Numbered from the stretch's first letter, positions 1 through 64,000 are shown. The stretch: DNA of 64,000 nt from Candidatus Fermentithermobacillaceae bacterium (GCA_012842495.1 DUSS01000004.1:1-64000), one strand, 5' to 3'. The notes: generated by a model from the letters alone, not told the origin. Numbers and translations are program-made.

Positions 1-552
1 CTGTCCAGTAATTTCATGGTACTGGCAACCCAGAATCCGGTCGAACTTAGCGGCACTTTTCCTTTGCCAGAAGCCCAGATGGACAGGTTTCTCATGAGGA
101 TCCGGATGGGGTACCCTTCGAAAGAGGAGGAGCAGGAGATAGTTTTGAGGTTTGAAAAAGGTACGCATGTTCTGCCGGAAGTAAGCCCGCTCAGTACCGA
201 AGGAATTGCCAGGCTGAAAACCAAGGCTAAAGAGGTTTATCTCTCTCGAGAACTAGTGGATTACCTTTCTGAAATCTCAAGGCGAACCCGGAGTCTAAGG
301 GGCATCGAAATGGGAGTAAGTCCCAGGGCGACCCTTGCCTTAGCCAGAGCCTGCAAAAGTTATGCCCTTATTCGGGGCAGATCTTATGTTATCCCCGACG
401 ACATAAAAGATCTTGCAGTCCCGGTTCTCGCTCACAGGCTGGTGGTATCTCAGGATATGTTCTACCGCGGTAAAACACAGGATGATGTCGTCCGAGAGGT
501 CCTAGAATCCGTCAGAGTCCCTGTAGGGGACCGGGAGGAAGGAACAGCATGA
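1..552 (+). CDS. MoxR-family AAA+ ATPase, C-terminal part (cut by window edge)
   Basis: The frame is open from the first base, so the N-terminus with the Walker motifs lies outside the window. The visible part begins at the sensor-1 region (LATQNP, then SGTFPLPEAQMDRF), which is diagnostic of MoxR AAA+ ATPases, and ends with the lid domain carrying the sensor-2 region (VSPRATLALARACKSYALI). MoxR proteins act as chaperone-like ATPases, usually with a DUF58 protein and membrane partners. Here the stop overlaps the DUF58 gene start in an ATGA, and a DUF4129-type membrane gene follows, so a three-gene operon is clear. The substrate cannot be told from sequence. Confidence 0.93.
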   Translation: MSSNFMVLATQNPVELSGTFPLPEAQMDRFLMRIRMGYPSKEEEQEIVLRFEKGTHVLPEVSPLSTEGIARLKTKAKEVYLSRELVDYLSEISRRTRSLRGIEMGVSPRATLALARACKSYALIRGRSYVIPDDIKDLAVPVLAHRLVVSQDMFYRGKTQDDVVREVLESVRVPVGDREEGTA

Positions 553-1802
553 CGACACGGACCGTCGCAGCGCTGGGTTCTGTAATGCTTGCCGTAGGAG
601 TCATGGTCAGGCTGCGCCACGCATCTATAGGAGGTGCCTATCTCCTCGCTGCGAGCATCATAGGTTGGTGGTATTCCCGTGCCTGCCTGAAGCATCTTTG
701 TTATATGCGTGACTTCGAAAGAACGAGAGCTTTCGTAGGCGATTCGATCAGGCTTAAGGTCTCAATAGAAAACCGCAAACCTTTACCCGTCATTGCCCTC
801 CGTTGCGAGGACGAAGTCCCGGATAAAAACAGTCTTGGCTCGCTGCCCGTGGTCTCACACTACAAACCCGCACGGGCCATCTTGCAAAACGATGTTTACA
901 TTGGATGTTTCCAGCGTGTCGAAAGGGAGTTCAAGTTCGATTGCATGTCCAGAGGTGTTTTTCAGTTCGGGCCTGTGTCGTTGAGAGCTACGGACCCCAT
1001 GGGCATGGAGGAAGCTCGAGTGACCCTGGATACTGTTGACACGTTGGTGGTATATCCCCGGCTCTTGGCCCTGGTAGGCTTGGATTTGCCCCCAAGAAAC
1101 CCGTCCGGTGGGACACCTGACCGCGGATGGACAAACCCAGATCCCCTCGAGATAATCGGCATCAGACCCTATTTCCCCGGAACACCGCTTAACCAGGTGG
1201 CCTGGAAAGCAACAGCAAAGACATCTTCTCTTAAAGCCAAAATGACCTTGCCCAGTTTTCAGTCTCAAGTAATTGTCGCTCTTAACTTGAACACCAGCGA
1301 ACATGTGTGGGACGGCATAGACAAAGAGCGCCTCGAGTGTGCGGTATGCATATGCGCCTCGGTTTGCAACGAACTTCTTTGCCGGGAGATCCCCTTTGGT
1401 TTTGCCTCAAATTGTCCTGGCAAGAACGCACGCCAACATCTCTTCGTAGCCCCTGGGCTTTCGAACCAGCACTTACGGGCAATCCTAGACTACCTGGCAA
1501 GAGTCTTTATGCCGTGGGGGCAGTTCGGCGAAACCTTGTGTGAGATAGCGGAGAAGACGCCGGCAAGTACCGAAATACTTGCAATTATGCCATATCCCTC
1601 TTTGGAAGACTGGGTTCAACTTAAAAGGCTTCAGTCCCACGGATATACGACGTCGGTAATCGTGTTGAAAGCGTCTCCCGACCATGGTGAGTTCTACCGT
1701 TCCATACCGGTTTATAGGCCCGTGAACCCAGTTGACTGGCGTTCAGGAGAGGTGATCGACTTTGAAAGATTGGGTCCAGAGCGTGCTTCTGTCTTTGTCT
1801 GA
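549..1802 (+). CDS. DUF58 domain-containing protein
   Basis: The 417-residue product has two hydrophobic segments near the N-terminus (about residues 8-38), then a long soluble part. The DUF58 core is visible around residues 200-235: IRPYFPGTPLNQVAWKATAK matches the family pattern of a charged or aromatic stretch, a short loop and an alanine-rich helix ending in a basic residue. The ATG overlaps the MoxR stop by four bases. DUF58 proteins are the usual partner of MoxR ATPases and often carry a von Willebrand A-like fold. The role is probably envelope-associated; no substrate can be assigned. Confidence 0.85.
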   Translation: MTTRTVAALGSVMLAVGVMVRLRHASIGGAYLLAASIIGWWYSRACLKHLCYMRDFERTRAFVGDSIRLKVSIENRKPLPVIALRCEDEVPDKNSLGSLPVVSHYKPARAILQNDVYIGCFQRVEREFKFDCMSRGVFQFGPVSLRATDPMGMEEARVTLDTVDTLVVYPRLLALVGLDLPPRNPSGGTPDRGWTNPDPLEIIGIRPYFPGTPLNQVAWKATAKTSSLKAKMTLPSFQSQVIVALNLNTSEHVWDGIDKERLECAVCICASVCNELLCREIPFGFASNCPGKNARQHLFVAPGLSNQHLRAILDYLARVFMPWGQFGETLCEIAEKTPASTEILAIMPYPSLEDWVQLKRLQSHGYTTSVIVLKASPDHGEFYRSIPVYRPVNPVDWRSGEVIDFERLGPERASVFV

Positions 1803-3129
1803 AGCCCTCTTATGGGGACGAGTGGCATCGCTTCTGAGCTCTCGCTTGAACCCCGGGTTTACGTGGGTGAATGCCTTCACAGTGATCCTTTTCAGCCACC
1901 TTTTGGGACAAGGGACTGCGGCGGGTGCAGTGAGACGAGGTGGAGATGGCCGGAGGGGATCTTTGCTTTTGGCGTGGGCCGGTGTGTTGACAGGGCTGTC
2001 TGGTTGTCTAGGAATTATCTGGTGGAGCACAGGTTATTCTAGATCGTGGTTCTACACCGCCATTGCGGTATCAGTCTTGTCGTCAGCCGCAGGGATAAAC
2101 ACGGTTACTAAGACTCCTAACTCCGAGGAAGCCAGAAAAAAGCTGGTCATTGGAAGTATTGTGTTCTTCTTTATTTCACTAACACGACTTTTACCCGAGA
2201 CCCTGGTCTTGCGCGATACAATTTTGTATCTTTTAGCTTCGTCGATGTTTCTTATCCGGCTAAGACGCCATGAGATGAATGGACCAAGCTTGACCTCAAA
2301 AAAGGTCCAATGGAGCGTGGGTTCGTTAATAGTAGTATCAGTTGCGATGTTTCTTGCCTTCGGTTTTTCTGTGGGCTCATCTGCAGGCAGGGAGGTGGTA
2401 CTGGAATTATTCCGGAAGCTTGGGTTGGTCTTTGAAACCATCCTGAACTTTGTTCTTATCCCCGTGGGTTATCTTGTTCAGTGGCTTGTGACGCTTCTCC
2501 AGAGATTTGTCAGGCCAGCCGGTTTCACTTTTTCCCACGGGGCCGATTCGTATCTTGAAGACTTGCTCAAACTTTACGGCGACAGAAGCAGTTCCTGGAC
2601 GCTGCCGGTTTGGTTGAGGTGGCTTCTGACCGGGTCTCTAATTGTTGCGTGCCTTGTACTTTTGTGGCTTTTCGTATCCCGGGTATTGCAACAGGCAGAA
2701 CAACACCCCGTCAACGAATCCCGGATGAGCTTGGCATCGAGTGGCGCAGTGAAAGAGTGGCTTGACCTTACCCTCAAAGAACGCAAACAAAACTTAAGGA
2801 GGTCTTTACAGCGCCTGCGCCGGCTAATCCCTCTCACAGGTCCGAATACTCTTGAAGAACTCTACGCCCGTACCACCGAATTTATGTCGAGAAGGGGGTT
2901 TCCGAGACATCCTGCGCTTACTCCTTTCGAATATCTCCGCCTTATCGAGACCCAAATAAAATCAAGTGAGGTCTCAACCTGCCTGAGGACAATAACAGTT
3001 ATTTTCTCTCAGTGCTATTACGCAAACAGGAAACCTGAAGAGGCGGAATGGACGTCGTTGCTTTCTGCTTATCACGGCTTACTGAAATACAAAGAATGGC
3101 CGACTGGTAACGAGGAGGTTGCGAAGTAA
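1762..3129 (+). CDS. Polytopic membrane protein with DUF4129-like C-terminus
   Basis: The 455-residue product has about seven to eight hydrophobic segments in its first 330 residues, then a soluble C-terminal domain (LRRSLQRLRRLIPLTGPNTL, then TPFEYLRLIE) like DUF4129 of MoxR/DUF58/transglutaminase clusters. The TTG start is inside the DUF58 gene (41-base overlap) but has a good ribosome binding site, GGAGAGGTG, eight bases upstream. I see no transglutaminase Cys-His-Asp core, so this looks like the membrane half of the usual transglutaminase partner. The stop shares one base with the next gene's ATG, so translation is probably coupled. Confidence 0.75.
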   Translation: MKDWVQSVLLSLSEALLWGRVASLLSSRLNPGFTWVNAFTVILFSHLLGQGTAAGAVRRGGDGRRGSLLLAWAGVLTGLSGCLGIIWWSTGYSRSWFYTAIAVSVLSSAAGINTVTKTPNSEEARKKLVIGSIVFFFISLTRLLPETLVLRDTILYLLASSMFLIRLRRHEMNGPSLTSKKVQWSVGSLIVVSVAMFLAFGFSVGSSAGREVVLELFRKLGLVFETILNFVLIPVGYLVQWLVTLLQRFVRPAGFTFSHGADSYLEDLLKLYGDRSSSWTLPVWLRWLLTGSLIVACLVLLWLFVSRVLQQAEQHPVNESRMSLASSGAVKEWLDLTLKERKQNLRRSLQRLRRLIPLTGPNTLEELYARTTEFMSRRGFPRHPALTPFEYLRLIETQIKSSEVSTCLRTITVIFSQCYYANRKPEEAEWTSLLSAYHGLLKYKEWPTGNEEVAK

Positions 3130-4550
3130 TGGACGCTCCCGGTGTAGCCAGCATAGGGCAGGTCAATGAGTACCTTGAATCTCTGGCTGAATTCATGGGT
3201 GACCAAGATCCGCGCCGCGGCTTCATCGTGGAACGGATCCAGAGGCTGAGATCGAGGCTATTTAACCTTGTGGTCATGGGTCTTTTTAAGCGGGGAAAAT
3301 CCACGACCATCAATGCAATTGTAGGGGCCGAGGTACTTCCGACGGGGGTCTTGCCTGTCACAGCTATCGGCACAATCTTAACCTACGGGGAAACGCCTCT
3401 AGCTATCGTTCGGTTTTTGAACGGAACCACCAAGGAAGTACCCGTTGAGCAGATAGCCGACTACGTTACCGAGCGGGAGAACCCGCGTAACGCAAAAGCG
3501 GTGGAATCAGTCGAAGTGCACATACCGTCGGCTTTTCTCAGGCAAGGTGTAAGGATAATTGATACCCCCGGTACCGGCTCAACATTTGAGCACAACTCTG
3601 CGGTGGCACGTGAGTGGATCCCACGCGCCGATGCCATAGTTTTTGTCTTGTCAGTGGATCCCCCAATCTGCCAAGAAGAGGTCCACTTTTTAAAGGAAAT
3701 CCGGCAACATGCGGCCAAAGTCTTCTTTATACTGAACAAAATCGATTACTTCGATCCAAAGCAAATTGAAGAGGCAGTAACGTTCACCAGGCGCATTCTC
3801 ACCGAACAAGCCTGCATCGAAAATCCTTCTGTCTTTCCGGTTTCCGTAAGAAACGCCCTTTCCGCCCAGATATCGAGAGATGAGGAACTTCTAAGCAAAA
3901 GCGGCTTCACCTCGTTGAAAAGGGCGCTAGAAAGGTTTCTTTCCAAAGATACTGAAAGGGTGATGGTTGGTTCGGCGGCCCGGATGGCTTTGACGTTGAT
4001 AGGTGGACTCGACTTTGAACTCAGGGTGTTGATAAAGGCTCTCGACTCTTCCGAAGAAGACCTTGCCAAGAAAACGGCTCTCTTCAAAAAGCGAGCCGAG
4101 TCCATGAGGAGGAGGAAGTCTGAGCTCCTGTATCTTTTGAAAGCTGAGGCGCAGGAACTGACCGGTGAAATCGAGTCTCATCTGGCGGAACTTGTGTCTA
4201 CAAACATTCCTCGAGTCAGAGAAAAAGTCGAGGAAGAAGCCAACCGCCGAAAACATCTTCCGGTGGGTACCCTGGAAGAGTTCCTCAAAGGAATGATCGA
4301 GAGCGACATTCGAGAGGTATTCGAAGAATTCCGACACCGGGAAGAGGAATGGATAGAGGCAAGATTGTCCGAGTTAAGGCGCCGTTTTTCCGACGAGACC
4401 AACGATGTCATACGAGAGATCAGGAGCGTTGCGTCGGAGATTTTTAATGTACCTGTTGAAAATCAATATGAAGTGCTGGAGCTTCCAGAACGTCTTGACT
4501 TCTATTACAAATTCCGGAGCCACCTGGACTTCTTTCGTCTCTGGCTCTAG
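3129..4550 (+). CDS. Dynamin-family GTPase, N-terminal 473 residues (ends at a frame break)
   Basis: The GTPase motifs are complete: G1 GLFKRGKST at residues 51-59, a G2 threonine in LPVTAIGT, G3 DTPGTGS near residue 145, G4 NKID near 200. Helical, Glu/Lys-rich dynamin-like middle and effector regions follow. The frame stops at 4548-4550 shortly after HLDFFRLWL, while the reading frame one base back continues with a protein-like helical sequence up to 4885. Bacterial dynamin-like proteins remodel or protect membranes. Either this copy is broken, or the two parts are joined by slippage or a sequencing error. It is tightly linked to the MoxR cluster. Confidence 0.85.
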   Translation: MDAPGVASIGQVNEYLESLAEFMGDQDPRRGFIVERIQRLRSRLFNLVVMGLFKRGKSTTINAIVGAEVLPTGVLPVTAIGTILTYGETPLAIVRFLNGTTKEVPVEQIADYVTERENPRNAKAVESVEVHIPSAFLRQGVRIIDTPGTGSTFEHNSAVAREWIPRADAIVFVLSVDPPICQEEVHFLKEIRQHAAKVFFILNKIDYFDPKQIEEAVTFTRRILTEQACIENPSVFPVSVRNALSAQISRDEELLSKSGFTSLKRALERFLSKDTERVMVGSAARMALTLIGGLDFELRVLIKALDSSEEDLAKKTALFKKRAESMRRRKSELLYLLKAEAQELTGEIESHLAELVSTNIPRVREKVEEEANRRKHLPVGTLEEFLKGMIESDIREVFEEFRHREEEWIEARLSELRRRFSDETNDVIREIRSVASEIFNVPVENQYEVLELPERLDFYYKFRSHLDFFRLWL

Positions 4551-4885
4551 GACTGGAGAGGTTCCTACCGAGGCCGTTGGCCCGAAAGAGAGTCATTGAG
4601 CGTATGCAGTTTTACGCCGTTGAGATGTTTGACAGGCAACGGGGTAGGGTGCGTCACGACTTTGCTGCCAGGACTGAAGACCTCTTAGATCAAATCCGTT
4701 CCACTCTGGAAAGCAAGATAGACGCGACTATCCGGGCACTGGAAGGGTCATTAGATTCGGCCATTGAGGCACGAAACTCGCGGTTGGCTAGCAAAAAACA
4801 TGGGGAAGCCGAGGAGCGGTTAAAGCGTCTCCAGGAACTGAGGGAAAAGTTTCAAAATCTCTGCGATGCCACCACCGTGCGCTAG
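4541..4885 (+). CDS. C-terminal part of the dynamin-like GTPase, displaced by a -1 frameshift
   Basis: In the frame one base back from the upstream gene, the sequence reads LALGLERFLPRPLARKRVIE and continues as a charged coiled coil to the stop at 4883-4885. A proline-bearing membrane-paddle-like segment followed by a long helix is what should end a bacterial dynamin, and the joined length (about 585 residues) suits the family. A TTG at 4577 could start a separate small protein, but there is no convincing ribosome binding site before it. I read this as the lost 3' end of the preceding gene. Confidence 0.7.
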   Translation: MALGLERFLPRPLARKRVIERMQFYAVEMFDRQRGRVRHDFAARTEDLLDQIRSTLESKIDATIRALEGSLDSAIEARNSRLASKKHGEAEERLKRLQELREKFQNLCDATTVR

Positions 4886-4992
4886 AGACGACGCTTACTT
4901 CGCCAATGTGTTAGAGAATGAAAGGCTTCTATCCGGCCGATGTTGAATGGATAAGCGGTTAACAATGCATGCCTCGGTCGGGGTGAACGAAG

Positions 4993-5772
4993 ATGCTGAC
5001 AGCAATAGACCTCAACAGCGACGTCGGAGAGAGTTTTGGAAGATGGCGTCTGGGCGATGAGGAGATCCTCCCCTTCGTAACATCGGTCAACGTAGCTTGC
5101 GGGATGCACGCGGGAGACCCCGTCCACATGGACGAGATCGTAGGGAAAGCTCACGAACTGAAGCTGGCTATCGGGGCCCATCCCGGACTTCCGGACCTGC
5201 AGGGCTTCGGGCGGAGGGAAATAAACCTCACTCCCCGGGAAATCGAAACGTATGTCTTATACCAGGTCTCTGCGTTGAACGGGTTTGCCGTTTCCAGGGG
5301 GAGCTCCCTCACCCACGTAAAACCCCACGGCGCACTGTACAATATGGCGGTGATAGACAACAGAGTCGCTCGGGCCGTGGCCCGCGGCGTCGCCAGAGCT
5401 GGTGGGCATCTCATTTTGGTGGGGCTTCCGGGATCGTGCCTGCTCCAGGCAGCAGATACCCTGGGTCTCCCTGCAGCAGCCGAAGCTTTCGCAGACCGCG
5501 CTTACAATTCCGATGGCACACTGGTAAAACGAGGGCTACCCGGTTCAATCATAGAAGACCCGGATGAAGCCGCCCGAAGAGCTCTTGACATCGCCCTGCG
5601 GGGCACGATAAAGAGCATTGACGGGAAGGAAATCTCGATTCCGGCGAAGACCATATGTGTGCACGGCGATACGCCGGGCGCGGTCGAGATGGCAAGGACG
5701 ATACGCCGGAGATTGGAAAGCGCCGGCGTCACGCTCCGGCCTCTTGGCGAGCTTGCCGGGCGCGCGAAGTGA
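4993..5772 (+). CDS. pxpA: 5-oxoprolinase subunit A (LamB/YcsF family)
   Basis: The 259-residue product has the family signature: DLNSDVGESFG at the N-terminus, ACGMHAGDP near residue 35, AHPGLPD near 58 and HVKPHGALYN near 100. PxpA works with PxpB and PxpC in ATP-dependent hydrolysis of 5-oxoproline (pyroglutamate), a damage product of glutamine, to glutamate. The pxpB-pxpC fusion lies 66 bases downstream on the same strand, so the complex is complete here. The start is an ATG with a weak purine-rich leader (GGGGTGAACGAAG). GC content rises sharply here compared with the gene block to the left. Confidence 0.95.
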   Translation: MLTAIDLNSDVGESFGRWRLGDEEILPFVTSVNVACGMHAGDPVHMDEIVGKAHELKLAIGAHPGLPDLQGFGRREINLTPREIETYVLYQVSALNGFAVSRGSSLTHVKPHGALYNMAVIDNRVARAVARGVARAGGHLILVGLPGSCLLQAADTLGLPAAAEAFADRAYNSDGTLVKRGLPGSIIEDPDEAARRALDIALRGTIKSIDGKEISIPAKTICVHGDTPGAVEMARTIRRRLESAGVTLRPLGELAGRAK

Positions 5773-5838
5773 CCAGCAAAGCTTTACCGGTCCCATCCGG
5801 GCCCATGATCTCGGTCGCGGCACACGGAGGAATACGGA

Positions 5839-7740
5839 ATGACCTGGGATGCTTTCACGGAAGATGCTCCGCTGAGAGAATACCCCCTGGGTGACAGGAC
5901 GATTGTCCTGGAACTCGCGGAAGAGATCTCGGTCGCGGCGACTGTCCGGGTGACCGCCTTCGCTGAAGCGTTCCAAACTCTGTCGAATGGTACCCGCGGT
6001 ATTGAAGAGGTCCAGCCTACGTACACGGGCGTCGCCGTTCACTTCGACCCCCGTCTCGTCTCACCCTCGTATCTCCGGGGGCTCTTATACAAAGCTCTAG
6101 ACCTCCTGGGTCGAGATGGAAGCGGAAGTCTCCTGGGCAGGCGGACAGAGCCGGGGGAGCAGTCTGTGATGGAGGTGCCGGTGCTTTACGGGGGCGACGC
6201 CGGTCCCGACCTCGCAGATTCGGCCCGAAGGCTCGGACTGAGCCCCGAGGAGCTCATCCGTCGCCATTGCGCCCGAGAGTATCTGGTGCACATGATCGGC
6301 TTCACGCCCGGGTTCCCCTATCTGGGAACTCTCGATCCATCCATATCGTTGCCGCGCCTGGAGACACCCAGGACCAGCGTGCCTCAGGGTTCTGTAGGGA
6401 TAGCCCGGGAGCAAACGGGCATTTACTCCATTCCAGCTCCCGGGGGTTGGCGGATAATAGGAAGAACGCCGTTAAAGGTTTTCTCGCCCGACCGGGACAA
6501 GCCGTTCTTATTCGAGCCGGGTATGCGCGTGAAGTTCCGGCCCATAACCCGACAGGAGTTCGCCCGCCTTGCGGAGCAAGACCGGGCGCAACTTTGGGAG
6601 AACGACCGCCAGCACGATCGCGAGCATGAACGGGAAAAAGAACGGAAACAGGATGGGAGGCGAGCATGGGACCGAACGGGGAATACGGTTCTTTCCCGAC
6701 CAACCGGGCAACGGAACATTCCCGCGGAAAACGCCGTGCCGGCGCTGGTGGTCCAGTCACCCGGCTTTTTCTCAACAGTTCAGGACCTCGGACGGAAGGG
6801 TTTCAGAAAGTACGGCGTTCCCCTTTCGGGTGCAGCGGATCCCGTATCCCTTATCCGCGGGAATCTCCTGGTAGGAAACCCTCCCGGGGCAGCGGGGATC
6901 GAGATGACGTACTCAGGGGCGGCGTTCTTGGCGTTGCTCGATGTGCCGGTGGCAGTGACGGGGGCACCTGCCGAGGTGACCATAGACGGACACCCGGTGG
7001 ACATGTGGAAGCCTCTCGTCCTGCGGAAATCCTCGATCCTGGAGATAGGAGCTTTATCCAAGGGAGCGAGAACTTACCTCGCCGTGGCCGGAGGTATCCA
7101 GACTCCTATCTCACTCGGGAGCAGGTCAACGTATGTTCGAGCTTCGCTCGGCGGCATTCACGGCCGGCCGCTCCGAGAAGGCGATGTATTGGAAGTCGGT
7201 CCTCACCCGGCCTTGCCGTGGCTTGGTTCGAAAGACATCGACTGCCACGCTCTTTTCCCCGGCGCTGGCGAAGAAGTCTGGGTGAGGGTCATCCCCGGTC
7301 CAGAACCCGCAGTTCCTGGAACCGGCGGAGCTACGGCTGTGGGACCTGAGGCAACAAACGTACGGGGTGAGGAGCTTCAAACTCCACCGCCTGGCGCCCG
7401 GCGGGACCCAGAAATCCTCGAGAACCTCACATCTTCGGCCTACCGCGTCAGTTCTTCTTCGGACAGGATGGGTTTGAGGCTGGAAGGTCCGGCGCTGGTC
7501 AGCGGGGAAACCGACATAATCTCGGGCACGGTGGTACCGGGCGTCGTGCAGGTGGGCTCCGATGGTCTGCCCATGGTACTCCTGGCCGATGGGCAAACCA
7601 CCGGAGGGTACTGGAGAATAGCGTCGGTGATTTCGGCGGATCTACCCGTGCTCGGTCAAGTTCGACCCGGGACCATCGTGCGGTTCCGCGTGGTAGACTA
7701 CGACGTCGCCCTTCAGTCGCTCTCCCAGTTTCTTCTTTAA
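5839..7740 (+). CDS. Fused 5-oxoprolinase subunits B and C (PxpB-PxpC)
   Basis: The 633-residue product joins two proteins usually encoded separately. Residues 1 to about 240 are PxpB/KipI-like (carboxyltransferase subdomain C/D), including GFTPGFPYLG and IAREQTGIYSIPAPGGW. Residues from about 295 to the end are PxpC/KipA-like, starting VVQSPGFFSTVQDLGRKGFR and ending in GGYWRIASVISADLPVLGQV. Between them is a highly charged, low-complexity linker of about 40 residues rich in Glu, Arg, Asp and His. The start is firm: GGAGG sits nine bases before the ATG. The two halves form the catalytic partner of PxpA. Confidence 0.93.
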   Translation: MTWDAFTEDAPLREYPLGDRTIVLELAEEISVAATVRVTAFAEAFQTLSNGTRGIEEVQPTYTGVAVHFDPRLVSPSYLRGLLYKALDLLGRDGSGSLLGRRTEPGEQSVMEVPVLYGGDAGPDLADSARRLGLSPEELIRRHCAREYLVHMIGFTPGFPYLGTLDPSISLPRLETPRTSVPQGSVGIAREQTGIYSIPAPGGWRIIGRTPLKVFSPDRDKPFLFEPGMRVKFRPITRQEFARLAEQDRAQLWENDRQHDREHEREKERKQDGRRAWDRTGNTVLSRPTGQRNIPAENAVPALVVQSPGFFSTVQDLGRKGFRKYGVPLSGAADPVSLIRGNLLVGNPPGAAGIEMTYSGAAFLALLDVPVAVTGAPAEVTIDGHPVDMWKPLVLRKSSILEIGALSKGARTYLAVAGGIQTPISLGSRSTYVRASLGGIHGRPLREGDVLEVGPHPALPWLGSKDIDCHALFPGAGEEVWVRVIPGPEPAVPGTGGATAVGPEATNVRGEELQTPPPGARRDPEILENLTSSAYRVSSSSDRMGLRLEGPALVSGETDIISGTVVPGVVQVGSDGLPMVLLADGQTTGGYWRIASVISADLPVLGQVRPGTIVRFRVVDYDVALQSLSQFLL

Positions 7741-7753
7741 CCGGGCCCGAACG

Positions 7754-8563
7754 CTACGGGTATTTCTGAGCAGGCCTTAACGGAATCACCTGCGGCCACT
7801 GTCCTTCCGGGTGACGGAAGACATAGCACTCGGCGCCGTAAACCTCCCGGATGGTTTCCGCGGTCACAGTTTCCGCAGGGGGACCGCTCTTGCAAACCCG
7901 CCCTTCCCGTACAAAGTAGAGGGAAGAAGCGAATCTCGCAGCCAGGTTCAGGTCGTGAAGGATGACGACCACAGCTGCCTTTCTCTCCTGCGCCGTGCGG
8001 CAGAGCACCTCCATAACCCACATCTCATAGGCCATATCCAGGTGAGCTGTGGGCTCGTCGAGGAGAAGGATGGACGTCTCCTGACAAAGAGCTCGCGCCA
8101 GGTATACCCTCTGCCGTTCGCCCGAACTCAAGCCGGTGATCGGCCTTTGCGCCAGGTCGTCCAGGTGGAGGAGGCTCATGGCCCGTCGAGCGGCGGCGAC
8201 GTCGTCCGGGCCCTCCTTACGCAACGCTCCTATGTGAGGAAATCGCCCGAGAAGCACCGTTTCCTCAACGGTAAAACCGAAGACCGGCTCGAGCTCGGCA
8301 CCCATGAAGGTGAGGAGCTTCCCCCTTTCCCGAGCGGGCATCGCGGCGACATTCCGGCCCAGGACTCGCGATGAGCCCTTTCCCGGTCTCAGGAAACCCG
8401 AAGCGATCTTCAAAAGGGTGGATTTGCCGGCGCCGTTAGGCCCCACTATCGCAGTGATTTCGCCGGGTGCGGCGGCAAACGTCACGTCCTGGATGACCCA
8501 GCGGCGTCCGTAAGAAAACCAGACACCATCCAGTCGCACGAGAGCTTCTTTTGTGTCTCTCAT
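7754..8563 (-). CDS. btuD: ABC transporter ATP-binding protein for cobalamin (BtuD-like)
   Basis: The 269-residue product is a typical FecE/BtuD ATPase: Walker A GPNGAGKST at residues 41-49, signature LSSGERQRV near 145, Walker B ILLLDEPTAHLD near 165 and a switch His in VILHDLN. It is the third gene after the substrate-binding protein and permease. It lies 165 bases after the permease, in a gap with no well supported gene. FecE-type ATPases serve cobalamin, haem or siderophores; the cobalamin riboswitch at the head of the operon decides for B12 or a cobinamide. It is convergent with the oxoprolinase gene. Confidence 0.93.
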   Translation of the reverse strand: MRDTKEALVRLDGVWFSYGRRWVIQDVTFAAAPGEITAIVGPNGAGKSTLLKIASGFLRPGKGSSRVLGRNVAAMPARERGKLLTFMGAELEPVFGFTVEETVLLGRFPHIGALRKEGPDDVAAARRAMSLLHLDDLAQRPITGLSSGERQRVYLARALCQETSILLLDEPTAHLDMAYEMWVMEVLCRTAQERKAAVVVILHDLNLAARFASSLYFVREGRVCKSGPPAETVTAETIREVYGAECYVFRHPEGQWPQVIPLRPAQKYP

Positions 8564-8728
8564 TTCCCGATCATCCCTCGTTCCACGAATACGCTGACGG
8601 CCGGCGCTTGAGGGCTACGGTGCAGACTTCTTCCCGGGTCATCCGTTGCTCCACGAATACCCGGCCCGCCCTCTTGGGGCCTAAAGGCGATTGCCCCTGC
8701 TCTGAAAAAACCAGACCCTCGTTGACTT

Positions 8729-9790
8729 CTAGCTCTCCGTTCCCCGCCCGCGTTTTCTTTGCTGGAACAGCAGGTACAAAAAGAATGGCGCGCCTCCCAT
8801 CGCGGTGATCACTCCCACCGGGATTTCCGCCGGAGGAACCAGCGTCCTGGCCAGAAGGTCCGACAGCACGAGCAGAGAAGCTCCCGCCAATCCTGAGCAG
8901 GGGACCAGCCAGCGATGGGCCGGACCAATGATGAGCCGCACCGCGTGGGGAACGACGAGGCCAACGAAACCGATAGGACCTGTAAAAGCCACAGATTGAG
9001 CCGTTATCAGCGAAGCGCCGAAGAGCGCCAGGCGCTTGGATCTCTCGACATCCAGCCCGAGATGAAAGGCCGTTTCTTCACCAAAGGCGAGCACGTCCAG
9101 AGGACGCGATAGCAACCATATGAGAGTCCCGAGGACCAGTACGTACGGAAGAGAAACCCTGACCGAACTCCAGGAAGATCTGGCCAGTCCCCCCATGGTC
9201 CAAAATACGATCTCTTCCGTCCTTTGCCTGAACAGCACCATTATCAAAGCTACCCCCGACGAGATCATGCTGGACAGCGCGATTCCCGAAAGAAGCAGAG
9301 TCAACAGTTCAGTCCTTCCATGCCAGGTAGCCAGCGAGTAGACCACCACCATCGCGCAGAACGCGCCGAGAAAAGCGGGAAGCGGGAGAGCCCACGCTCC
9401 GAGAGCTCTCCCGACTCCAAACACGATACCGAGCACGGCGCCTAAAGACGCGCCTGACGACACGCCCAGAATATACGGATCGGCCATGGGGTTCCTAAAG
9501 AGCCCCTGCATTACGGCGCCGGCGATTCCGAGGAAAAACCCGACCAGTAAACCCATGAGAACCCTGGGAAGCCTCAACCGCCACAGGATTTCCCATCGGA
9601 CCTGGCTCTCGGGATCTCCGGGAACCGGTCCCTTGAAAAGGAGAGTGAAGACCTCCCGGGGAGGAACGCGGACGGCCCCCAGCCCCACCCCAAGGAAAAT
9701 CACAGCTGCCAGGCAAGCAACGAGCCCCGCCGTCACCCAGCCTTTTTTAATAGTCCCTCCAGTCCTTCCCCCGGAAAGAAGCCCGGTCAT
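8729..9790 (-). CDS. btuC: Cobalamin ABC transporter permease (BtuC/FecCD family)
   Basis: The 353-residue product has about ten membrane helices and FecCD motifs: [20 protein letters not shown] near residue 75, [19 protein letters not shown] near 100, and [20 protein letters not shown] near 280, the coupling region that contacts the ATPase. Its ATG overlaps the stop of btuF (ATGA), so the two are translationally coupled. The C-terminus is very basic ([11 protein letters not shown]). Together with btuF and btuD it forms a complete importer under riboswitch control. Confidence 0.95.
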
Positions 9791-10740
9791 TTGCCGCCCA
9801 TAGCCTCCGGATAGAGCGCCCTCGCCACTGCCTCTACGGCCTTAACGATCTCGGGCCCGGGACGGGAAATCAGGTCCGGGTCGATGAAGAAAACCCTGCC
9901 GTTCTTTACCGCTTCTAGCGATGACCATCCGGTCCTGGATTCCAAAAGATGATACGACTCTTTCGGAAACGCAATCAGGATGGCGTCGGGTGAGCGCTCA
10001 AGCAAAGTCTCCATGCTCACCTGAAGATACGGCTGGGCCGCGTCGGCCACCACGTTTAGCGCCCCCGCCCGGGTAATTACGTCGTGCACGAAAGACCCGG
10101 GCCCTACGGTCCAGAGCTCGGGGTCAATCGCGACGAAGACCGAAGCTCTTTTGGCACCAGGCGACTGCACCTCGGAGGTTATCTCGCTGAGGGAGGACCT
10201 CATGGAGTCGACGAGCCGCCGGGCTTCCCTGGACTTGCCCGTGACCTCGCCGATTCTTTCAATAAGGGAGAGCACATCATCAATCGTAGCCGGGCTTGAG
10301 ACGAACACCGGGTAACCAAGCTTTTCGATTTCCTTCACGTAAGCGGACTCGCTTGTCCCGGTCACGAACACCAGGTCCGGCTTGAGGGACACGATCTTCT
10401 CGAGGTTGAGGTTAAAGGCATCCCCCACCTTCTCTTTGCTCTTAGCTTCTTCGGGCTTATTGCAGAAATTCGTAACCCCTACTACTCTGTCGCCGAGGCC
10501 GAGCGCAAACAGGATCTCCGTATAGGCCGGAGCCAGCGAGATTATTCGTTGGGGAGTCGAAGGCAGGGTCAATGTACGACCTGCCATATCCTGGAACGTT
10601 TTTGGACCCCCACAACCCGAAAGAGCTATCGTTGACACCGAAAGCTCCAGGAGTAAAGCCAGTACCACCAACAAACCCGCAGCTTGGCCCGGTCTTATAC
10701 GAGACCGCGATGATCTTCCAGACGAAGGATTCCCTGTCAT
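9787..10740 (-). CDS. btuF: Cobalamin-binding lipoprotein (BtuF-like)
   Basis: The 317-residue product begins with an arginine-rich stretch and a hydrophobic segment ending in a lipobox (ALSG before Cys43), so it should be a membrane-anchored lipoprotein. The mature part is a class III periplasmic-binding fold ([20 protein letters not shown] near residue 62, ERIGEVTGK and [18 protein letters not shown] at the end), the BtuF/FhuD type. The ATG has a strong ribosome binding site (AAAGGAG). The 5' leader contains a cobalamin riboswitch and an intrinsic terminator, so expression should fall when B12 is plentiful. Confidence 0.93.
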
Positions 10741-10917
10741 GTTTTCTACATCTCCTTTGATGGTGTGTCGTTTGATCGTCTTTCCTCAAACTCACCTGCA
10801 GCTCAGCCCGCCAGCGCAAACCCACCGGTTGCCTCTTATCGGGGCCGCCCTTCACCCGAACTCGCCGGCAGCTTGCCACCGGGGCTCAGATTAAACCGTT
10901 GATTATGGTCCCAGCAC

Positions 10918-10944
10918 GAAAAAGCCCCGGCGAAGTGCCGGGGC
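10918..10944 (-). terminator. Intrinsic terminator between the cobalamin riboswitch and btuF
   Basis: On the minus strand an eight-base stem (GCCCCGGC / GCCGGGGC) with a five-base loop is followed directly by TTTTT. It lies between the riboswitch (ending near 11001) and btuF (start 10740), the expected place for transcriptional attenuation. I infer B12-bound riboswitch favours this hairpin; the competing antiterminator was not worked out. Confidence 0.85.
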
Positions 10945-11000
10945 GTACCTGTCCGTCACAAGCCAACCCCCCTTTCGCTCGAAGGTAAGCCAGCTGGCCA

Positions 11001-11167
11001 GGTCAAGGCAGGTCTCCTGGCTGCCAGGTCATCGCGCCTCGCCCCTTCCCGCCTTGCGGCAGTGGGACCTGCGAGGAACTCGCTGGTCACAGTGGCGGCA
11101 CCGCGCCGGCTGGACACACAGGGTGTCTCCCGGACTTCCCTATTCTCCCTTAGCGGGCACCTTGACC
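11001..11167 (-). ncRNA. Cobalamin riboswitch
   Basis: Read on the minus strand, the element contains a clear B12 box, AGCCAGGAGACCTGCC (11022-11007), and upstream conserved GGTG and GGGAA tracts (AAGGTGCCC, AATAGGGAAGTCCGGG). The closing P1 stem is visible: GGTCAAGG (11167-11160) pairs perfectly with CCTTGACC (11008-11001). It heads the btuF-btuC-btuD operon and is followed by an intrinsic terminator. From 10917 down to the btuF start I see only the ribosome binding site. On the other side, 11168-11246 holds the divergent start region for a small membrane gene. Confidence 0.93.
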
Positions 11168-11246
11168 CCGTATTCAGTTTTTCCCAGGTGTAGGAAACCC
11201 TCCTCCTTGGAATACTCCCATTGAAGCCAGGACTGGAGGCATCAAT

Positions 11247-11516
11247 ATGGCCACGGTCAGACCCGACAAGGAGCTCGGATGGGTGATTCTTTCGTCATCG
11301 TTTCTGATATTCCTTCTCGCCTCGGTCGTGATAGCCTGCTACCCGCCGTACCCCGGCGATCTCCCGTTGCCGGTTACCCTCGCTCGCCCATACGTGGGAA
11401 GGGCGGTTTTCAGGGCGATCCTCACCTTCACCAAGTATACCTCCATCGCCGGCATGGGAGTAGGCCTCTACGGCGTCATCGCGTGGCCCTCGAACCAGAA
11501 CCTCCGTCCGTCCTAG
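11247..11516 (+). CDS. Small two-helix membrane protein, function unknown
   Basis: The 89-residue product has two hydrophobic segments, about residues 14-32 (VILSSSFLIFLLASVVIAC) and 58-80, separated by a proline-rich turn (CYPPYPGDLPLP). The ATG has a well placed GGAGG eight bases upstream, which is why I accept it although it resembles no family I know. It is transcribed away from the B12 riboswitch and could share the divergent promoter region with the B12 uptake operon. No function is proposed. Confidence 0.55.
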   Translation: MATVRPDKELGWVILSSSFLIFLLASVVIACYPPYPGDLPLPVTLARPYVGRAVFRAILTFTKYTSIAGMGVGLYGVIAWPSNQNLRPS

Positions 11517-11560
11517 CTTTGTGACGGAGCAAACCAGACCCCTGGCCTCACCGGCATCGC

Positions 11561-12619
11561 TCACAGGTATCGCTGCAATCCCTCCGATGGAGTCAGACCG
11601 GGTATCCTTCCTCGTTTAGCAACCGGTCTCCCCTCGATTTCCTTGATATCCATGGTCATGTCTATGGGTTTGGCTGCAGAAATGTAGCTCCCGACCCCGA
11701 AAGCGGATGCACCTGCTTCCGCAAGAAGCGCCATCCTCTCGGGAGTGAGCCCGCCGGAAACGAATATGTTCACGTGCGAGAACCCTGCCTGGTCTAGCCT
11801 GGCTCTCACTTCCCGCACGAGATCCGGCGTGACTCCCCCTCTTTCCTTAGGCGTATCCAATCTCACCCCGGCGATCTTATCCTTGAGTACTTCAGCTACG
11901 CGCAAAGCCTCTTCGGCTTCGTCATGAAAAGTATCCACCAGGATGATCCTGGGCGCGTCCGGGGGCATGTGGGTATCGTAAGCAAGGGCTGTTTTCACGG
12001 TGTCTCCCATGATCAACACGAGCGCATGGGGGATCGTTCCTACGGGTTTCTTTCCCATGAATTTCGCTGCCAGTATACAAGCGGCACCGGCCGCCCCTCC
12101 CACCATCGCTGCCCTTTCCAGCACCGGGGCGACCGCGGGGTGGACGTGCCTTGCTCCAAAGCAATAGAAAGGACGACCGGCAGCAGCTGAAAAACACTCT
12201 CTCGCCCGGGTCGCCCATGCGGACGAACTGGCCAAAATCCCTAAAAGCGCCGTTTCGTAAATCCCAAAAGCGCAATACGGCCCGGTAATCCTCATGATGG
12301 CCTGTTTCTCGCGGAAGGGTTCGCCTTCGGGTAGCGCCCAGACTTGGACGGGGAGATCGCGCAACAACCGGATACATTCGGGGATGCCAGCCATGATGCC
12401 GTCTCTCTCAGGGAAAATCTCCGCCGTAACAACGGTACCCGCCTTGCCCTCGCGCAAGAGGATCTCTCGGGTCCGAACGAAGTAGACGTCGCTGGTAGCT
12501 CCGCTCAGAATCTCTTCGTGAGTTGCCGAGAATAGTCGTTCCTGTTCCACCTGATAGTCTTCAACTTCCTTTATCGTGCCCAGAATCTTTCGACCGTCTT
12601 TTCCTATCGTTGATTGCAT
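11561..12619 (-). CDS. Nicotinate phosphoribosyltransferase
   Basis: The 352-residue product is a nicotinate phosphoribosyltransferase of the shorter bacterial/archaeal type, making nicotinate mononucleotide from nicotinate and PRPP for NAD salvage. Visible motifs are GARHVHPAVAP near residue 160 with a candidate catalytic His, GTIPHALVLIMGDT near 200, a phosphate-binding DTFHDEAEEAL, and FVSGGLTPERM with GVGSYIS near the end. I chose the ATG at 12619, which has GGGGAGG six bases before it, over the in-frame TTG at 12637. Its first 59 bases overlap the end of the upstream pseudouridine synthase gene. Confidence 0.9.
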   Translation of the reverse strand: MQSTIGKDGRKILGTIKEVEDYQVEQERLFSATHEEILSGATSDVYFVRTREILLREGKAGTVVTAEIFPERDGIMAGIPECIRLLRDLPVQVWALPEGEPFREKQAIMRITGPYCAFGIYETALLGILASSSAWATRARECFSAAAGRPFYCFGARHVHPAVAPVLERAAMVGGAAGAACILAAKFMGKKPVGTIPHALVLIMGDTVKTALAYDTHMPPDAPRIILVDTFHDEAEEALRVAEVLKDKIAGVRLDTPKERGGVTPDLVREVRARLDQAGFSHVNIFVSGGLTPERMALLAEAGASAFGVGSYISAAKPIDMTMDIKEIEGRPVAKRGRIPGLTPSEGLQRYL

Positions 12620-13367
12620 CTCTTTCCTCCCCTTCAAGTCCCGCAGCTTGCCGCAGCGCCCGGACCTCCCGCTGGGTGAGTCGCCTCCACCGTCCGGGGG
12701 GAAGCCTACCGATTTTCAGAGGACCGATGGCGACGCGCACCAGCTTGAGGGGCTCGTACCCCACCGCCCGGCATATGTTCTTCACGACGTGCTTTTGTCC
12801 TTCGTGAAGCTCTATTTCAATCTTCGTACGCGCGGGCCTTCCTCGTCCGCGCGCCGGGACGAACCGCGCGGAATCAACCCGTACGACCTTGTCACCGATC
12901 TCTACACCCGCCAGCATCATCTCGAGTTTTTCCTGGTCAGGCGGCCCGTCCACTTCGACGATATAGCGTTTCCGCACCTCAAAAGCAGGGTGCATCAGGC
13001 GGAAAGCCAGTTCACCGTCGTTTGTCATTAGCATAAGGCCCATCGCATCGAAATCGAGCCTGCCGACAGGATACACCCTGGCTCCAACACCGTCCAGGAG
13101 CTCCATCACCGTTTTTCTACCCAGTGGATCTCTTACCGTGGAGAGATAACCCGGTGGCTTGTTCAAAGCTATGTAGGTCTTCGGGCCCGAGGGCACCCTC
13201 ACTTCCCTGTGATCTACCCGGACTCTGTCGCTTTCCGGGTCAATCCTCTGACCGATATGGGCGCGGACGCCGTTCACCGTCACTCTGCCCTGGGCGATGA
13301 GGAGCTCGCACGCCCTCCGCGATGCGACTCCAGCGTCAGCCAGAAACCTCTGAAGCTTCTGCTCCAA
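12561..13367 (-). CDS. rRNA pseudouridine synthase (RluB/RsuA family)
   Basis: The 268-residue product has an N-terminal S4 RNA-binding domain (LQRFLADAGVASRRACELLI, then GRVTVNG) and a pseudouridine synthase domain with the family catalytic segment VGRLDFDAMGLMLMTNDGEL; the Asp in GRLD is the expected nucleophile. RluB-type enzymes modify large-subunit rRNA. The TTG at 13367 is the likely start because GGAGG lies eight bases upstream; a longer frame to 13421 has no such site. The C-terminus runs 59 bases into the nicotinate phosphoribosyltransferase gene. Position specificity cannot be told. Confidence 0.9.
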   Translation of the reverse strand: MEQKLQRFLADAGVASRRACELLIAQGRVTVNGVRAHIGQRIDPESDRVRVDHREVRVPSGPKTYIALNKPPGYLSTVRDPLGRKTVMELLDGVGARVYPVGRLDFDAMGLMLMTNDGELAFRLMHPAFEVRKRYIVEVDGPPDQEKLEMMLAGVEIGDKVVRVDSARFVPARGRGRPARTKIEIELHEGQKHVVKNICRAVGYEPLKLVRVAIGPLKIGRLPPGRWRRLTQREVRALRQAAGLEGEERDAINDRKRRSKDSGHDKGS

Positions 13368-13482
13368 AAACCTTTCCTCCCGGTAACGAGTATAAAGCAG
13401 GGATGTCGAGCTTGCCAGCACGAAAACCGAACCTTCCCAGGATCGGCGAGGCTTGAGCTTGCCCCGTTCCGTCCCGCCCTGG

Positions 13483-14709
13483 TCAGGTACGGTGGTGTTC
13501 AGTCTCGAGGGTCACCGCGGATATCCAAGATTCGAGCAGCGAAGGCCCTTCCAGGATTATGTCGGTGACGGGAAATCCGGTACGGCTCCTTACCTCCCTT
13601 AAGAACCGGGCGGCGTCGACCTGCTCCGCCCGGTACCTCCCGGACGATTCCTGAAAAGCGGGCTTGAACGGGTTTAGGGTAAAACCCAGAAGGGTAGTAG
13701 ATTTAAGCACTGCCATTTCATGTCCCCACCCGACCAACCGGGCGATGGTCTGCGGCCAGGAAGAAGCCTGTCCGCTGACAAGGAGATTGACCGGATGATC
13801 GAAGACGAACTTAATCCGCAGCGCCGGTGACTCGTTCTCTAGAAGCCGAACGAATTCCTCGAGAGCGGAAGGGTTTACAGGACCCGGCACGCGAACAGTG
13901 AGGAGGCCTTCTGTCGCAATCCGCCGCAACAAAGCTACGCCGGTAGGAACAGAACTCCGGGTCATGAGAGCTGTCCCGAGCTCCACTTCCCAGGGGCCTT
14001 TCTGCCCCGGGACTGCTTGCACCCGTGTCCCAAAAGACCAAGCTGCCAGGCTGGAATCTCCAGAATGAGTCCGGGCCGCCCCGGAATCTAAAGGGGGCAG
14101 CGACATAACGGTTCCAATACCCGTGACCTCAGCGGCAAGAGTGGACACATCGTCGCTCCTTGCGGCGCCCGTGGCAACGATGAGATGGGTCGCCAGGCAC
14201 ATCGGCGCCATTCGGGAAAACGCGCCGTCTACCACAACGAGTTCGACCCCGGTCGCCTCCTGCAGAAACCGGACTACCTTGCCCAGGCCGCGCGTGGTCA
14301 CCGGCCCTGCCAGGACGACACGGCCGGCCTTTTTAACGCGTCCGGCGACCACCCGCCCCAGGGCGCACGTTACTCCCGTGTCGCGGACGTCGGAAAACTC
14401 GGCCCCGGTCACCCGGAATAATGGCTGAGCTGTAGCCACCACCGAACCTTCGGGCAGGAAAACCCTCGGCTTGCCGAGCCCGGTTACCGTATCGAAGTCC
14501 TCACCATCAAAACCTATGCTTGTAACGGCAAAAATCCGTTTCTCATCGCCCAAACGACGAATGACCTGGTTGAGAGCAGTCGTTTTTCCGGTGTTCTTGG
14601 CTGTACCAGCTACGCCCAGTACGACGATGGGGGCGTTGCCCCTGTCGCCCCGGTTCGGGGGCATAAACTTCTCGCTCACCGGCGCGGCCACGGGGTCCTT
14701 CCTTTTCAT
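13483..14709 (-). CDS. P-loop NTPase resembling aminomutase reactivase subunit KamB
   Basis: The 408-residue product has a P-loop GTAKNTGKTT at residues 35-44, followed by SIGFDGEDFDTVTGLGKPRV and FLPEGSVVATAQ. This resembles what I know of KamB, one of two subunits that reactivate B12-dependent lysine 5,6-aminomutase by exchanging damaged cofactor. A buried VVVDGAFSRMAPM segment near 170 and a C-terminal part with a hydrophobic GFTLNPF stretch follow. The ATG overlaps the stop of the aminomutase-like gene (ATGA). The usual MutS-like partner KamC is not in this window. Family assignment is from memory of the motif and context. Confidence 0.65.
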   Translation of the reverse strand: MKRKDPVAAPVSEKFMPPNRGDRGNAPIVVLGVAGTAKNTGKTTALNQVIRRLGDEKRIFAVTSIGFDGEDFDTVTGLGKPRVFLPEGSVVATAQPLFRVTGAEFSDVRDTGVTCALGRVVAGRVKKAGRVVLAGPVTTRGLGKVVRFLQEATGVELVVVDGAFSRMAPMCLATHLIVATGAARSDDVSTLAAEVTGIGTVMSLPPLDSGAARTHSGDSSLAAWSFGTRVQAVPGQKGPWEVELGTALMTRSSVPTGVALLRRIATEGLLTVRVPGPVNPSALEEFVRLLENESPALRIKFVFDHPVNLLVSGQASSWPQTIARLVGWGHEMAVLKSTTLLGFTLNPFKPAFQESSGRYRAEQVDAARFLREVRSRTGFPVTDIILEGPSLLESWISAVTLETEHHRT

Positions 14710-16595
14710 GACCTCTTGGTCACAGTTCCCCGCCCTGCACGCCCGGGGTAAGCTCCGTCCTCTCTCGAACCGAATACTCCCGCGTACAGAGCACCAACGA
14801 AGCTACCCGCGGCGACGGCCGACTTGAGGGTATTCAAAATATCCTCCCGGAGCTTTTTTCCAAGGGAGGCGGCACGTGGTGACGGGGTTATCTTCGTCTT
14901 TCCCAAAAACCGCAGAGCCGCGGCCACACTCTTGAGACTGTCCACCCTGGAAGCACCGGTGATCGGCCCTCCCGCATACGCTTCGTCGGATGAGGCGATC
15001 GTCACAGCTCGGGCGCCGAGACCTAGCGCGAGCGCGGCGTGAAGAGCGGTCATCGTAGAAGACTGCACCCTGTCCTGGCTTTGAGTGAGGAATCCCACGG
15101 GCGCTCCAGGCCAGATGGGAGCGTCCACGATATCTGCCAGGACCATCATCTTCGCGGCATTGAAGTCCACGTAATCTTCATCCATGATCCCGCCGATCAT
15201 GGCCTCGGGCGAATGGGCGAAAAGCGGTTGAAGGATGGGCCGTCCCCCCAGAAGGACGCCGGCGGTCATCACCACCAGCATCCCGGCGAAAGCTTTGGCC
15301 GCGGGCACTCCAGCAAGTTCTTCGTTGGTGACGACATCGTAGGGCAGACCAAACCGGGCGGCCAGCTCAAGGCACTTTACCCCATCCACGCACAGCCTCT
15401 CCGGGTCCGTCCCCGCCGCGAGGCTCCCGTAAACCATGTTCACCTTGGTCAAATCAGCTCCGGCCAGCGCAGCCAGGACCACCGTTTCGGGAGTGTTAAG
15501 ACCGCGATGGGCTCTCACCTGCCAAAGAGTCCAGGGGAGGATGGACTTCTTTATCAGGTTGAGATTCTCCAGAGTTATTACGGTACCGTCGTGCTGGTGG
15601 CTCCACGCCCCCTCGAGGAGTCCTTCTTGCCTTGCACCCCAAGAAGGATCGAAATGAACTACCCCTCTCGCTCCCCAGGACTGGGAAAGCAGGATGTGGT
15701 AGCTGTCCATCAGCGGGCAGCCGGTGCCATACTGAACGAAAACCACGCGCTCTGCCATGACATCCGCGGACGCGGGACGCACCAGGTCTTCTCCATCCCC
15801 CGCCCTTTTCTCCAGGTCAAAAAAGGTCCTCGCTTTCGATGCAGTTAGGGGCCGGGTATGCGAAACGGGCGTCCCTTCCCGGTAAAACCGGAGGATCTCG
15901 TCTCCTGTCAATCGGGCGTATTCGTCACGAAGTCTCGAAACTTCAGCCAGACGCCCCTCTGTACGCGCCTTTTCCATCTGCTCCCGGATTTCCGCTCTCA
16001 AAACGCCCGGGCTGGTCCTTTCTTTGGCCCAGTTCAAAAGCTCCCGGGCTATCTCATCGCACAGGCGACCGATCTCTTCGTCCTTGAACCTGTAGGAAAA
16101 CCCCTCGGTGAGGTCGGGCTTGGAGAGTTTTCGGCGGGCTCGAGTGCTTTGAAACTCCAGGTTTTCGACAAAGGCCACCGCGTCATCCACGGTGGTATCC
16201 GGGCCGAATCCGGCGTCGAAGCCCATCTCCTGAGCGAGCTCAGGCCTTATCGACATCCCGCCCACCGCAACCTTCATCTTGTCCCTGAGACCCGCCGTGT
16301 CCAGAAGATCGAGGAAACGGGCGAGCAGCTCCGCGGTGCCGTAACTTATCGTCCTGGATACAAGCAGGCAGTCCGGGCGGATTTCCGCCGCCTTTTGTAC
16401 TACCTCCTCCGGTGGGAGATCTGGCGGGAGAAGCACGACTTGGTGCCCCCGTTCGGAAAGGGCGCGCCTGATGAGCTTGAGCCCTACGTCGTGAACGGGA
16501 TCGAGGGGAACCATCATCACCTTCTTCGGCCCGCAAGGTCGCGCGCTCGTCGACCCATCACCCTGAACAGGTACCCCACCGACTTTTTCAGTCAC
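14706..16595 (-). CDS. B12-dependent aminomutase-like enzyme, N-terminal B12 domain fused to an OraE/KamD-like barrel
   Basis: Residues about 22-140 look like a B12-binding Rossmann domain (KKVMMVPLDPVHDVGLKLIR, VGGMSIRPEL). A helical linker follows, and residues about 280-600 resemble the catalytic barrel of ornithine 4,5- or lysine 5,6-aminomutase (VFVQYGTGCPLMDSYHILL, LWQVRAHRGLNTPETVV, SQDRVQSSTMTALHAALALG). Known OraE has the B12 domain at the C-terminus and KamE is separate, so the order here is inverted. The cobalt-ligand His is present, but the DxHxxG Asp is replaced by Pro, and the PLP lysine expected 11 residues after the His is absent. GTG at 16595 is preferred (GGGGAGG nine bases before). 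Substrate unknown. Confidence 0.7.
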   Translation of the reverse strand: MTEKVGGVPVQGDGSTSARPCGPKKVMMVPLDPVHDVGLKLIRRALSERGHQVVLLPPDLPPEEVVQKAAEIRPDCLLVSRTISYGTAELLARFLDLLDTAGLRDKMKVAVGGMSIRPELAQEMGFDAGFGPDTTVDDAVAFVENLEFQSTRARRKLSKPDLTEGFSYRFKDEEIGRLCDEIARELLNWAKERTSPGVLRAEIREQMEKARTEGRLAEVSRLRDEYARLTGDEILRFYREGTPVSHTRPLTASKARTFFDLEKRAGDGEDLVRPASADVMAERVVFVQYGTGCPLMDSYHILLSQSWGARGVVHFDPSWGARQEGLLEGAWSHQHDGTVITLENLNLIKKSILPWTLWQVRAHRGLNTPETVVLAALAGADLTKVNMVYGSLAAGTDPERLCVDGVKCLELAARFGLPYDVVTNEELAGVPAAKAFAGMLVVMTAGVLLGGRPILQPLFAHSPEAMIGGIMDEDYVDFNAAKMMVLADIVDAPIWPGAPVGFLTQSQDRVQSSTMTALHAALALGLGARAVTIASSDEAYAGGPITGASRVDSLKSVAAALRFLGKTKITPSPRAASLGKKLREDILNTLKSAVAAGSFVGALYAGVFGSREDGAYPGRAGRGTVTKRS

Positions 16596-16842
16596 CGGTT
16601 TTCGCCTCCCCGGCATCGTGCTGCCCGGTCCACGGATAATCCGAGCCCGGCCTGGAAAGATACGCCCTGAGCCTTATCCTCACGCCGGGCCCGCCTTGCT
16701 CGCAAAAGACCACATCCACATCGTCAAACCCCAGCTCTTTCATGAGCTTTAGCCCGAGCTCCACTCCTTCCTCCCTCGTGTCACATAAAAAGAACGTTTC
16801 CACGTCTAACGCGTCGAGAACACGGTCAAGAGCTTTGGGCAC
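16588..16842 (-). CDS. Small protein encoded just upstream of the aminomutase-like gene
   Basis: The product is 84 residues if the GTG at 16842 is used (GGGGG seven bases upstream); a longer frame reaches 16890 but overlaps the regulator gene more. It reads as alternating helix and strand (LDRVLDALDVETFFLC, GLKLMKELGFDDVDVVFCEQ, GVRIRLRAYLSR). Its stop overlaps the aminomutase-like start, so it may be a small subunit, as OraS is for OraE, but it does not resemble the OraS sequence as I know it. Two cysteines are present. No function is assigned. Confidence 0.6.
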   Translation of the reverse strand: MPKALDRVLDALDVETFFLCDTREEGVELGLKLMKELGFDDVDVVFCEQGGPGVRIRLRAYLSRPGSDYPWTGQHDAGEAKTGD

Positions 16843-17587
16843 CCGAATTCCCCCTGCCTTTTTCCGCATCATCCCAGTACGTCTCCACATCCCTGACCAC
16901 GTTGTCTATGTGTCTCGTCATAGCTTTCCGTGCCCCTTCAGGGTCTCCGCGCTCCACGTAATCGAGAAGCTTCCTGTGGTCCTCCACCATGCGAGAGCCT
17001 ATTTTCCTGCGGATGTACTCGAGAGCCATGCCGATGTCAGGATCGTTGTATATAACATCCAGGGCCGCAGCGAGAACCGGGTTCTTGGAAGCTCTCGCCA
17101 GGGCTCTGTGAAATGCAACGTCCTTTTCCACGCCGGACGAGCCTTCCTCCAGGAGTTTTTCGTGCGCCTCTACGATTCCCTTAAGGATCTCCAGATCCTC
17201 GGGAGTCCTCCTGGATGCAGCCAGAGCGGCGGTCTCCGACTCCACGGCCCGGCGAGCCACCAGGACGTCTACTAGCTCTTCGCGTCTCGTAAACTTCAAA
17301 CTGGATATGAACTCCTGGTGAGAGCGGACCTGAAGGAGGCGCCTGTCCCAATCCTCCAGAACCCTAACCCCTTCCTGAGTGATGGCCCGACCGTCTCTTC
17401 CCCTCCGTACCACGTGTCCGCGGGCTTCCATATCCCACAACATCCGACCCACCGTCGCCTGGGAAACATCCACCCCACGCTGTCTTAAGAGGGCCGCCAG
17501 CCTCCAGGCACCCATCGGTGCGCCCGCATCCCTCAGAACCCGCAAGCCTTCGTAATATACAGCTTCTCTCGACGAACCAGGCTCCAC
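16826..17587 (-). CDS. FCD-domain transcriptional regulator with an N-terminal winged helix
   Basis: The 253-residue product starts with a winged-helix domain (GLRVLRDAGAPMGAWRLAAL, then VSQATVGRMLWDMEARGHVV) unlike the usual GntR N-terminus, followed by an all-helical FCD ligand domain from about residue 95 (REELVDVLVARRAVESETAA). The FCD metal ligands are visible as DVAFHRAL, EDHRKLLDYV and MTRHIDNV. FCD regulators sense small carboxylates or amino acid derivatives. It lies between ridA and the aminomutase-like gene and probably controls this locus. The start is a GTG with GGAGGTG upstream. Confidence 0.85.
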   Translation of the reverse strand: MEPGSSREAVYYEGLRVLRDAGAPMGAWRLAALLRQRGVDVSQATVGRMLWDMEARGHVVRRGRDGRAITQEGVRVLEDWDRRLLQVRSHQEFISSLKFTRREELVDVLVARRAVESETAALAASRRTPEDLEILKGIVEAHEKLLEEGSSGVEKDVAFHRALARASKNPVLAAALDVIYNDPDIGMALEYIRRKIGSRMVEDHRKLLDYVERGDPEGARKAMTRHIDNVVRDVETYWDDAEKGRGNSGAQSS

Positions 17588-17646
17588 CTGGTCACCTCCT
17601 CGTCACTGCGCCCCCGAGCGGGTATCACGGCGCGAACCATCGCCTA

Positions 17647-18153
17647 TCACGACGGCAACTCCCCTATGGCATAGAGAAGTTGATGTGCCGGGGGACACTT
17701 CACCGCCACTACCATCTCTACTTCTACCGGGGCCCCCAGAGGGAGTTCGGCCACACCCACGGCTGACCGGGCGTGCGCTCCCGCCGGACCGAAAGCCTCC
17801 CCGAGAAGCTCCGATGCACCGTTGATGACTTTAGGTTGGTCCCGGAACCCGGGCGCCGAGGCAACAAAGCCTGTCACTTTGATGATTTTCTTTACATTGT
17901 CCAGGTCCTCAATGACGCTCTTCAATGCCGCCAGGCAATTGATGGCGCAAATCCTGGCTGCATCGTACCCTTGTTCGAGAGTAAGTTCAGCTCCGAGTCT
18001 TCCGACGTAGCGGAGTTTTCCGTCCACGAGAGGTATTTGCCCCGAGGTAAATACCAGGAGTCCCCATTGGACCGCCGGAACGTAAGCTGCTACCGGCTTG
18101 GGGGGTTCTTTAAGCTCGATTCCCATCGCCGCCAGCTTTTCTTCCACTTTCAC
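17647..18153 (-). CDS. RidA-family (YjgF/UK114) protein
   Basis: The 168-residue product is a RidA-family protein, longer than the common 125-130 residue form and closer to the YjgF-like branch with an N-terminal extension (EEKLAAMGIELKEPPKPVAAYVPAV). Visible segments are FTSGQIPLVDGKLRYVG and RSAVGVAELPLGAPVEVEMV; the usual Arg of the active site is in HARSAVGV. RidA proteins hydrolyse reactive 2-imino acids released by PLP enzymes, which suits an amino acid catabolic locus. The start is a GTG with GGGGAGG eight bases upstream. A short palindrome lies about 40 bases before it. Confidence 0.9.
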   Translation of the reverse strand: MKVEEKLAAMGIELKEPPKPVAAYVPAVQWGLLVFTSGQIPLVDGKLRYVGRLGAELTLEQGYDAARICAINCLAALKSVIEDLDNVKKIIKVTGFVASAPGFRDQPKVINGASELLGEAFGPAGAHARSAVGVAELPLGAPVEVEMVVAVKCPPAHQLLYAIGELPS

Positions 18154-18193
18154 GTGTCACGCCTCCCCGAGGTTAAATTGGGGTTGCATCTGG

Positions 18194-18207
18194 TGAGTAT
18201 GTACTCA
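18194..18207. promoter_or_regulatory. Inverted repeat upstream of ridA, candidate operator
   Basis: TGAGTA and TACTCA flank a two-base centre, giving a 14-base near-palindrome 41 bases before the ridA start. It stands in the only sizeable gap (18154-18307) of this locus, where a promoter is needed. A site for the FCD regulator encoded one gene downstream is a reasonable guess but only an inference. Confidence 0.5.
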
Positions 18208-18307
18208 TCACTGAGGAGCAACCACGATCAATGATAAACCCTGCCGGAGAGCCTGTCCAGTTGCTCAATCCGCTGGTGCCTTTTAACTTTGTAAAAGGCG
18301 ATGCCCG

Positions 18308-18838
18308 TCAGCGGAACATCACCCTCCAGACCAGGTAGCCGGTGCAAAAGCCGGCGAGATCACCGGCAAGACACGCCACCAGGGCATGCCTGCCCCGCTT
18401 TATCCCCACAGACCCAAGGTACAGGGTGACCACGTAAAAGGTGGTATCGGTTGACCCCTGGAGTATGGAAGCCAGGATGCCCACGGGCGAGTCGGGTCCT
18501 CGCGCTTTCATGATCTCGGCGGTGATCGCCAGGGCGCCCGAACCCGATATGGGTCTTGTGACCAGAAGGGGAACCACGTCGGGCGGAAACCCCAGAGGCG
18601 CGAGGATTGCTTCGAGGCAACGGGACAAAAGAGACATCGCTCCTGAAGAACGGAAGCAGCTTAGCGCCACGAATATAGCTACCAGGTACGGCAACGTGAC
18701 GAAAACCACTCTGAGTCCTTCCTCGGCGCCTCTGATGAAAGCTTCGTACACCTTAACGCCTTTGACCCATCCGTAAACGGGAATGGCCACGATGATGACG
18801 GGAAAGACGTATACCCCCAGGAGTTCAATAACCTTCAC
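18308..18838 (-). CDS. spmB: Spore maturation protein B
   Basis: The 176-residue product is a polytopic membrane protein of the SpmB/nucleoside-recognition (Gate) family, with family segments PVYGWVKGVKVYEAFIRGAE, VTRPISGSGAL and ILQGSTDTTFYVVTLYLGSV. SpmA and SpmB act together in spore core dehydration and heat resistance. The GTG at 18838 overlaps the spmA stop by four bases (GTGA); the frame is open further upstream to 18988, but that stretch lies inside spmA and is not protein-like. Confidence 0.93.
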   Translation of the reverse strand: MKVIELLGVYVFPVIIVAIPVYGWVKGVKVYEAFIRGAEEGLRVVFVTLPYLVAIFVALSCFRSSGAMSLLSRCLEAILAPLGFPPDVVPLLVTRPISGSGALAITAEIMKARGPDSPVGILASILQGSTDTTFYVVTLYLGSVGIKRGRHALVACLAGDLAGFCTGYLVWRVMFR

Positions 18839-19413
18839 TTCTGGCGCCCCCTTCGGAGGGCTATATCCACCGTGAGCCCGGCAGCGGTGGCCGCAAGCCC
18901 CGCAATGGCGGTAGGACCTGCGATTATGGCGGGATTGGCGGACCCCAGGGCAGCTCTTATCGCCACGACGGAGGAGGGAAAAATGCAAAAACCCGCAGCG
19001 TTTATGACGATCAAGGTGATCATGGGATCGATCGCCTCCTCCGCACCCGGGGGCATCAGGTTCTTCATCTCCTTCATAGCTTTGAGGCCCAGTGGCGTGC
19101 CAGAACTTAATCCAAGGACGTTCGAGATAATCGAAGCTGCTACGGCCGAAAGCGGCCGGGGACGGTCCTTTAGAGACGGAAAAACGGGCCTGAGCATAGG
19201 ACCCACAAACCTCGCCAGAGTATCCACCAGTCCGGACTCATCGGCAATCTTTTCCATGCCCATCCAAAGGCAGTAGATGCCAGCCAGTTCGATCATGAGA
19301 GCTACAGCGCCTGTCGCACCACCCAGAACGGAATCGACCATGGTGCCGACGTTTCCCGTAAAAAACGCTACGACAGCGCTGCCCACTAAAAGTCCCATCC
19401 ATAGCGAGTTCAC
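18835..19413 (-). CDS. spmA: Spore maturation protein A
   Basis: The 192-residue product matches SpmA: membrane segments at both ends and the conserved stretch GIYCLWMGMEKIADESGLVD near residue 45, plus LGLSSGTPLGLKAMKEMK and MITLIVINAAGFCIFPSS. It forms a translationally coupled pair with spmB. The start is a GTG (GTGAACTCG), with a GGAGGAG about 12 bases upstream. The two genes lie downstream of a spore protein gene and a likely terminator, so they probably have their own promoter in 19414-19485, which I could not pick out with confidence. Confidence 0.93.
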   Translation of the reverse strand: MNSLWMGLLVGSAVVAFFTGNVGTMVDSVLGGATGAVALMIELAGIYCLWMGMEKIADESGLVDTLARFVGPMLRPVFPSLKDRPRPLSAVAASIISNVLGLSSGTPLGLKAMKEMKNLMPPGAEEAIDPMITLIVINAAGFCIFPSSVVAIRAALGSANPAIIAGPTAIAGLAATAAGLTVDIALRRGRQK

Positions 19414-19485
19414 GGACCATCATCTCCTCCCCTTGTATCTATGAAGGGGAGGCGTCCTTTATGGACGCGGAAAGCAGAAGAGGGC

Positions 19486-19519
19486 GGGCGAAAGGGCCCG
19501 CTACAAGCCACTTTCGCCC
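19486..19519 (-). terminator. Hairpin after the SASP gene, likely terminator
   Basis: A perfect nine-base stem, GGGCGAAAG and CTTTCGCCC, encloses a 16-base loop just past the SASP stop. On the minus strand it is followed by a pyrimidine-rich tail (TCTTCTGCTTT). The tail is not a pure T run, so efficiency is uncertain. Confidence 0.6.
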
Positions 19520-19521
19520 TG

Positions 19522-19827
19522 CTACCGCATATGGGCTTCGGCGAACTGGATCATCCTCCTGACCATCTGGCCTCCCAGGTGACCGCCGAGGCGACCGCCG
19601 ATCATACCGCACTCCCGGGAGGTCATGTTCGGCCAACCGATAGTAGCTATTTTATCGGCAAGGCCGAGTTCCTGAGCAACCTCGAACTTGCGCCGATCGA
19701 GGTTCTGCCGGAATTCCTCTTCACCGCCGCCCCCGGTGAGACCAAGCTCTTGGGCGACTTCGTACTTCAGCGCGTCCAGCGCTCCCTGAGCTTCAGGCAG
19801 CACCGGACGGTTCCGACGTCTTCCCAA
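19522..19827 (-). CDS. Alpha/beta-type small acid-soluble spore protein
   Basis: The 101-residue product has the SASP hallmarks: LDALKYEVAQELGL (with a GPR protease site-like EVA-ELG), then TSRECGMIGGRLGGHLGGQM and VRRMIQFAEAHM. These proteins coat spore DNA in A-form and protect it from UV and heat. It is longer than usual because the K-x-E-V-A-Q-E-L-G-L segment occurs twice, around residues 21-30 and 47-56. The start is a TTG with GGAGGGGG upstream. A sigma-G promoter is expected; CATAATG upstream could be its -10, but no matching -35 was found. Confidence 0.92.
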   Translation of the reverse strand: MGRRRNRPVLPEAQGALDALKYEVAQELGLTGGGGEEEFRQNLDRRKFEVAQELGLADKIATIGWPNMTSRECGMIGGRLGGHLGGQMVRRMIQFAEAHMR

Positions 19828-19912
19828 AGAACCCCCTCCTTTTTTGCGGTAGCGTTAATTAGGGTTCCCTGAAAAGACATTATGTAAAACGTCCCGGCGC
19901 TCAGGAAAATAA

Positions 19913-20857
19913 TCACTGGGACAGTAACCGGTCGATCTTTTGCTTTTGATACAAACACGGCTCGAACAGATCTCCCTTTTCTTCCAGTCTTTCTGGCGCC
20001 GTTTTTATGTTCCAGCAGTCGGGTTTCACGGAATCGAGTTCGTCCCAGGAGATGGGCATGGAAACGGGGGCGCCCGGACGGGCTCTTACGCTGTATACCG
20101 CGACAATGGTCTGTCCCGGCGAGTTTTGGAGGTAGTCGATGTACACTTTACCGTAGCGTTCTCCAACAGGTCTTTTCAAAGTCACTTTTTCTGGCATGGC
20201 AGTCTCGATGATTTGTGCGGCTCTTTTAACGAACAGCACGATTTGCTTGTGGCTGTATTCGTTTTTTACGGGCACGTAAACGTGAAGGCCGGTAGCCCCG
20301 GAGACCTTCGGAAAGCTCCAAAGCCCCAGTTCGTCGAGGAACGCTTTGACCGCTCTAGCCACGATCTTTACATCCTCCCAGCTCGAGCCTTCGGCGGGAT
20401 CGAGATCGAAGACTGCAAAGTCTGGTGCGGATAAATGCTCCCTGCGGGAGGACCACGGGTTCACTTCCACCACAGCTTGATTGGCCATCCACACCAAAGT
20501 GGCCGTGTCGTTGCATAGGATGTATCTGGTGGTCCGGGAGCTGCCGGACACCACGGGGACGGTTTTCACCCACCACGGAGTACCGGGAGGAGCATCTTTC
20601 TGGTAAAAACCCGGCGTCGAGATGCCGTCAGGGTACCGCACCAGCGATAAAGGCCTGTCCCGGAGATGCGGCAGGATGTAGCGGGAAACGCGGGCGTAGT
20701 ACTGGATAAGGTCCCTTTTGGTGAAGTTGTCCTCGGGCCATAGCACTTTATCGAGGTTGGTAAGGGTTACCTCCCTCGGCCCGACTCTAACTCTCACTTG
20801 ATCTTTGACCATGCCTCGCCCCTCCCGGGAAGCCATGGAAACCCCCTTCACTCTCAT
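19913..20857 (-). CDS. LigD-type NHEJ polymerase (stand-alone primase-polymerase domain)
   Basis: The 314-residue product matches the polymerase domain of LigD: TNLDKVLWPEDNFTKRDLIQ near residue 33, PGFYQKDAPPGTPWW near 88, the metal-binding pair in FAVFDLDPAEG near 150, and SGATGLHVYVP near 182. It fills in ends during non-homologous end joining, with preference for ribonucleotides in known homologues. A start at the ATG at 20812 (MVKDQVRV) is also possible. The polymerase, ligase and Ku are three separate neighbouring genes rather than a fused LigD. Confidence 0.92.
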   Translation of the reverse strand: MRVKGVSMASREGRGMVKDQVRVRVGPREVTLTNLDKVLWPEDNFTKRDLIQYYARVSRYILPHLRDRPLSLVRYPDGISTPGFYQKDAPPGTPWWVKTVPVVSGSSRTTRYILCNDTATLVWMANQAVVEVNPWSSRREHLSAPDFAVFDLDPAEGSSWEDVKIVARAVKAFLDELGLWSFPKVSGATGLHVYVPVKNEYSHKQIVLFVKRAAQIIETAMPEKVTLKRPVGERYGKVYIDYLQNSPGQTIVAVYSVRARPGAPVSMPISWDELDSVKPDCWNIKTAPERLEEKGDLFEPCLYQKQKIDRLLSQ

Positions 20858-20904
20858 CCGGTGCGCTTGAGTACGCGCTTTACCAAATGCAACGAGCTGA
20901 CCGT

Positions 20905-21873
20905 TTACCCGGCTCTCCGGTTCCCTTCTATCTGCCTGAGCACGGGATGCCGGAGCTTTCCGTCCGGCGTCATCTCGGTGAAAGACACCAGAACCCGCAC
21001 GTCCGGAACGACCCAGGTGACGTCCGCATATGTCCTTTCCCGAACCGCTTTACCGTAAGGTGTGTCCTCCCGCGGTCCTCGACCCGGCTCCCGTGACGCC
21101 CGAAACTCCTGAACGGAAAGAGGGGCTTTAACCGGCCGCAACAGTTTCAAGAGTCGTTGCTCTTCCTCTTTACCTAAACCCGACGACACCGCACCCCGGA
21201 CCACAAGCTCGTCTTGCATACTTTCGCCCACGATGATCGATCCCACGCGCGACCCCGAAGCTTTCCGATAGCCGAGAACCGTGAACCATTTTTCCTTGCC
21301 GTTCCGTATCTTCAGCCAGTACCGGGATCGTTCACCGGGCAGATATGGACTTTCCAGGAACTTCGCCATGATGCCCTCCAGGTCCCGTTCTTTTGCGATT
21401 TCGAACAAGTCCCGCCCTCTTCCCGCAACGCCTTCGGACAAAACGAGATTCCCCGAAAAGTCCAGGGCGCTCGCAAGACGCCGGCGGCGTTCTGAAAGCG
21501 GCGCCGGGGTGAAATTCGATCCATCGAGATGGAGGATGTCGAAAGCTATGTAACACAGAACCCCTTCGTGCCTCCGGAGCGCCCCGAAGTCGGGCCTGCC
21601 CCGGGCCAGCGCCACGATTTCGCCGTCTATCACCGCCGAGTTCCCCTTCAAGTGTTTCCATAGACCGAGGAGCTCGGGGAAGTACCTTCCCAGGTTCTTG
21701 CCGTTCCTCGAAAGGAGATATGCATCGCCCCCGGCACCGCTCCTGCAAAGGTAGAGGAGGCACCTGTAACCGTCCCATTTCACCTCGAAGAGCCAGGAAC
21801 TATCATCGAAGGGCTCCCCGGCAGTTTCGGCTAGCATAGGGCGGAACGCGGGCATACCCAGGATGGACTTCAC
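20905..21873 (-). CDS. ATP-dependent DNA ligase (LigD ligase-domain type)
   Basis: The 322-residue product has adenylation motif I KWDGYR with the nucleophilic Lys near residue 33, motif III-like YIAFDILHLDG near 120, motif IV EGIMAKF near 172 and motif V WLKIRN near 193, followed by an OB-fold domain. It seals breaks in the NHEJ pathway with the adjacent Ku and polymerase. The ATG sits in a four-base overlap with the ku stop. No nuclease or phosphoesterase domain is present. Confidence 0.93.
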   Translation of the reverse strand: MKSILGMPAFRPMLAETAGEPFDDSSWLFEVKWDGYRCLLYLCRSGAGGDAYLLSRNGKNLGRYFPELLGLWKHLKGNSAVIDGEIVALARGRPDFGALRRHEGVLCYIAFDILHLDGSNFTPAPLSERRRRLASALDFSGNLVLSEGVAGRGRDLFEIAKERDLEGIMAKFLESPYLPGERSRYWLKIRNGKEKWFTVLGYRKASGSRVGSIIVGESMQDELVVRGAVSSGLGKEEEQRLLKLLRPVKAPLSVQEFRASREPGRGPREDTPYGKAVRERTYADVTWVVPDVRVLVSFTEMTPDGKLRHPVLRQIEGNRRAG

Positions 21874-22685
21874 GGAGGCGCGGGGGCGCTTTCCCGAACC
21901 GTCCTACCCCGCCTCTCCTCCTTCGCTCCCGCTATACTCCGCCTGAGAGCTTCCATCAAGTCTATGACCTCCGCCGGTGCCCTTGCGGGTTCCCTCACGA
22001 CCTGCCTTCCCTGAAGCTTAGCCTGGATAAGCTCATTGATATGCCGCCGGTAAGCGGAAACGTGCTTTTCCGGCTCGAACGGCTTTTTCATCATTTTAAC
22101 CAGGGTCTTCGCCATTTCTTTCTCTTCGTGCGCTACCGCCACCCCTGTGGGGATCTCGAGGCTCTCGGCGCTTCGGACCTCATCAGCCCAGTACATGGTC
22201 TCAAGCGCTAGGACCTTATCCTGGTAGGGACGGACGAGGGCCAGCGTCTCCCGGGATCTCAAAGCTACCCTGGCTACGGCAACCGTGCGCAATTCCGTCA
22301 TCGCCCCAAGCAAAAGAAAATACGCTCGAGCTGAACCCTCCTGAGGTTCGAGGAAGAAAGCATCCCGAAAGAAGACGGGATCGACTTCGGAGATGTCGCA
22401 AAACTCCATTATCGTGATGGAATGAGGTTCGGGTTCAGGCAGCTTGCTCAAATCTTCGTCGGTCAAGAGTACGTATTGCCCTTTTTCGTATTCGACACCC
22501 CGGACTATTTCCTCGGGCATGACCTCCCGGTTACAGGTGGGACACCACTTCAAGTAGCGGATGGGCGTGTTGCATTCGACGTGAAGCAAATGAAAAGATG
22601 GGGTCTTGTCCTCGGTTGCTTTATATATCCTCACGGGTATCACGACAAGCCCGAAACCAAGGACCCCTTTCCACAGCGGCCTCAT
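21870..22685 (-). CDS. ku: Ku protein, NHEJ end-binding
   Basis: The 271-residue product is a bacterial Ku: MRPLWKGVLGFGLVVIPVRI at the N-terminus, FHLLHVECNTPIRYLKWCPTC near residue 32, YEKGQYVLLTDEDL near 66. The beta-barrel core ends around 210, and a basic/acidic C-terminal tail (GAKEERRGRTVRESAPAP) may recruit the ligase. It binds double-strand ends as a homodimer and heads the ku-ligase-polymerase cluster. Placement next to spore genes suggests repair during germination, as known for Bacillus Ku/LigD. Confidence 0.95.
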   Translation of the reverse strand: MRPLWKGVLGFGLVVIPVRIYKATEDKTPSFHLLHVECNTPIRYLKWCPTCNREVMPEEIVRGVEYEKGQYVLLTDEDLSKLPEPEPHSITIMEFCDISEVDPVFFRDAFFLEPQEGSARAYFLLLGAMTELRTVAVARVALRSRETLALVRPYQDKVLALETMYWADEVRSAESLEIPTGVAVAHEEKEMAKTLVKMMKKPFEPEKHVSAYRRHINELIQAKLQGRQVVREPARAPAEVIDLMEALRRSIAGAKEERRGRTVRESAPAPP

Positions 22686-22712
22686 GATGCCAGCACTCCC
22701 GATAGCCGGTAC

Positions 22713-23240
22713 CTATTCCGCCGGCCCCGGCATATCTTGAGCCTGCTCCCACGGTTTCCGCCGGTCGCCTTTTTTCGGTTCCGTCAGGTCCGCAAGCTTC
22801 TCCAGGATGGCCGGGGCCGCGTCGAGCAACCGGTCGTAAATGGCCCTTCCGTCCACGGGCAACACTCTCACCTGTCCCCCGCCCACTACGAGAAAGGCCA
22901 CCGGCTTGATGGTCACACCGGCACCGCTTCCGCCGGCAAAGGGGTATCTGGATGACCCCTGGTTCTCCGTTTCCTGCATCTCATCTTCAGGTTGCCCCTG
23001 GCGACCTTGCCCTGCGTACCGTCCCTGGCTTTGCTGGGCCGATCCTTGACCTGAAGCCACTTCTTCGGAAACCTCGTCGCCGCCCCCCGCTACGAACCCG
23101 AATGAGACTCTCGAGACAGGGACTATTACCGTTCCGTCCTCGGTCTGGACAGGCTCGCCTACGACGGTGTTCACATCCACCATCGCTTTAAGGCTCTCCA
23201 TGGTCGTCTTCATTAGAGACTCAATGGGATGATCGGACAT
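22713..23240 (-). CDS. gerW: GerW/YtfJ family spore protein
   Basis: The 175-residue product has the YtfJ pattern: HPIESLMKTTMESLKAMVDV, TVVGEPVQTEDGTVIVPVSR, VSFGFVAGGG, and the late SGAGVTIKPVAFLVVGGGQV. Between them is a low-complexity Gln/Gly/Glu-rich insert of about 45 residues. GerW is needed for lysozyme-triggered germination in Bacillus. I prefer the ATG at 23240 with GAGGTGG upstream over the GTG nine bases earlier. It follows scpA, scpB and a DUF2953 gene, a neighbourhood conserved in Firmicutes. Confidence 0.9.
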   Translation of the reverse strand: MSDHPIESLMKTTMESLKAMVDVNTVVGEPVQTEDGTVIVPVSRVSFGFVAGGGDEVSEEVASGQGSAQQSQGRYAGQGRQGQPEDEMQETENQGSSRYPFAGGSGAGVTIKPVAFLVVGGGQVRVLPVDGRAIYDRLLDAAPAILEKLADLTEPKKGDRRKPWEQAQDMPGPAE

Positions 23241-23271
23241 ATACACCACCTCAAACCAGTTCGGATGGGCC

Positions 23272-24033
23272 TCACGAAGCCCCCACTTTTCGACTCGGAA
23301 CTATCTTGCCCCCGAGGATGCCGGGTATTCGGGACAGCCCCGCCGCGGGAAGACGCCTCATCCTGATGAACCGGAGGAGCAGCTTTGCGGCAGCCGTGAA
23401 CAAGTGGATGGTTCGGATCCGTCCTTTTACCAGGAAATGCCCGCTCAGCGTAGCCCGGTCGTACACCGGCACGATTTTGACTCCCCGGTAAAGTCGCCGG
23501 CGCCCTCCGGGAGTGACAAGAGGGAGGACGGTCCTTACGAGAGCCAGAAGCCCTCCTGCGATGAGGGCGGTCGACGCGGCATCACCGAGCCCCAGTTCCA
23601 AATGGACTTTGAGGTCGAGGACTTCGAACCGGTGCCCTAGATACCTCAACCAGCAAAGGGCTTCGCCTGCATACCGGCGAACGTCTTCCAGGCCGATCCC
23701 GGGTTTTCCCGCATGCGTCTCGGGGCGGAGCGGACACCGGGGCGCGGAATCCCGGCCCGTACCCGGCTTACGGCGTTTTTTCTCCTTCGGTGGAAACCTA
23801 AACCAGATCGGAAACGGGGAAAAAGGGGGCTTTACCCCAACCAGCACCGCCCAGTTGAAACCGGTGAAGGCCCCTGCGGACGGCGCCGGCGCGGGACCGA
23901 AAGATCCTCTGACTTCCATGTACCATGGAAGCACAAGCCCGACCACACCCAGGCCCACGAGGATACCCAGGCCGAGTCCCTTCAACTGCGAGGACAAGGG
24001 ATGATCCCTCTCGCGCCAGGTTTGACCACGCAA
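23272..24033 (-). CDS. DUF2953 domain-containing protein
   Basis: The 253-residue product has an N-terminal membrane segment (LGLGILVGLGVVGLVLPWYM), a proline-rich, basic middle, and the DUF2953 C-terminal half with LKVHLELGLGDAASTALIAG near residue 145 and VYDRATLSGHFLVKGRIRTI near 195. DUF2953 genes are common neighbours of gerW and scpAB in spore formers, but their function is not known. The TTG start at 24033 has no convincing ribosome binding site; an in-frame TTG at 23997 is an alternative. Confidence 0.82.
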   Translation of the reverse strand: MRGQTWRERDHPLSSQLKGLGLGILVGLGVVGLVLPWYMEVRGSFGPAPAPSAGAFTGFNWAVLVGVKPPFSPFPIWFRFPPKEKKRRKPGTGRDSAPRCPLRPETHAGKPGIGLEDVRRYAGEALCWLRYLGHRFEVLDLKVHLELGLGDAASTALIAGGLLALVRTVLPLVTPGGRRRLYRGVKIVPVYDRATLSGHFLVKGRIRTIHLFTAAAKLLLRFIRMRRLPAAGLSRIPGILGGKIVPSRKVGAS

Positions 24034-24147
24034 TTAGGTCATTTCCAGCATTCCCTGGAAACCGTCAACTATTCCGCAACCCGTCGTACCCTAGATCGAA
24101 GGAGCCACGTAGTGCCTGGCAACTACCAGGTGGGGCGGTGAGCCGCT

Positions 24148-24759
24148 TTAACTCCGGCGCGAAAGGGTTGGAAACAGAGTTCCGCCGCTTCCGGGCTCGT
24201 CCGGGCCGGGTTCGGGCATGGAAGACTCAAGAGGAGGAAGGTCTTTCAGCGACGATAACCCGAGAGCTTTTAAAAACTCGTCAGTGGTTCCGTAGAGGAT
24301 AGGCCTGCCAAGAGCTTTTTTCCTTCCGACTTCTTCTATGAGACCCTTTTCGAGCAGGACATCGAGGCTTGCCTGACAGTTAACTCCCCTCAGGGCCTCA
24401 ATCTCCGACCTGGTTACCGGCTGGTTATAAGCTATCACCGCAAGCGTCTCCAGTGCTCCTCTGGAAAGCGTGAGTCTTTTACCCGAAATGACCCTGGAGA
24501 CGACCGTCGCGTACTCCGGCTTCGTGAAGAGCTGGTATCCCCCGGCCACCTGTTTCAATACGACGCCGCTCCCCGCCTCGTATCTCGCCTGGAGTTCCTG
24601 GATGGCTTGAAGCACCACATCCTCAGGCACCGCCAAGGCCAGTGCCAGGCGCCTGGCACTGACCGGCTCAGGTGAGGCGAACAGCACCGCTTCGATTTGC
24701 CATTTCAGCTGGACCGACGGAAGGACTCTCCCGCCGTCGCCCTGTTTTCTTTCAGCCAA
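24148..24759 (-). CDS. scpB: Segregation and condensation protein B
   Basis: The product is 203 residues from the TTG at 24759, chosen for GGGAGG ten bases upstream; no ATG or GTG is available in frame closer to the domain. The ScpB core begins LKWQIEAVLFASPEPVSARR and contains tandem winged helices, including LSRGALETLAVIAYNQPVTR, then SEIEALRGVNCQASLDVLLE and RPILYGTTDEFLKALGL. ScpB dimers bind ScpA in the SMC condensin that organises chromosomes. It overlaps scpA by 55 bases. An acidic, Gly/Pro-rich tail follows the fold. Confidence 0.9.
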   Translation of the reverse strand: MAERKQGDGGRVLPSVQLKWQIEAVLFASPEPVSARRLALALAVPEDVVLQAIQELQARYEAGSGVVLKQVAGGYQLFTKPEYATVVSRVISGKRLTLSRGALETLAVIAYNQPVTRSEIEALRGVNCQASLDVLLEKGLIEEVGRKKALGRPILYGTTDEFLKALGLSSLKDLPPLESSMPEPGPDEPGSGGTLFPTLSRRS

Positions 24760-25541
24760 TCGTCTTCTTCCTCCCGGGATTTGACGTAAGGGCCTTTGTA
24801 AGTTTCCCTGGCCGCAAACTCGATTTCTCCCAAGTCCCCTTCCTGCCAGACCCAAACCCTGCCCCGTTTGACCAGCTCGAGCAAGGCCAAAAAGTCCATA
24901 ACCTTCATCCACTTCGGGTGCTCAGCTGTGAACACCGAAAACTTCACCCGGACGCCCTTTTTCGCAGCTGTCAGTACCGCCCGCCATATCCGGCGGAGAT
25001 GGGCGATGAAACTTAGTTTGGGAACGGCGACAATCCTCGTCCTGGCATCCGCCCGCGACTTTAATGAAAACCACATCCTGGCAAGCTCCACCGGGGATAC
25101 CCCGAGGTCGACCGGGAGTTGTGGCACCGGGGACGACCCCTCGCCGACAGCTTCTTCTCCAGCGTCCGTTTCCGCTGCCACGGCCCGGTGGCCCTGAAGA
25201 CCCCGAGGATATAACGCCGAAGCTTTATCGATCGACTCCTCAATGCGGCGGGTAGCCTCGACAACGAATTTCCGGGCTTCGGGCCCGATTTCGAAGAGTC
25301 CCAGGGTGGCAGACGCCTGCCGGGTCGCAACTTCTACGGGGTCTTCCTCGGGCTCCGGGGTTCTCGCCGGCAACAAGCTGCGAATTCTCGCCAACAGGAT
25401 CGCGGACATTCTCGAGAGAAACTCGAAAGCTTCCTCGAGCTCAGCTTTTCCCTCTTCCATCTTCCGCCGGAAACTGACGCACGAGGCGTAGATGTCTTCC
25501 CCGGAGGTTCCTTCTCCGATGACTCCCAAGCTTCGTGCCAA
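24705..25541 (-). CDS. scpA: Segregation and condensation protein A, short N-terminus
   Basis: The 278-residue product aligns with ScpA from about residue 15 (GEDIYASCVSFRRKM, then EEAFEFLSRMSAILLARIRS) through a variable middle to a C-terminal winged helix (DFLALLELVKRGRVWVWQEG, GEIEF). ScpA is the kleisin of the SMC-ScpAB condensin. The usual first 20 or so residues with FEGPLDLLL, which contact the SMC neck, are missing: the TTG start at 25541 has an in-frame TAA 39 bases upstream. A long acidic insert of about 55 residues separates the two halves. Confidence 0.85.
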   Translation of the reverse strand: MARSLGVIGEGTSGEDIYASCVSFRRKMEEGKAELEEAFEFLSRMSAILLARIRSLLPARTPEPEEDPVEVATRQASATLGLFEIGPEARKFVVEATRRIEESIDKASALYPRGLQGHRAVAAETDAGEEAVGEGSSPVPQLPVDLGVSPVELARMWFSLKSRADARTRIVAVPKLSFIAHLRRIWRAVLTAAKKGVRVKFSVFTAEHPKWMKVMDFLALLELVKRGRVWVWQEGDLGEIEFAARETYKGPYVKSREEEDDWLKENRATAGESFRRSS

Positions 25542-25601
25542 CCTCTTCCCATCCCCTCTCCCTGTCCCGTCACCGGGGACTTACTTCGACGAGGACATAG
25601 T

Positions 25602-26261
25602 TCAATACGGAAGGGGTTTGAAAAGGAACGAGAGGTACAGACCGGCCAGACGACAGAGGTTCATGTAGCCCGCCACCAGCGGACCGATGATAAAGCTAAC
25701 GATCCTGAAAATCACGAGGAACAGAAGGATTACAAAACCGTAGCGCTCGAGAAACTCGGAAACCGCGTAAGCACTATTGGGTATGTACAGCTCAAGGATG
25801 CGCCAGCCGTCCAGCGGCGGGATGGGGATTAGATTGAAGAAAGCCAGGGACGCGTTCACGCCGGCCGCCGTATCCAGTATCTCCGGGAGGTATACCCAGT
25901 ACGTCCCTCGCAGGCGGACGAAGGAAAAGATGAGAATCGTCACTACCTGAAGGAAAAAGGCGACCACCAGGTTGGCAAAGGGGCCGGCGAAGGCCACCTT
26001 GGCCATGTCTCTGCGAGGGCTCCTTAACCTGAAGGGATCGACCGGGACCGGCCTCGCCCATCCAAACCCCAGAAAGATGAGCATGAGCGCTCCGATGGGA
26101 TCGATGTGCGCCCACGGTTCAAGGGTCATCCTGCCGACCCTGTCGGCGGTATCATCTCCCAGTGCGTAAGCCATCCTGGCGTGGGCATACTCGTGAACGC
26201 TGATGGCAAGAAGAAAACCGGGTATTGTCAGAATGAATGGCAAAAGCCGCGACTCGGGCAT
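25602..26261 (-). CDS. Site-2 protease family (M50) membrane metalloprotease
   Basis: The 219-residue product has the zinc motif HEYAHA near residue 22 in the first membrane helix, FLGFGWARPVPVDP near 65, and a second metal-ligand region NLIPIPPLDGWRI near 145, with several hydrophobic helices. This is the short PDZ-less M50 group common in thermophiles, which cleaves membrane-bound substrates; the target here is unknown. The ATG at 26261 is preferred because AGGAGG lies upstream; a TTG at 26282 is also in frame. The 26262-26456 gap shows no gene. Confidence 0.9.
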   Translation of the reverse strand: MPESRLLPFILTIPGFLLAISVHEYAHARMAYALGDDTADRVGRMTLEPWAHIDPIGALMLIFLGFGWARPVPVDPFRLRSPRRDMAKVAFAGPFANLVVAFFLQVVTILIFSFVRLRGTYWVYLPEILDTAAGVNASLAFFNLIPIPPLDGWRILELYIPNSAYAVSEFLERYGFVILLFLVIFRIVSFIIGPLVAGYMNLCRLAGLYLSFLFKPLPY

Positions 26262-26456
26262 CTTACGGACCCGCCTCCTCAAGCCGTCCGTTCTTCACCG
26301 TCCTACGGAACAAGGTCCGACCGATGGGCACGGAGGCAAAATCGGTTCCTTTCCTTCTACGGCTTGAGCCTGGAATCCTGCCTTTAGCCCCTGGCACTGC
26401 AAAAGCCAGCCGGTACCTGCAATCCCGGTCCTCGAGCTCGACACCGACGTTTAGGT

Positions 26457-26807
26457 CTACCCTTTCGGGTTGAAAAGGACGGCCATCAGATAGCCGAAGA
26501 CCACTGCACCCGTGAGCGCGGCGCTGGAAGCTCGAAACCCCCCGGTAAAGAGCCCGAACCAGCCTTCCCTGGCAACATCCTCCATCATACCCTGGACCAG
26601 AGTGTGACCGAAACCGAAAAGGGGGACGGCGGCACCTGCCCCGGCGTAGCTCACCAGCGCTCCGTAGAGACCCAGGCCGGAGAGGATAGCTCCGGTGCAA
26701 GCTGCAGAGACCATAATAACCGCGGGGTTCAGCTTAGTCGAGTCCAAAACCACCTGAGCGAGGGCGCATAAAGTGCCTCCCACGACGAACGCCCTTATGT
26801 ATATCAC
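26457..26807 (-). CDS. spoVAE: Stage V sporulation protein AE
   Basis: The 116-residue product has four hydrophobic segments and the SpoVAE pattern: AFVVGGTLCALAQVVLDSTK, LNPAVIMVSAACTGAIL and GFGHTLVQGMMEDVAREGWF. With SpoVAC and SpoVAD it forms the channel that moves dipicolinic acid into the forespore and out during germination. Its ATG overlaps the spoVAD stop by four bases, the end of a four-gene operon. Confidence 0.93.
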   Translation of the reverse strand: MIYIRAFVVGGTLCALAQVVLDSTKLNPAVIMVSAACTGAILSGLGLYGALVSYAGAGAAVPLFGFGHTLVQGMMEDVAREGWFGLFTGGFRASSAALTGAVVFGYLMAVLFNPKG

Positions 26808-27832
26808 GATTTCACCTCCTCGTTCCTCCAGACGAGGGAGACGGCGTGGGCAATTGACGGTATCGACTCACCTTGCTGGCACGTGGTAGGACTGTGAAGG
26901 GCACCGGTAGCTACGAAAAGGACCCTTTTCAGTTCGCCGCGCCGCATAGAGGGAACCACCATCGCCGAAAAGACCGCGGCCGAGCACGCGCATCCCGAAC
27001 CGCCGGCTCCGATCTCCGGGCGATCCTCGTAAATCAGAAGACCTGCGTCCCGGTGGCGGTCTTCTATATCCACGCCCTTCTTCCGGAGGAGCTCCCTCGC
27101 CAGGCGACATCCTATTTTCCCTAAATCTCCGGAAAGAATCAGGTCGTAATCGCCCGGTTCCCTGGACAGGTCCTGGAGATGCCTCCACACGGTGTCGGCG
27201 AAGGCCGGCGCCATCGCGGAACCCATGTCGTTGGCATCGGTGACCCCGTTATCTTGAACTCTTCCTGCGGTAACCGCTTCTATCCACGGCCCGTTTCCCA
27301 TTACACCGATCACCGTCGAGCAAGCTGCGGTAACCGTCCACTGACTGGTGGGAGTCCTCATGTAAGCGAACTCCGTAGGGTACCTGTACTGTCTCTCAGC
27401 GGTGTCGTGGTGGCTCGACACGGCCAAGGCCGCGTTTCGTGCGAAACCTCCGGCCACCAGCATGGAGGCGATGATGAGACCCTCCGCCATTGTGGAACAT
27501 GCTCCGTACAGGCCGATGAAGGGTACATCGAACTCCCTGGCCATGAAGTTGGCGGATATGATCTGGTTTAACAGGTCCCCGGCTAAAAGGAAGTCAATCT
27601 GGGTCTCATCCAGTCCTGCCTTGGCGAGGGCGATGTCCAGAGATTGGCGGAGCATCAATGATTCCGCCTTTTCCCAGCTGGTTCGACCGGCCAGGGTATC
27701 TTCGTGGATGAGATCAAAGCCCTCCCGCAGCGGGCCTTTTCCCTCCATGGGTCCGACCACGCAAGCTGAGGAACGGACCACGGGCATGACTGGAAAAACG
27801 ACGGTCGAGTTTCCTTGACGAGAGAATTTCAA
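26804..27832 (-). CDS. spoVAD: Stage V sporulation protein AD
   Basis: The 342-residue product has the thiolase-like fold of SpoVAD: FSRQGNSTVVFPVMPVVRSS at the N-terminus, IGLYGACSTMAEGLIIASML near residue 110, SSHHDTAERQYRYPTEFA near 140 and GAGGSGCACSAAVFSAMVVP near 285. SpoVAD binds dipicolinic acid on the outside of the inner spore membrane. The start is a TTG 19 bases after the spoVAC stop. Length and motifs are normal for the family. Confidence 0.95.
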   Translation of the reverse strand: MKFSRQGNSTVVFPVMPVVRSSACVVGPMEGKGPLREGFDLIHEDTLAGRTSWEKAESLMLRQSLDIALAKAGLDETQIDFLLAGDLLNQIISANFMAREFDVPFIGLYGACSTMAEGLIIASMLVAGGFARNAALAVSSHHDTAERQYRYPTEFAYMRTPTSQWTVTAACSTVIGVMGNGPWIEAVTAGRVQDNGVTDANDMGSAMAPAFADTVWRHLQDLSREPGDYDLILSGDLGKIGCRLARELLRKKGVDIEDRHRDAGLLIYEDRPEIGAGGSGCACSAAVFSAMVVPSMRRGELKRVLFVATGALHSPTTCQQGESIPSIAHAVSLVWRNEEVKS

Positions 27833-27850
27833 CTTCGAGAGGACCTCCAG

Positions 27851-28303
27851 TCATTTTGTCAGGATGAGCACGGCTGAGCTCACCAGTAACGAGGCGATGA
27901 ACGAGTAGACTATCACCGGACCGGCCACCTGGAACATCCGGGCGGATACTCCCAATATGAACCCCTCCCGCTTGAACTCCATGGCGGGAGAGACGATGGA
28001 ATTGGCAAATCCGGTTATGGGGATGGCCGCCCCCATCCCTGCAACCCCGCCCAGTTTGTCATAAAGACCGAGACCGGTGAAGAAGGCCCCTAAAAAGACC
28101 ATGATCGTCTGGGTGCGGGAAAGGGCCTGGACACGTCCGATCCCCGTGGATGATACCCAGCCGAGGACGATCTGCCCCACCAGGCATATGGCGCCACCGA
28201 CAAGGAAAGCTACCACCGCGTTCCTGAGGATAGGCCGGGGCGGAGAAGCTTTTATGCTGAGCTTTCTATAAGCTTCCTTTTCTCTCGTATTTGCCCTGGG
28301 CAT
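27851..28303 (-). CDS. spoVAC: Stage V sporulation protein AC
   Basis: The 150-residue product begins with a basic N-terminus (MPRANTREKEAYRKL), then four hydrophobic helices with FLVGGAICLVGQIVLGWVSS, FTGLGLYDKLGGVAGMGAAI and PITGFANSIVSPAMEFKREG, all typical of SpoVAC. It is the mechanosensitive membrane part of the dipicolinic acid channel. The ATG directly follows the dodecin stop (TAAATG), so these two are co-translated. Confidence 0.95.
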   Translation of the reverse strand: MPRANTREKEAYRKLSIKASPPRPILRNAVVAFLVGGAICLVGQIVLGWVSSTGIGRVQALSRTQTIMVFLGAFFTGLGLYDKLGGVAGMGAAIPITGFANSIVSPAMEFKREGFILGVSARMFQVAGPVIVYSFIASLLVSSAVLILTK

Positions 28304-28522
28304 TTACTCCGCCACCCCGGCACCCTGATCGAGGTAAGCTACCTTTACGTTGGCCTTATATTCAACTATCTGACCGTCCTTCACGTTAGCTGTCCAGTTC
28401 AGCACCTCGACGCCGCTGATGTTGGGGACCTTCCTCGAAGCTTCCATGACGGCCTGCTGAGCTGCATCCTGCCAGTCACGGCGCGACTGACCTACGAGTT
28501 CCAGCACTTTGACCACAGGCAT
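28304..28522 (-). CDS. Dodecin family flavin-binding protein
   Basis: The 72-residue product matches dodecin: VVKVLELVGQSRRDWQDAAQ, then the flavin-stacking Trp in GVEVLNWTANVKDGQIVEYK. Dodecins assemble as hollow dodecamers that store flavins or, in some bacteria, CoA. Here it is the first gene of the spoVA operon, which suggests synthesis in the forespore. The ATG has GGGGGTGATG upstream, and a sigma-G/F-like promoter lies 24-52 bases before it. Confidence 0.88.
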   Translation of the reverse strand: MPVVKVLELVGQSRRDWQDAAQQAVMEASRKVPNISGVEVLNWTANVKDGQIVEYKANVKVAYLDQGAGVAE

Positions 28523-28545
28523 CCAAACATCACCCCCGTAAATCC

Positions 28546-28574
28546 ATTATCTCCAGGGGGACTTCACTGTACGC
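28546..28574 (-). promoter_or_regulatory. Candidate forespore (sigma-G/sigma-F) promoter of the dodecin-spoVA operon
   Basis: On the minus strand GCGTA is followed after exactly 15 bases by GGAGATAAT. This fits the known sigma-F pattern GYWTA-N15-GGnnAnAnT except for one base in the -35. It lies just upstream of the dodecin gene, and spoVA operons are known forespore genes. Confidence 0.6.
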
Positions 28575-28719
28575 ACCGGCTGGCAAACGCTCACGAATCC
28601 TCTCGGGCTGCAACCGGGCAGCACACAGATGGATGATGAACGGTGGAGGTGGTGAAGAACGAGACCGGTTGCTGGTGAAAGCTACCCGCATGTAGATGAC
28701 GATGAAGGGGCGTAAACGA

Positions 28720-29433
28720 TTACGGACTTCCCCCGGCCAGATGCCTTAGCTGGAAGAGAGCTTCACGCTCGAGCCGGGATACCTGGGCCTGGGAAAGCCC
28801 CAGGTCACGAGCTACCTCCACCTGGGTCTTCCCCTGGAAATGCCTTAAGACGAGGATGGTTTGAAGGCGCGGTGGCAGGCGTTCGAGAGCTATTTTTAAA
28901 TCGAGGTACTCGGTGCCCCCTAAATCCGCCGTCGCCGGATACCTCGGATCTCCGATTGTGTCCCTGCCCTCTTCCTCCCTGATCCCGTCGAGTTCCAGGG
29001 GAGCTCTTACCGACTCGAGAGCTTCTACGAGCTCGGACAGCTCGATACCCATGGCATCGGCTACTTCCTTTGCGGAAGGTTCCCTGCCTCTGGAAACGCA
29101 GAGTTCCGCTTCGGTCTTTCTCGCCTTCAAGGCGAGCTCCCGGAACTCCCTGGGAATCCGCAAAGGCAAGTTGTCCCTGAGATACCTTCGGATTTCCCCG
29201 AGTATCACGGGAACCGCATAAGTTGAGAACTCGACGCCGTAGGAAGGATCGAACCTGTCGATAGCTTTGAGGAGGCCTATGGCGCCCTGCTGGAAAAGGT
29301 CGTCCAACTCTCCAAGGCCGCGGTAACGGAGGGCGCAGGCCCTGATGAGACCGGCGTTTTGTTCAAAGATCTTATCCCTAGACGCCTTGTCTCCCTCTTT
29401 GGCACGCTCGAGAAGTTCCAGGTCTATGGGCAT
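28720..29433 (-). CDS. sigF: RNA polymerase sporulation sigma factor F
   Basis: The 237-residue product has sigma-70 regions 2 (NAGLIRACALRYRGLGELDD, LFQQGAIGLLKAIDRFDPSY), 3 and 4 (LPPRLQTILVLRHFQGKTQV, then GLSQAQVSRLEREAL). Position after spoIIAA and spoIIAB identifies it as sigma-F, the first forespore sigma factor. The ATG at 29433 starts ten bases before the spoIIAB stop, a usual coupling. An upstream in-frame extension lies inside spoIIAB and is ignored. The 28575-28719 gap shows no gene. Confidence 0.95.
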   Translation of the reverse strand: MPIDLELLERAKEGDKASRDKIFEQNAGLIRACALRYRGLGELDDLFQQGAIGLLKAIDRFDPSYGVEFSTYAVPVILGEIRRYLRDNLPLRIPREFRELALKARKTEAELCVSRGREPSAKEVADAMGIELSELVEALESVRAPLELDGIREEEGRDTIGDPRYPATADLGGTEYLDLKIALERLPPRLQTILVLRHFQGKTQVEVARDLGLSQAQVSRLEREALFQLRHLAGGSP

Positions 29434-29840
29434 CTCTTCTTCAACATCCTGACGGTGGTGCCGCGACCGGGGGAGGATTCCACCCACAGGCTGTCCATGA
29501 AAGCTTCCATGAAACTGAATCCCAGACCCATGTGTTCTTCGAGAGTGGAGAATCCGGGTTCTCTGGCCCGCTTGAGGTCGTCAATGCCTTTCCCGTTGTC
29601 CCTTACTATGACGGTTAAATCGCCCCGGCCGTCCAGGGTAGCTTCCACCTCGACCTCGCCCGTACCGTTCCCGTAGGCGTGTAGGACGGCATTGGATACC
29701 GCTTCCTGCACCGCTATTTTTATGTCCTCGACGTCTCCCAATGTGAACTCGCCCGAAGCGGCGAAGGTTGCCACGGCGACCCTCGCTACCTGGACATTCT
29801 CGGCTTTAGCTGGAAACTTCAAAAACAATCTATTAGTCAA
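29424..29840 (-). CDS. spoIIAB: Anti-sigma F factor, serine kinase
   Basis: The 138-residue product is a GHKL-type kinase: the N box AVQEAVSNAVLHAYGNGTGE near residue 45, G1 VIVRDNGKGIDDLKRA near 82, and GLGFSFMEAFMDSLWVES near 107. It holds sigma-F inactive and phosphorylates SpoIIAA. It overlaps spoIIAA by eight bases and sigF by ten, the canonical three-gene spoIIA operon. Confidence 0.95.
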   Translation of the reverse strand: MTNRLFLKFPAKAENVQVARVAVATFAASGEFTLGDVEDIKIAVQEAVSNAVLHAYGNGTGEVEVEATLDGRGDLTVIVRDNGKGIDDLKRAREPGFSTLEEHMGLGFSFMEAFMDSLWVESSPGRGTTVRMLKKRCP

Positions 29841-30219
29841 CGGGCCTCACCTCCCCCGTTTTCTCCCCCATCTTCTCCCCCAGGCCCATCGCGGCGAGGG
29901 CTTCCTCAAGGTCTCTGAACCTCGGAATGAGAGAACCCATGCCGGCCAGGTCGAGCATAGCCGAAATGCGTTCAGGAACGTCGATCAGCACCATCTTGCC
30001 GCCCAGGGCGGAGACGTTCTTGTACCGGCCCAAAATGGCCGCTATCCCGGTGCTGTCGATGAAGCCCACACCCTTCAGGTTCAGTATCAGGTTTAAAAGT
30101 CCGGTCTTGCGGATTTCCGAATCTACTTTCTCCTTAAACTCCCCGGCTGTCGAGAGGTCGAGATCCCCGGTGACCCTGGCCCCCAGGAACCAGGGGGTTT
30201 TGTGAAAAGTCAGGTGCAT
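29833..30219 (-). CDS. spoIIAA: Anti-anti-sigma factor SpoIIAA
   Basis: The 128-residue product is a STAS protein with the phosphorylation site in GVGFIDSTGIAAIL; by family comparison Ser56 of the DSTG motif is the residue phosphorylated by SpoIIAB. Dephosphorylated SpoIIAA releases sigma-F in the forespore. The C-terminus has a short repetitive, charged tail (GEKMGEKTGE). The ATG has AAAGGTGGTG upstream, and a good sigma-H promoter lies about 40 bases before it. Confidence 0.95.
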   Translation of the reverse strand: MHLTFHKTPWFLGARVTGDLDLSTAGEFKEKVDSEIRKTGLLNLILNLKGVGFIDSTGIAAILGRYKNVSALGGKMVLIDVPERISAMLDLAGMGSLIPRFRDLEEALAAMGLGEKMGEKTGEVRPVD

Positions 30220-30258
30220 GACGCGGCACCACCTTTTCCCGGTTTTAGCGTGTGGGAG

Positions 30259-30288
30259 AGATTCTACGAAGAGGAAGAGAATTCCTTT
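30259..30288 (-). promoter_or_regulatory. Candidate sigma-H promoter of the spoIIA operon
   Basis: On the minus strand AAAGGAATT is separated by 12 bases from GTAGAATCT. This matches the sigma-H pattern RnAGGAwww-N11/12-RnnGAATww closely. It ends 40 bases before spoIIAA, whose Bacillus counterpart is a known sigma-H target. Confidence 0.75.
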
Positions 30289-30358
30289 TTTCTCCTTTCA
30301 ATCTTCCTGTGGCTGCCACTCTACCCCGGACCGGGCGCTGCGAGAAGCTTCCCGCTGT

Positions 30359-31651
30359 CTATTTGGCCGATCTTCCGGTTACCAGCACCTTCACATACCT
30401 CAGGAAGTGATGGAAGAAGTAAGCTTTAGGCACCGAGTCACCGGCCAGGAGCTTTACCGTCAGGGTGTGTTTTCCGTCAACGAAGATATCCATTTCCCCG
30501 GCGGCAGCTCCTTTCTGCACCGGCGCCGTCAGGGGAGATACCCGAATCTTCCTGGATACCTCTCCCCTTTCTCTTTTTAAGACCGTAACTCCGACGTCGC
30601 CAGGCGCAATGAGCGGCACCTCATCTTTCGTGCCTCTCAGCACCCTTGCGCTGCAAACGACCTCACCCCGGGAAACCAGCTTGACGGACCGGAAGTTGGC
30701 AAACGCCCAATCCAGGAGCTTCCAGGTTTCGTTCATGCGCTGGTCCGGACTAGCGGCTCCCATCAGGACGACGATAAACCGGGACCCTTCTCGTTTCGCC
30801 GTGGCGACTATGCAGTAGCCGGACTTAGCGGTATACCCGGTCTTAAGCCCGTCGCAGCCGTCATACAGATAGACCAGCTTGTTAAAGTTGGTGAGCAGGT
30901 TGCGGCCTCCTCTGAACTCTTGCTGGTAGATACCGGTGTAGTCGAGGAGGTGAGGGACACCCACCGCGTGGCGGGAGAGGACCGCCATATCCATGGCGGT
31001 GGTGTAATGCCCTTCTTCGTCAAGTCCGTGTGCGTTTTTGAAATTAGTATCGGTCATCCCAAGGGCTTTCGCTTTCTCGTTCATCATGGAGACGAACGCC
31101 CTTTCGTCGCCAGCGAGAAACTCGGCCACGACTACGCTGGCATCATTAGCTGAGCCTACGGCGATGGCTTTCAGCCATTCGTCCAGGGTCATAGTTTCGC
31201 CCGGTTCGGCCCATACCTCAGTGCCCCCCATTTCCCAGGCGTTCTCTGAGGTGACAGCTTCGTCCGTGAGCTTCGCCCGTCCTTCGGCGATAGCTTCCAG
31301 CGCCAGTACCAGGGTCATGATCTTGGTGAGACTTGCAGGAGCTCTCCTCTCCCTAGCATTTTTCTCCATCAGGATCTCACCGGAAACCGCATCCATCACT
31401 ACCACCGAGGGAGATTCCACCTTTGGCGGCTCCGGCCTGTCCCCCGGCGAAAGGGCCATGACAGCCGTTCCGGTCGAAGCTCGGACGGGTGGTTTGGTGA
31501 CGGCAAGGAATATGGAAAGCACCGTTCCGGTGAGGAGGAATAAAGCCAGGAGCGACCTGAACCCCAGCGAGACGGAACGGGAAGTCACCGCCCGGCGGGC
31601 AGAGGATTTAGACCAGTAGAGCTTCACCACAGAACATCCCCCCAGAAACAT
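30359..31651 (-). CDS. dacF: D-alanyl-D-alanine carboxypeptidase, DacF type
   Basis: The product is up to 430 residues with an N-terminal signal/anchor (FRSLLALFLLTGTVLSIFLA) and the three penicillin-binding active-site motifs: ASLTKI near residue 106, the SxN motif in VGSANDAS near 170 and LKTGYTAKSG near 270. A beta-sandwich domain and a membrane-contacting C-terminus (PKAYFFHHFLRY) follow. It trims peptidoglycan peptides; dacF lies upstream of spoIIA in Bacillus too, so it is probably the forespore enzyme. GTG codons at residues 8-9 are plausible alternative starts. Confidence 0.93.
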   Translation of the reverse strand: MFLGGCSVVKLYWSKSSARRAVTSRSVSLGFRSLLALFLLTGTVLSIFLAVTKPPVRASTGTAVMALSPGDRPEPPKVESPSVVVMDAVSGEILMEKNARERRAPASLTKIMTLVLALEAIAEGRAKLTDEAVTSENAWEMGGTEVWAEPGETMTLDEWLKAIAVGSANDASVVVAEFLAGDERAFVSMMNEKAKALGMTDTNFKNAHGLDEEGHYTTAMDMAVLSRHAVGVPHLLDYTGIYQQEFRGGRNLLTNFNKLVYLYDGCDGLKTGYTAKSGYCIVATAKREGSRFIVVLMGAASPDQRMNETWKLLDWAFANFRSVKLVSRGEVVCSARVLRGTKDEVPLIAPGDVGVTVLKRERGEVSRKIRVSPLTAPVQKGAAAGEMDIFVDGKHTLTVKLLAGDSVPKAYFFHHFLRYVKVLVTGRSAK

Positions 31652-31680
31652 TGATATCTAGGGGGACGCTCCGATATGAA

Positions 31681-32568
31681 TCAGGCTCTCGGGTGCGTCC
31701 TGGAGTACACGTCCTTCAGCCTGGACTTGGTTATGTGAGTGTAAATCTGAGTGGTCGATATGTCGGCATGGCCCAGCATCTCCTGGACAGCTCTCAAATC
31801 GGCGCCGTTTTCCAGAAGGTGGGTGGCAAACGAGTGCCTGAGCGTATGCGGGGTGATTTCTTTCCTGATACCCGCCTGGGCCGCGTACTTCTTGACGATC
31901 TTCCAGAAACCCTGCCTGGTCAGTCTCGAACCGTGGTGGTTTACGAACAGAGCTTTCTCTTTTGGATCCTGGATTATCTTGGGACGACCCTGGGAGAGAT
32001 AAGCCGAAAGGGCGTTTATGGCCATGGTTCCCATGGGAACCAGCCGTTCTTTGGAGCCCTTTCCCCTACACCTGACCACCGCTTCCTGCAAATCCACATC
32101 CCCAATATTGAGGGACGTGAGCTCCGATACCCTGATGCCCGTTGCGTAGAGGAGTTCGAGCATAGCTTTATCCCTGAGCCCATGAGGGCTCTTCGTATCG
32201 GGCTGGGCCAGAAGCAGGTCGACCTCTTCCACGGTGAGTACCTTGGGGAGCTTGCGCTCCAGCTTCGGAGAAGCCAGGGCGTCGGTAGGGTCCCTATCCA
32301 CTACGTTTTCCTTTATGAGGAAATGGTAAAAAGCTTTTAAGGCGGCAAGCCGCCTTGCTATGGTGGCGGTGGCTTTCCCCTGCTTCCTCAGGTACATGAG
32401 GTAAGCTACTATGGTGCTCTGGGACGCGCTTACCAGAGTCTCAGAGCCTCCCTTCTCCAAAAACTCCTGATACTGCTTCAGGTCTCTCGAATAGGACTCG
32501 AGAGTGTTGAGAGCAAGTCCTCTCTCATTCCCCAGGTACCCTATGAACTGGTCTATGAGGGTCGCCAT
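31681..32568 (-). CDS. xerD: Site-specific tyrosine recombinase XerD
   Basis: The 295-residue product has the SAM-like core-binding domain (LIDQFIGYLGNERGLALNTL) and the catalytic domain with all tyrosine recombinase residues: Arg in ATGIRVSELTSL, HTLRHSFATHLL, the His in LGHADISTTQIYTHI and the nucleophilic Tyr of IYTH. The C-terminal end resembles XerD (RLKDVYSRTHPRA). It resolves chromosome dimers at dif. I chose the ATG at 32568, which has GGGGGAGGGTG upstream; the longer frame to 32718 adds a lysine-rich, unlikely leader. Confidence 0.93.
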   Translation of the reverse strand: MATLIDQFIGYLGNERGLALNTLESYSRDLKQYQEFLEKGGSETLVSASQSTIVAYLMYLRKQGKATATIARRLAALKAFYHFLIKENVVDRDPTDALASPKLERKLPKVLTVEEVDLLLAQPDTKSPHGLRDKAMLELLYATGIRVSELTSLNIGDVDLQEAVVRCRGKGSKERLVPMGTMAINALSAYLSQGRPKIIQDPKEKALFVNHHGSRLTRQGFWKIVKKYAAQAGIRKEITPHTLRHSFATHLLENGADLRAVQEMLGHADISTTQIYTHITKSRLKDVYSRTHPRA

Positions 32569-32817
32569 GGAAACACCCTCCCCCTTCGACTTAAGGCCGG
32601 TTTCCGGCGAAGAAATGTGGAGTTCAACCCGAACTCGAGCCCCGCTTTTGGCCTTCACAGAAGATCCTTTGCTTTCATTATTTTTCCCCACGGTCGCCGG
32701 CTTATCCTGTATGACCACATCGTGCCTGACCCGGTTTTTCCTTTAAACTCATATGAGGGTGACAGTAAAACTATTCATTCAAAGGTGATTGCCTCATCCA
32801 TAGCCTCCAGCAAAGAA

Positions 32818-32842
32818 GCCCCCGCCCTGAACGGACGGGGGC
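32818..32842 (-). terminator. Hairpin downstream of ald, likely terminator
   Basis: On the minus strand GCCCCCGTCC and GGGCGGGGGC can form a strong GC stem with a five-base loop, followed by TTCTTTG. It lies about 50 bases after the ald stop and before xerD. A second, weaker CCCCC/GGGGG hairpin lies between them. Confidence 0.55.
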
Positions 32843-32890
32843 AGAGTTCGACCTGCTTTTTAAGCTTCCCCCAATCAAACCGGGGGTTCC

Positions 32891-34012
32891 CTAGAATCCC
32901 AGCACCTCTTCGAGGGGCGTATAGGGAAGCCCGTGAGCTTCCGCCACCGCTTTGTAAGTGATCTTGCCCCTGGTGACGTTCACGCCCTTGGCCAGCGCTG
33001 CGTTTTCCCGCACCGCTCTCGCAAAGCCTTTATTGGCCAGTTCGAGAGCGTACGGCAGGGTGGCGTTGGTCAGGGCGAAGGTGGACGTCCGGGGTACCGC
33101 ACCGGGAATGTTCGGTACCGAATAATGAACCACCCCGTGCTTGACGAAAACGGGGTCCGAATGGCTCGTGATCCGGTCCATCGTCTCTACGCAGCCGCCC
33201 TGGTCTATCGCGACGTCCACTATCACCGAGCCGGGCTTCATCTTCTTGACCATCTCTTCGGTAACCAGTCTGGGTGCCCTGGCGCCGGGTATCAAAACCG
33301 CGCCCACGACCAGGTCAGCTTCTTCGACCGCTTGGGCTATGTTAAAGGCGTTGGAAGCCACGGTATGAATCCTTCCGCCGAAGATATCGTCGAGATAACG
33401 CAGCCTGTCGAGGTTGATATCGAGGATCGTCACGTGAGCTCCCATACCCACGGCGATTTTAGCCGCGTTGGTTCCGACGGTTCCTCCTCCGATTATCACG
33501 ACGTTAGCCGGGGGAACACCCGGTACTCCACCAAGGAGGACTCCCCTTCCTCCGTGCCTCTTTTCGAGGAAGTGAGCTCCGATCTGAACCGACATTCTAC
33601 CGGCGATCTCGCTCATCGGCGTCAAAAGAGGCAAGGTCCTGTCCCGGGTTTCGACGGTCTCATAAGCTACGGCGTCCACCTTCCTGTTCGCAAGGACCCG
33701 CGTGAGTTCGGGCTCCGGAGCGAGGTGGAGATAGGTGAAAAGAATCTGCCCCTCCCTCATCAGGTCGTACTCGGGAGGCAGGGGCTCCTTGACCTTAATG
33801 ATCATGTCCGCCTGCTCATATACCTCTCGAGGTCCGGGCAGTATTGTCGCGCCCGCTCTGCGGTAATCCTCGTCGGTAAATCCGGAACCGACCCCGGCGG
33901 AAGCTTCCACGAGCACCTGATGACCGGCTTTCGTGAAAGCTACCACCCCCGCGGGAGTCACCGATACCCGGTTTTCGTCGGGCTTAATCTCCTTGGGTAC
34001 TCCGATCTTCAC
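32891..34012 (-). CDS. ald: Alanine dehydrogenase
   Basis: The 373-residue product begins [20 protein letters not shown] and shows family residues: [40 protein letters not shown] with the substrate Lys, FTYLHLAPE with the catalytic-region His, and NAD-binding [20 protein letters not shown] near 170. It interconverts L-alanine and pyruvate with NAD and is a typical spore-former enzyme. The GTG at 34012 is the family start; the frame runs further upstream to 34072 without a better site. Fermentation of amino acids elsewhere in the window suits its role. Confidence 0.95.
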
Positions 34013-34170
34013 AAGGTCATCCCCTCTCGTACGTCTTTTGGGTCCAATGACACCTCGGACTTTTTTCGACATACGGAGCCCAAGTCCTGCCTCTCAGAGA
34101 GCACCAGCGAAAAGATCGTTCTAAAAATCACTATCCCTGCATAAGCCGATGTTCTTTCGTGCCCAGAACC

Positions 34171-34773
34171 TCAGTGCCGGGACAAAAGCCCGATCAGGAA
34201 GGGGGAGAGATGAGATTCGAGGACCGCCGCCAGGAGGAAGAGTCCACATAGACGCGCCCAGTAAGCTGTGTACTTAAACACCTGGTTCCACAGCTGCGAT
34301 GATGAGAGGTAGGCCCGTTCCCGAATCAGCGCAAAAGAAAAGGAGACAGCGTAAGACACCATGAAGATCAGAGCAGGTACCGCCAGGAGGTTGTGAGGAA
34401 CCAGCCCGAAGAGCACCAGAAGAGGTCCTTGTGGTCCTTCCGATACCAGGAAACTTGCGCTGAACGCCAGGGCAAACCCACGCACGAAGACGACGGCGCA
34501 GGCTACCGGAATCCCGATGATCGTCAGGCCGAGCGCCCAGACTAAAAGCGCTGTCTTGAGGTTTTGCAACAAAGCTATCTTTAAAACCGAGAGCGAGTCG
34601 ATCCCGGGGTTGTTGAGGCTGGTTAAAAAGACCTCGACGTACGAAAGGAGCTCCGCTTTCTCCATTGGGTCCAGCGCTTTAACAGCTATAACCCCGAGAA
34701 CCGCACCTAAAATGAAAAAGGCGAGGGAAACCACAAGGGGAGAAGAAACCCTGAATGCCATACCGGCCCTCAC
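34171..34773 (-). CDS. spoIIM: Stage II sporulation protein M
   Basis: The 200-residue product has five to six membrane helices and the SpoIIM pattern: SLAFFILGAVLGVIAVKALD near the N-terminus, LQNLKTALLVWALGLTIIGI near residue 69, and LLVLFGLVPHNLLAVPALIF near 118. SpoIIM is a subunit of the DMP peptidoglycan hydrolase complex that drives engulfment. spoIID and spoIIP are not in this window. The 34013-34170 gap shows no gene. Confidence 0.93.
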   Translation of the reverse strand: MRAGMAFRVSSPLVVSLAFFILGAVLGVIAVKALDPMEKAELLSYVEVFLTSLNNPGIDSLSVLKIALLQNLKTALLVWALGLTIIGIPVACAVVFVRGFALAFSASFLVSEGPQGPLLVLFGLVPHNLLAVPALIFMVSYAVSFSFALIRERAYLSSSQLWNQVFKYTAYWARLCGLFLLAAVLESHLSPFLIGLLSRH

Positions 34774-34821
34774 CCATCGTCATATCTACCAGAGCATATG
34801 CCCGGAGGGCCGGGAGTATGT

Positions 34822-35676
34822 CTACCTCTCTTTGATGCTTGCTTCTTCCTTGGCCCCTTCTTTCCGTTTCTCTCCAGCAGGAGACTCCGCTACGCCGGCT
34901 TTTCCGTCCTCCATCTCTGCTTGTTCTTCCTCCGCCTCGTCAGGTTCTTCCGTCCCGGTTTCGTCTTCCGGCACGTCGATCATCCTTCCGGCGCGGAACA
35001 AACTACCCCTGGGGGGCAAAGATTCAAGACGCCTGTTGATAGCGTCCAGAGCAGCTCTCACGGTGGCCTCGAGAGGTTCGTGCCTGACCAGCGCGGCTCC
35101 AAGGAGATCCTCATGTCTTCCCGGGGTAATGAGACTCACCAGGACCAGGATGACTGTCTTGTCCCTGATCCTGGTGCTGACCACATCCTCCACGGTGAAG
35201 AAATTATCCGGCTCGATGGTGAGGTTCGCCGCTTTCACGCAAGCTTTCGCTGCCGCCAGGAGCATCCCGGTTTCGTGCATCTCGGCCTCGGATTTAGCAG
35301 AGTAAGTAACGGTCCTGTCGTCCTCGACTTTTTGCAGCTTAACCGAAACCTGAGCTTGTCTTGACAGCTGGTCCGTCACGATCTCCAATCCCGCAAGGAT
35401 GAGACGGACGGACAGGTGTAGATCACCCACCTGAACCTGAGCAACGGAAACCTTTTTCCTGTCGAGAGTGATATTCCACTGAGCCTTGAGGGCGCTCAGG
35501 ATGTCCCTCACTATTTGTTTGGGGCTTCGCCCGAGGCCCGTCAGGACGTGCACCTCTTCTATGGCGCCCCAATCGTTTACAACGACCCTTACACGCTGAA
35601 CACCCGGAAGGCAGGCTAAGAGGGATTCGATTTCTTCCACGGTCACTTTCTTCCTGACATCCACAGCGCCCAACAC
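34822..35676 (-). CDS. Conserved-looking protein of unknown function, acidic C-terminus
   Basis: The 284-residue product has an N-terminal alpha/beta unit (VTVEEIESLLACLPGVQRVR, then WGAIEEVHVLTG and RSPKQIVRDILSALKAQWNI), a second similar unit near residues 115-190 (RTVTYSAKSEAEMHETGMLL, ACVKAANLTIE), and a C-terminal 60 residues that are almost all Glu, Asp, Ala, Lys and Gly. No family is recognised with certainty. It is 38 bases after the oxidoreductase gamma subunit and may share its transcript. The repeat-like halves suggest an internal duplication. No catalytic motif or membrane segment is visible. Confidence 0.75.
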   Translation of the reverse strand: MLGAVDVRKKVTVEEIESLLACLPGVQRVRVVVNDWGAIEEVHVLTGLGRSPKQIVRDILSALKAQWNITLDRKKVSVAQVQVGDLHLSVRLILAGLEIVTDQLSRQAQVSVKLQKVEDDRTVTYSAKSEAEMHETGMLLAAAKACVKAANLTIEPDNFFTVEDVVSTRIRDKTVILVLVSLITPGRHEDLLGAALVRHEPLEATVRAALDAINRRLESLPPRGSLFRAGRMIDVPEDETGTEEPDEAEEEQAEMEDGKAGVAESPAGEKRKEGAKEEASIKER

Positions 35677-35714
35677 CTCCGCAACCCACCACGCCTTTCG
35701 GGCCGCATCTCATT

Positions 35715-36260
35715 CTACACGCCGGCCCGGACCAAAGATGCCCCTTTTCTAAGCGCCTCTTCGTTCATGGGCAAGAGGTCGTGGTGCCTCTCGTGAATCA
35801 CGTCTTTTAGGGATCTTATCACGGATTCCAGGGGAACACAGGAAATAGCTTCTACAAGCGCTCCCAAGCAGACCATGTTGGCCACCTTTTCAGAGCCGAT
35901 TTCCCGGGCCACTTCGTTGGCGGGGATCTTCAGTACGCGAATGTCTCCCCTGTAATCATCGACTTTCACGAGGGACGAGTTTAGTACCAGGAGGCCTCCC
36001 GGGACCACGGCTTTGTGGAACTTGACAAAAGAAGGACCGTTCATAACGATGCACGAGGTAGGCTCCGTGACGACCGGAGAAGCTATCTCTTCGTCAGATA
36101 CCACTACCGCGCAGTTGGCTGTTCCCCCTCGCATTTCAGGACCGTACGAGGGAAGCCACGAAACCTTCTTGCCTTCTTTCATACCCGCATAGGTGAGAAG
36201 CGTTCCGATGAGCATTATCCCCTGACCGCCGAAACCGGCCATGATTATCTCGTGAGTCAC
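35715..36260 (-). CDS. 2-oxoacid:ferredoxin oxidoreductase, gamma subunit
   Basis: The 181-residue product has the gamma-subunit signature [40 protein letters not shown] and VLNSSLV. It completes the four-subunit oxidoreductase encoded here (ferredoxin-like, alpha, beta, gamma). The GTG start overlaps the beta-subunit stop (GTGA). Together the subunits turn a 2-oxoacid and CoA into acyl-CoA, CO2 and reduced ferredoxin. Context with leucine-type dehydrogenases, Ptb and Buk points to branched-chain 2-oxoacids. Confidence 0.93.
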
Positions 36261-37006
36261 CTCACCTCGCCCTCCTTTACCTTGAACTCTCCCAGCGGGA
36301 AGACGGGGATCATCTTCTCTTCGATCCACTTGAGGGCCTCCTGAGGAGAAAGTCCCCAGTTTGTCGGGCAGGAAGAAAGCAACTCCACGAAGGAGAATCC
36401 TTTCTTCTGGATCTGGGTTTCAAAGGCCTTCTTCAGTGAAGCCTTAGCTTTGGCGATGTTCGCCGCATTGTGGAGCGAACACCTGGCGATGTAAGCTGCT
36501 CCCTCCACGGTGGACAGGAGCTCGGAGACACGCAGAGGGTAACCCTGAGAAGCAGGCTGGCGTCCCAGAGGCGTGGTGGTGGTCCGCATCCCCTCAAGCG
36601 TGGTGGGGGCCATCTGCCCGCCCGTCATGCCGTATATGGCATTATTAATGAATATCACGGTGATGTTTTCGCCGCGCGCCGCAGCGTGCAGTATCTCAGC
36701 GGCACCGATGGATGCGAGATCGCCATCCCCCTGATAGGTGAAGACTATCGTCTCGGGCAGCACTCTCTTGATGCCGGTGGCCACCGCCGGAGCGCGCCCG
36801 TGAGCCGCTTGCTGGAAATCCACGTCGATGTAGTTGTAGGCGAAGACCGAACATCCCACGGATGCCACACCGACGGTGTTCCCCTGGATACCGAGTTCGT
36901 CTATGACTTCGGCCAGGATTCGATGGGCGATACCGTGAGTACAACCCGGACAGTAGTGGGTCACCACATCCTTCAGTGCGCGGGGTCTTTCGTATATGGC
37001 CTTCAC
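36257..37006 (-). CDS. 2-oxoacid:ferredoxin oxidoreductase, beta subunit (TPP-binding)
   Basis: The 249-residue product has the TPP and magnesium motif in [20 protein letters not shown] near residue 97 with the matching Asn in [16 protein letters not shown], and cysteines in [13 protein letters not shown] at the N-terminus and [11 protein letters not shown] near the end that are typical for the cluster-binding loops of this subunit. It overlaps the alpha-subunit stop by four bases. Substrate choice is inferred from the operon, not from residues. Confidence 0.93.
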
Positions 37007-38115
37007 TTAAGCTCACCCCCTGCCACCCTGTCATAGTAGTCTGTGATCGAAGGAGTCTTCCCCGATACCATGTCCTTGATCCTCTTCAAAACCCCTTTGG
37101 GAGCCGGGACAGCGCCGCCGGTTCTCCCGTAGAAATATACGGGCGCCTTGCCTTCGACCGAAAGTTTGACGTCCTCCACCATCTGACCGGTGGACATTTC
37201 CACGCACAAAAAGCCCTTGGCGTGAGGCAACACAGCTTCGAAAGCTTGCTTCGGGAAAGGCCAAAGGGTAATTGGTCTTAACAGTCCCACTTTGATCCCC
37301 TCGCGCCTTGCCATAGCCATGGCAGCTCGACATACCCTGGCCATAGTCCCGTAAGCTACGAGGAACCACTCGGCGTCGCCGGCCTTTTCCAGGTCCCACA
37401 TGACCTCCTCCTCTTGGGCCCGCCGGTACTTCTCCTGAAGTTTCCAGTTATGTGCATCTAGTCCCTCCGGATCCAGAATGATGGAGCTCAAAAGCCTGGA
37501 TTTTCCGCCCCGGTTACCGGTGGTAGCCCAAGGTTTGGAACGTGGATCCGGCGGAGGGGTTTCGCCGGGGAACGACACGGGCTCCATCATCTGCCCGAGC
37601 ATTCCATCGCCCAGTATCATTACGGGGTTCCGGTACTTTTCGGCGACAGAAAACGCCCGGAACATGATGTCCACCATTTCCTGGATTGACGAGGGGCCGT
37701 ACACTATAAGCCTGTAATCGCCGTGTCCGCCACCTTTGGTTGCCTGGAAATAGTCGGACTGAGACGGCTGAATTCCGCCGAGACCCGGTCCCCCCCTCAT
37801 CATGTTGACGATGACGCACGGGATTTCCGAGCCGCACAAATACGAGATGCCTTCCTGCATCAAACTGATGCCTGGACTGGACGAGGAGATGAGCACCCTT
37901 CCGCCCGCACCGCCTGCTCCGTAAACCATGTTGATGGCGGCCACTTCGCTTTCGGCCTGGACGTAGACGCCCCCCACCTCCGGAAGCCTTTTCGCCATAT
38001 ACTCGGGGATCTCGTTTTGAGGCGTGATAGGATAGCCGAAGAAGTAACGACACCCCGCTCTTATGGCAGCTTCGCCTACAGCTTCGTTGCCTTTCATGAG
38101 AACTACTTCGGCCAA
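37003..38115 (-). CDS. vorB: 2-oxoacid:ferredoxin oxidoreductase, alpha subunit (VorB type)
   Basis: The 370-residue product carries the alpha-subunit motifs of the 3-methyl-2-oxobutanoate group: [69 protein letters not shown] and [20 protein letters not shown]. The TTG at 38115 is chosen because GGAGGTG lies six bases upstream; the longer frame to 38223 runs into the ferredoxin gene. Branched 2-oxoacids made by the neighbouring dehydrogenases are the likely substrates. Confidence 0.93.
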
Positions 38116-38159
38116 GATTTTCACCTCCGGATTTGTCGTATGCTTTATCGTCGAGATCT

Positions 38160-38372
38160 TCACCGGTAAACCTCTATGACGGCGTCCGGGCACATTCTCG
38201 CGCAGAGAGCGCAACTCGTGCACTTCGCCTGGTCCTCATCGGAAACGGTGGCGGGGTGATACCCGAGATCGTTCAGACGGTCCGATATCGTAATGATCTT
38301 TCTGGGGCATACAGCTACACACAGCGCACAGCTCTTACAGTACTTCTCGTAAAAGCGAACCCGTTTCTCCAA
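38160..38372 (-). CDS. 2-oxoacid:ferredoxin oxidoreductase, ferredoxin-like subunit (2x 4Fe-4S)
   Basis: The 70-residue product has two four-cysteine motifs, CKSCALCVAVCP and CTSCALCARMCP, each able to bind a 4Fe-4S cluster, as in the delta subunit of VOR and KOR enzymes. The TTG at 38372 is the likely start (GGGGGG upstream); the open frame continues upstream to 38663 but that part is arginine-rich and partly inside the neighbouring gene. It is the first gene of the oxidoreductase set, 44 bases before the alpha subunit. Confidence 0.9.
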   Translation of the reverse strand: MEKRVRFYEKYCKSCALCVAVCPRKIITISDRLNDLGYHPATVSDEDQAKCTSCALCARMCPDAVIEVYR

Positions 38373-38438
38373 TCTCTTACCCCCCCTTTCCCTATTTGCC
38401 TCACCTGCTCTCGAGAGAGAACCGTCAAAAGCAGAGAT

Positions 38439-38475
38439 CCTCCGTCTCCGGTCACCGCTCGTTCGGAGACGGAGG
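38439..38475 (-). terminator. Strong 12-base-pair hairpin between the kinase-like gene and the oxidoreductase genes
   Basis: CCTCCGTCTCCG and CGGAGACGGAGG form a perfect 12-base stem with a 13-base loop, in the 256-base gap 38373-38628. On the minus strand the tail is ATCTCTGCTTTTG, only partly T-rich. It could be a terminator, an attenuator or an mRNA-stabilising element. Nothing else recognisable is in the gap. Confidence 0.55.
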
Positions 38476-38628
38476 CACTTTTCTCCGTAAATTCCAGACT
38501 CCATGACGGGATTCCTGCCCGCTTTCGAAACGAGATCTCGGCGGAAATCTTCCCTCTGGCCATTTCGCTTCGCCAGAGAGCTCTCAAGCGCGGCTTGCAC
38601 CAAAGTGGGGTACCAGCCGGGAACCTGA

Positions 38629-39651
38629 TCAGCTTTCTCCTTCGACCTTACGAAGTCCCTCACGAAGCAGAACCGGTATCACGAGTTCACCGCCGACCAC
38701 GAGAACCGGGGCCCACTTACCCACCCTCGACCCGACGAAATTCACCACCTCGTTCAGGGAAAACGCAGGCCCCGCCAGGATGATGAAGTCGACCCTGCCC
38801 GACAGGGTAGCCACGGCTCTGCCTATCTCTTTGGAAATCTGATAAGCCATGCCACACAGAGCCCGGAGAGCCTTTTCGTCCCCATTCTCTACGAGGCGCT
38901 CCAGTTCTTCCTCGTCCGCCGTTTCGGCGTAAGCGAGAACACCCGACCCGCATGAAAGGACTTCCTCCGGTTTATCTCCCAGGACGTTCTCAAAAAAGGC
39001 ATCTACCAGCGCGGTGGCGGGAAGGGTGCCGGCGGCCTGGAAACCGAAAGGACCTTCACCCGCCAGAGGGTCGGTGCATTCTACGACGGCGCCTCGGGCG
39101 TAGCAGGCGACGGACGTTTCTTCTCCCGAGTAGACGAGGATCAGGTTTTTTCCCCGGAGGTCGGACCTGTTGATCTCCCCCGCAGCTCGAATGGCCGCCC
39201 GGTGTTCCAGGGCGTGGTAGACCGCCCGGCGGGAATATCCAGGCAATCCCGAAAACTGAGCCTCACCGGCGAGGGGTGCTCCCCTCATCGTCCCCACGGC
39301 AAACGCTTTGCATCCTGTTCTCACCGAGTACTCCCAGGCCATTTGAGCGAGAACGTTCCGGGGATACCACGAATCTTCGGACTCTCGAGCTAGTCTGGCT
39401 ACCGTTTCGTCCACCGGAAAGACTTCGGGAAAGGAATCCGGCCCGGTCAGGCCGTCCGGGGGGCGGTACGAGCCACCCGGTATCATCAGGATGCCGGGGG
39501 GCGAACCCATTAGAGCAGCAGCTTGTTCCAGGAAATCCGGACCCGCCAGGATTTTCTTTTGAATCATCTCTCCGCTCCCGCCGAAGAACCCGACCTTCCC
39601 GTGTCTCCTGCCGAGGTCAACGGCGAGAACCCTGTGCCGGACAGAGTTCAC
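38629..39651 (-). CDS. Divergent butyrate kinase paralogue lacking the phosphate-binding motif
   Basis: The 340-residue product follows butyrate kinase over most of its length: AQFSGLPGYSRRAVYHALEH near residue 130, GEGPFGFQAAGTLPATAL near 200 and a late hydrophobic VDFIILAGPAF. The N-terminal NPGSTSTK of the true kinase is replaced by AVDLGRRHGKVGFFG, and the AHLGSGF motif by LILVYSGEETS. It may have another role or be inactive. The GTG at 39651 is preferred (GGAGGGG five bases upstream). It sits between the dehydrogenase and the oxidoreductase genes of the fermentation locus. Confidence 0.75.
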   Translation of the reverse strand: MNSVRHRVLAVDLGRRHGKVGFFGGSGEMIQKKILAGPDFLEQAAALMGSPPGILMIPGGSYRPPDGLTGPDSFPEVFPVDETVARLARESEDSWYPRNVLAQMAWEYSVRTGCKAFAVGTMRGAPLAGEAQFSGLPGYSRRAVYHALEHRAAIRAAGEINRSDLRGKNLILVYSGEETSVACYARGAVVECTDPLAGEGPFGFQAAGTLPATALVDAFFENVLGDKPEEVLSCGSGVLAYAETADEEELERLVENGDEKALRALCGMAYQISKEIGRAVATLSGRVDFIILAGPAFSLNEVVNFVGSRVGKWAPVLVVGGELVIPVLLREGLRKVEGES

Positions 39652-39685
39652 CGGTACCCCTCCCATTTCCCCACCGCCATCGCGC

Positions 39686-40750
39686 TTATTCCCTCATGTA
39701 CATCTTCTTCTGGCGCAGGGCTTTATTGATTCTCTCCTCTGCCATGTAATCGGCAGCTTCGTAAGTCTCCATACCCTTTTCCTTGGCGGTCTGGAATACC
39801 CGGAGAAGGATGTCGTATATCCGGGCGACGCTGGCCATGGCTCTTTCCCTGTTATAGCCGCCGGGCCTGATTTCGTCGGCGACGTTGGTGACTCCGCCGC
39901 CATTGACTATGAAATCGGGGCAGTAGAGAATGCCCCTTGCCGATAGAGCTTTTCCGTGGTGGGGTTCCAAGAGCTGGTTATTCGCACATCCGCAGACGAT
40001 TTTTGCCTTGAGTCGCGGAATGGTTTCGTCGTTGATTATCCCGCCCAGGGCGCATGGGGCGAAGATATCGCAATCCTGAGAGTAAATCGCCTCAGGTGCA
40101 CAGGCAGTGGCCCCTAGTTCTACGGCTTTTTCCAGCTTGTCCGGGTAGATATCGGTAGCTACGACGGTCGCGCCCGCCTCCAGGAGCCTTCTGATCAAAT
40201 CCAGTCCCACGCTGCCCGTTCCCTGAACTGCGACTCTCAGTCCCTTCAAGCTGTCCAGATTCCACAGGTACTTGACAGCTGCGTGCATAGCCCGGAAAAC
40301 TCCGTAGGCTGTAGCTGGCGATGGATTCCCGCTGGTCTCCCTCAGCCCCACTACCCATTTGGTCTGAGTCCGGATTATATCCATATCCTCGGTGGTGGTC
40401 CCCACGTCCTCAGCTGTGATGTACCGTCCGTTCAGGGTTTCCACGAACTTTCCGAACGCCCGGAACAACTCCTCCGACTTGTCTTTCCTGGGGTCTCCGA
40501 TGATGACGGCCTTTCCGCCTCCGAGGTTGAGACCCATCGCCGCGTTCTTATAGGTCATCCCCCTGGAAAGGCGCAGGACGTCGAAAAGAGCTTCTTCCTC
40601 GGTTTTGTAAGGCCACATCCTGGTTCCACCGAGCGCCGGACCCAGAGTTGTGTCGTGAATGGCGATGATCGCCCTCAATCCCGACACGGGATCGTAGTTG
40701 AACACCACCTGTTCGTGACCGTACTTCTCCATCATCTCAAATACGGACAT
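39686..40750 (-). CDS. Leu/Phe/Val-type amino acid dehydrogenase (second copy)
   Basis: The 354-residue product has the Glu/Leu/Phe/Val dehydrogenase pattern: GLRAIIAIHDTTLGPALGGT near residue 25, MTYKNAAMGLNLGGGKAVII with the catalytic Lys near 65-80, and the NAD motif VAVQGTGSVGLDLIRRLLEA near 178. It deaminates branched-chain amino acids to 2-oxoacids, or the reverse. A second, related gene lies at the head of the locus; the two differ in length and may differ in substrate. Confidence 0.92.
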   Translation of the reverse strand: MSVFEMMEKYGHEQVVFNYDPVSGLRAIIAIHDTTLGPALGGTRMWPYKTEEEALFDVLRLSRGMTYKNAAMGLNLGGGKAVIIGDPRKDKSEELFRAFGKFVETLNGRYITAEDVGTTTEDMDIIRTQTKWVVGLRETSGNPSPATAYGVFRAMHAAVKYLWNLDSLKGLRVAVQGTGSVGLDLIRRLLEAGATVVATDIYPDKLEKAVELGATACAPEAIYSQDCDIFAPCALGGIINDETIPRLKAKIVCGCANNQLLEPHHGKALSARGILYCPDFIVNGGGVTNVADEIRPGGYNRERAMASVARIYDILLRVFQTAKEKGMETYEAADYMAEERINKALRQKKMYMRE

Positions 40751-40792
40751 CTCGAACCCTCCTCTTAATTGTACTGAAACTGGTAATTCCGC

Positions 40793-41689
40793 CTAAACCA
40801 GACATCGGGCCACAGCCAGGGAATACAGCTTTACCCGGGCTGTGTCGGCCCGGGATATCACCACTACCGGGTGGGTCGCCCCGGTTATCACTCCTCCCAT
40901 CAAGGCACCGGCAAAGTATTGCATGCTCTTGGCCACGCTGTTGCCCGTCGTTATATCCGGGGCGATGAGAATGTCCGCCTTTCCCGCCACCGGACTGTCC
41001 ACCTTCTTGATGGCAGCCGACTCGGGAGAAATAGCCACATCGAGGGCGAGCGGACCGTCTACGAGGGCACCCGGGAAAGCTCCTCTTTCCGCCATTTTTG
41101 CTATGACAGCTGCATCCAGGGTTGCCGGGTACTCTGCAGTGGGAACCTCCACCGCGCACAACAGCGCGACCCTGGGTTCGGAAACGCCCAGCGCCCTCGC
41201 TACTTCAATGGCATTTTCCACGATGCTGATCTTCCGTTCGAGATCAGGGGCGATGTTCACACCCCCGTCCGCTACGAAGATGAACCGGTCGAAGCCGGGC
41301 ACTTCCAGCGCAGCCGTGTGGCTCAGCACCTTTCCAGTCCTGAGACCCTTTTCCTTGTCCAGAACGGCTCTGAGAAGAACCGAAGTATGCATCTTCCCCT
41401 TCATGAGAATGGACGCTCTGCCGGTGCGGACGAGTTCCACCGCCTTCGCCGCCGATTCTTCGGGGCTTTTGGACTCCACGATGCTCACAGCCTCCGCTGG
41501 AACACTCAGGGACGAGAGAGTTTCTTCGATCTTCGCCCTGGAACCCACGAGCTCCGCACGGACGAACCCGTGTTTAGAAGCTTCGGCGATCGCTTCCAGG
41601 GCAGCGGGATCGTGGCCTTCGGCTACAGCAACAGCCACCGGACCGAGCGCGCTGACCCTTTGCAACAGTGCGTCAAACAGACGTCCCAT
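40793..41689 (-). CDS. ptb: Phosphate butyryltransferase
   Basis: The 298-residue product matches the phosphotransbutyrylase family: VAVAEGHDPAALEAIAEASK near residue 20, LMKGKMHTSVLLRAVLDKEK near 95, FIFVADGGVNIAPDLERKIS near 136 and MQYFAGALMGGVITGATHPV near 255. It converts butyryl-, isobutyryl- or isovaleryl-CoA to the acyl phosphate. The gene is three bases from buk, so the two form the ATP-yielding end of the pathway. Confidence 0.94.
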   Translation of the reverse strand: MGRLFDALLQRVSALGPVAVAVAEGHDPAALEAIAEASKHGFVRAELVGSRAKIEETLSSLSVPAEAVSIVESKSPEESAAKAVELVRTGRASILMKGKMHTSVLLRAVLDKEKGLRTGKVLSHTAALEVPGFDRFIFVADGGVNIAPDLERKISIVENAIEVARALGVSEPRVALLCAVEVPTAEYPATLDAAVIAKMAERGAFPGALVDGPLALDVAISPESAAIKKVDSPVAGKADILIAPDITTGNSVAKSMQYFAGALMGGVITGATHPVVVISRADTARVKLYSLAVARCLV

Positions 41690-41692
41690 TCT

Positions 41693-42766
41693 TCACACCG
41701 TCCTTCCACGCTCCGGGTACTCTCTGGCCTGCTCTTCGCCGGAAAGAACCCTGATGGCGCCCTGGGCCAGGCAAGCCATCTCGTCCTCGCCAGGGTAAAC
41801 CAGGTGAGGACCGATAAAACTCGTCCTTTCCTTGACCACGTCTATGAAGGTTTGCGACCGGGCAAGCCCTCCCGTTATCACGACCGCGTCAGGCATTTCG
41901 GGAGCCACCGACGCCATGGCCCCGATTTCTCTGGCAACCTGATACGCCATGGCCCGGTACACCAGGGCCCATTTCGGGTCGGAGAGCTTTTTCTCGACCT
42001 CCCGCGCATCCTTTGTGCCGAGGTAGCCGAACATCCCGGCTTCGCTGATCAGCAAAAACCTCACCCTCCTGGGTTCCCCGATCTCCCGGCACAGCCGCAG
42101 GATCACACGGGAGGGAAGCGTCCCGGCGCGCTCGACGGTGAAAGGACCCTCCTCGTTGGAGTTGTTCGCATCGACCAGCCGTCCGTGGTAGCAGGGGCTC
42201 ACGGAAAACCCGGAGCCGAGATGAGCTATAACCAGGAAGAGGTCCTCGAGATCCCGACCGAGCTCCCTCGCAGCTTTCCTGGCCGCCTGTTTCATGTTCA
42301 GGGCGTGAAGCAAGCTCTTCCGCGGTAAGCACGGCAGTCCCGATATCCGCGAGTAGTCCCAGTATTCGTCCACCGACACGGGGTCGACGACGAACGCGGG
42401 AAGCCCGTAGGGTCTCGCTACCGAGGCCGCCAGAAGACCACCCATGTTCGAAGCGTGCGACCCGCCCACTTCGTTCCGGAGATCCTCGATCATGGCGTCG
42501 TTGACCAGGTATGTTCCTGATGACAGGGGTCGCAAAAGCCCGCCTCTTCCCACCACGGCGTCAAGGTCCCTGACGTCAAACCCGTGCCGGGATAAGAACT
42601 CGAGCACCGCAGCTTTCCGGTAATCCAGCTGCGCCACCGTCTTGAGCTGGGTAACCCACGCGCCGGTATGAAGCACGTTTTCCTCGACCAGCGGACCCTC
42701 TTCGGACATGACGGCCAGCTTCGTCGAGGTGGAACCGGGGTTTATCACGAGGACCCGGAACTTCAC
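41693..42766 (-). CDS. buk: Butyrate kinase
   Basis: The 357-residue product has VLVINPGSTSTKLAVM at the N-terminus, VGRGGLLRPLSSGTYLVND near residue 70, LVIAHLGSGFSVSPCYHGRL near 175 and NEEGPFTVERAGTLPS near 205, all typical for an acetokinase-family butyrate or branched-chain fatty acid kinase. It makes ATP from acyl phosphate. It overlaps the upstream dehydrogenase stop by four bases. Compare with the degenerate paralogue at 38629-39651. Confidence 0.94.
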   Translation of the reverse strand: MKFRVLVINPGSTSTKLAVMSEEGPLVEENVLHTGAWVTQLKTVAQLDYRKAAVLEFLSRHGFDVRDLDAVVGRGGLLRPLSSGTYLVNDAMIEDLRNEVGGSHASNMGGLLAASVARPYGLPAFVVDPVSVDEYWDYSRISGLPCLPRKSLLHALNMKQAARKAARELGRDLEDLFLVIAHLGSGFSVSPCYHGRLVDANNSNEEGPFTVERAGTLPSRVILRLCREIGEPRRVRFLLISEAGMFGYLGTKDAREVEKKLSDPKWALVYRAMAYQVAREIGAMASVAPEMPDAVVITGGLARSQTFIDVVKERTSFIGPHLVYPGEDEMACLAQGAIRVLSGEEQAREYPERGRTV

Positions 42767-43842
42767 ATCTTCACACCCTTGTAAATTGATTTAAGCGCCC
42801 TGACGGCCTCGAGACGCCGCGCCACCATCCGGTTGGAGGCTTCGTAAGTGTCGATACCCTCTTCCCGGGCGATACGGAAAACGGTCTTAAGCAGGCCGGG
42901 GATAGCCTCGGTCTTGTGCTTGGCCCTCTCTGGGTTGTAACCCTCGAGCTCGTCCGCGACGCTGATGACACCGCCCGCGTTGATGATGTAATCGGGCGCA
43001 TACAGGATGCCTCTTTCCTTCAACCGAAGGGCGTCCTCCGGAGTTTCCAGCTGGTTGTTCGCTCCGCCCGCCACTATCCTCGCCTTGATTCTCGGAATCG
43101 TGTTCTTGTTCAAGACGCCTCCGAGGGCGTTGGGAGATAAGACGTCCGCATCGGCGAATAGAATTTCCGAGGGGTCTACGAGCTCGGCTCCAAACTCCCT
43201 AGCTACTTCCACCGCAACGTTCGAACGGGCATCAGCTACGATGAGCTTCGTCCCCTCTTTGTGGAGGTGCCCCGCCAGCTTCCTGCCGACCTTGCCCACA
43301 CCCTGAATCGCGACGGTACGCCCTTTCAACTCCGGTGAACCGAACACCTCCTCGAGGCAAACTTTGATCCCGAGGAAGACACCGTAAGCTGTGAGTATGG
43401 ACGTATCTCCGCTGCCGCCGTACTCTACGGGAAGCCCTACTACGTACCTGGTCTCAGGCAAACAATACACGAAGTCAGAAGAAACCGTGCCTACGTCCGT
43501 CCCGGTGATGAACCTCCCACCGAGGCCCTGGATAAACCGGCCGTATGCCCTGAAAAGGATTTCGTCCTTCTCTTTGTCGGGGTCTCCCCAGATGACGCCC
43601 TTGCCGCCGCCGAAGTTGTTTCCGCATGCCGCCGATTTCATGGTCATACCCTGGGCCAGCCGCAGCGCGTCCTTGAGAGCTTCATCCTCGCTGGGGTAGG
43701 GATACATCCGCGTGCCCCCCAGCACGGGACCGAGCGTGGTGTCGTGAATGGCGATGATAGCTTTGAGCTTACCCAGCTTGTCCCTGCAGAAAAACACCTG
43801 CTCATGGCCGCCCTCGATCATCTGGTCGAATACGCCCAACAC
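42763..43842 (-). CDS. Leu/Phe/Val-type amino acid dehydrogenase (first copy)
   Basis: The 359-residue product starts FDQMIEGGHEQVFFCRDKLG and has LKAIIAIHDTTLGPVLGGTR, the catalytic segment MTMKSAACGNNFGGGKGVIW and a nucleotide fold VAIQGVGKVGRKLAGHLHKE near residue 180. It is the first gene behind a -24/-12 promoter 72 bases upstream and heads the whole branched-chain fermentation operon. Its stop overlaps buk. It resembles leucine dehydrogenase more than glutamate dehydrogenase by length and motifs. Confidence 0.93.
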   Translation of the reverse strand: MLGVFDQMIEGGHEQVFFCRDKLGKLKAIIAIHDTTLGPVLGGTRMYPYPSEDEALKDALRLAQGMTMKSAACGNNFGGGKGVIWGDPDKEKDEILFRAYGRFIQGLGGRFITGTDVGTVSSDFVYCLPETRYVVGLPVEYGGSGDTSILTAYGVFLGIKVCLEEVFGSPELKGRTVAIQGVGKVGRKLAGHLHKEGTKLIVADARSNVAVEVAREFGAELVDPSEILFADADVLSPNALGGVLNKNTIPRIKARIVAGGANNQLETPEDALRLKERGILYAPDYIINAGGVISVADELEGYNPERAKHKTEAIPGLLKTVFRIAREEGIDTYEASNRMVARRLEAVRALKSIYKGVKM

Positions 43843-43913
43843 TATCCCTCCTTGACACGGAATTTCCGGAACGTTTTATGACTCTCCGCGAAGACTCTTC
43901 GCCTTGGATTGAA

Positions 43914-43929
43914 CGCAATTCCCATGCCA
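43914..43929 (-). promoter_or_regulatory. Sigma-54 (-24/-12) promoter of the branched-chain fermentation operon
   Basis: On the minus strand TGGCATGGGAATTGCG matches TGGCAC-N5-TTGCA with the invariant GG and GC at correct spacing and one mismatch in each half. It lies 72 bases before the first dehydrogenase gene, in the gap behind a sigma-54 activator gene. A palindromic CTGCCGGCAG near 43991-44000 could be part of an activator site. Confidence 0.8.
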
Positions 43930-44044
43930 TTTGGGCGCGGCACCGGGCTGGAGAATGACCGGGGATTAGCAGGAACAGTGCAAACGACTGCCGGCAGCAG
44001 CTTGGCCGGTACCGTGAAAAGTTCTTTATACTATGAAAGCAAAT

Positions 44045-45802
44045 TCACGAACGAGCTTTCACGGTCGCGGACAAAGACGGAGAGGGACTGTAGGGGATAC
44101 CGTAGTAGTCCATCTTGTTGTACAGGGTTCTAACGCTGATTCCCAGGCTGGACGCAGCTTTCACCTTGTTGTATCCGTACCGTTCAAGTGCATCCAGCAC
44201 CGCCTCTCTTTCCCATTTTTCTTTGAGGTCCTTAAGCTTCAGCGTCCCCGGGCGAAGACTCTTTCCTTCCGGCCCCGCGGGAGTGCCGTCATTTCCTAGG
44301 GAAGGCAGATGCTCCCTTTTCATGACCTCTTCCTGATACCGCATGTTGATCATGGCCCGCCCGAGGACGTTTTCCAGCTCCCGTACGTTGCCTGGCCAGT
44401 TGTAGGAAAGAAGGTATTCCATGGCACCGTCGTCCACTCCCCGAACCGACCGGCCGTACTCGGCATTGAGCTTGCGCACTAGATGCGCCACAAGTTCGGG
44501 AATGTCCTCCTTCCGCTGCCTGAGCGGAGGAATGAATATGGGGATGACGTTGAGCCTGTAATAGAGGTCTTCCCTGAACCGCCCCTCGGCCACTGCCTGC
44601 TCCAAAGAGATGTTGGTGGCCCCTATCACCCTCACGTCCACCGGAACGGGCTTTGACTCGCCCACTCTCGTTATCTCCTTTTCCTGAAGAACCCGAAGAA
44701 GGGTGGCCTGCAGATTCAAATTCATCACTCCAACCTCATCCAGAAAAAGCGTGCCCCCGTTTGCTTCCTCGAAAAGACCGCGGCGGCCCCCTTTTCGAGC
44801 TCCGGTGAAGGCTCCTTCGGCGTAGCCGAACAGTTCCGATTCCAGAAGAGCTTCGGGCAAAGCGGCGCAGTTCACCCTAACGAACGGTCCTGAATGCCGC
44901 GGGGAAGCGTTATGGATGGCGTGGGCGAACAGTTCCTTCCCGGTACCGCTTTCCCCACGGAGAAGCACGGTAACGGAAGTCTCGGCGACCCGCTTGGCCT
45001 GGTCCACTGCGGCCCTCATCAAAGAGCTTTTCGCCACTATATCGTCAAAGGTGTATTTGGCGGCCATGCGGTTCACGAGTTTCCTCATCCTCTCCAGCTC
45101 TTCGGTAAGCCTCCTTATCTCGGAAACATCGTGGATGACCCCCACGGAACCCTTTAGCTCTCCGTCCACGATCACGGGCGCTACGTTCACCACCACCTCA
45201 CGCTTCATGGGACCCACCTTCATCGGGACGTTCCGTACGGGCTGTCTCTCTTGGAGGACCCGCATGTGCATGCTTTCGCCTTCCGCAATGTCCACGGTGG
45301 CGGGCTTGCCGATTACATCGGCTTCGGTGAGGCCGGTGATGCGCGTGTAAGCTTTGTTGATGAGAAGGCCGTTCCCTTGTGCGTCCACGACGGAAATGGC
45401 ATCTTCGGTGGAATCGATGATCGCGGCCAGGAGACTTTGAACTTGCCTTAAGTTGGTGATTTCTTCGGCGAGCTTCTTGACCTCGGTAATGTCGCGGAAA
45501 ACGGCCACCGCACCGACGATCTGGCCGCGATCGTTTTTCATCGGCACCCGGTTGGTCACTATGGTGATATCCCCGAGATCCTGCCGCTGGTTCAGCTCGG
45601 CCTCGCCGGTGGCGAGAACTTTATCCAACCTGGTGTTGGGAATGACGTCTCGGACGTTTTTGCCCAACACCTCTCGAGCGCTCCTGCCCAGGAGCCTTTC
45701 GGCAGCCGGGTTAAACACCCTCACCCGAGCGTCCGCGTCCACTGCCACTATGGCGTCGTGGGTCGAGTTAAGGACAAGTTCGAGGAGATCGGGCGCTTCC
45801 AC
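44045..45802 (-). CDS. Sigma-54-dependent transcriptional activator with two PAS domains (BkdR-like)
   Basis: The 585-residue product has two PAS domains (about residues 5-110 and 120-225), then an AAA+ domain with Walker [18 protein letters not shown] near 285, the sigma-54 contact loop [10 protein letters not shown] near 335, Walker [11 protein letters not shown], and a C-terminal Fis-type helix-turn-helix ([20 protein letters not shown]). It is upstream of the branched-chain locus and should act on the -24/-12 promoter in the intergenic region. PAS input suggests a small-molecule or redox signal. Confidence 0.93.
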
Positions 45803-45894
45803 GAAAATCGAGCTCCTTTCCCAGGAGCTCGATCATTCTAGAAAGGCAATGAACTTTCCTTCACAGTACCGTGAAATCTACTGCAGCCACCGGC

Positions 45895-46662
45895 TCAGCG
45901 CGGAACGGGAGCACCCACCCTCATCCGGTCAGCGATCATAGCTATGAACTCCGAATTGGTGGGTTTTCCTTTCTCTTGGTCCACCGTGTGGCCGAAAACC
46001 GCGTTGATGGTGTCCACGTTTCCCCGATCCCAGGCCACCTCTATCGCATGTCTGATGGCTCGCTCCACCCTGGAAGGGGTGGTGTTGTACTTCATCGCGA
46101 TGGCGGGGTAAAGCTCTTTCGTCACTCTGGATATCAGGTCGACCTGGTCCACGACCATGAGGATGGCATCCCTCAGATACAGGTACCCTTTAATGTGTGC
46201 GGGAATGCCGAGCTCATGCATGATACGGCTGACCTCTGAATCTCTGCTTCTGTCCCGGCCTACGGGCGGCGATCCCGGTCGCGGCCGGACCCCCGCCAGT
46301 TGCCGCAACCTGTTCGTGAGGACGTCGAGGTCAAACGGTTTCAGTATGTAATAGTCCGCCCCCAGCTCCAGGGCTTTCTTGGTTATCGATTCCGGCCCGA
46401 AGGCGGTCAGCATGAGGACTCTGGGTCGCTTGGAGAGTTTCAAGGTCCCTAGCCTCTCGAGAACACCGATGCCGTCGAGGCAGGGCATTATGATGTCGAG
46501 GATCACTATGTCAGGCTCGGTTTTCTCGATGAGTTCCAGAGCTTCAGGACCGTTATGGGCAACTCCAACCACCTCCATATCGTCCTCTTTGTCCAGGTAA
46601 TCCTTGAGCATTTCGGCAAATTCTTTGCTGTCATCGGCGATTAGAACCCGAAACACGTGCAC
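45895..46662 (-). CDS. spo0A: Sporulation master regulator Spo0A
   Basis: The 255-residue product has a receiver domain ([20 protein letters not shown], phospho-acceptor Asp in [15 protein letters not shown], Lys in [12 protein letters not shown]) and the Spo0A effector domain ([60 protein letters not shown]). GTG at 46662 or 46656 is the start, with GGAGGGGG upstream; a longer frame to 46866 is not protein-like. Its place after spoIVB and recN is conserved. Confidence 0.96.
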
Positions 46663-46692
46663 ATATCCCCCTCCGGTCCCAGATCTAATCCA

Positions 46693-46721
46693 TTTATATC
46701 CTTTCCGCCGGAATTTGACAA
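46693..46721 (-). promoter_or_regulatory. Candidate sigma-A promoter of spo0A
   Basis: On the minus strand TTGTCA is followed after 17 bases by TATAAA, in the gap between spoIVB and spo0A. An AAAGGATAT in the same stretch resembles a sigma-H -35, but no matching GAAT -10 was found at the right spacing. Confidence 0.65.
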
Positions 46722-46736
46722 GTATTGGAAGAAAAC

Positions 46737-48125
46737 TTAGCGAGGCCAAACTCGGCCACTGGAAGCGAACGCTGCCTGGTACCGGCCTGTAGCCGCCCCC
46801 GACGCCAGGCCGACTTCTCCGGCGGCCTCCGCCGGACCGAGAATCCGTGCCTCCCTGGCCATCCACTCGCTGAAAGTGCCGTAACCCCTCGCGGGATCAT
46901 TGACCAGGACGTGCGTAACCGCGCCTACCAGCCGTCCGTCCTGGATTACGGGGCTTCCGCTCATTCCCTGCACGATACCTCCGGTCTTGGCCAACAATTC
47001 CGGGTCCGTAATCCTGATCAAAAATCCCTTAGAGGATGGTCCGGACCCGGGGTACACATCCTCGATTTCCGCCCGGTAACGCCCGATCTCTCTTCCGTTC
47101 ACGACGGCAAGGATCTCGGCAGGCCCCTTTCTTACCTGAGTCGCCATGCCCAGCGGGATGGGGTCCGGGTAGTAGGGATTCTTTACCGGCGCAAGGAGGA
47201 CTCCACTTATTCCGCAGGGACCGTTTCTATCTATAGTTCCTATGACGTCGGTCTCGTCCAGGAAGGTTCCCAGCATTTCTCCAGGCTTACCCCTCCGTGA
47301 CTTCTCAATGTCCACCACGCTGGCCTGGACTATCTGGCCTGACTCCATCGGTGCTGGCCTGCGGCCCGAGTCATCCGTGATGATATGTCCCAAAGCCGCG
47401 TACATTCCGCTTTCCGGGTGGTAAAAGGTGAGGGTTCCCACTCCGGCAATGGAGTCTTTGACCTGAAGACCGAGGGCAAATCCCCCGTTGCGTTTGGGTA
47501 CGGGTTTGACCAGGCGCCTGTATATTGACCCGTCGGGCCTCTCCAAACTGAGCTCAAGGAAACTCCCGCGCCGCCCTGCCAGATCAGTCCAGATGGCGAG
47601 TTCGTCGCGGGAGTTTATCTCATGCCCGTCTACGGCCAGTATCACATCGCCCGGCTGGATCCCCGAGTTTTTCAGAGGCCAGATCTCCTTTCCATCAACC
47701 GTTTCGACGGATGCCAGGCCGCTTATCAAAACCCCTTTCTGCCGCAGAATCACGCCTATACAATGCCCTCCCGGTACCACCATGGGGGGCGACACGATTT
47801 TGAAAGCCACTCTTCTTAAGGGGATGAGACCGAGGAGGCGGAACTCCACGGCAACCTCGCCGGCTGTTCGGGTATCCACCGATACTCGCCGGGTGAGCCC
47901 GCCCCAAATCCCGGGCTTAGGCTCCCCCAGAGGGTGTACCGAGACCAGCGGATACCCGGTGTCCAGGGTCACATCTTGCCCGGACGACACGGTCACCGTC
48001 TGGGGGAGGGAATAGGCAAAGCGGACCGGACTGGAACAGAACGTGAGGATTACGAGGGCGCTCAGGCTGAGCCCGATGATACGCCGCGTTCGAGATGGAA
48101 TCAAGAGGATACCACGCCCCCTCAA
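46737..48125 (-). CDS. spoIVB: SpoIVB peptidase
   Basis: The 462-residue product has an N-terminal membrane anchor ([20 protein letters not shown]), a PDZ-like domain around residues 125-205 ([20 protein letters not shown]), and an S55 protease domain with the catalytic His in [15 protein letters not shown] and Ser in [16 protein letters not shown]. It is secreted from the forespore to trigger sigma-K activation. The C-terminus is 30-40 residues longer than usual and Ala/Gly-rich. The TTG start is not certain. Confidence 0.93.
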
Positions 48126-48170
48126 AACCCGTCCTAGACAAGGATCAAGTTTTGCCGGAGCGATGGGGTT

Positions 48171-49895
48171 TTATAAGGCGAGCCGGACCGACGCTCCCCA
48201 AGCTAGAAGCTCTCTGGCGTGTGCGAGAGAAGTCTCCGAGGGCTTACCGCTTAACATCCTCGCAATTTCCTTTTCCCTTTCCTCACCATCAACCCTCTTC
48301 ACAAAGGCGACGGTCCTTCCTCCCTCTTCTACTTTTTCGACCACGTAGTGACCATGGGAAGCAGCGGCGATGGAAGCTAGGTGGGTTACGCAGAATACCT
48401 GATGGTACCGGCCGAGACGCGCGAGTTTCTCCGCCACGGCCTGGCCCGCACGCCCTCCTACACCCGAATCGATTTCGTCGAAAATCAAAGTGGGTACGGG
48501 GTCCCTATCGGCAAGGAAAGCTTTTAAGGCCAGAGTCAACCTGGAAAGCTCGCCCCCAGAGGCCACCTTGTTAAGAGGCCTCGGAGGCTCGCCGGGGTTG
48601 GCCGAAAACGTGATCTCTACGCGGTCTATTCCATAAGGATGGACCTTGACTCGCCCGTTTCCAAAGGGGATACCTTCCGGATCTTCGTCGGTGACCACGG
48701 ACACCCCCAGAACGCCTCCGGGCATCCCCAGGGATTCCAGGTCGGCCGTTACGGTTTTCTCGAGCTCCAGCGCAGCTCCCATGCGCAGCTCGTGAAGTTC
48801 CCGGGCTTTTTTCGCCATTTCCTCCTCAATTCGCGCCAAGCTTTCTTTCAGCATAGCCAGGGTCTCCTCAGCCGATGCCAGCCTGGTCAGGTCCCGTCTG
48901 GCCCTTTCCAGATACTCGAGAATTGCCCGCTCATCCCGACCGTACTTGTCCTTTAGGCGTCCTATGAGGTCCAGGCGTTCCTCAACCTCTTTGAGCCTGT
49001 CCGGCTGGACATCCAGGGATGACTCGTACTTCCTTAGAAGGTCAAGGGCCGTTTCCAGGTAAATACCCACTTCGCTCAGAGCGGAGAAGACTCGTTCTGC
49101 GGCGGGGTCGAGGGAAGAAGCTTCCTGAAAGAGGGAGACTGCCTTGCCCAGGCTGTCGGAACAAGCCATTCCATAAGGGCTCTCGTACAGAAGCTCCCGA
49201 CACTCTCCGCAGATGGTTCTCAGTCGCTCAAGAGCGGAAAGCTTTCTGTATTCTTCACGAAGCTTCGACTCCTCCCCCGGCTCGATCCTGGCCTTCTCGA
49301 TTTCGTCCACCTGATACTGAAGGAGGTCTATTTGCCTCTTCCGCTCCTTTTCGTCCAGGACGAGCGACCGCATCTTCTCCATCTCGGACTGCCTTCGCGC
49401 GTACAGGACGCGAAATTCTTCCCTGAGGGCGGCGATGTCTTTATTGACCCCATCGATGAGATCCAGATACGAGGCGGGCCTCAGAAGCGACTGGTGCTCG
49501 TGCTGCCCGTGAATGTCTACGAGAGCTTGTCCCACCTTTTGAAGAATTTGAGCGGTGACGAGATGACCGTTGATCCTCGCGTATGAACGACCCTGGGATG
49601 TCATTTCCCGTTCCAGCAGGATCTCAGAAGGGTCTCCCACTATCTCTTTGGTCTCCGGGTCCATGCGGGAAAAGACCTCTTCGTCGCAGGCGAGCACCAT
49701 CTGGATTACGGCCTTGTCCGCTCCGGAACGCACCATGTCGGCGGAAGCTCTTCCACCGAGGCAAACCTCGACGGCGTCCACTATCATAGACTTTCCCGCG
49801 CCGGTCTCCCCCGTAAAGCATTGAAGTCCTTCCCCAAACTCGATTTCGGCGGAAGACAGTATCCCGAAGTTCTTTATCCTGAGCGCCAGTATCAT
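48171..49895 (-). CDS. recN: DNA repair protein RecN
   Basis: The 574-residue product is an SMC-like ATPase: Walker A FTGETGAGKSMIVDAVEVCL at the N-terminus, a long central coiled coil, the signature KVASGGELSRLTLALKAFLA near residue 455 and Walker B LIFDEIDSGVGGRAGQAVAE. It acts early at double-strand breaks. The ATG overlaps the argR stop. Full length and all motifs are present. Confidence 0.96.
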   Translation of the reverse strand: MILALRIKNFGILSSAEIEFGEGLQCFTGETGAGKSMIVDAVEVCLGGRASADMVRSGADKAVIQMVLACDEEVFSRMDPETKEIVGDPSEILLEREMTSQGRSYARINGHLVTAQILQKVGQALVDIHGQHEHQSLLRPASYLDLIDGVNKDIAALREEFRVLYARRQSEMEKMRSLVLDEKERKRQIDLLQYQVDEIEKARIEPGEESKLREEYRKLSALERLRTICGECRELLYESPYGMACSDSLGKAVSLFQEASSLDPAAERVFSALSEVGIYLETALDLLRKYESSLDVQPDRLKEVEERLDLIGRLKDKYGRDERAILEYLERARRDLTRLASAEETLAMLKESLARIEEEMAKKARELHELRMGAALELEKTVTADLESLGMPGGVLGVSVVTDEDPEGIPFGNGRVKVHPYGIDRVEITFSANPGEPPRPLNKVASGGELSRLTLALKAFLADRDPVPTLIFDEIDSGVGGRAGQAVAEKLARLGRYHQVFCVTHLASIAAASHGHYVVEKVEEGGRTVAFVKRVDGEEREKEIARMLSGKPSETSLAHARELLAWGASVRLAL

Positions 49896-50356
49896 ACCGG
49901 TCCCATCCCCGCCAGGTCTTTCAGTTTGGACAGGACATACCCGACCTTATCGGGGGAGCGGGCTACCACCAGGACAGTGTTGTCCCCGGCCACCGTACCC
50001 AGGATCTCCGGCATCCTCAGCTCATCCAGAGCTTCGCCTACCCCCGGAGCGGTGCCGGAGATGGTCTTCACGACGATGAGATTGCCGGAAGCGTCTATCG
50101 AAAGGCAACAATCCGCCAAGAGCCTCTTGAGCTTATCCAGGATTATCTTCCCGGGAGTCCCGGAAGGCAGACCGTACTTGGCCCTGCCGTCACCGGAGGG
50201 GACCTTTATCAGGTTGAGCTCCTTTATATCCCTGGATATCGTGGCCTGAGTCACGTTGATGCCTTCCTGCCGGAGAGCTTCCGCCAGTTCCTCCTGGGTA
50301 AACACCGGCCGTCTTGAAACTATCTCCAGAATCTTCATCTGCCTTTTGGTTTTCAT
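49892..50356 (-). CDS. argR: Arginine repressor ArgR
   Basis: The 154-residue product has the winged-helix domain (FTQEELAEALRQEGINVTQA, TISRDIKELNLIKVPS) and the arginine-binding hexamer domain ending EILGTVAGDNTVLVVARSPD. It regulates arginine metabolism with arginine as corepressor. It lies between nadK and recN as in many Firmicutes. Confidence 0.95.
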   Translation of the reverse strand: MKTKRQMKILEIVSRRPVFTQEELAEALRQEGINVTQATISRDIKELNLIKVPSGDGRAKYGLPSGTPGKIILDKLKRLLADCCLSIDASGNLIVVKTISGTAPGVGEALDELRMPEILGTVAGDNTVLVVARSPDKVGYVLSKLKDLAGMGPV

Positions 50357-50389
50357 GTCGCCGAAACCGCCCCTATCCCGATCCGGGGG

Positions 50390-51301
50390 TCACGAGGTCG
50401 GCTTCTCTCCCCCTTCCTTCATCTTCCTCCGCAACACTTCATAAAAAGACCAGCCCTCGTTTCTCACCAAGAGGGCGGGTCTCTCGTACGCCTTGATGAA
50501 AGCGCGGTCGCCGGGTTCCATCACAAATGAGATCTGACCGTCTACAGAAAGGTGCATTTTCTGGTTCTCTTCACGACTTTCCACCCTCAAAACAGTAGCC
50601 GAGGGTGAGACTACTGATCTGGAGCTCAAACTATGAGGGCAAACGGGCGTCACGATCAGAGCATCCACAGATGGGTGGAGGATCGGGCCTCCTGCCGAAA
50701 GAGAGTAAGCTGTAGACCCCGTAGGGGTGGCCACTATTATCCCGTCGGCCAAGTATGTTTCCACCAGGGAGTCCCCAGCGAAAACCGATATCACAGCAAT
50801 GCGAGACAGAAGCTCCTTCAGCACACATACCTCGTTCAAGCACAACGCTTTGAAGACGCGCTCTTCCCCCCGGAGTACGACGACTTCCAGCATCAACCTG
50901 GGATCCAGTATAAAATCTCCCTGGAGGAACCTGGGGAGCTCTCGGAAAAGATCGTTCCGCTCGATTTCGGAAAGGAACCCGAAGTGACCGAAGTTCACCC
51001 CGAGGAGCGGCACCGCCTGCGGGGCAAGGGCTCTGGCCGCCGAAAGCAGAGTACCGTCACCCCCGAGGATCAGGGCGAGCCGCACCGTCTCTCCCCACCG
51101 TTCCACCGGGAAGGACAGCTTCTCAAGGCCCAGGGCACCGGCGATGGCCGGAGGCAGAACCGCTTCCTCGTTACGGTCACCAAGGTACCTCACGAGTTCG
51201 AGACAGACTTCGCTCGTGCCAGTTTTTTCAAGGTTGGGAAAGATACCGATTCGCTTCAAACACATCCCCCGTGTCTTGGATTCCCCGGTCATAACTCTCA
51301 A
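50390..51301 (-). CDS. nadK: NAD kinase
   Basis: The product is 303 residues or less. It has LALILGGDGTLLSAARALAP near residue 78, GVNFGHFGFLSEIE near 100, and TPTGSTAYSLSAGGPILHPS near 195 with the expected catalytic residues. It phosphorylates NAD to NADP. The start is uncertain: the first residues before KRIGIFPN are not typical, and TTG or ATG codons near 51259-51265 following a GGGGG run are better candidates. Confidence 0.92.
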   Translation of the reverse strand: MRVMTGESKTRGMCLKRIGIFPNLEKTGTSEVCLELVRYLGDRNEEAVLPPAIAGALGLEKLSFPVERWGETVRLALILGGDGTLLSAARALAPQAVPLLGVNFGHFGFLSEIERNDLFRELPRFLQGDFILDPRLMLEVVVLRGEERVFKALCLNEVCVLKELLSRIAVISVFAGDSLVETYLADGIIVATPTGSTAYSLSAGGPILHPSVDALIVTPVCPHSLSSRSVVSPSATVLRVESREENQKMHLSVDGQISFVMEPGDRAFIKAYERPALLVRNEGWSFYEVLRRKMKEGGEKPTS

Positions 51302-51313
51302 AAAGGCCCTTAA

Positions 51314-53215
51314 TCAGGTGCCTTGAACTGTGGAAAGAGATTCCGCAGAAACGCTCTGGCCCAGAAACCTTAGAATTTCCCGGGCGATCCCCTGAGCAGT
51401 GAGACCACACATTTCCCGCACGACGCTTTGAGCACCGTGTTCCAGGAACCGCGAAGGCATCGCGATACGCAATACTTGACATGTGACCCCGGCTTGGGCC
51501 AGAGCTTCCAGAACAGCTCCCCCGAACCCTCCTTCGGGCACGTTCTCCTCTACCGTAACAATGGGCCCCTTCCGGGCTGCGGAGAGCAGCGTCTCGATGT
51601 CAAGGGGTTTCACGAACCTGGCGTTCACGACGCCACACGATACTCCGCTTCGTTCCAGAATCTTCGAAGCTTCCACCGAAGGGTAGACCATGGCGCCGAT
51701 AGCGAAGATCGTCACATCGCCCCCTTCTACGAGAACCCGGGCCCTCCCGACGGGCACAAGCTGAGCTTCCCTCGATTTTTCACCGTACGCTTTACCCCTT
51801 GGGTAACGTATGGCCACGGGCCGGCCCATTTCCAACGCCGTGCGCAGCATGTCTTTAAGCTCCGTTTCGTCGGCGGGCGCCATAACAGTCATTCCGGGAA
51901 TGTGCCGGAGGTAGCTCAAGTCGAAAGCTCCCTGGTGGGTTTCGCCGTCCTCCCCAACTACGCCTGCACGGTCCACGGCGAAAACCACCCCGAGGTTCTG
52001 AAGGCAGACGTCTTCGACTATCTGGTCGTAAGCTCGCTGCAAAAACGTGGAGTATATGGCGACCACGGGTTTCATGCCCCCGAGAGCGAGACCAGCGGCG
52101 AAGCTCACGGCGTGACCCTCGGCTATTCCCACGTCGAAAAACCGCTCGGGAAAGCGACGGGCGAACTCGGAAAGACCGGTGCCGTCCATCATAGCTGCCG
52201 TGACCGCCACCACGGCGGGGTCTTTTTCAGCCATCTCCACCATGGCCTCGCCGAACACCTCGCTCCAGGTAGGGGTGTTTCCGGAGGAGTAAAGTTCTCC
52301 CGTTTCCACATCGAAGGGACCGGGGCCGTGGAACTTCTCGGGAAAAGACTCGGCCATGGGATAGCCTTTCCCTTTCTTGGTGATGACGTGTATCAACACC
52401 GGCCGGTCCATCTCGCGGGCACGAGCAAAAACCTCCTGCATAGCCCCGATGTCGTGTCCATCAACCGGTCCGTAATACTTAAATCCCAGATCCTCAAACC
52501 AGGTCCCGGGAAACAAAAGGTACTTGATGCCGCCACGAAACCGCTTCAGGAAAGCGAGAAGACGCGGTCCAAACCTGGGTAGATCTCCTAGGATTTGTTC
52601 GAATCTGGCCTTTGCCCTGGTGTAAGTCCGGGCCATGCGGAGCCTGGTCAGATAATGAGAGATGCCCCCGACATTCCTGGAAATGGACATGGAATTGTCA
52701 TTAAGCACCACGATGATTTTGGTGCCGGAACGCCCGGCGTTATTAAGCCCTTCGAAAGCTAGTCCTCCGGTGAGAGCTCCGTCTCCGATAACGGAGATGA
52801 CGTTATAGTGCTCGCCGGCGCGGTCCCGAGCAATCGCCAACCCCAGGGCGACCGAGATGGAATTAGACGCATGACCCGTGTCGAAAATGTCGTGAGGACT
52901 TTCAGAACGCTTCGGAAATCCAGACAAGCCTCCAAATTTCCGCAGTGTCCCGAATCGTTCATACCTTCCGGTGACTAGCTTGTGGGCGTACGCTTGATGT
53001 CCCACGTCCCAAATGATCTTATCTCTGGGGCTGTCAAATACCGAGTGCAGCGCCAGCGTGAGCTCTACCGCACCCAGCGAGGCCCCCAGGTGACCACCGT
53101 TCCTGGACACGGTCTCTATTATGCGATCTCTTATCTCCCCGGCAAGAGAAGTAAGTTCTTGAACGGACCTACCTTTTAAATCTCCAGGAGACCTCACCTG
53201 GTCAAGACGGATCAT
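51314..53215 (-). CDS. dxs: 1-deoxy-D-xylulose-5-phosphate synthase
   Basis: The 633-residue product has the TPP motif SVIGDGALTGGLAFEGLNNA near residue 140, VVLNDNSMSISRNVGGISHY near 170, and the transketolase pyrimidine domain with VFAVDRAGVVGEDGETHQGA near 420. It makes DXP from pyruvate and glyceraldehyde 3-phosphate, the first step of the MEP isoprenoid pathway. Its start overlaps the end of the upstream membrane-protein gene by 14 bases. ispA lies further upstream, so isoprenoid genes cluster here. Confidence 0.95.
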   Translation of the reverse strand: MIRLDQVRSPGDLKGRSVQELTSLAGEIRDRIIETVSRNGGHLGASLGAVELTLALHSVFDSPRDKIIWDVGHQAYAHKLVTGRYERFGTLRKFGGLSGFPKRSESPHDIFDTGHASNSISVALGLAIARDRAGEHYNVISVIGDGALTGGLAFEGLNNAGRSGTKIIVVLNDNSMSISRNVGGISHYLTRLRMARTYTRAKARFEQILGDLPRFGPRLLAFLKRFRGGIKYLLFPGTWFEDLGFKYYGPVDGHDIGAMQEVFARAREMDRPVLIHVITKKGKGYPMAESFPEKFHGPGPFDVETGELYSSGNTPTWSEVFGEAMVEMAEKDPAVVAVTAAMMDGTGLSEFARRFPERFFDVGIAEGHAVSFAAGLALGGMKPVVAIYSTFLQRAYDQIVEDVCLQNLGVVFAVDRAGVVGEDGETHQGAFDLSYLRHIPGMTVMAPADETELKDMLRTALEMGRPVAIRYPRGKAYGEKSREAQLVPVGRARVLVEGGDVTIFAIGAMVYPSVEASKILERSGVSCGVVNARFVKPLDIETLLSAARKGPIVTVEENVPEGGFGGAVLEALAQAGVTCQVLRIAMPSRFLEHGAQSVVREMCGLTAQGIAREILRFLGQSVSAESLSTVQGT

Positions 53216-53834
53216 TCCGCCGCCTCCTCCTTCGGCCGGTGTCCAGACGACCGGTCCCGGTGTCCCTCCTCAACGACCCGAGCCATGGAAAAACTCCCCG
53301 CAAGACGCTGGATATTAGTCCAACACGGTACATAATAGATTCAGCGCGCTTGAGGGCGATTCCTTTCATAAGAGCTTTTCCTCCCACGGCGAGCGCCGCA
53401 GCCAGACCCACCGCCAGAGCTGAAAGCACAGGCCGGGTCAGTCGCGTACTCCCGGCAAACCTGAAGCTCAGTCCCACCGCGAGACCGCCGGCTACGGTGG
53501 CACAGACGTCGCCCAGGAGGTCGTTGGCCAGAGACGAAACCTTGTCCGCGTTCCTGATGAACCAGAGGGACTCTCTTGCCCCTTTTATCTTTCTCGACGC
53601 CATCGACATGAGAGCTGGTTCCCGAGCCCTGGCGGAAGCGATCCCCACTACGTCCGCGGCAATACCGAGGGCTATGACGATCAGGAGAAAAGGAACACCA
53701 AAGTACGGCGATAAGCTGAAAGACACTTTATCGGAGAAGAAGTTCAGCGCAAAGCTCAGGACCAGGGCTGAAATCCCCAATAGAAAGGCAGAAACGACCC
53801 TCGAGCTCCTTTTGGCGGTGCTGTTTCCAGGCAT
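53202..53834 (-). CDS. OLE-RNA-associated membrane protein OapA (probable)
   Basis: The 210-residue product has four hydrophobic segments (about residues 13-33, 43-67, 108-125, 133-155) and a loop with an Asp-rich DKVSSLANDLLGDV, containing a DxxxD motif at 105-109. A basic C-terminus follows (RLDTGRRRRRRNDPS). Size, topology, DxxxD and position just downstream of a long non-coding stretch and just upstream of dxs match OapA, the membrane protein that binds OLE RNA in extremophilic Firmicutes. The assignment rests on synteny and motif memory; a search would settle it. Confidence 0.72.
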   Translation of the reverse strand: MPGNSTAKRSSRVVSAFLLGISALVLSFALNFFSDKVSFSLSPYFGVPFLLIVIALGIAADVVGIASARAREPALMSMASRKIKGARESLWFIRNADKVSSLANDLLGDVCATVAGGLAVGLSFRFAGSTRLTRPVLSALAVGLAAALAVGGKALMKGIALKRAESIMYRVGLISSVLRGVFPWLGSLRRDTGTGRLDTGRRRRRRNDPS

Positions 53835-53869
53835 TTTTCGGACCCGTTTTCGCTTCCCCTGCGAGGCAG

Positions 53870-54359
53870 CGGCGGCAGTAAATCTTGTGGCTTAAGGTCC
53901 GGCAGGCTTTCCCGGAAGCTTACCCGGGCTCGCGCTCCGGGCGGTTCCCCTTTAAAAGCTTCCCCGGCGGGTCACCCGCGCCGGCGCCGGATCACCACTT
54001 AGTCCACACCGCAATCCCGCCGCCGCCCCTATCGAGGACAGTCTAGGAGATTTCCTCAAGGGCCTCGCTCTTAGCCTCTTTTGCAGCCGGGCTTTCCGGA
54101 TGAGCCTTCCCACCCGGCCACTCAAGGCAGCTATCCCGGAACACCGGGTACAAGCCCCAGGGCGCCTTGCGCCCCGCGAAGAGAGGGTCCACGCCCACAT
54201 GCCGTTGTGGATCGCCCTCTCCTCCTTGCTCCTGCCAGCCGACCCGAAGCTGGGCGCATCGAGCCCGCTGGAGGCGGGAGGGCATAGCTTCGACGGATTT
54301 TTAGGCCCGCCCTCAGAGCGAATCGCCCACTAGAATACTGCACCTCGCAGGCGAATTCA
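53870..54359 (-). ncRNA. Candidate OLE RNA (ornate large extremophilic RNA)
   Basis: About 650 bases (53835-54489) lack any convincing gene in a window where gaps are usually below 200. On the minus strand the stretch is GC-rich with many short hairpins, for example GGGCGC-AAG-GCGCCC at 54174-54160 and CCCGG-TGTT-CCGGG at 54148-54135. A TATACT extended -10 lies just upstream and the OapA-like gene follows directly. OLE RNA, about 600 bases, occurs at this ispA-dxs location in extremophilic Firmicutes. I cannot confirm the consensus without a covariance search; ends are approximate. Confidence 0.6.
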
Positions 54360-54365
54360 TGCATG

Positions 54366-54374
54366 AGTATAACA
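54366..54374 (-). promoter_or_regulatory. Extended -10 element upstream of the candidate OLE RNA
   Basis: On the minus strand the sequence TGTTATACT is a good extended -10 (TGn-TATACT). No clear -35 is seen 17 bases further up, which is common for extended -10 promoters. It would start a transcript near 54359. Confidence 0.55.
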
Positions 54375-54489
54375 CATCGCGCCCGTTCGCGCTGAGGCCG
54401 GATTCAGCCGGCTCTAAAGCTCACGGCTGTTTCCCGCGCCCCCGGTCCGCCCGCTCTTTCGGGCCACGCTCATCCCTTTTTTTGAGATA

Positions 54490-54768
54490 ATGGGCAGGAA
54501 ACTCTTCGACGCGGCGAGTACCACGCGAGCTATAGTTGCATCCTCCATCGTCTTCTCCCTCAGCCACGTGGGAAGTCTCCTGTACGCTGTAAGTACGCTG
54601 GAAAGAGTAGCTGCCATCGCGAACCTGCTCAGTGCCTTCATCATAGGGATATTCCTCGGGGTCGTCTACAGCAGGTCACGTAATCTCCTGAGCGTTGTGG
54701 CTTTGCACTGGTGGTTCAACCTGCAGAATCGCCTGATGCAATATCTGGCATTTCTCACGCTGTCGTAG
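54490..54768 (+). pseudogene. Truncated CPBP-family (Abi/CAAX-like) membrane protease
   Basis: The 92 residues from the ATG contain only the C-terminal part of a CPBP intramembrane protease: IVASSIVFSLSHVG with the second-motif His, IIGIFLGVVYSRSRNLLSVV and ALHWWFNLQN with the last motif. The catalytic EExxxR motif that should precede is missing; the in-frame codons upstream (SLFFEI) are at best its remains. There is no ribosome binding site. I read it as a decayed gene next to the OLE region. Confidence 0.65.
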
Positions 54769-54922
54769 TGAGCTTCGATCATAACCTGGAACCATGTCTT
54801 TGCGATCTGGTCCTCCAGGCTTTTGCCGGGCCGTCCCGTTGACGCCCCCCGGGGGACATGATAGAAGTCGCATTGAGACTCGTTTTTCGCCTGAAAATAC
54901 CAGCGGAAGGGAGCGGATTTCT

Positions 54923-56119
54923 GTGAAAATCGGTCTGTCTCGCGCCGAATACGCCCGGCGCAGGCAAGCGGTGCTGGACCTGATGAAGGAAAAGGGATTC
55001 GGCGCTTTCGTGTTCTTCAACTCCACCAGCATCTTTTACCTCACCGGATTTGCTTTCATCCCCACGGAAAGGCCGGTAGCTCTCATCATCTCGGCGGATG
55101 GACGCAGGACCATTTTCGTGCCCAGACTCGAAGAGGAGCATGCTCGGGAATTCGACCAGATCGATGACGTTCAATCCTACCCGGAATACCCAGGCAAAAC
55201 CCATCCCATGAACCTGCTGGCCGAAATCCTGGTCAAGATGGGGCCGGGCAAGACGACGGTGGGAGCCGATGCCGACGGATACGGCTCACCCCAGGGTTAT
55301 CGCGGTCCGAAGCTATCGGAAACGCTGTCACCGGCGAAGGTGGAAGTGATTCGAGATTTCATCTCCGAACTCAGGGTAATCAAGTCCCCTGAAGAAATCG
55401 CGCTCATCCGGGAAAGCGCCAGGTGGGGCAACCTCGCCCACGCCCTGCTACAGGAATACTCTTTACCTGGCCGGACTGAAGACGAGATTTCCATGCGGGC
55501 GTCCATGGAAGCTACCATCGCGATGCTTCGGACTCTGGGTGAATCGCTCACCCCCGGGTCTTCCACCAGAACGGGTGCGCACGCTGGTTTTAGAGGGCAA
55601 GTAGGACCCAACTCAGCCCTTCCTCATGCTGTGAGCATAAACGCCGTACTCAAGACGGGCGACGTTCTGGTGACGGGGGCCGCGGCAAACGTGGCCGGGT
55701 ATTCCAGCGAACTGGAGCGCACGATGTTTGTAGGAGAACCCAACGCAGTTCAGCGCAAGTTCTTTACTTTGATGAGGCAAGCTCAGGAGATAGCTTTTGA
55801 AGCTATCCGGCCGGGGCGACGTTGCTCCGAAGTGGATGATGCGGTGCGGGACTTCTTCGAGAGAGAAGAGCTGTGGGATTACTGGAGGCACCACACCGGT
55901 CACGCTCTGGGACTCCTCGGTCACGAGGCACCGTTCTTCGACACCGGAGACGACACCATCATCCGGCCGGGTATGGTATTCAGCGTGGAACCCGGGCTTT
56001 ACGTGCCGGGCGTCGGAGGCTTCCGCCATTCGGACACGGTAGTCGTGACTGAGGATGGCATAGATTTCATCACCTACTACCCGCGAAAGCTTGACAAGCT
56101 CATTTGCGGGGTGAAATAA
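54923..56119 (+). CDS. M24-family (Xaa-Pro peptidase-like) protein with altered metal ligands
   Basis: The 398-residue product has a creatinase-type N-domain (YARRRQAVLDLMKEKGFGAF) and a pita-bread C-domain. His residues HHTGHALGLLGHE and the Glu in FSVEPGLYVPGVGGF are kept, but the first Asp (normally GDxVxxDxG) is replaced in GDVLVTGAAANVAG, the second reads SELERT instead of SDxTRT, and the last Glu is Ser in GGFRHSDTVVV. A two-metal peptidase centre is therefore unlikely; metal-free hydrolases of this fold exist (creatinase). GTG at 54923 is chosen for an upstream GAAGGGAG. Plus strand, inside a minus-strand gene string. Confidence 0.85.
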   Translation: MKIGLSRAEYARRRQAVLDLMKEKGFGAFVFFNSTSIFYLTGFAFIPTERPVALIISADGRRTIFVPRLEEEHAREFDQIDDVQSYPEYPGKTHPMNLLAEILVKMGPGKTTVGADADGYGSPQGYRGPKLSETLSPAKVEVIRDFISELRVIKSPEEIALIRESARWGNLAHALLQEYSLPGRTEDEISMRASMEATIAMLRTLGESLTPGSSTRTGAHAGFRGQVGPNSALPHAVSINAVLKTGDVLVTGAAANVAGYSSELERTMFVGEPNAVQRKFFTLMRQAQEIAFEAIRPGRRCSEVDDAVRDFFEREELWDYWRHHTGHALGLLGHEAPFFDTGDDTIIRPGMVFSVEPGLYVPGVGGFRHSDTVVVTEDGIDFITYYPRKLDKLICGVK

Positions 56120-56239
56120 CGTGCAATCTCCCGGCACCAATCTGCCAGAGGAAACATAACCTTGTCGAAAAGAGCTAGAGCTCGGGATCGTTCCGGGGGC
56201 AAGCGCGGGTCCCAAGTTCCCTGCTCTGGAGAGTGAACC

Positions 56240-56785
56240 GTGAAGATTTCATGCATGAAACGGAAAAACAAAGGAAGCATTCCTCTGGGGAGTGCGGCGG
56301 CGAGGTCTTCTCCCGATGCACCTCGCCGCTACCGGGCCGTATTAATTCCGGGGACCGGTGGTAAGATCGACTTCCGCCCGGTAGATGGTCCAGGATTTCC
56401 GGCACTGAAACCCGGCCCTACGCTGACGCTCGGACGGAAGACCACGAAAGATGTCGCGAAACCGGGTGAGTCCACGGGGGGAAGCCCCATTAAGTTTTCC
56501 CATTCCCGTGCACCGGGCCAGGAAGGAGCAGCCACCCCGGGAGGGATCACGGCGGTCTCAGGTGGCCACCCAGGCTTGGTCGACGAAATAGACGTGGTTG
56601 TGGAAGACATAGCTATCAGACTGTCGAGGGAACTCAAGACCACGCTTCCTCACGAGGTTGCGGTAGTTGTGCCCAGAGTGGATGTAACCAAGAGGTTTCA
56701 GGATGGAAAGCTGGTCGAAGTCAACGTGGCATACGCGGGTATCACCGTCAGCCACTCTCCCCGGTTCCCCCCGAGGAGGCCGTAA
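56240..56785 (+). CDS. Hypothetical protein
   Basis: The 181-residue product resembles no family I know. Its N-terminal 110 residues are Pro/Gly/Ser-rich and probably disordered; residues 113-170 look folded (LVDEIDVVVEDIAIRLSREL, HEVAVVVPRVDVTKRF, KLVEVNVAYAGITVSH). The GTG start has CTGGAGAG eight bases upstream. It follows the M24 homologue by 120 bases on the same strand and overlaps the end of convergent ispA by 38 bases. Real coding is likely but not certain. Confidence 0.45.
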   Translation: MKISCMKRKNKGSIPLGSAAARSSPDAPRRYRAVLIPGTGGKIDFRPVDGPGFPALKPGPTLTLGRKTTKDVAKPGESTGGSPIKFSHSRAPGQEGAATPGGITAVSGGHPGLVDEIDVVVEDIAIRLSRELKTTLPHEVAVVVPRVDVTKRFQDGKLVEVNVAYAGITVSHSPRFPPRRP

Positions 56786-57821
56786 AAAGAACATTGAGAC
56801 GACTTAGATAAAACCGGGAAATCTCCGAAAGAAACCAGGTCTCTCCAGGATGCTCGAACGGGGTCAGGTAGTCTAAGCTCCTCCTCAGCGCCAAAACCGC
56901 TTCTTCAGCGGCATCCTGGATGGAAGTCTCGGCAACGAGAGTATCGTCTTCCGCCGAGGACGTAGCTTCTGCGTCTTCTATGTCATCGGCGATTTGAAAA
57001 GCATAACCGAACTCCCGGCCCCATGCCCCCAATGCGTCCAGGCACTTCGCGCCGGCCTCTGCAAGAATACCCCCGATTCTCGCCGCGGACTCAAACAGCG
57101 CGCCCGTCTTCAGCAGGTAGATTCTTTTCACGGCCTCCGGACCGAGTCGCTTTCCCTTGGCCTCCATGTCGAAGACCTGCCCCGCCACCATCCCTGCCGC
57201 GCCCCTGGCAAGCTCGGCGCAAGCTCTGGCCCTCTTGCACCGGCGTTCCGGGGGTAAAGACGCATCGCCCAGCCCCACTTCGAAAGCTGCGGTCAAAAGT
57301 CCGTCCCCGGCCAGGACGGCCATGGCTTCGCCGAACTTGCGGTGGGCAGTAGGCTTTCCTCTCCGGAAATCGTCGTTATCCATGCAGGGGAGATCGTCGT
57401 GGACCAGGGAATACGCGTGCACGAGTTCGACCGCCACTGCCAGGTCAAGGGCATCTTCGTGAAGATCCGCGGTGGTACCTACCCGTTCACCCTTCCCCTG
57501 ATTATGCCCTTTCATGTCGTTAGCGTTTGATACAACAGAGGGTGCCTCCGAGGCAAATGGCAAATCCCGGAAGCCTTCCTCCCCTGGCTTACATGCGGTG
57601 AACGGCAGACCAGAAGCACGTGTACACGACAGGTAACCGGAAACCGCCAGCACCACGGTCCCGCGCAGGCGTTTACCGCCTTCAGCTGAATAAATCATCA
57701 TTTCCCTAAGAGGGCTTGGATAACGGGATAAGGACCTCCTCACAGCTTCGTCGATCACGGTCTTTCTTTCGTCAAGGTACCGCCGAAGGTATTCGCCGGG
57801 GTCTTCAATCGCACCGTTCAC
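56748..57821 (-). CDS. ispA: Polyprenyl (farnesyl/geranylgeranyl) diphosphate synthase with an insertion
   Basis: The 357-residue product has both aspartate-rich motifs: DDLPCMDND near residue 142 and DDIED near 288, plus GGKRLRGTVVLAVSGYL near 49 with the substrate-binding Lys/Arg. It condenses isopentenyl diphosphate with allylic diphosphates. Usual IspA is about 295 residues; the extra length comes mainly from a low-complexity stretch of about 55 residues (64-118) between the first helices. Located before xseB on the reading direction as in other Firmicutes. Confidence 0.92.
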   Translation of the reverse strand: MNGAIEDPGEYLRRYLDERKTVIDEAVRRSLSRYPSPLREMMIYSAEGGKRLRGTVVLAVSGYLSCTRASGLPFTACKPGEEGFRDLPFASEAPSVVSNANDMKGHNQGKGERVGTTADLHEDALDLAVAVELVHAYSLVHDDLPCMDNDDFRRGKPTAHRKFGEAMAVLAGDGLLTAAFEVGLGDASLPPERRCKRARACAELARGAAGMVAGQVFDMEAKGKRLGPEAVKRIYLLKTGALFESAARIGGILAEAGAKCLDALGAWGREFGYAFQIADDIEDAEATSSAEDDTLVAETSIQDAAEEAVLALRRSLDYLTPFEHPGETWFLSEISRFYLSRLNVLFTASSGGTGESG

Positions 57822-57985
57822 GTTCTCACCACCCGAAGCTACGTGTTCAAAACTGCATCCGGAAATACCATACGGATCGTCGACCGCAGTTACCCTGCCA
57901 GCTATGCCCCATGGATAGGAAAGTCTCAGGTTGGCCGGTTATCTTGGTGCATACGAGTTCCCTGTCTTCTTATGACTGCCAACAC

Positions 57986-58441
57986 CTAGCCCGGCTCTCT
58001 CTCCACCGGGATGGTGTAAATCCGCCCGTCTTCGTCCCGCAAAACCTGCTCTATCCTGGTCTGAGCTCTGTCCAGGATTTCCTCGAGCTGGCGTACGAGG
58101 GCCGCGCCCTCCTCCCAAAGCTTGAGAGACTCCTCCAAGGGAACATCCTCTTTTTCCAGCGATTGCACGATCTCCTCGAGGCGTTTCAATCCCTGTTCAA
58201 AAGAGAATGCTCCTCCTGCCTCCGAACGACCTACCGCTCCGCCAGCATTGGCGCTTGCATCACCAACCCGCCTCGTGTCCGTACCCAGGCCGGCACCCTT
58301 GCCAACTTCACCCGGAGGCCGGTGCTCGCCTGGCGGTACAGGAGCTCTGTCCTCGGCTGACGGTAAAGAAGCTCCGGTTTCCAACCAGCCGGATGCGGGT
58401 TCCAAAGGGTTGGGCGCGCGACCATCCTTTTCACCTTTCAC
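57986..58441 (-). CDS. xseB: Exodeoxyribonuclease VII small subunit with N-terminal extension
   Basis: The GTG at 58441 overlaps the xseA stop by four bases and gives 151 residues. The XseB fold is in the last 75: FSFEQGLKRLEEIVQSLEKE, VPLEESLKLWEEGAALVRQL and EEILDRAQTRIEQVL. Before it is a Gly/Pro/Glu-rich, probably disordered extension of about 75 residues that normal XseB (70-80 residues) lacks. XseB binds XseA to form the single-strand exonuclease. The 57822-57985 gap shows no gene. Confidence 0.88.
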   Translation of the reverse strand: MKGEKDGRAPNPLEPASGWLETGASLPSAEDRAPVPPGEHRPPGEVGKGAGLGTDTRRVGDASANAGGAVGRSEAGGAFSFEQGLKRLEEIVQSLEKEDVPLEESLKLWEEGAALVRQLEEILDRAQTRIEQVLRDEDGRIYTIPVEREPG

Positions 58442-59691
58442 GGCGTTCCCCTCCCTTCCTGCTGTTCCCTCTCCTCCGTCGCCGGAGGAATCGTTCGATC
58501 GACCGTACATTCGACTAAGCCTCTTCTCAAGGTGATTTCTATCCGCGAGCCGGGGCGCACCTGGGAGCTGTCTTTGAGCACGACCCTGTCCGGAAGTACT
58601 CTCGCCAAGCTCCACCCCCGGGCCAGAACCTTCAAGGGACTCAAAGCATCCATCTTGAGGATGAGTTCTCTGAAGCGAGCTCTTTTTGTGTCCAGGACCT
58701 GCTCAATCGCTTCCTCCAGGCGAGTGTTTAGGGATATTAGTTTTTCCCTGTTTTCCACCAATCTCCAGTCGGGCCGTGTCAGGCATGGCCTGGAAGAAAG
58801 AGCTCCCAGGATTCTACGGTAGCCGGCCACCTTGGCGGCGAGAAGGGATTTGCCCCTTCCCAGCGCCCCTTCGAGGACCCGGCGCACTTCCCGGACGTCA
58901 GGGACGACCAACTCCGCAGCGTTGGAAGGGGTCGCCGCGCGGACGTCAGCCACGAGGTCCGCGATGGTCACGTCTCGTTCGTGCCCGACGGCGGAAACCA
59001 CCGGTACCCTCGAGCAAAATATAGCCCTGGCGACGATCTCCGAGTTGAAGCACCATAGATCCTCCTGGGCGCCACCACCCCTCCCCACTATAATCACGTC
59101 CACCCCGGGCACGCCGTTCAGGAGCTCGATCCCCCGAGCTATCTCCTCCGCCGCACCATCCCCTTGAACCCGCGAGTCAGCTACTACAAAACGAACGCCC
59201 CGAAACCTTCGCCGTCCGACCGTCACGATATCCCTTATGGCCGCGCCCCGGGTAGAAGTGACTATCCCCACCTTCCGGGGCAGAAAGGGCAGGGGCCGCT
59301 TTCTCTCTTGTGAAAACAGCCCCTCCGCCTCCAGCTTCTTCTTCAGTTGTTCCAGGGCTACGTACAGGGCCCCGAGACCCGAGGGCTCCATGTAGCTCAC
59401 GTACAGCTGGTAGTTTCCATCCCTTTCGAACACGGAAACGTATCCCATGGCAATTACGGACATGCCCTCTTCGGCTACAAACTTGAGTCGCGCCACGTCG
59501 TTCCGCCACATCACCGCCCGGACGCTGGCTTTCTCGTCCTTGAGAGTGAAATACATGTGCCCCCCGTACATCCGGACGTTGGCCATCTCGCCTATGACGG
59601 CAACCTGCCTCAAGAGCTCGTCTCGCCACAGGACTTCTTTGACATACGCGTTAAGCTGGCTGACGGTGAGAACGTTTTCCCTGAGAATCAT
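58438..59691 (-). CDS. xseA: Exodeoxyribonuclease VII large subunit
   Basis: The 417-residue product has the N-terminal OB domain (LTVSQLNAYVKEVLWRDELL, YGGHMYFTLKDEKASVRAVM) and catalytic domain with VGIVTSTRGAAIRDIV near residue 138, DVIIVGRGGGAQEDLWCFNS near 200 and SAVGHERDVTIADLVADVRA near 235. It degrades single-stranded DNA into acid-soluble pieces with XseB. The ATG has AGGGAG upstream. All expected motifs are present. Confidence 0.95.
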   Translation of the reverse strand: MILRENVLTVSQLNAYVKEVLWRDELLRQVAVIGEMANVRMYGGHMYFTLKDEKASVRAVMWRNDVARLKFVAEEGMSVIAMGYVSVFERDGNYQLYVSYMEPSGLGALYVALEQLKKKLEAEGLFSQERKRPLPFLPRKVGIVTSTRGAAIRDIVTVGRRRFRGVRFVVADSRVQGDGAAEEIARGIELLNGVPGVDVIIVGRGGGAQEDLWCFNSEIVARAIFCSRVPVVSAVGHERDVTIADLVADVRAATPSNAAELVVPDVREVRRVLEGALGRGKSLLAAKVAGYRRILGALSSRPCLTRPDWRLVENREKLISLNTRLEEAIEQVLDTKRARFRELILKMDALSPLKVLARGWSLARVLPDRVVLKDSSQVRPGSRIEITLRRGLVECTVDRTIPPATEEREQQEGRGTP

Positions 59692-59721
59692 CGGACTCCC
59701 TTACCCGGTCCACCCCGGGGA

Positions 59722-61957
<2,236 letters not shown>

Positions 61958-62149
61958 TTCGCCTGCTCCTCTCCCGTGGTATGGAAGTAAACCTGGCCAA
62001 ACTGGCTAAACGGCTGGATTCCATACAAAAACTGAAGGAACCAACCAAAAGCCATTTAACCACAATGAACGTTTCGGAGCAAGGAGACGAGGAAGCATCG
62101 TCGAGGTACGGGGCAGGAAAGCCTCGTGCGCAAGACAGATTGCGGGGTT

Positions 62150-62347
62150 TTACTGGAAACATGCCCTTTTCTGCCACACGTGGGACAGTTCGGCACGCTT
62201 CTGGCTTCGCACCGGGCACGTACCCCACTCATGTAGAACCTCATCTACTGCTCTGGGAATAACGAGTTTCCCAGGATACGTCATCCACAGTATATCGAGC
62301 CTGGATACTGCCGAGAAAGCAACTAACACCGAGGTATCGAGGAACAT
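62150..62347 (-). pseudogene. PIN-domain (VapC-like) toxin fragment
   Basis: The 65 residues from the ATG at 62347 begin like a PIN-domain nuclease: MFLDTSVLVAFSAVSRLDIL with the first catalytic Asp, then KLVIPRAVDEVLHEWG with an acidic residue in place. The usual 130-150 residue protein needs a second half with more acidic residues; here the frame ends after a basic 30-residue tail. It lies between the nfnA start and the decayed end of the CRISPR array. The region 61958-62149 holds the nfnA upstream region, with no further gene. Confidence 0.5.
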
Positions 62348-62368
62348 GTCCACCGAATCCCGTTTCAC

Positions 62369-64000
62369 TACCGCGCTACCTCTACTTCGGGGAATCTGCT
62401 GCAACGGCCTGTGCGCCCCGGCGAACAGCTGTTTCGTCCGCCTTTCAGTCCCCTCTACTTCGGGGAATCCGCTGCAACGGTTATGATGACGGCATTCGGG
62501 CCAGGGCGAAAGCACTTTCAGTCCCCTCTACTTCGGGGAATCCGCTGCAACGCGTTGATTGCGTCATAGCGAGACTTGATAGCATTAACTTTCAGTCCCC
62601 TCTACTTCGGGGAATCCGTTGCAACGGAAACTACCTGGGTCGGACGGCTGGGTTGATGCCCTTTCAGTCCCCTCTACTTCGGGGAATCCGTTGCAACTTC
62701 CTCGAAGCCTTCTACGTTCTGGCTTGCATAGATCTTTCAGTCCCCTCTACTTCGGGGAATCCGTTGCAACAATTACGCAGCTGCTGGGTTAGGTCTACCG
62801 TCGCCTTTCAGTCCCCTCTACTTCGGGGAATCCGTTGCAACGGCCTACGCCAAAGCCACCCGCAATACTTTGTCCCTTTCAGTCCCCTCTACTTCGGGGA
62901 ATCCGTTGCAACCGAATCTGCTTCGCGAGTTTTCGCGCAGTAGCCTTGCTCTTTCAGTCCCCTCTACTTCGGGGAATCCGTTGCAACCCACGCCACCGCG
63001 CTGCTGACGCTCAAAACCATACACTTTCAGTCCCCTCTACTTCGGGGAATCCGTTGCAACTAGTGACCGCCTTAGCAGTTCTTATCTTCTGCTTACGGCT
63101 TTCAGTCCCCTCTACTTCGGGGAATCCGTTGCAACCCGGCTTTGGACTTTCACATTTGAACGTGGCGACATATCTTTCAGTCCCCTCTACTTCGGGGAAT
63201 CCGTTGCAACGCGGTATTGTTCAAGTGTAATTATACCTGCTTTCCTTTCAGTCCCCTCTACTTCGGGGAATCCGTTGCAACGGGGTTTAGTCGCCCGAGC
63301 GAATGAGATTAAGCCGCCTTTCAGTCCCCTCTACTTCGGGGAATCCGTTGCAACTATCCCAGCGTACGTATCCGTGTCCGGTTCGTTTGTACCTTTCAGT
63401 CCCCTCTACTTCGGGGAATCCGTTGCAACCGTCCGGCGGCGTGGCTCGTATCGAACGGCTCGGTGACTTTCAGTCCCCTCTACTTCGGGGAATCCGTTGC
63501 AACTCGCGAGTGACATACTTCGAGTATCCATCCGCGATCTGGCTTTCAGTCCCCTCTACTTCGGGGAATCCGTTGCAACCGAGATTCTGCGACGCCTTCT
63601 GCGCCGAGACCGCCTTTCAGTCCCCTCTACTTCGGGGAATCCGTTGCAACCGCTGCGGAGTTCAAGCGTCGAATCGAACAGCTCGCTTTCAGTCCCCTCT
63701 ACTTCGGGGAATCCGTTGCAACGGGCATTGACGAGGGCAAGGATTTCTACTGGAACAACTTTCAGTCCCCTCTACTTCGGGGAATCCGTTGCAACGGATT
63801 TTGCCTCCAACAGTTCCAGGTCGGGCTTCGGCTTTCAGTCCCCTCTACTTCGGGGAATCCGTTGCAACCTATAGCGGCCCTTCGGACAGGAGTACCAGGT
63901 TGCCTTTCAGTCCCCTCTACTTCGGGGAATCCGTTGCAACAGCACCTGCTTCACTACGTCGAGGACCGGCGTCACAACTTTCAGTCCCCTCTACTTCGGG
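62369..64000 (-). CRISPR. CRISPR array, 37-nt repeats, at least 21 complete repeats plus a decayed one, open at the right edge
   Basis: The plus-strand repeat starts CTTTCAGTCCCCTCTACTTC and ends GGGGAATCCGTTGCAAC (37 bases). Intact copies start at 62442, 62515, 62589, 62661, 62734 and so on to 63904; a last copy at 63978 is cut by the window end. Spacers are 34-39 bases. The leftmost copy (62369-62405) is heavily decayed and the next two carry CGCTGCAAC instead of CGTTGCAAC, marking the trailer end. On the minus strand the repeat ends GACTGAAAG, a usual crRNA handle of type I/III arrays. So transcription should come from the right, with leader and cas genes outside. Confidence 0.97.

Follow-up and report, generated by a model that had tools for sequence, protein, structure and literature searches.

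A stretch of 64,000 nucleotides from Candidatus Fermentithermobacillaceae bacterium (GCA_012842495.1 DUSS01000004.1:1-64000; hereafter the window) carries an open reading frame that a sequence-only reading took for a B12-dependent enzyme, built like the ornithine and lysine aminomutases but with its domains in inverted order and without the lysine that binds PLP. The locus thus raises the question of whether such a protein belongs with the aminomutases that use both B12 and PLP, and, if it does, whether it still binds PLP. The mutase-like frame is real and lies on the minus strand, in a cassette of three genes:

16588-16890 (-): S subunit, a small open reading frame of 100 aa; a stand-alone dimerisation (OAM_dimer) domain
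14706-16616 (-): E subunit, fusion open reading frame P0001, 636 aa; B12 Rossmann domain, OraS-like helical segment and KamD-like TIM barrel
16152-16529 (-): B12-binding domain of E, residues about 30-155
15912-16085 (-): OraS-like or KamD N-terminal helical segment of E, with a TSPGVxR motif; hhalign to OraS E 6.5e-5, also to the KamD N-terminus
14709-15770 (-): TIM barrel of E, residues about 283-636
13483-14709 (-): KamB-like P-loop reactivase/chaperone, P0003, 408 aa (NF052386)

The S/E cassette and its modules

The three frames overlap, S and E by 29 nt and E and the KamB-like gene by 4 nt. Full-length homologues of E, at about 49-66% identity, occur in 39 of 399 sampled genomes of the phylum and span some 20 families (labels as given by the search tool); the named relatives are Candidatus Fermentithermobacillaceae. 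A contig scan using a single E protein retrieved close relatives only, and no full-length homologue was present in the plasmid records searched. Neighbourhoods of up to 20 kb were extracted for 40 loci and four named loci, which with the window gives 45. The order B12 domain, OraS-like segment, barrel is identical in all 45; a profile search placed the S gene directly upstream of E in 44, and the KamB-like gene is next to E in 40 and nearby in 43. Recurrence of the fusion order and of co-linearity in 45 loci means that the arrangement is neither an assembly error nor a product of chance. An N-terminal B12 domain fused to an aminomutase-like barrel, the reverse of OraE, is therefore a property of the whole family, unlike ordinary OraE.

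The Pfam B12-binding match covers residues 37-147 (PF02310, E 5e-15), and the closest curated or solved relatives of this domain are KamE (5,6-LAM beta) and, among others, the C-terminus of OraE. Outside the B12 domain no Pfam model reaches its cut-off in E, and a HMMER search of the PDB with a barrel-only profile gave no matches; the kinship of the barrel with KamD is visible only by hhalign against KamD of the same and related genomes, and by structure search. The hhalign alignment runs over 419 columns and takes in KamD nearly end to end (E 4e-6, probability 87%), compared with E 3e-3 for OraE and E 0.035 for the glutamate mutase GlmE; control alignments with five unrelated operon proteins gave probabilities of at most 3%. 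The AlphaFold2 model of E (pLDDT 83.6, pTM 0.81) has 5,6-LAM alpha (KamD) as its best PDB fold (Foldseek, E 1e-14, TM 0.62 by target), followed by OraE and then GlmE. Judged by profile alignment and predicted structure, the barrel is a distant homologue of KamD, and the better match to some other mutase family that would have overturned the original reading did not appear. E is not a member of either neighbouring family: it scores 38.9 bits against NF040743 (OraE, cut-off 800 bits), through the B12 domain only, and its matches to the GlmE barrel family (TIGR01503/PF06368) are isolated and weak.

The small gene that precedes E had been described as unknown. It does precede E, but its kind can be identified: the AF2 model of S (pLDDT 79.7) finds the dimerisation domains of KamE and OraE as top PDB folds (E 0.016-0.06, rmsd ~1.5 Å), hhalign aligns S with KamE at E 6e-6, and sub-threshold Pfam OAM_dimer matches are present in 18 of 28 S-family members. 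The possibility that S is the counterpart of OraS was ruled out, since model and hhalign point to the dimerisation domain instead. The KamB-like gene that had been seen to follow E matches NCBIfam reactivase_KamB (NF052386) at E 1.6e-52 and 178.6 bits, below the 210-bit equivalog cut-off; on this profile evidence P0003 is a KamB homologue over nearly its whole length, and not an equivalog. The KamB that the genome encodes elsewhere matches the new KamB-like profile at E 1e-51, and the cassette thus has a paralogous reactivase of its own.

In KamDE (1xrs) one chain holds the OraS-like segment and barrel and the other the dimerisation and B12 domains; in OraSE (3kow) OraS stands alone and the second chain comprises barrel, dimerisation domain and B12 domain. 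In S/E the dimerisation domain stands alone and is partnered by B12 domain, OraS-like segment and barrel. S/E is a third permutation of the modules common to both, and of this homology and architecture we are nearly certain. Literature searches (DUF6917, OAM dimerization domain, KamB reactivase, leucine 2,3-aminomutase, uncharacterised AdoCbl mutases) returned no description of the E family, which, so far as sequence relationships can tell, is an undescribed family of B12 enzymes akin to the lysine and ornithine aminomutases of bacteria. Whether E might be the orphan leucine 2,3-aminomutase was also considered; nothing in the analysis supports this.

The cobalt-ligand motif and the loss of the PLP pocket

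The residues on which the question of PLP turns are these:

16482-16502 (-): DPVHDVG motif with the predicted cobalt ligand His42; DPVHDxG invariant in 45/45
16458-16460 (-): Leu53, where KamE and OraE have their PLP lysine (KamE Lys144, OraE Lys629)
15630-15650 (-): DPSWGAR loop (323-329), replacing the KamD PLP-phosphate loop RTTGQS; contains invariant columns
15504-15506 (-): Arg371, replacing KamD Ser238 (PLP pyridine N); Arg in 45/45
15429-15446 (-): K391 to Y396, invariant barrel Lys and retained Tyr263 equivalent

Eleven residues after the cobalt His, where a Leu had been noticed at the position of the PLP lysine, all 45 relatives have Leu. The lysine-bearing loop of the B12 domain is deleted in the E profile alignment (hhalign), and in no relative is the lysine restored.

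The PLP contacts of 5,6-LAM are Lys144, Arg184, Gly187, Gln188, Ser189, Tyr236, Ser238, Tyr263, Arg268 and Asn299, with high conservation in OAM as well (PMC3958899). As a reference we took 16 KamD and 15 OraE sequences encoded by the searched genomes (Lys144 was not tabulated). Eight ligands, R184, G187, Q188, S189, Y236, S238, R268 and N299, are conserved in these 31 sequences, the one exception being Ala for Gly187 in two KamD; the same eight are observed to be replaced or deleted in every one of the 45 E-family members. Not one of R184, S189, S238, R268 and N299 is kept in any member, compared with all five in 16 of 16 KamD. Throughout the family Arg184 has become Asp323, Tyr236 has become Ala369, Arg268 is Ala or Gly, and Asn299 falls in a gap. 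Gly187-Gln188-Ser189 also falls in a gap (or on W326-G327-A328, in an ungapped alignment made by eye); mapping of the phosphate loop is alignment-dependent and passes through residues modelled with low confidence (325-329). The stacking residue Tyr263, present as Tyr396, is the sole KamD PLP-site residue retained. Because eight ligands are replaced or deleted and only this tyrosine is left, binding of PLP in the manner of 5,6-LAM and OAM is unlikely.

The case for PLP loss is therefore stronger than first stated, since the whole pocket is missing and not the lysine alone. One point weakens it: the barrel contains three invariant lysines (K391, K441 and K489), and binding of PLP by K391, which lies at the end of a predicted barrel strand, is not excluded. 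The missing pocket and lysine, as read from the alignments, are the main evidence against the known PLP mode without proving that PLP is absent, an absence that we nonetheless infer to be probable. The original proposal, that PLP is either bound elsewhere or not used and that the substrate may be new, survives the tests made; the chemistry is undemonstrated.

If PLP is bound elsewhere, then E could still be a PLP- and AdoCbl-dependent aminomutase with a rebuilt site in the barrel: Lys391 would form the aldimine, Tyr396 would stack, and Arg371 would sit at the pyridine nitrogen, which in alanine racemase is contacted by an Arg. By this analogy, and given the retention of Tyr396 and the invariance of K391 and R371, a remodelled site is conceivable. 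We consider it unlikely, however: the side-chain ligands of the phosphate (R184, S189 and R268) are all lost, the first to an Asp, the Lys144 loop is deleted, and none of the relatives has an intermediate site.

Doubtful too is a carbon-skeleton mutase of the glutamate mutase kind, diverged on the KamD scaffold and acting on an amino or dicarboxylic acid. Glutamate mutase has the same fold and no PLP, GlmE follows KamD and OraE among the PDB matches, one E-family member matches Met_asp_mut_E at E 9.5e-4, and the two invariant barrel Arg could bind carboxylates. Yet the profile match to GlmE is weak beside that to KamD, and the operon has no recognisable methylaspartase or mutase-S gene.

The cobalt-ligand motif bears on whether E is a radical enzyme at all. 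In D39-P40-V41-H42-D43-V44-G45 every residue except V44 is invariant in 45 of 45 relatives; compared with DxHxxG, His and Gly are retained, while Asp is replaced by Pro and an Asp stands one residue earlier, just as had been claimed. The missing Asp is unusual for an AdoCbl mutase and weighs against reading E as one. The form PVHDIG resembles the HDIG found in the corrinoid proteins of methyltransferases, second in score to KamE for the B12 domain, and E might thus be envisaged as a corrinoid methyltransferase or as some other B12 protein without radical chemistry. The methyltransferase cap domain is absent, though, and the KamD barrel, dimerisation subunit and KamB-like reactivase suit AdoCbl mutases, which leaves this explanation very improbable. 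That E is a degenerate or regulatory, non-catalytic paralogue supporting KamDE or OraSE, both of which the same genome encodes, is scarcely tenable given more than 120 invariant columns (polar barrel residues among them), a reactivase and operon of its own, and its presence in genomes without KamD.

On balance, we lean towards S/E being a third branch of the B12-dependent aminomutase superfamily, an AdoCbl radical mutase without bound PLP that acts in an undescribed catabolic pathway.

Partner genes and a possible pathway

In the window two further genes adjoin the cassette:

16826-17587 (-): GntR/FadR-type (FCD) regulator; operon-conserved, cluster 4 in 35/45 loci
17647-18153 (-): RidA-like imine deaminase; operon-conserved

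Most loci have the cassette in a series of genes resembling an operon, together with DUF6917, RidA, a 488-aa PLP enzyme distantly related to SelA, DgaE and gamma-family enzymes, a flavoprotein and the FadR/GntR regulator; a transporter, identified by eye, is part of the series at 17. At the window locus only regulator and RidA are adjacent, and the PLP enzyme and DUF6917 are paired on contig 52 of the same genome. The PLP enzyme and DUF6917 are each present in 40 of the 399 genomes, in both cases all 39 genomes with E and one other (G050 and G388). The hypergeometric probability of this co-occurrence is 2e-53 with genomes treated as independent, a figure that is overstated because the sampled genomes are related. 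Since the co-occurrence spans some 20 families and holds where the genes are unlinked, the simplest explanation is that E, the PLP enzyme and DUF6917 serve one pathway. No paper on DUF6917 was found in the literature searched. Motif spacing had raised the possibility that DUF6917 is a relative of OrtA; hhalign with a single OrtA sequence gave no support.

Several further observations concern these neighbourhoods. On contig 52 the pair of PLP enzyme and DUF6917 is immediately followed downstream by a creatininase-family gene (by eye; L166, 6563-7399), which might be a clue to the substrate. At L168 and L169 (G258, contigs 34 and 11) and L170-L171 (G282) the PLP enzyme and DUF6917 occur as diverged copies with no mutase; by eye, their neighbours are RidA, short-chain dehydrogenases, a TPP enzyme and carboxylate/ABC transporters. 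Upstream of RidA, Fermentithermobacillaceae loci encode SpmA/SpmB-like Gate-domain membrane proteins (18308-18988 and 18835-19413, both (-)), which possibly replace the transporter of other lineages. An ABC ATPase cluster is found within eight genes of the cassette at 13 of 45 loci. No cobalamin riboswitch was found ahead of the cassette; the one in the window (10990-11179, (-)), 2.3 kb downstream of the KamB-like gene, precedes a BtuF-like ABC substrate-binding gene (9787-10740, by eye). Adjoining the locus are an apparent Ku and a split LigD, with polymerase and ligase as separate open reading frames (19913-22685, (-); non-homologous end-joining, read from translations). The window also contains an OLE RNA (Ornate Large Extremophilic RNA; 53847-54362, (-)) as a full-length Rfam match of 306 bits.

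For the S/E mutase we propose the following scheme, in which binding and use of AdoCbl, radical chemistry and a catabolic role are inferred, without biochemical data. S and E would form a KamDE/OraSE-like enzyme in which His42 holds AdoCbl and the cofactor is carried over the barrel; homolysis of the Co-C bond would yield a 5'-deoxyadenosyl radical that abstracts hydrogen from a small substrate. The invariant polar residues at the barrel strand ends include two Arg, two His and several acids, and the substrate, probably amino- or carboxyl-bearing, may be held by barrel residues, candidates being Q295, Y296, H321, D323, R368, H370, R371, K391, Y396, N431, E432, E433, D544 and E545. Rearrangement or elimination would then run without bound PLP, and cobalamin that had been damaged would be exchanged by the KamB-like protein. 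The data are compatible with a carbon-skeleton rearrangement, an amino shift or an elimination. E would serve a catabolic pathway together with the SelA/DgaE-like PLP enzyme, DUF6917, the flavoprotein and RidA; flavin oxidation, hydrolysis of an imine by RidA and PLP-dependent cleavage may be later steps, but their order is a guess by analogy with the ornithine pathway (mutase, dehydrogenase, PLP thiolase), and the substrate is likewise a matter of guesswork.

S/E is probably the marker of a radical-based pathway, so far unknown, in bacteria that live by fermentation. That it co-occurs so strictly with DUF6917 and an undescribed PLP enzyme suggests an unmapped catabolic route in about 10% of the phylum's sampled genomes. 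We are evenly divided on whether it represents a new class of AdoCbl radical enzyme, in which PLP was lost from a PLP/B12 aminomutase scaffold and which carries out the key step of an undescribed amino-compound fermentation as one of an obligate trio with the SelA-like PLP enzyme and DUF6917.

Relation to known aminomutase systems

The sequence-only reading held that kdd and ort genes are absent. This is true of the 64-kb window, in which tblastn found no homologues of Kdd, KamA, KamC, OrtA, OrtB or Ord, but not of the genome, where KamE-KamD-KamC-KamB-KamA-Kdd lie on contig 70 and OraE-OraS-OrtB-OrtA-Ord on contig 26 (KamD, KamE, OraE and KamB identified by HMM, the other genes by position and by eye). 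Because both sets are encoded separately, the S/E cassette is a third system in this genome; judged by gene set only, it does not meet the kam/kdd criterion for lysine 5,6-aminomutase. Matches to PF09043 (the KamD/OraE barrel) are absent from 19 of 40 genomes searched, which shows the S/E system to be independent of KamD/OraE. The literature searched names two aminomutase families that use PLP and B12; S/E would add a third branch with reordered modules and no PLP pocket, and comparison with such natural homologues makes the contribution of PLP to B12 radical rearrangements testable.

With lysine 5,6-aminomutase (KamD/KamE; PDB 1xrs, 8t0v, 9q1a) S/E has in common the barrel, the N-terminal helical region, the KamE-type B12 domain, the dimerisation domain and a KamB-type reactivase. 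It differs in that the B12 domain is fused ahead of the barrel and the dimerisation domain is separate, as S; the PLP lysine, PLP ligands and KamC/Kdd partners are missing, and DPVH replaces DxH. D-ornithine 4,5-aminomutase (OraS/OraE; PDB 3kow-3kp1) shares the modules, the TSP motif of OraS and a similar C-terminal barrel segment, whereas in E the domain order is reversed, the OraS segment is internal, the small subunit is the dimerisation domain, and there is no Lys629, no PLP ligands and no OrtAB/Ord. Glutamate mutase (GlmE/MutS) offers the likeness of an AdoCbl mutase barrel that functions without PLP and has an Arg-rich active site, although profile similarity is weak (E 0.035) and the subunit make-up differs.
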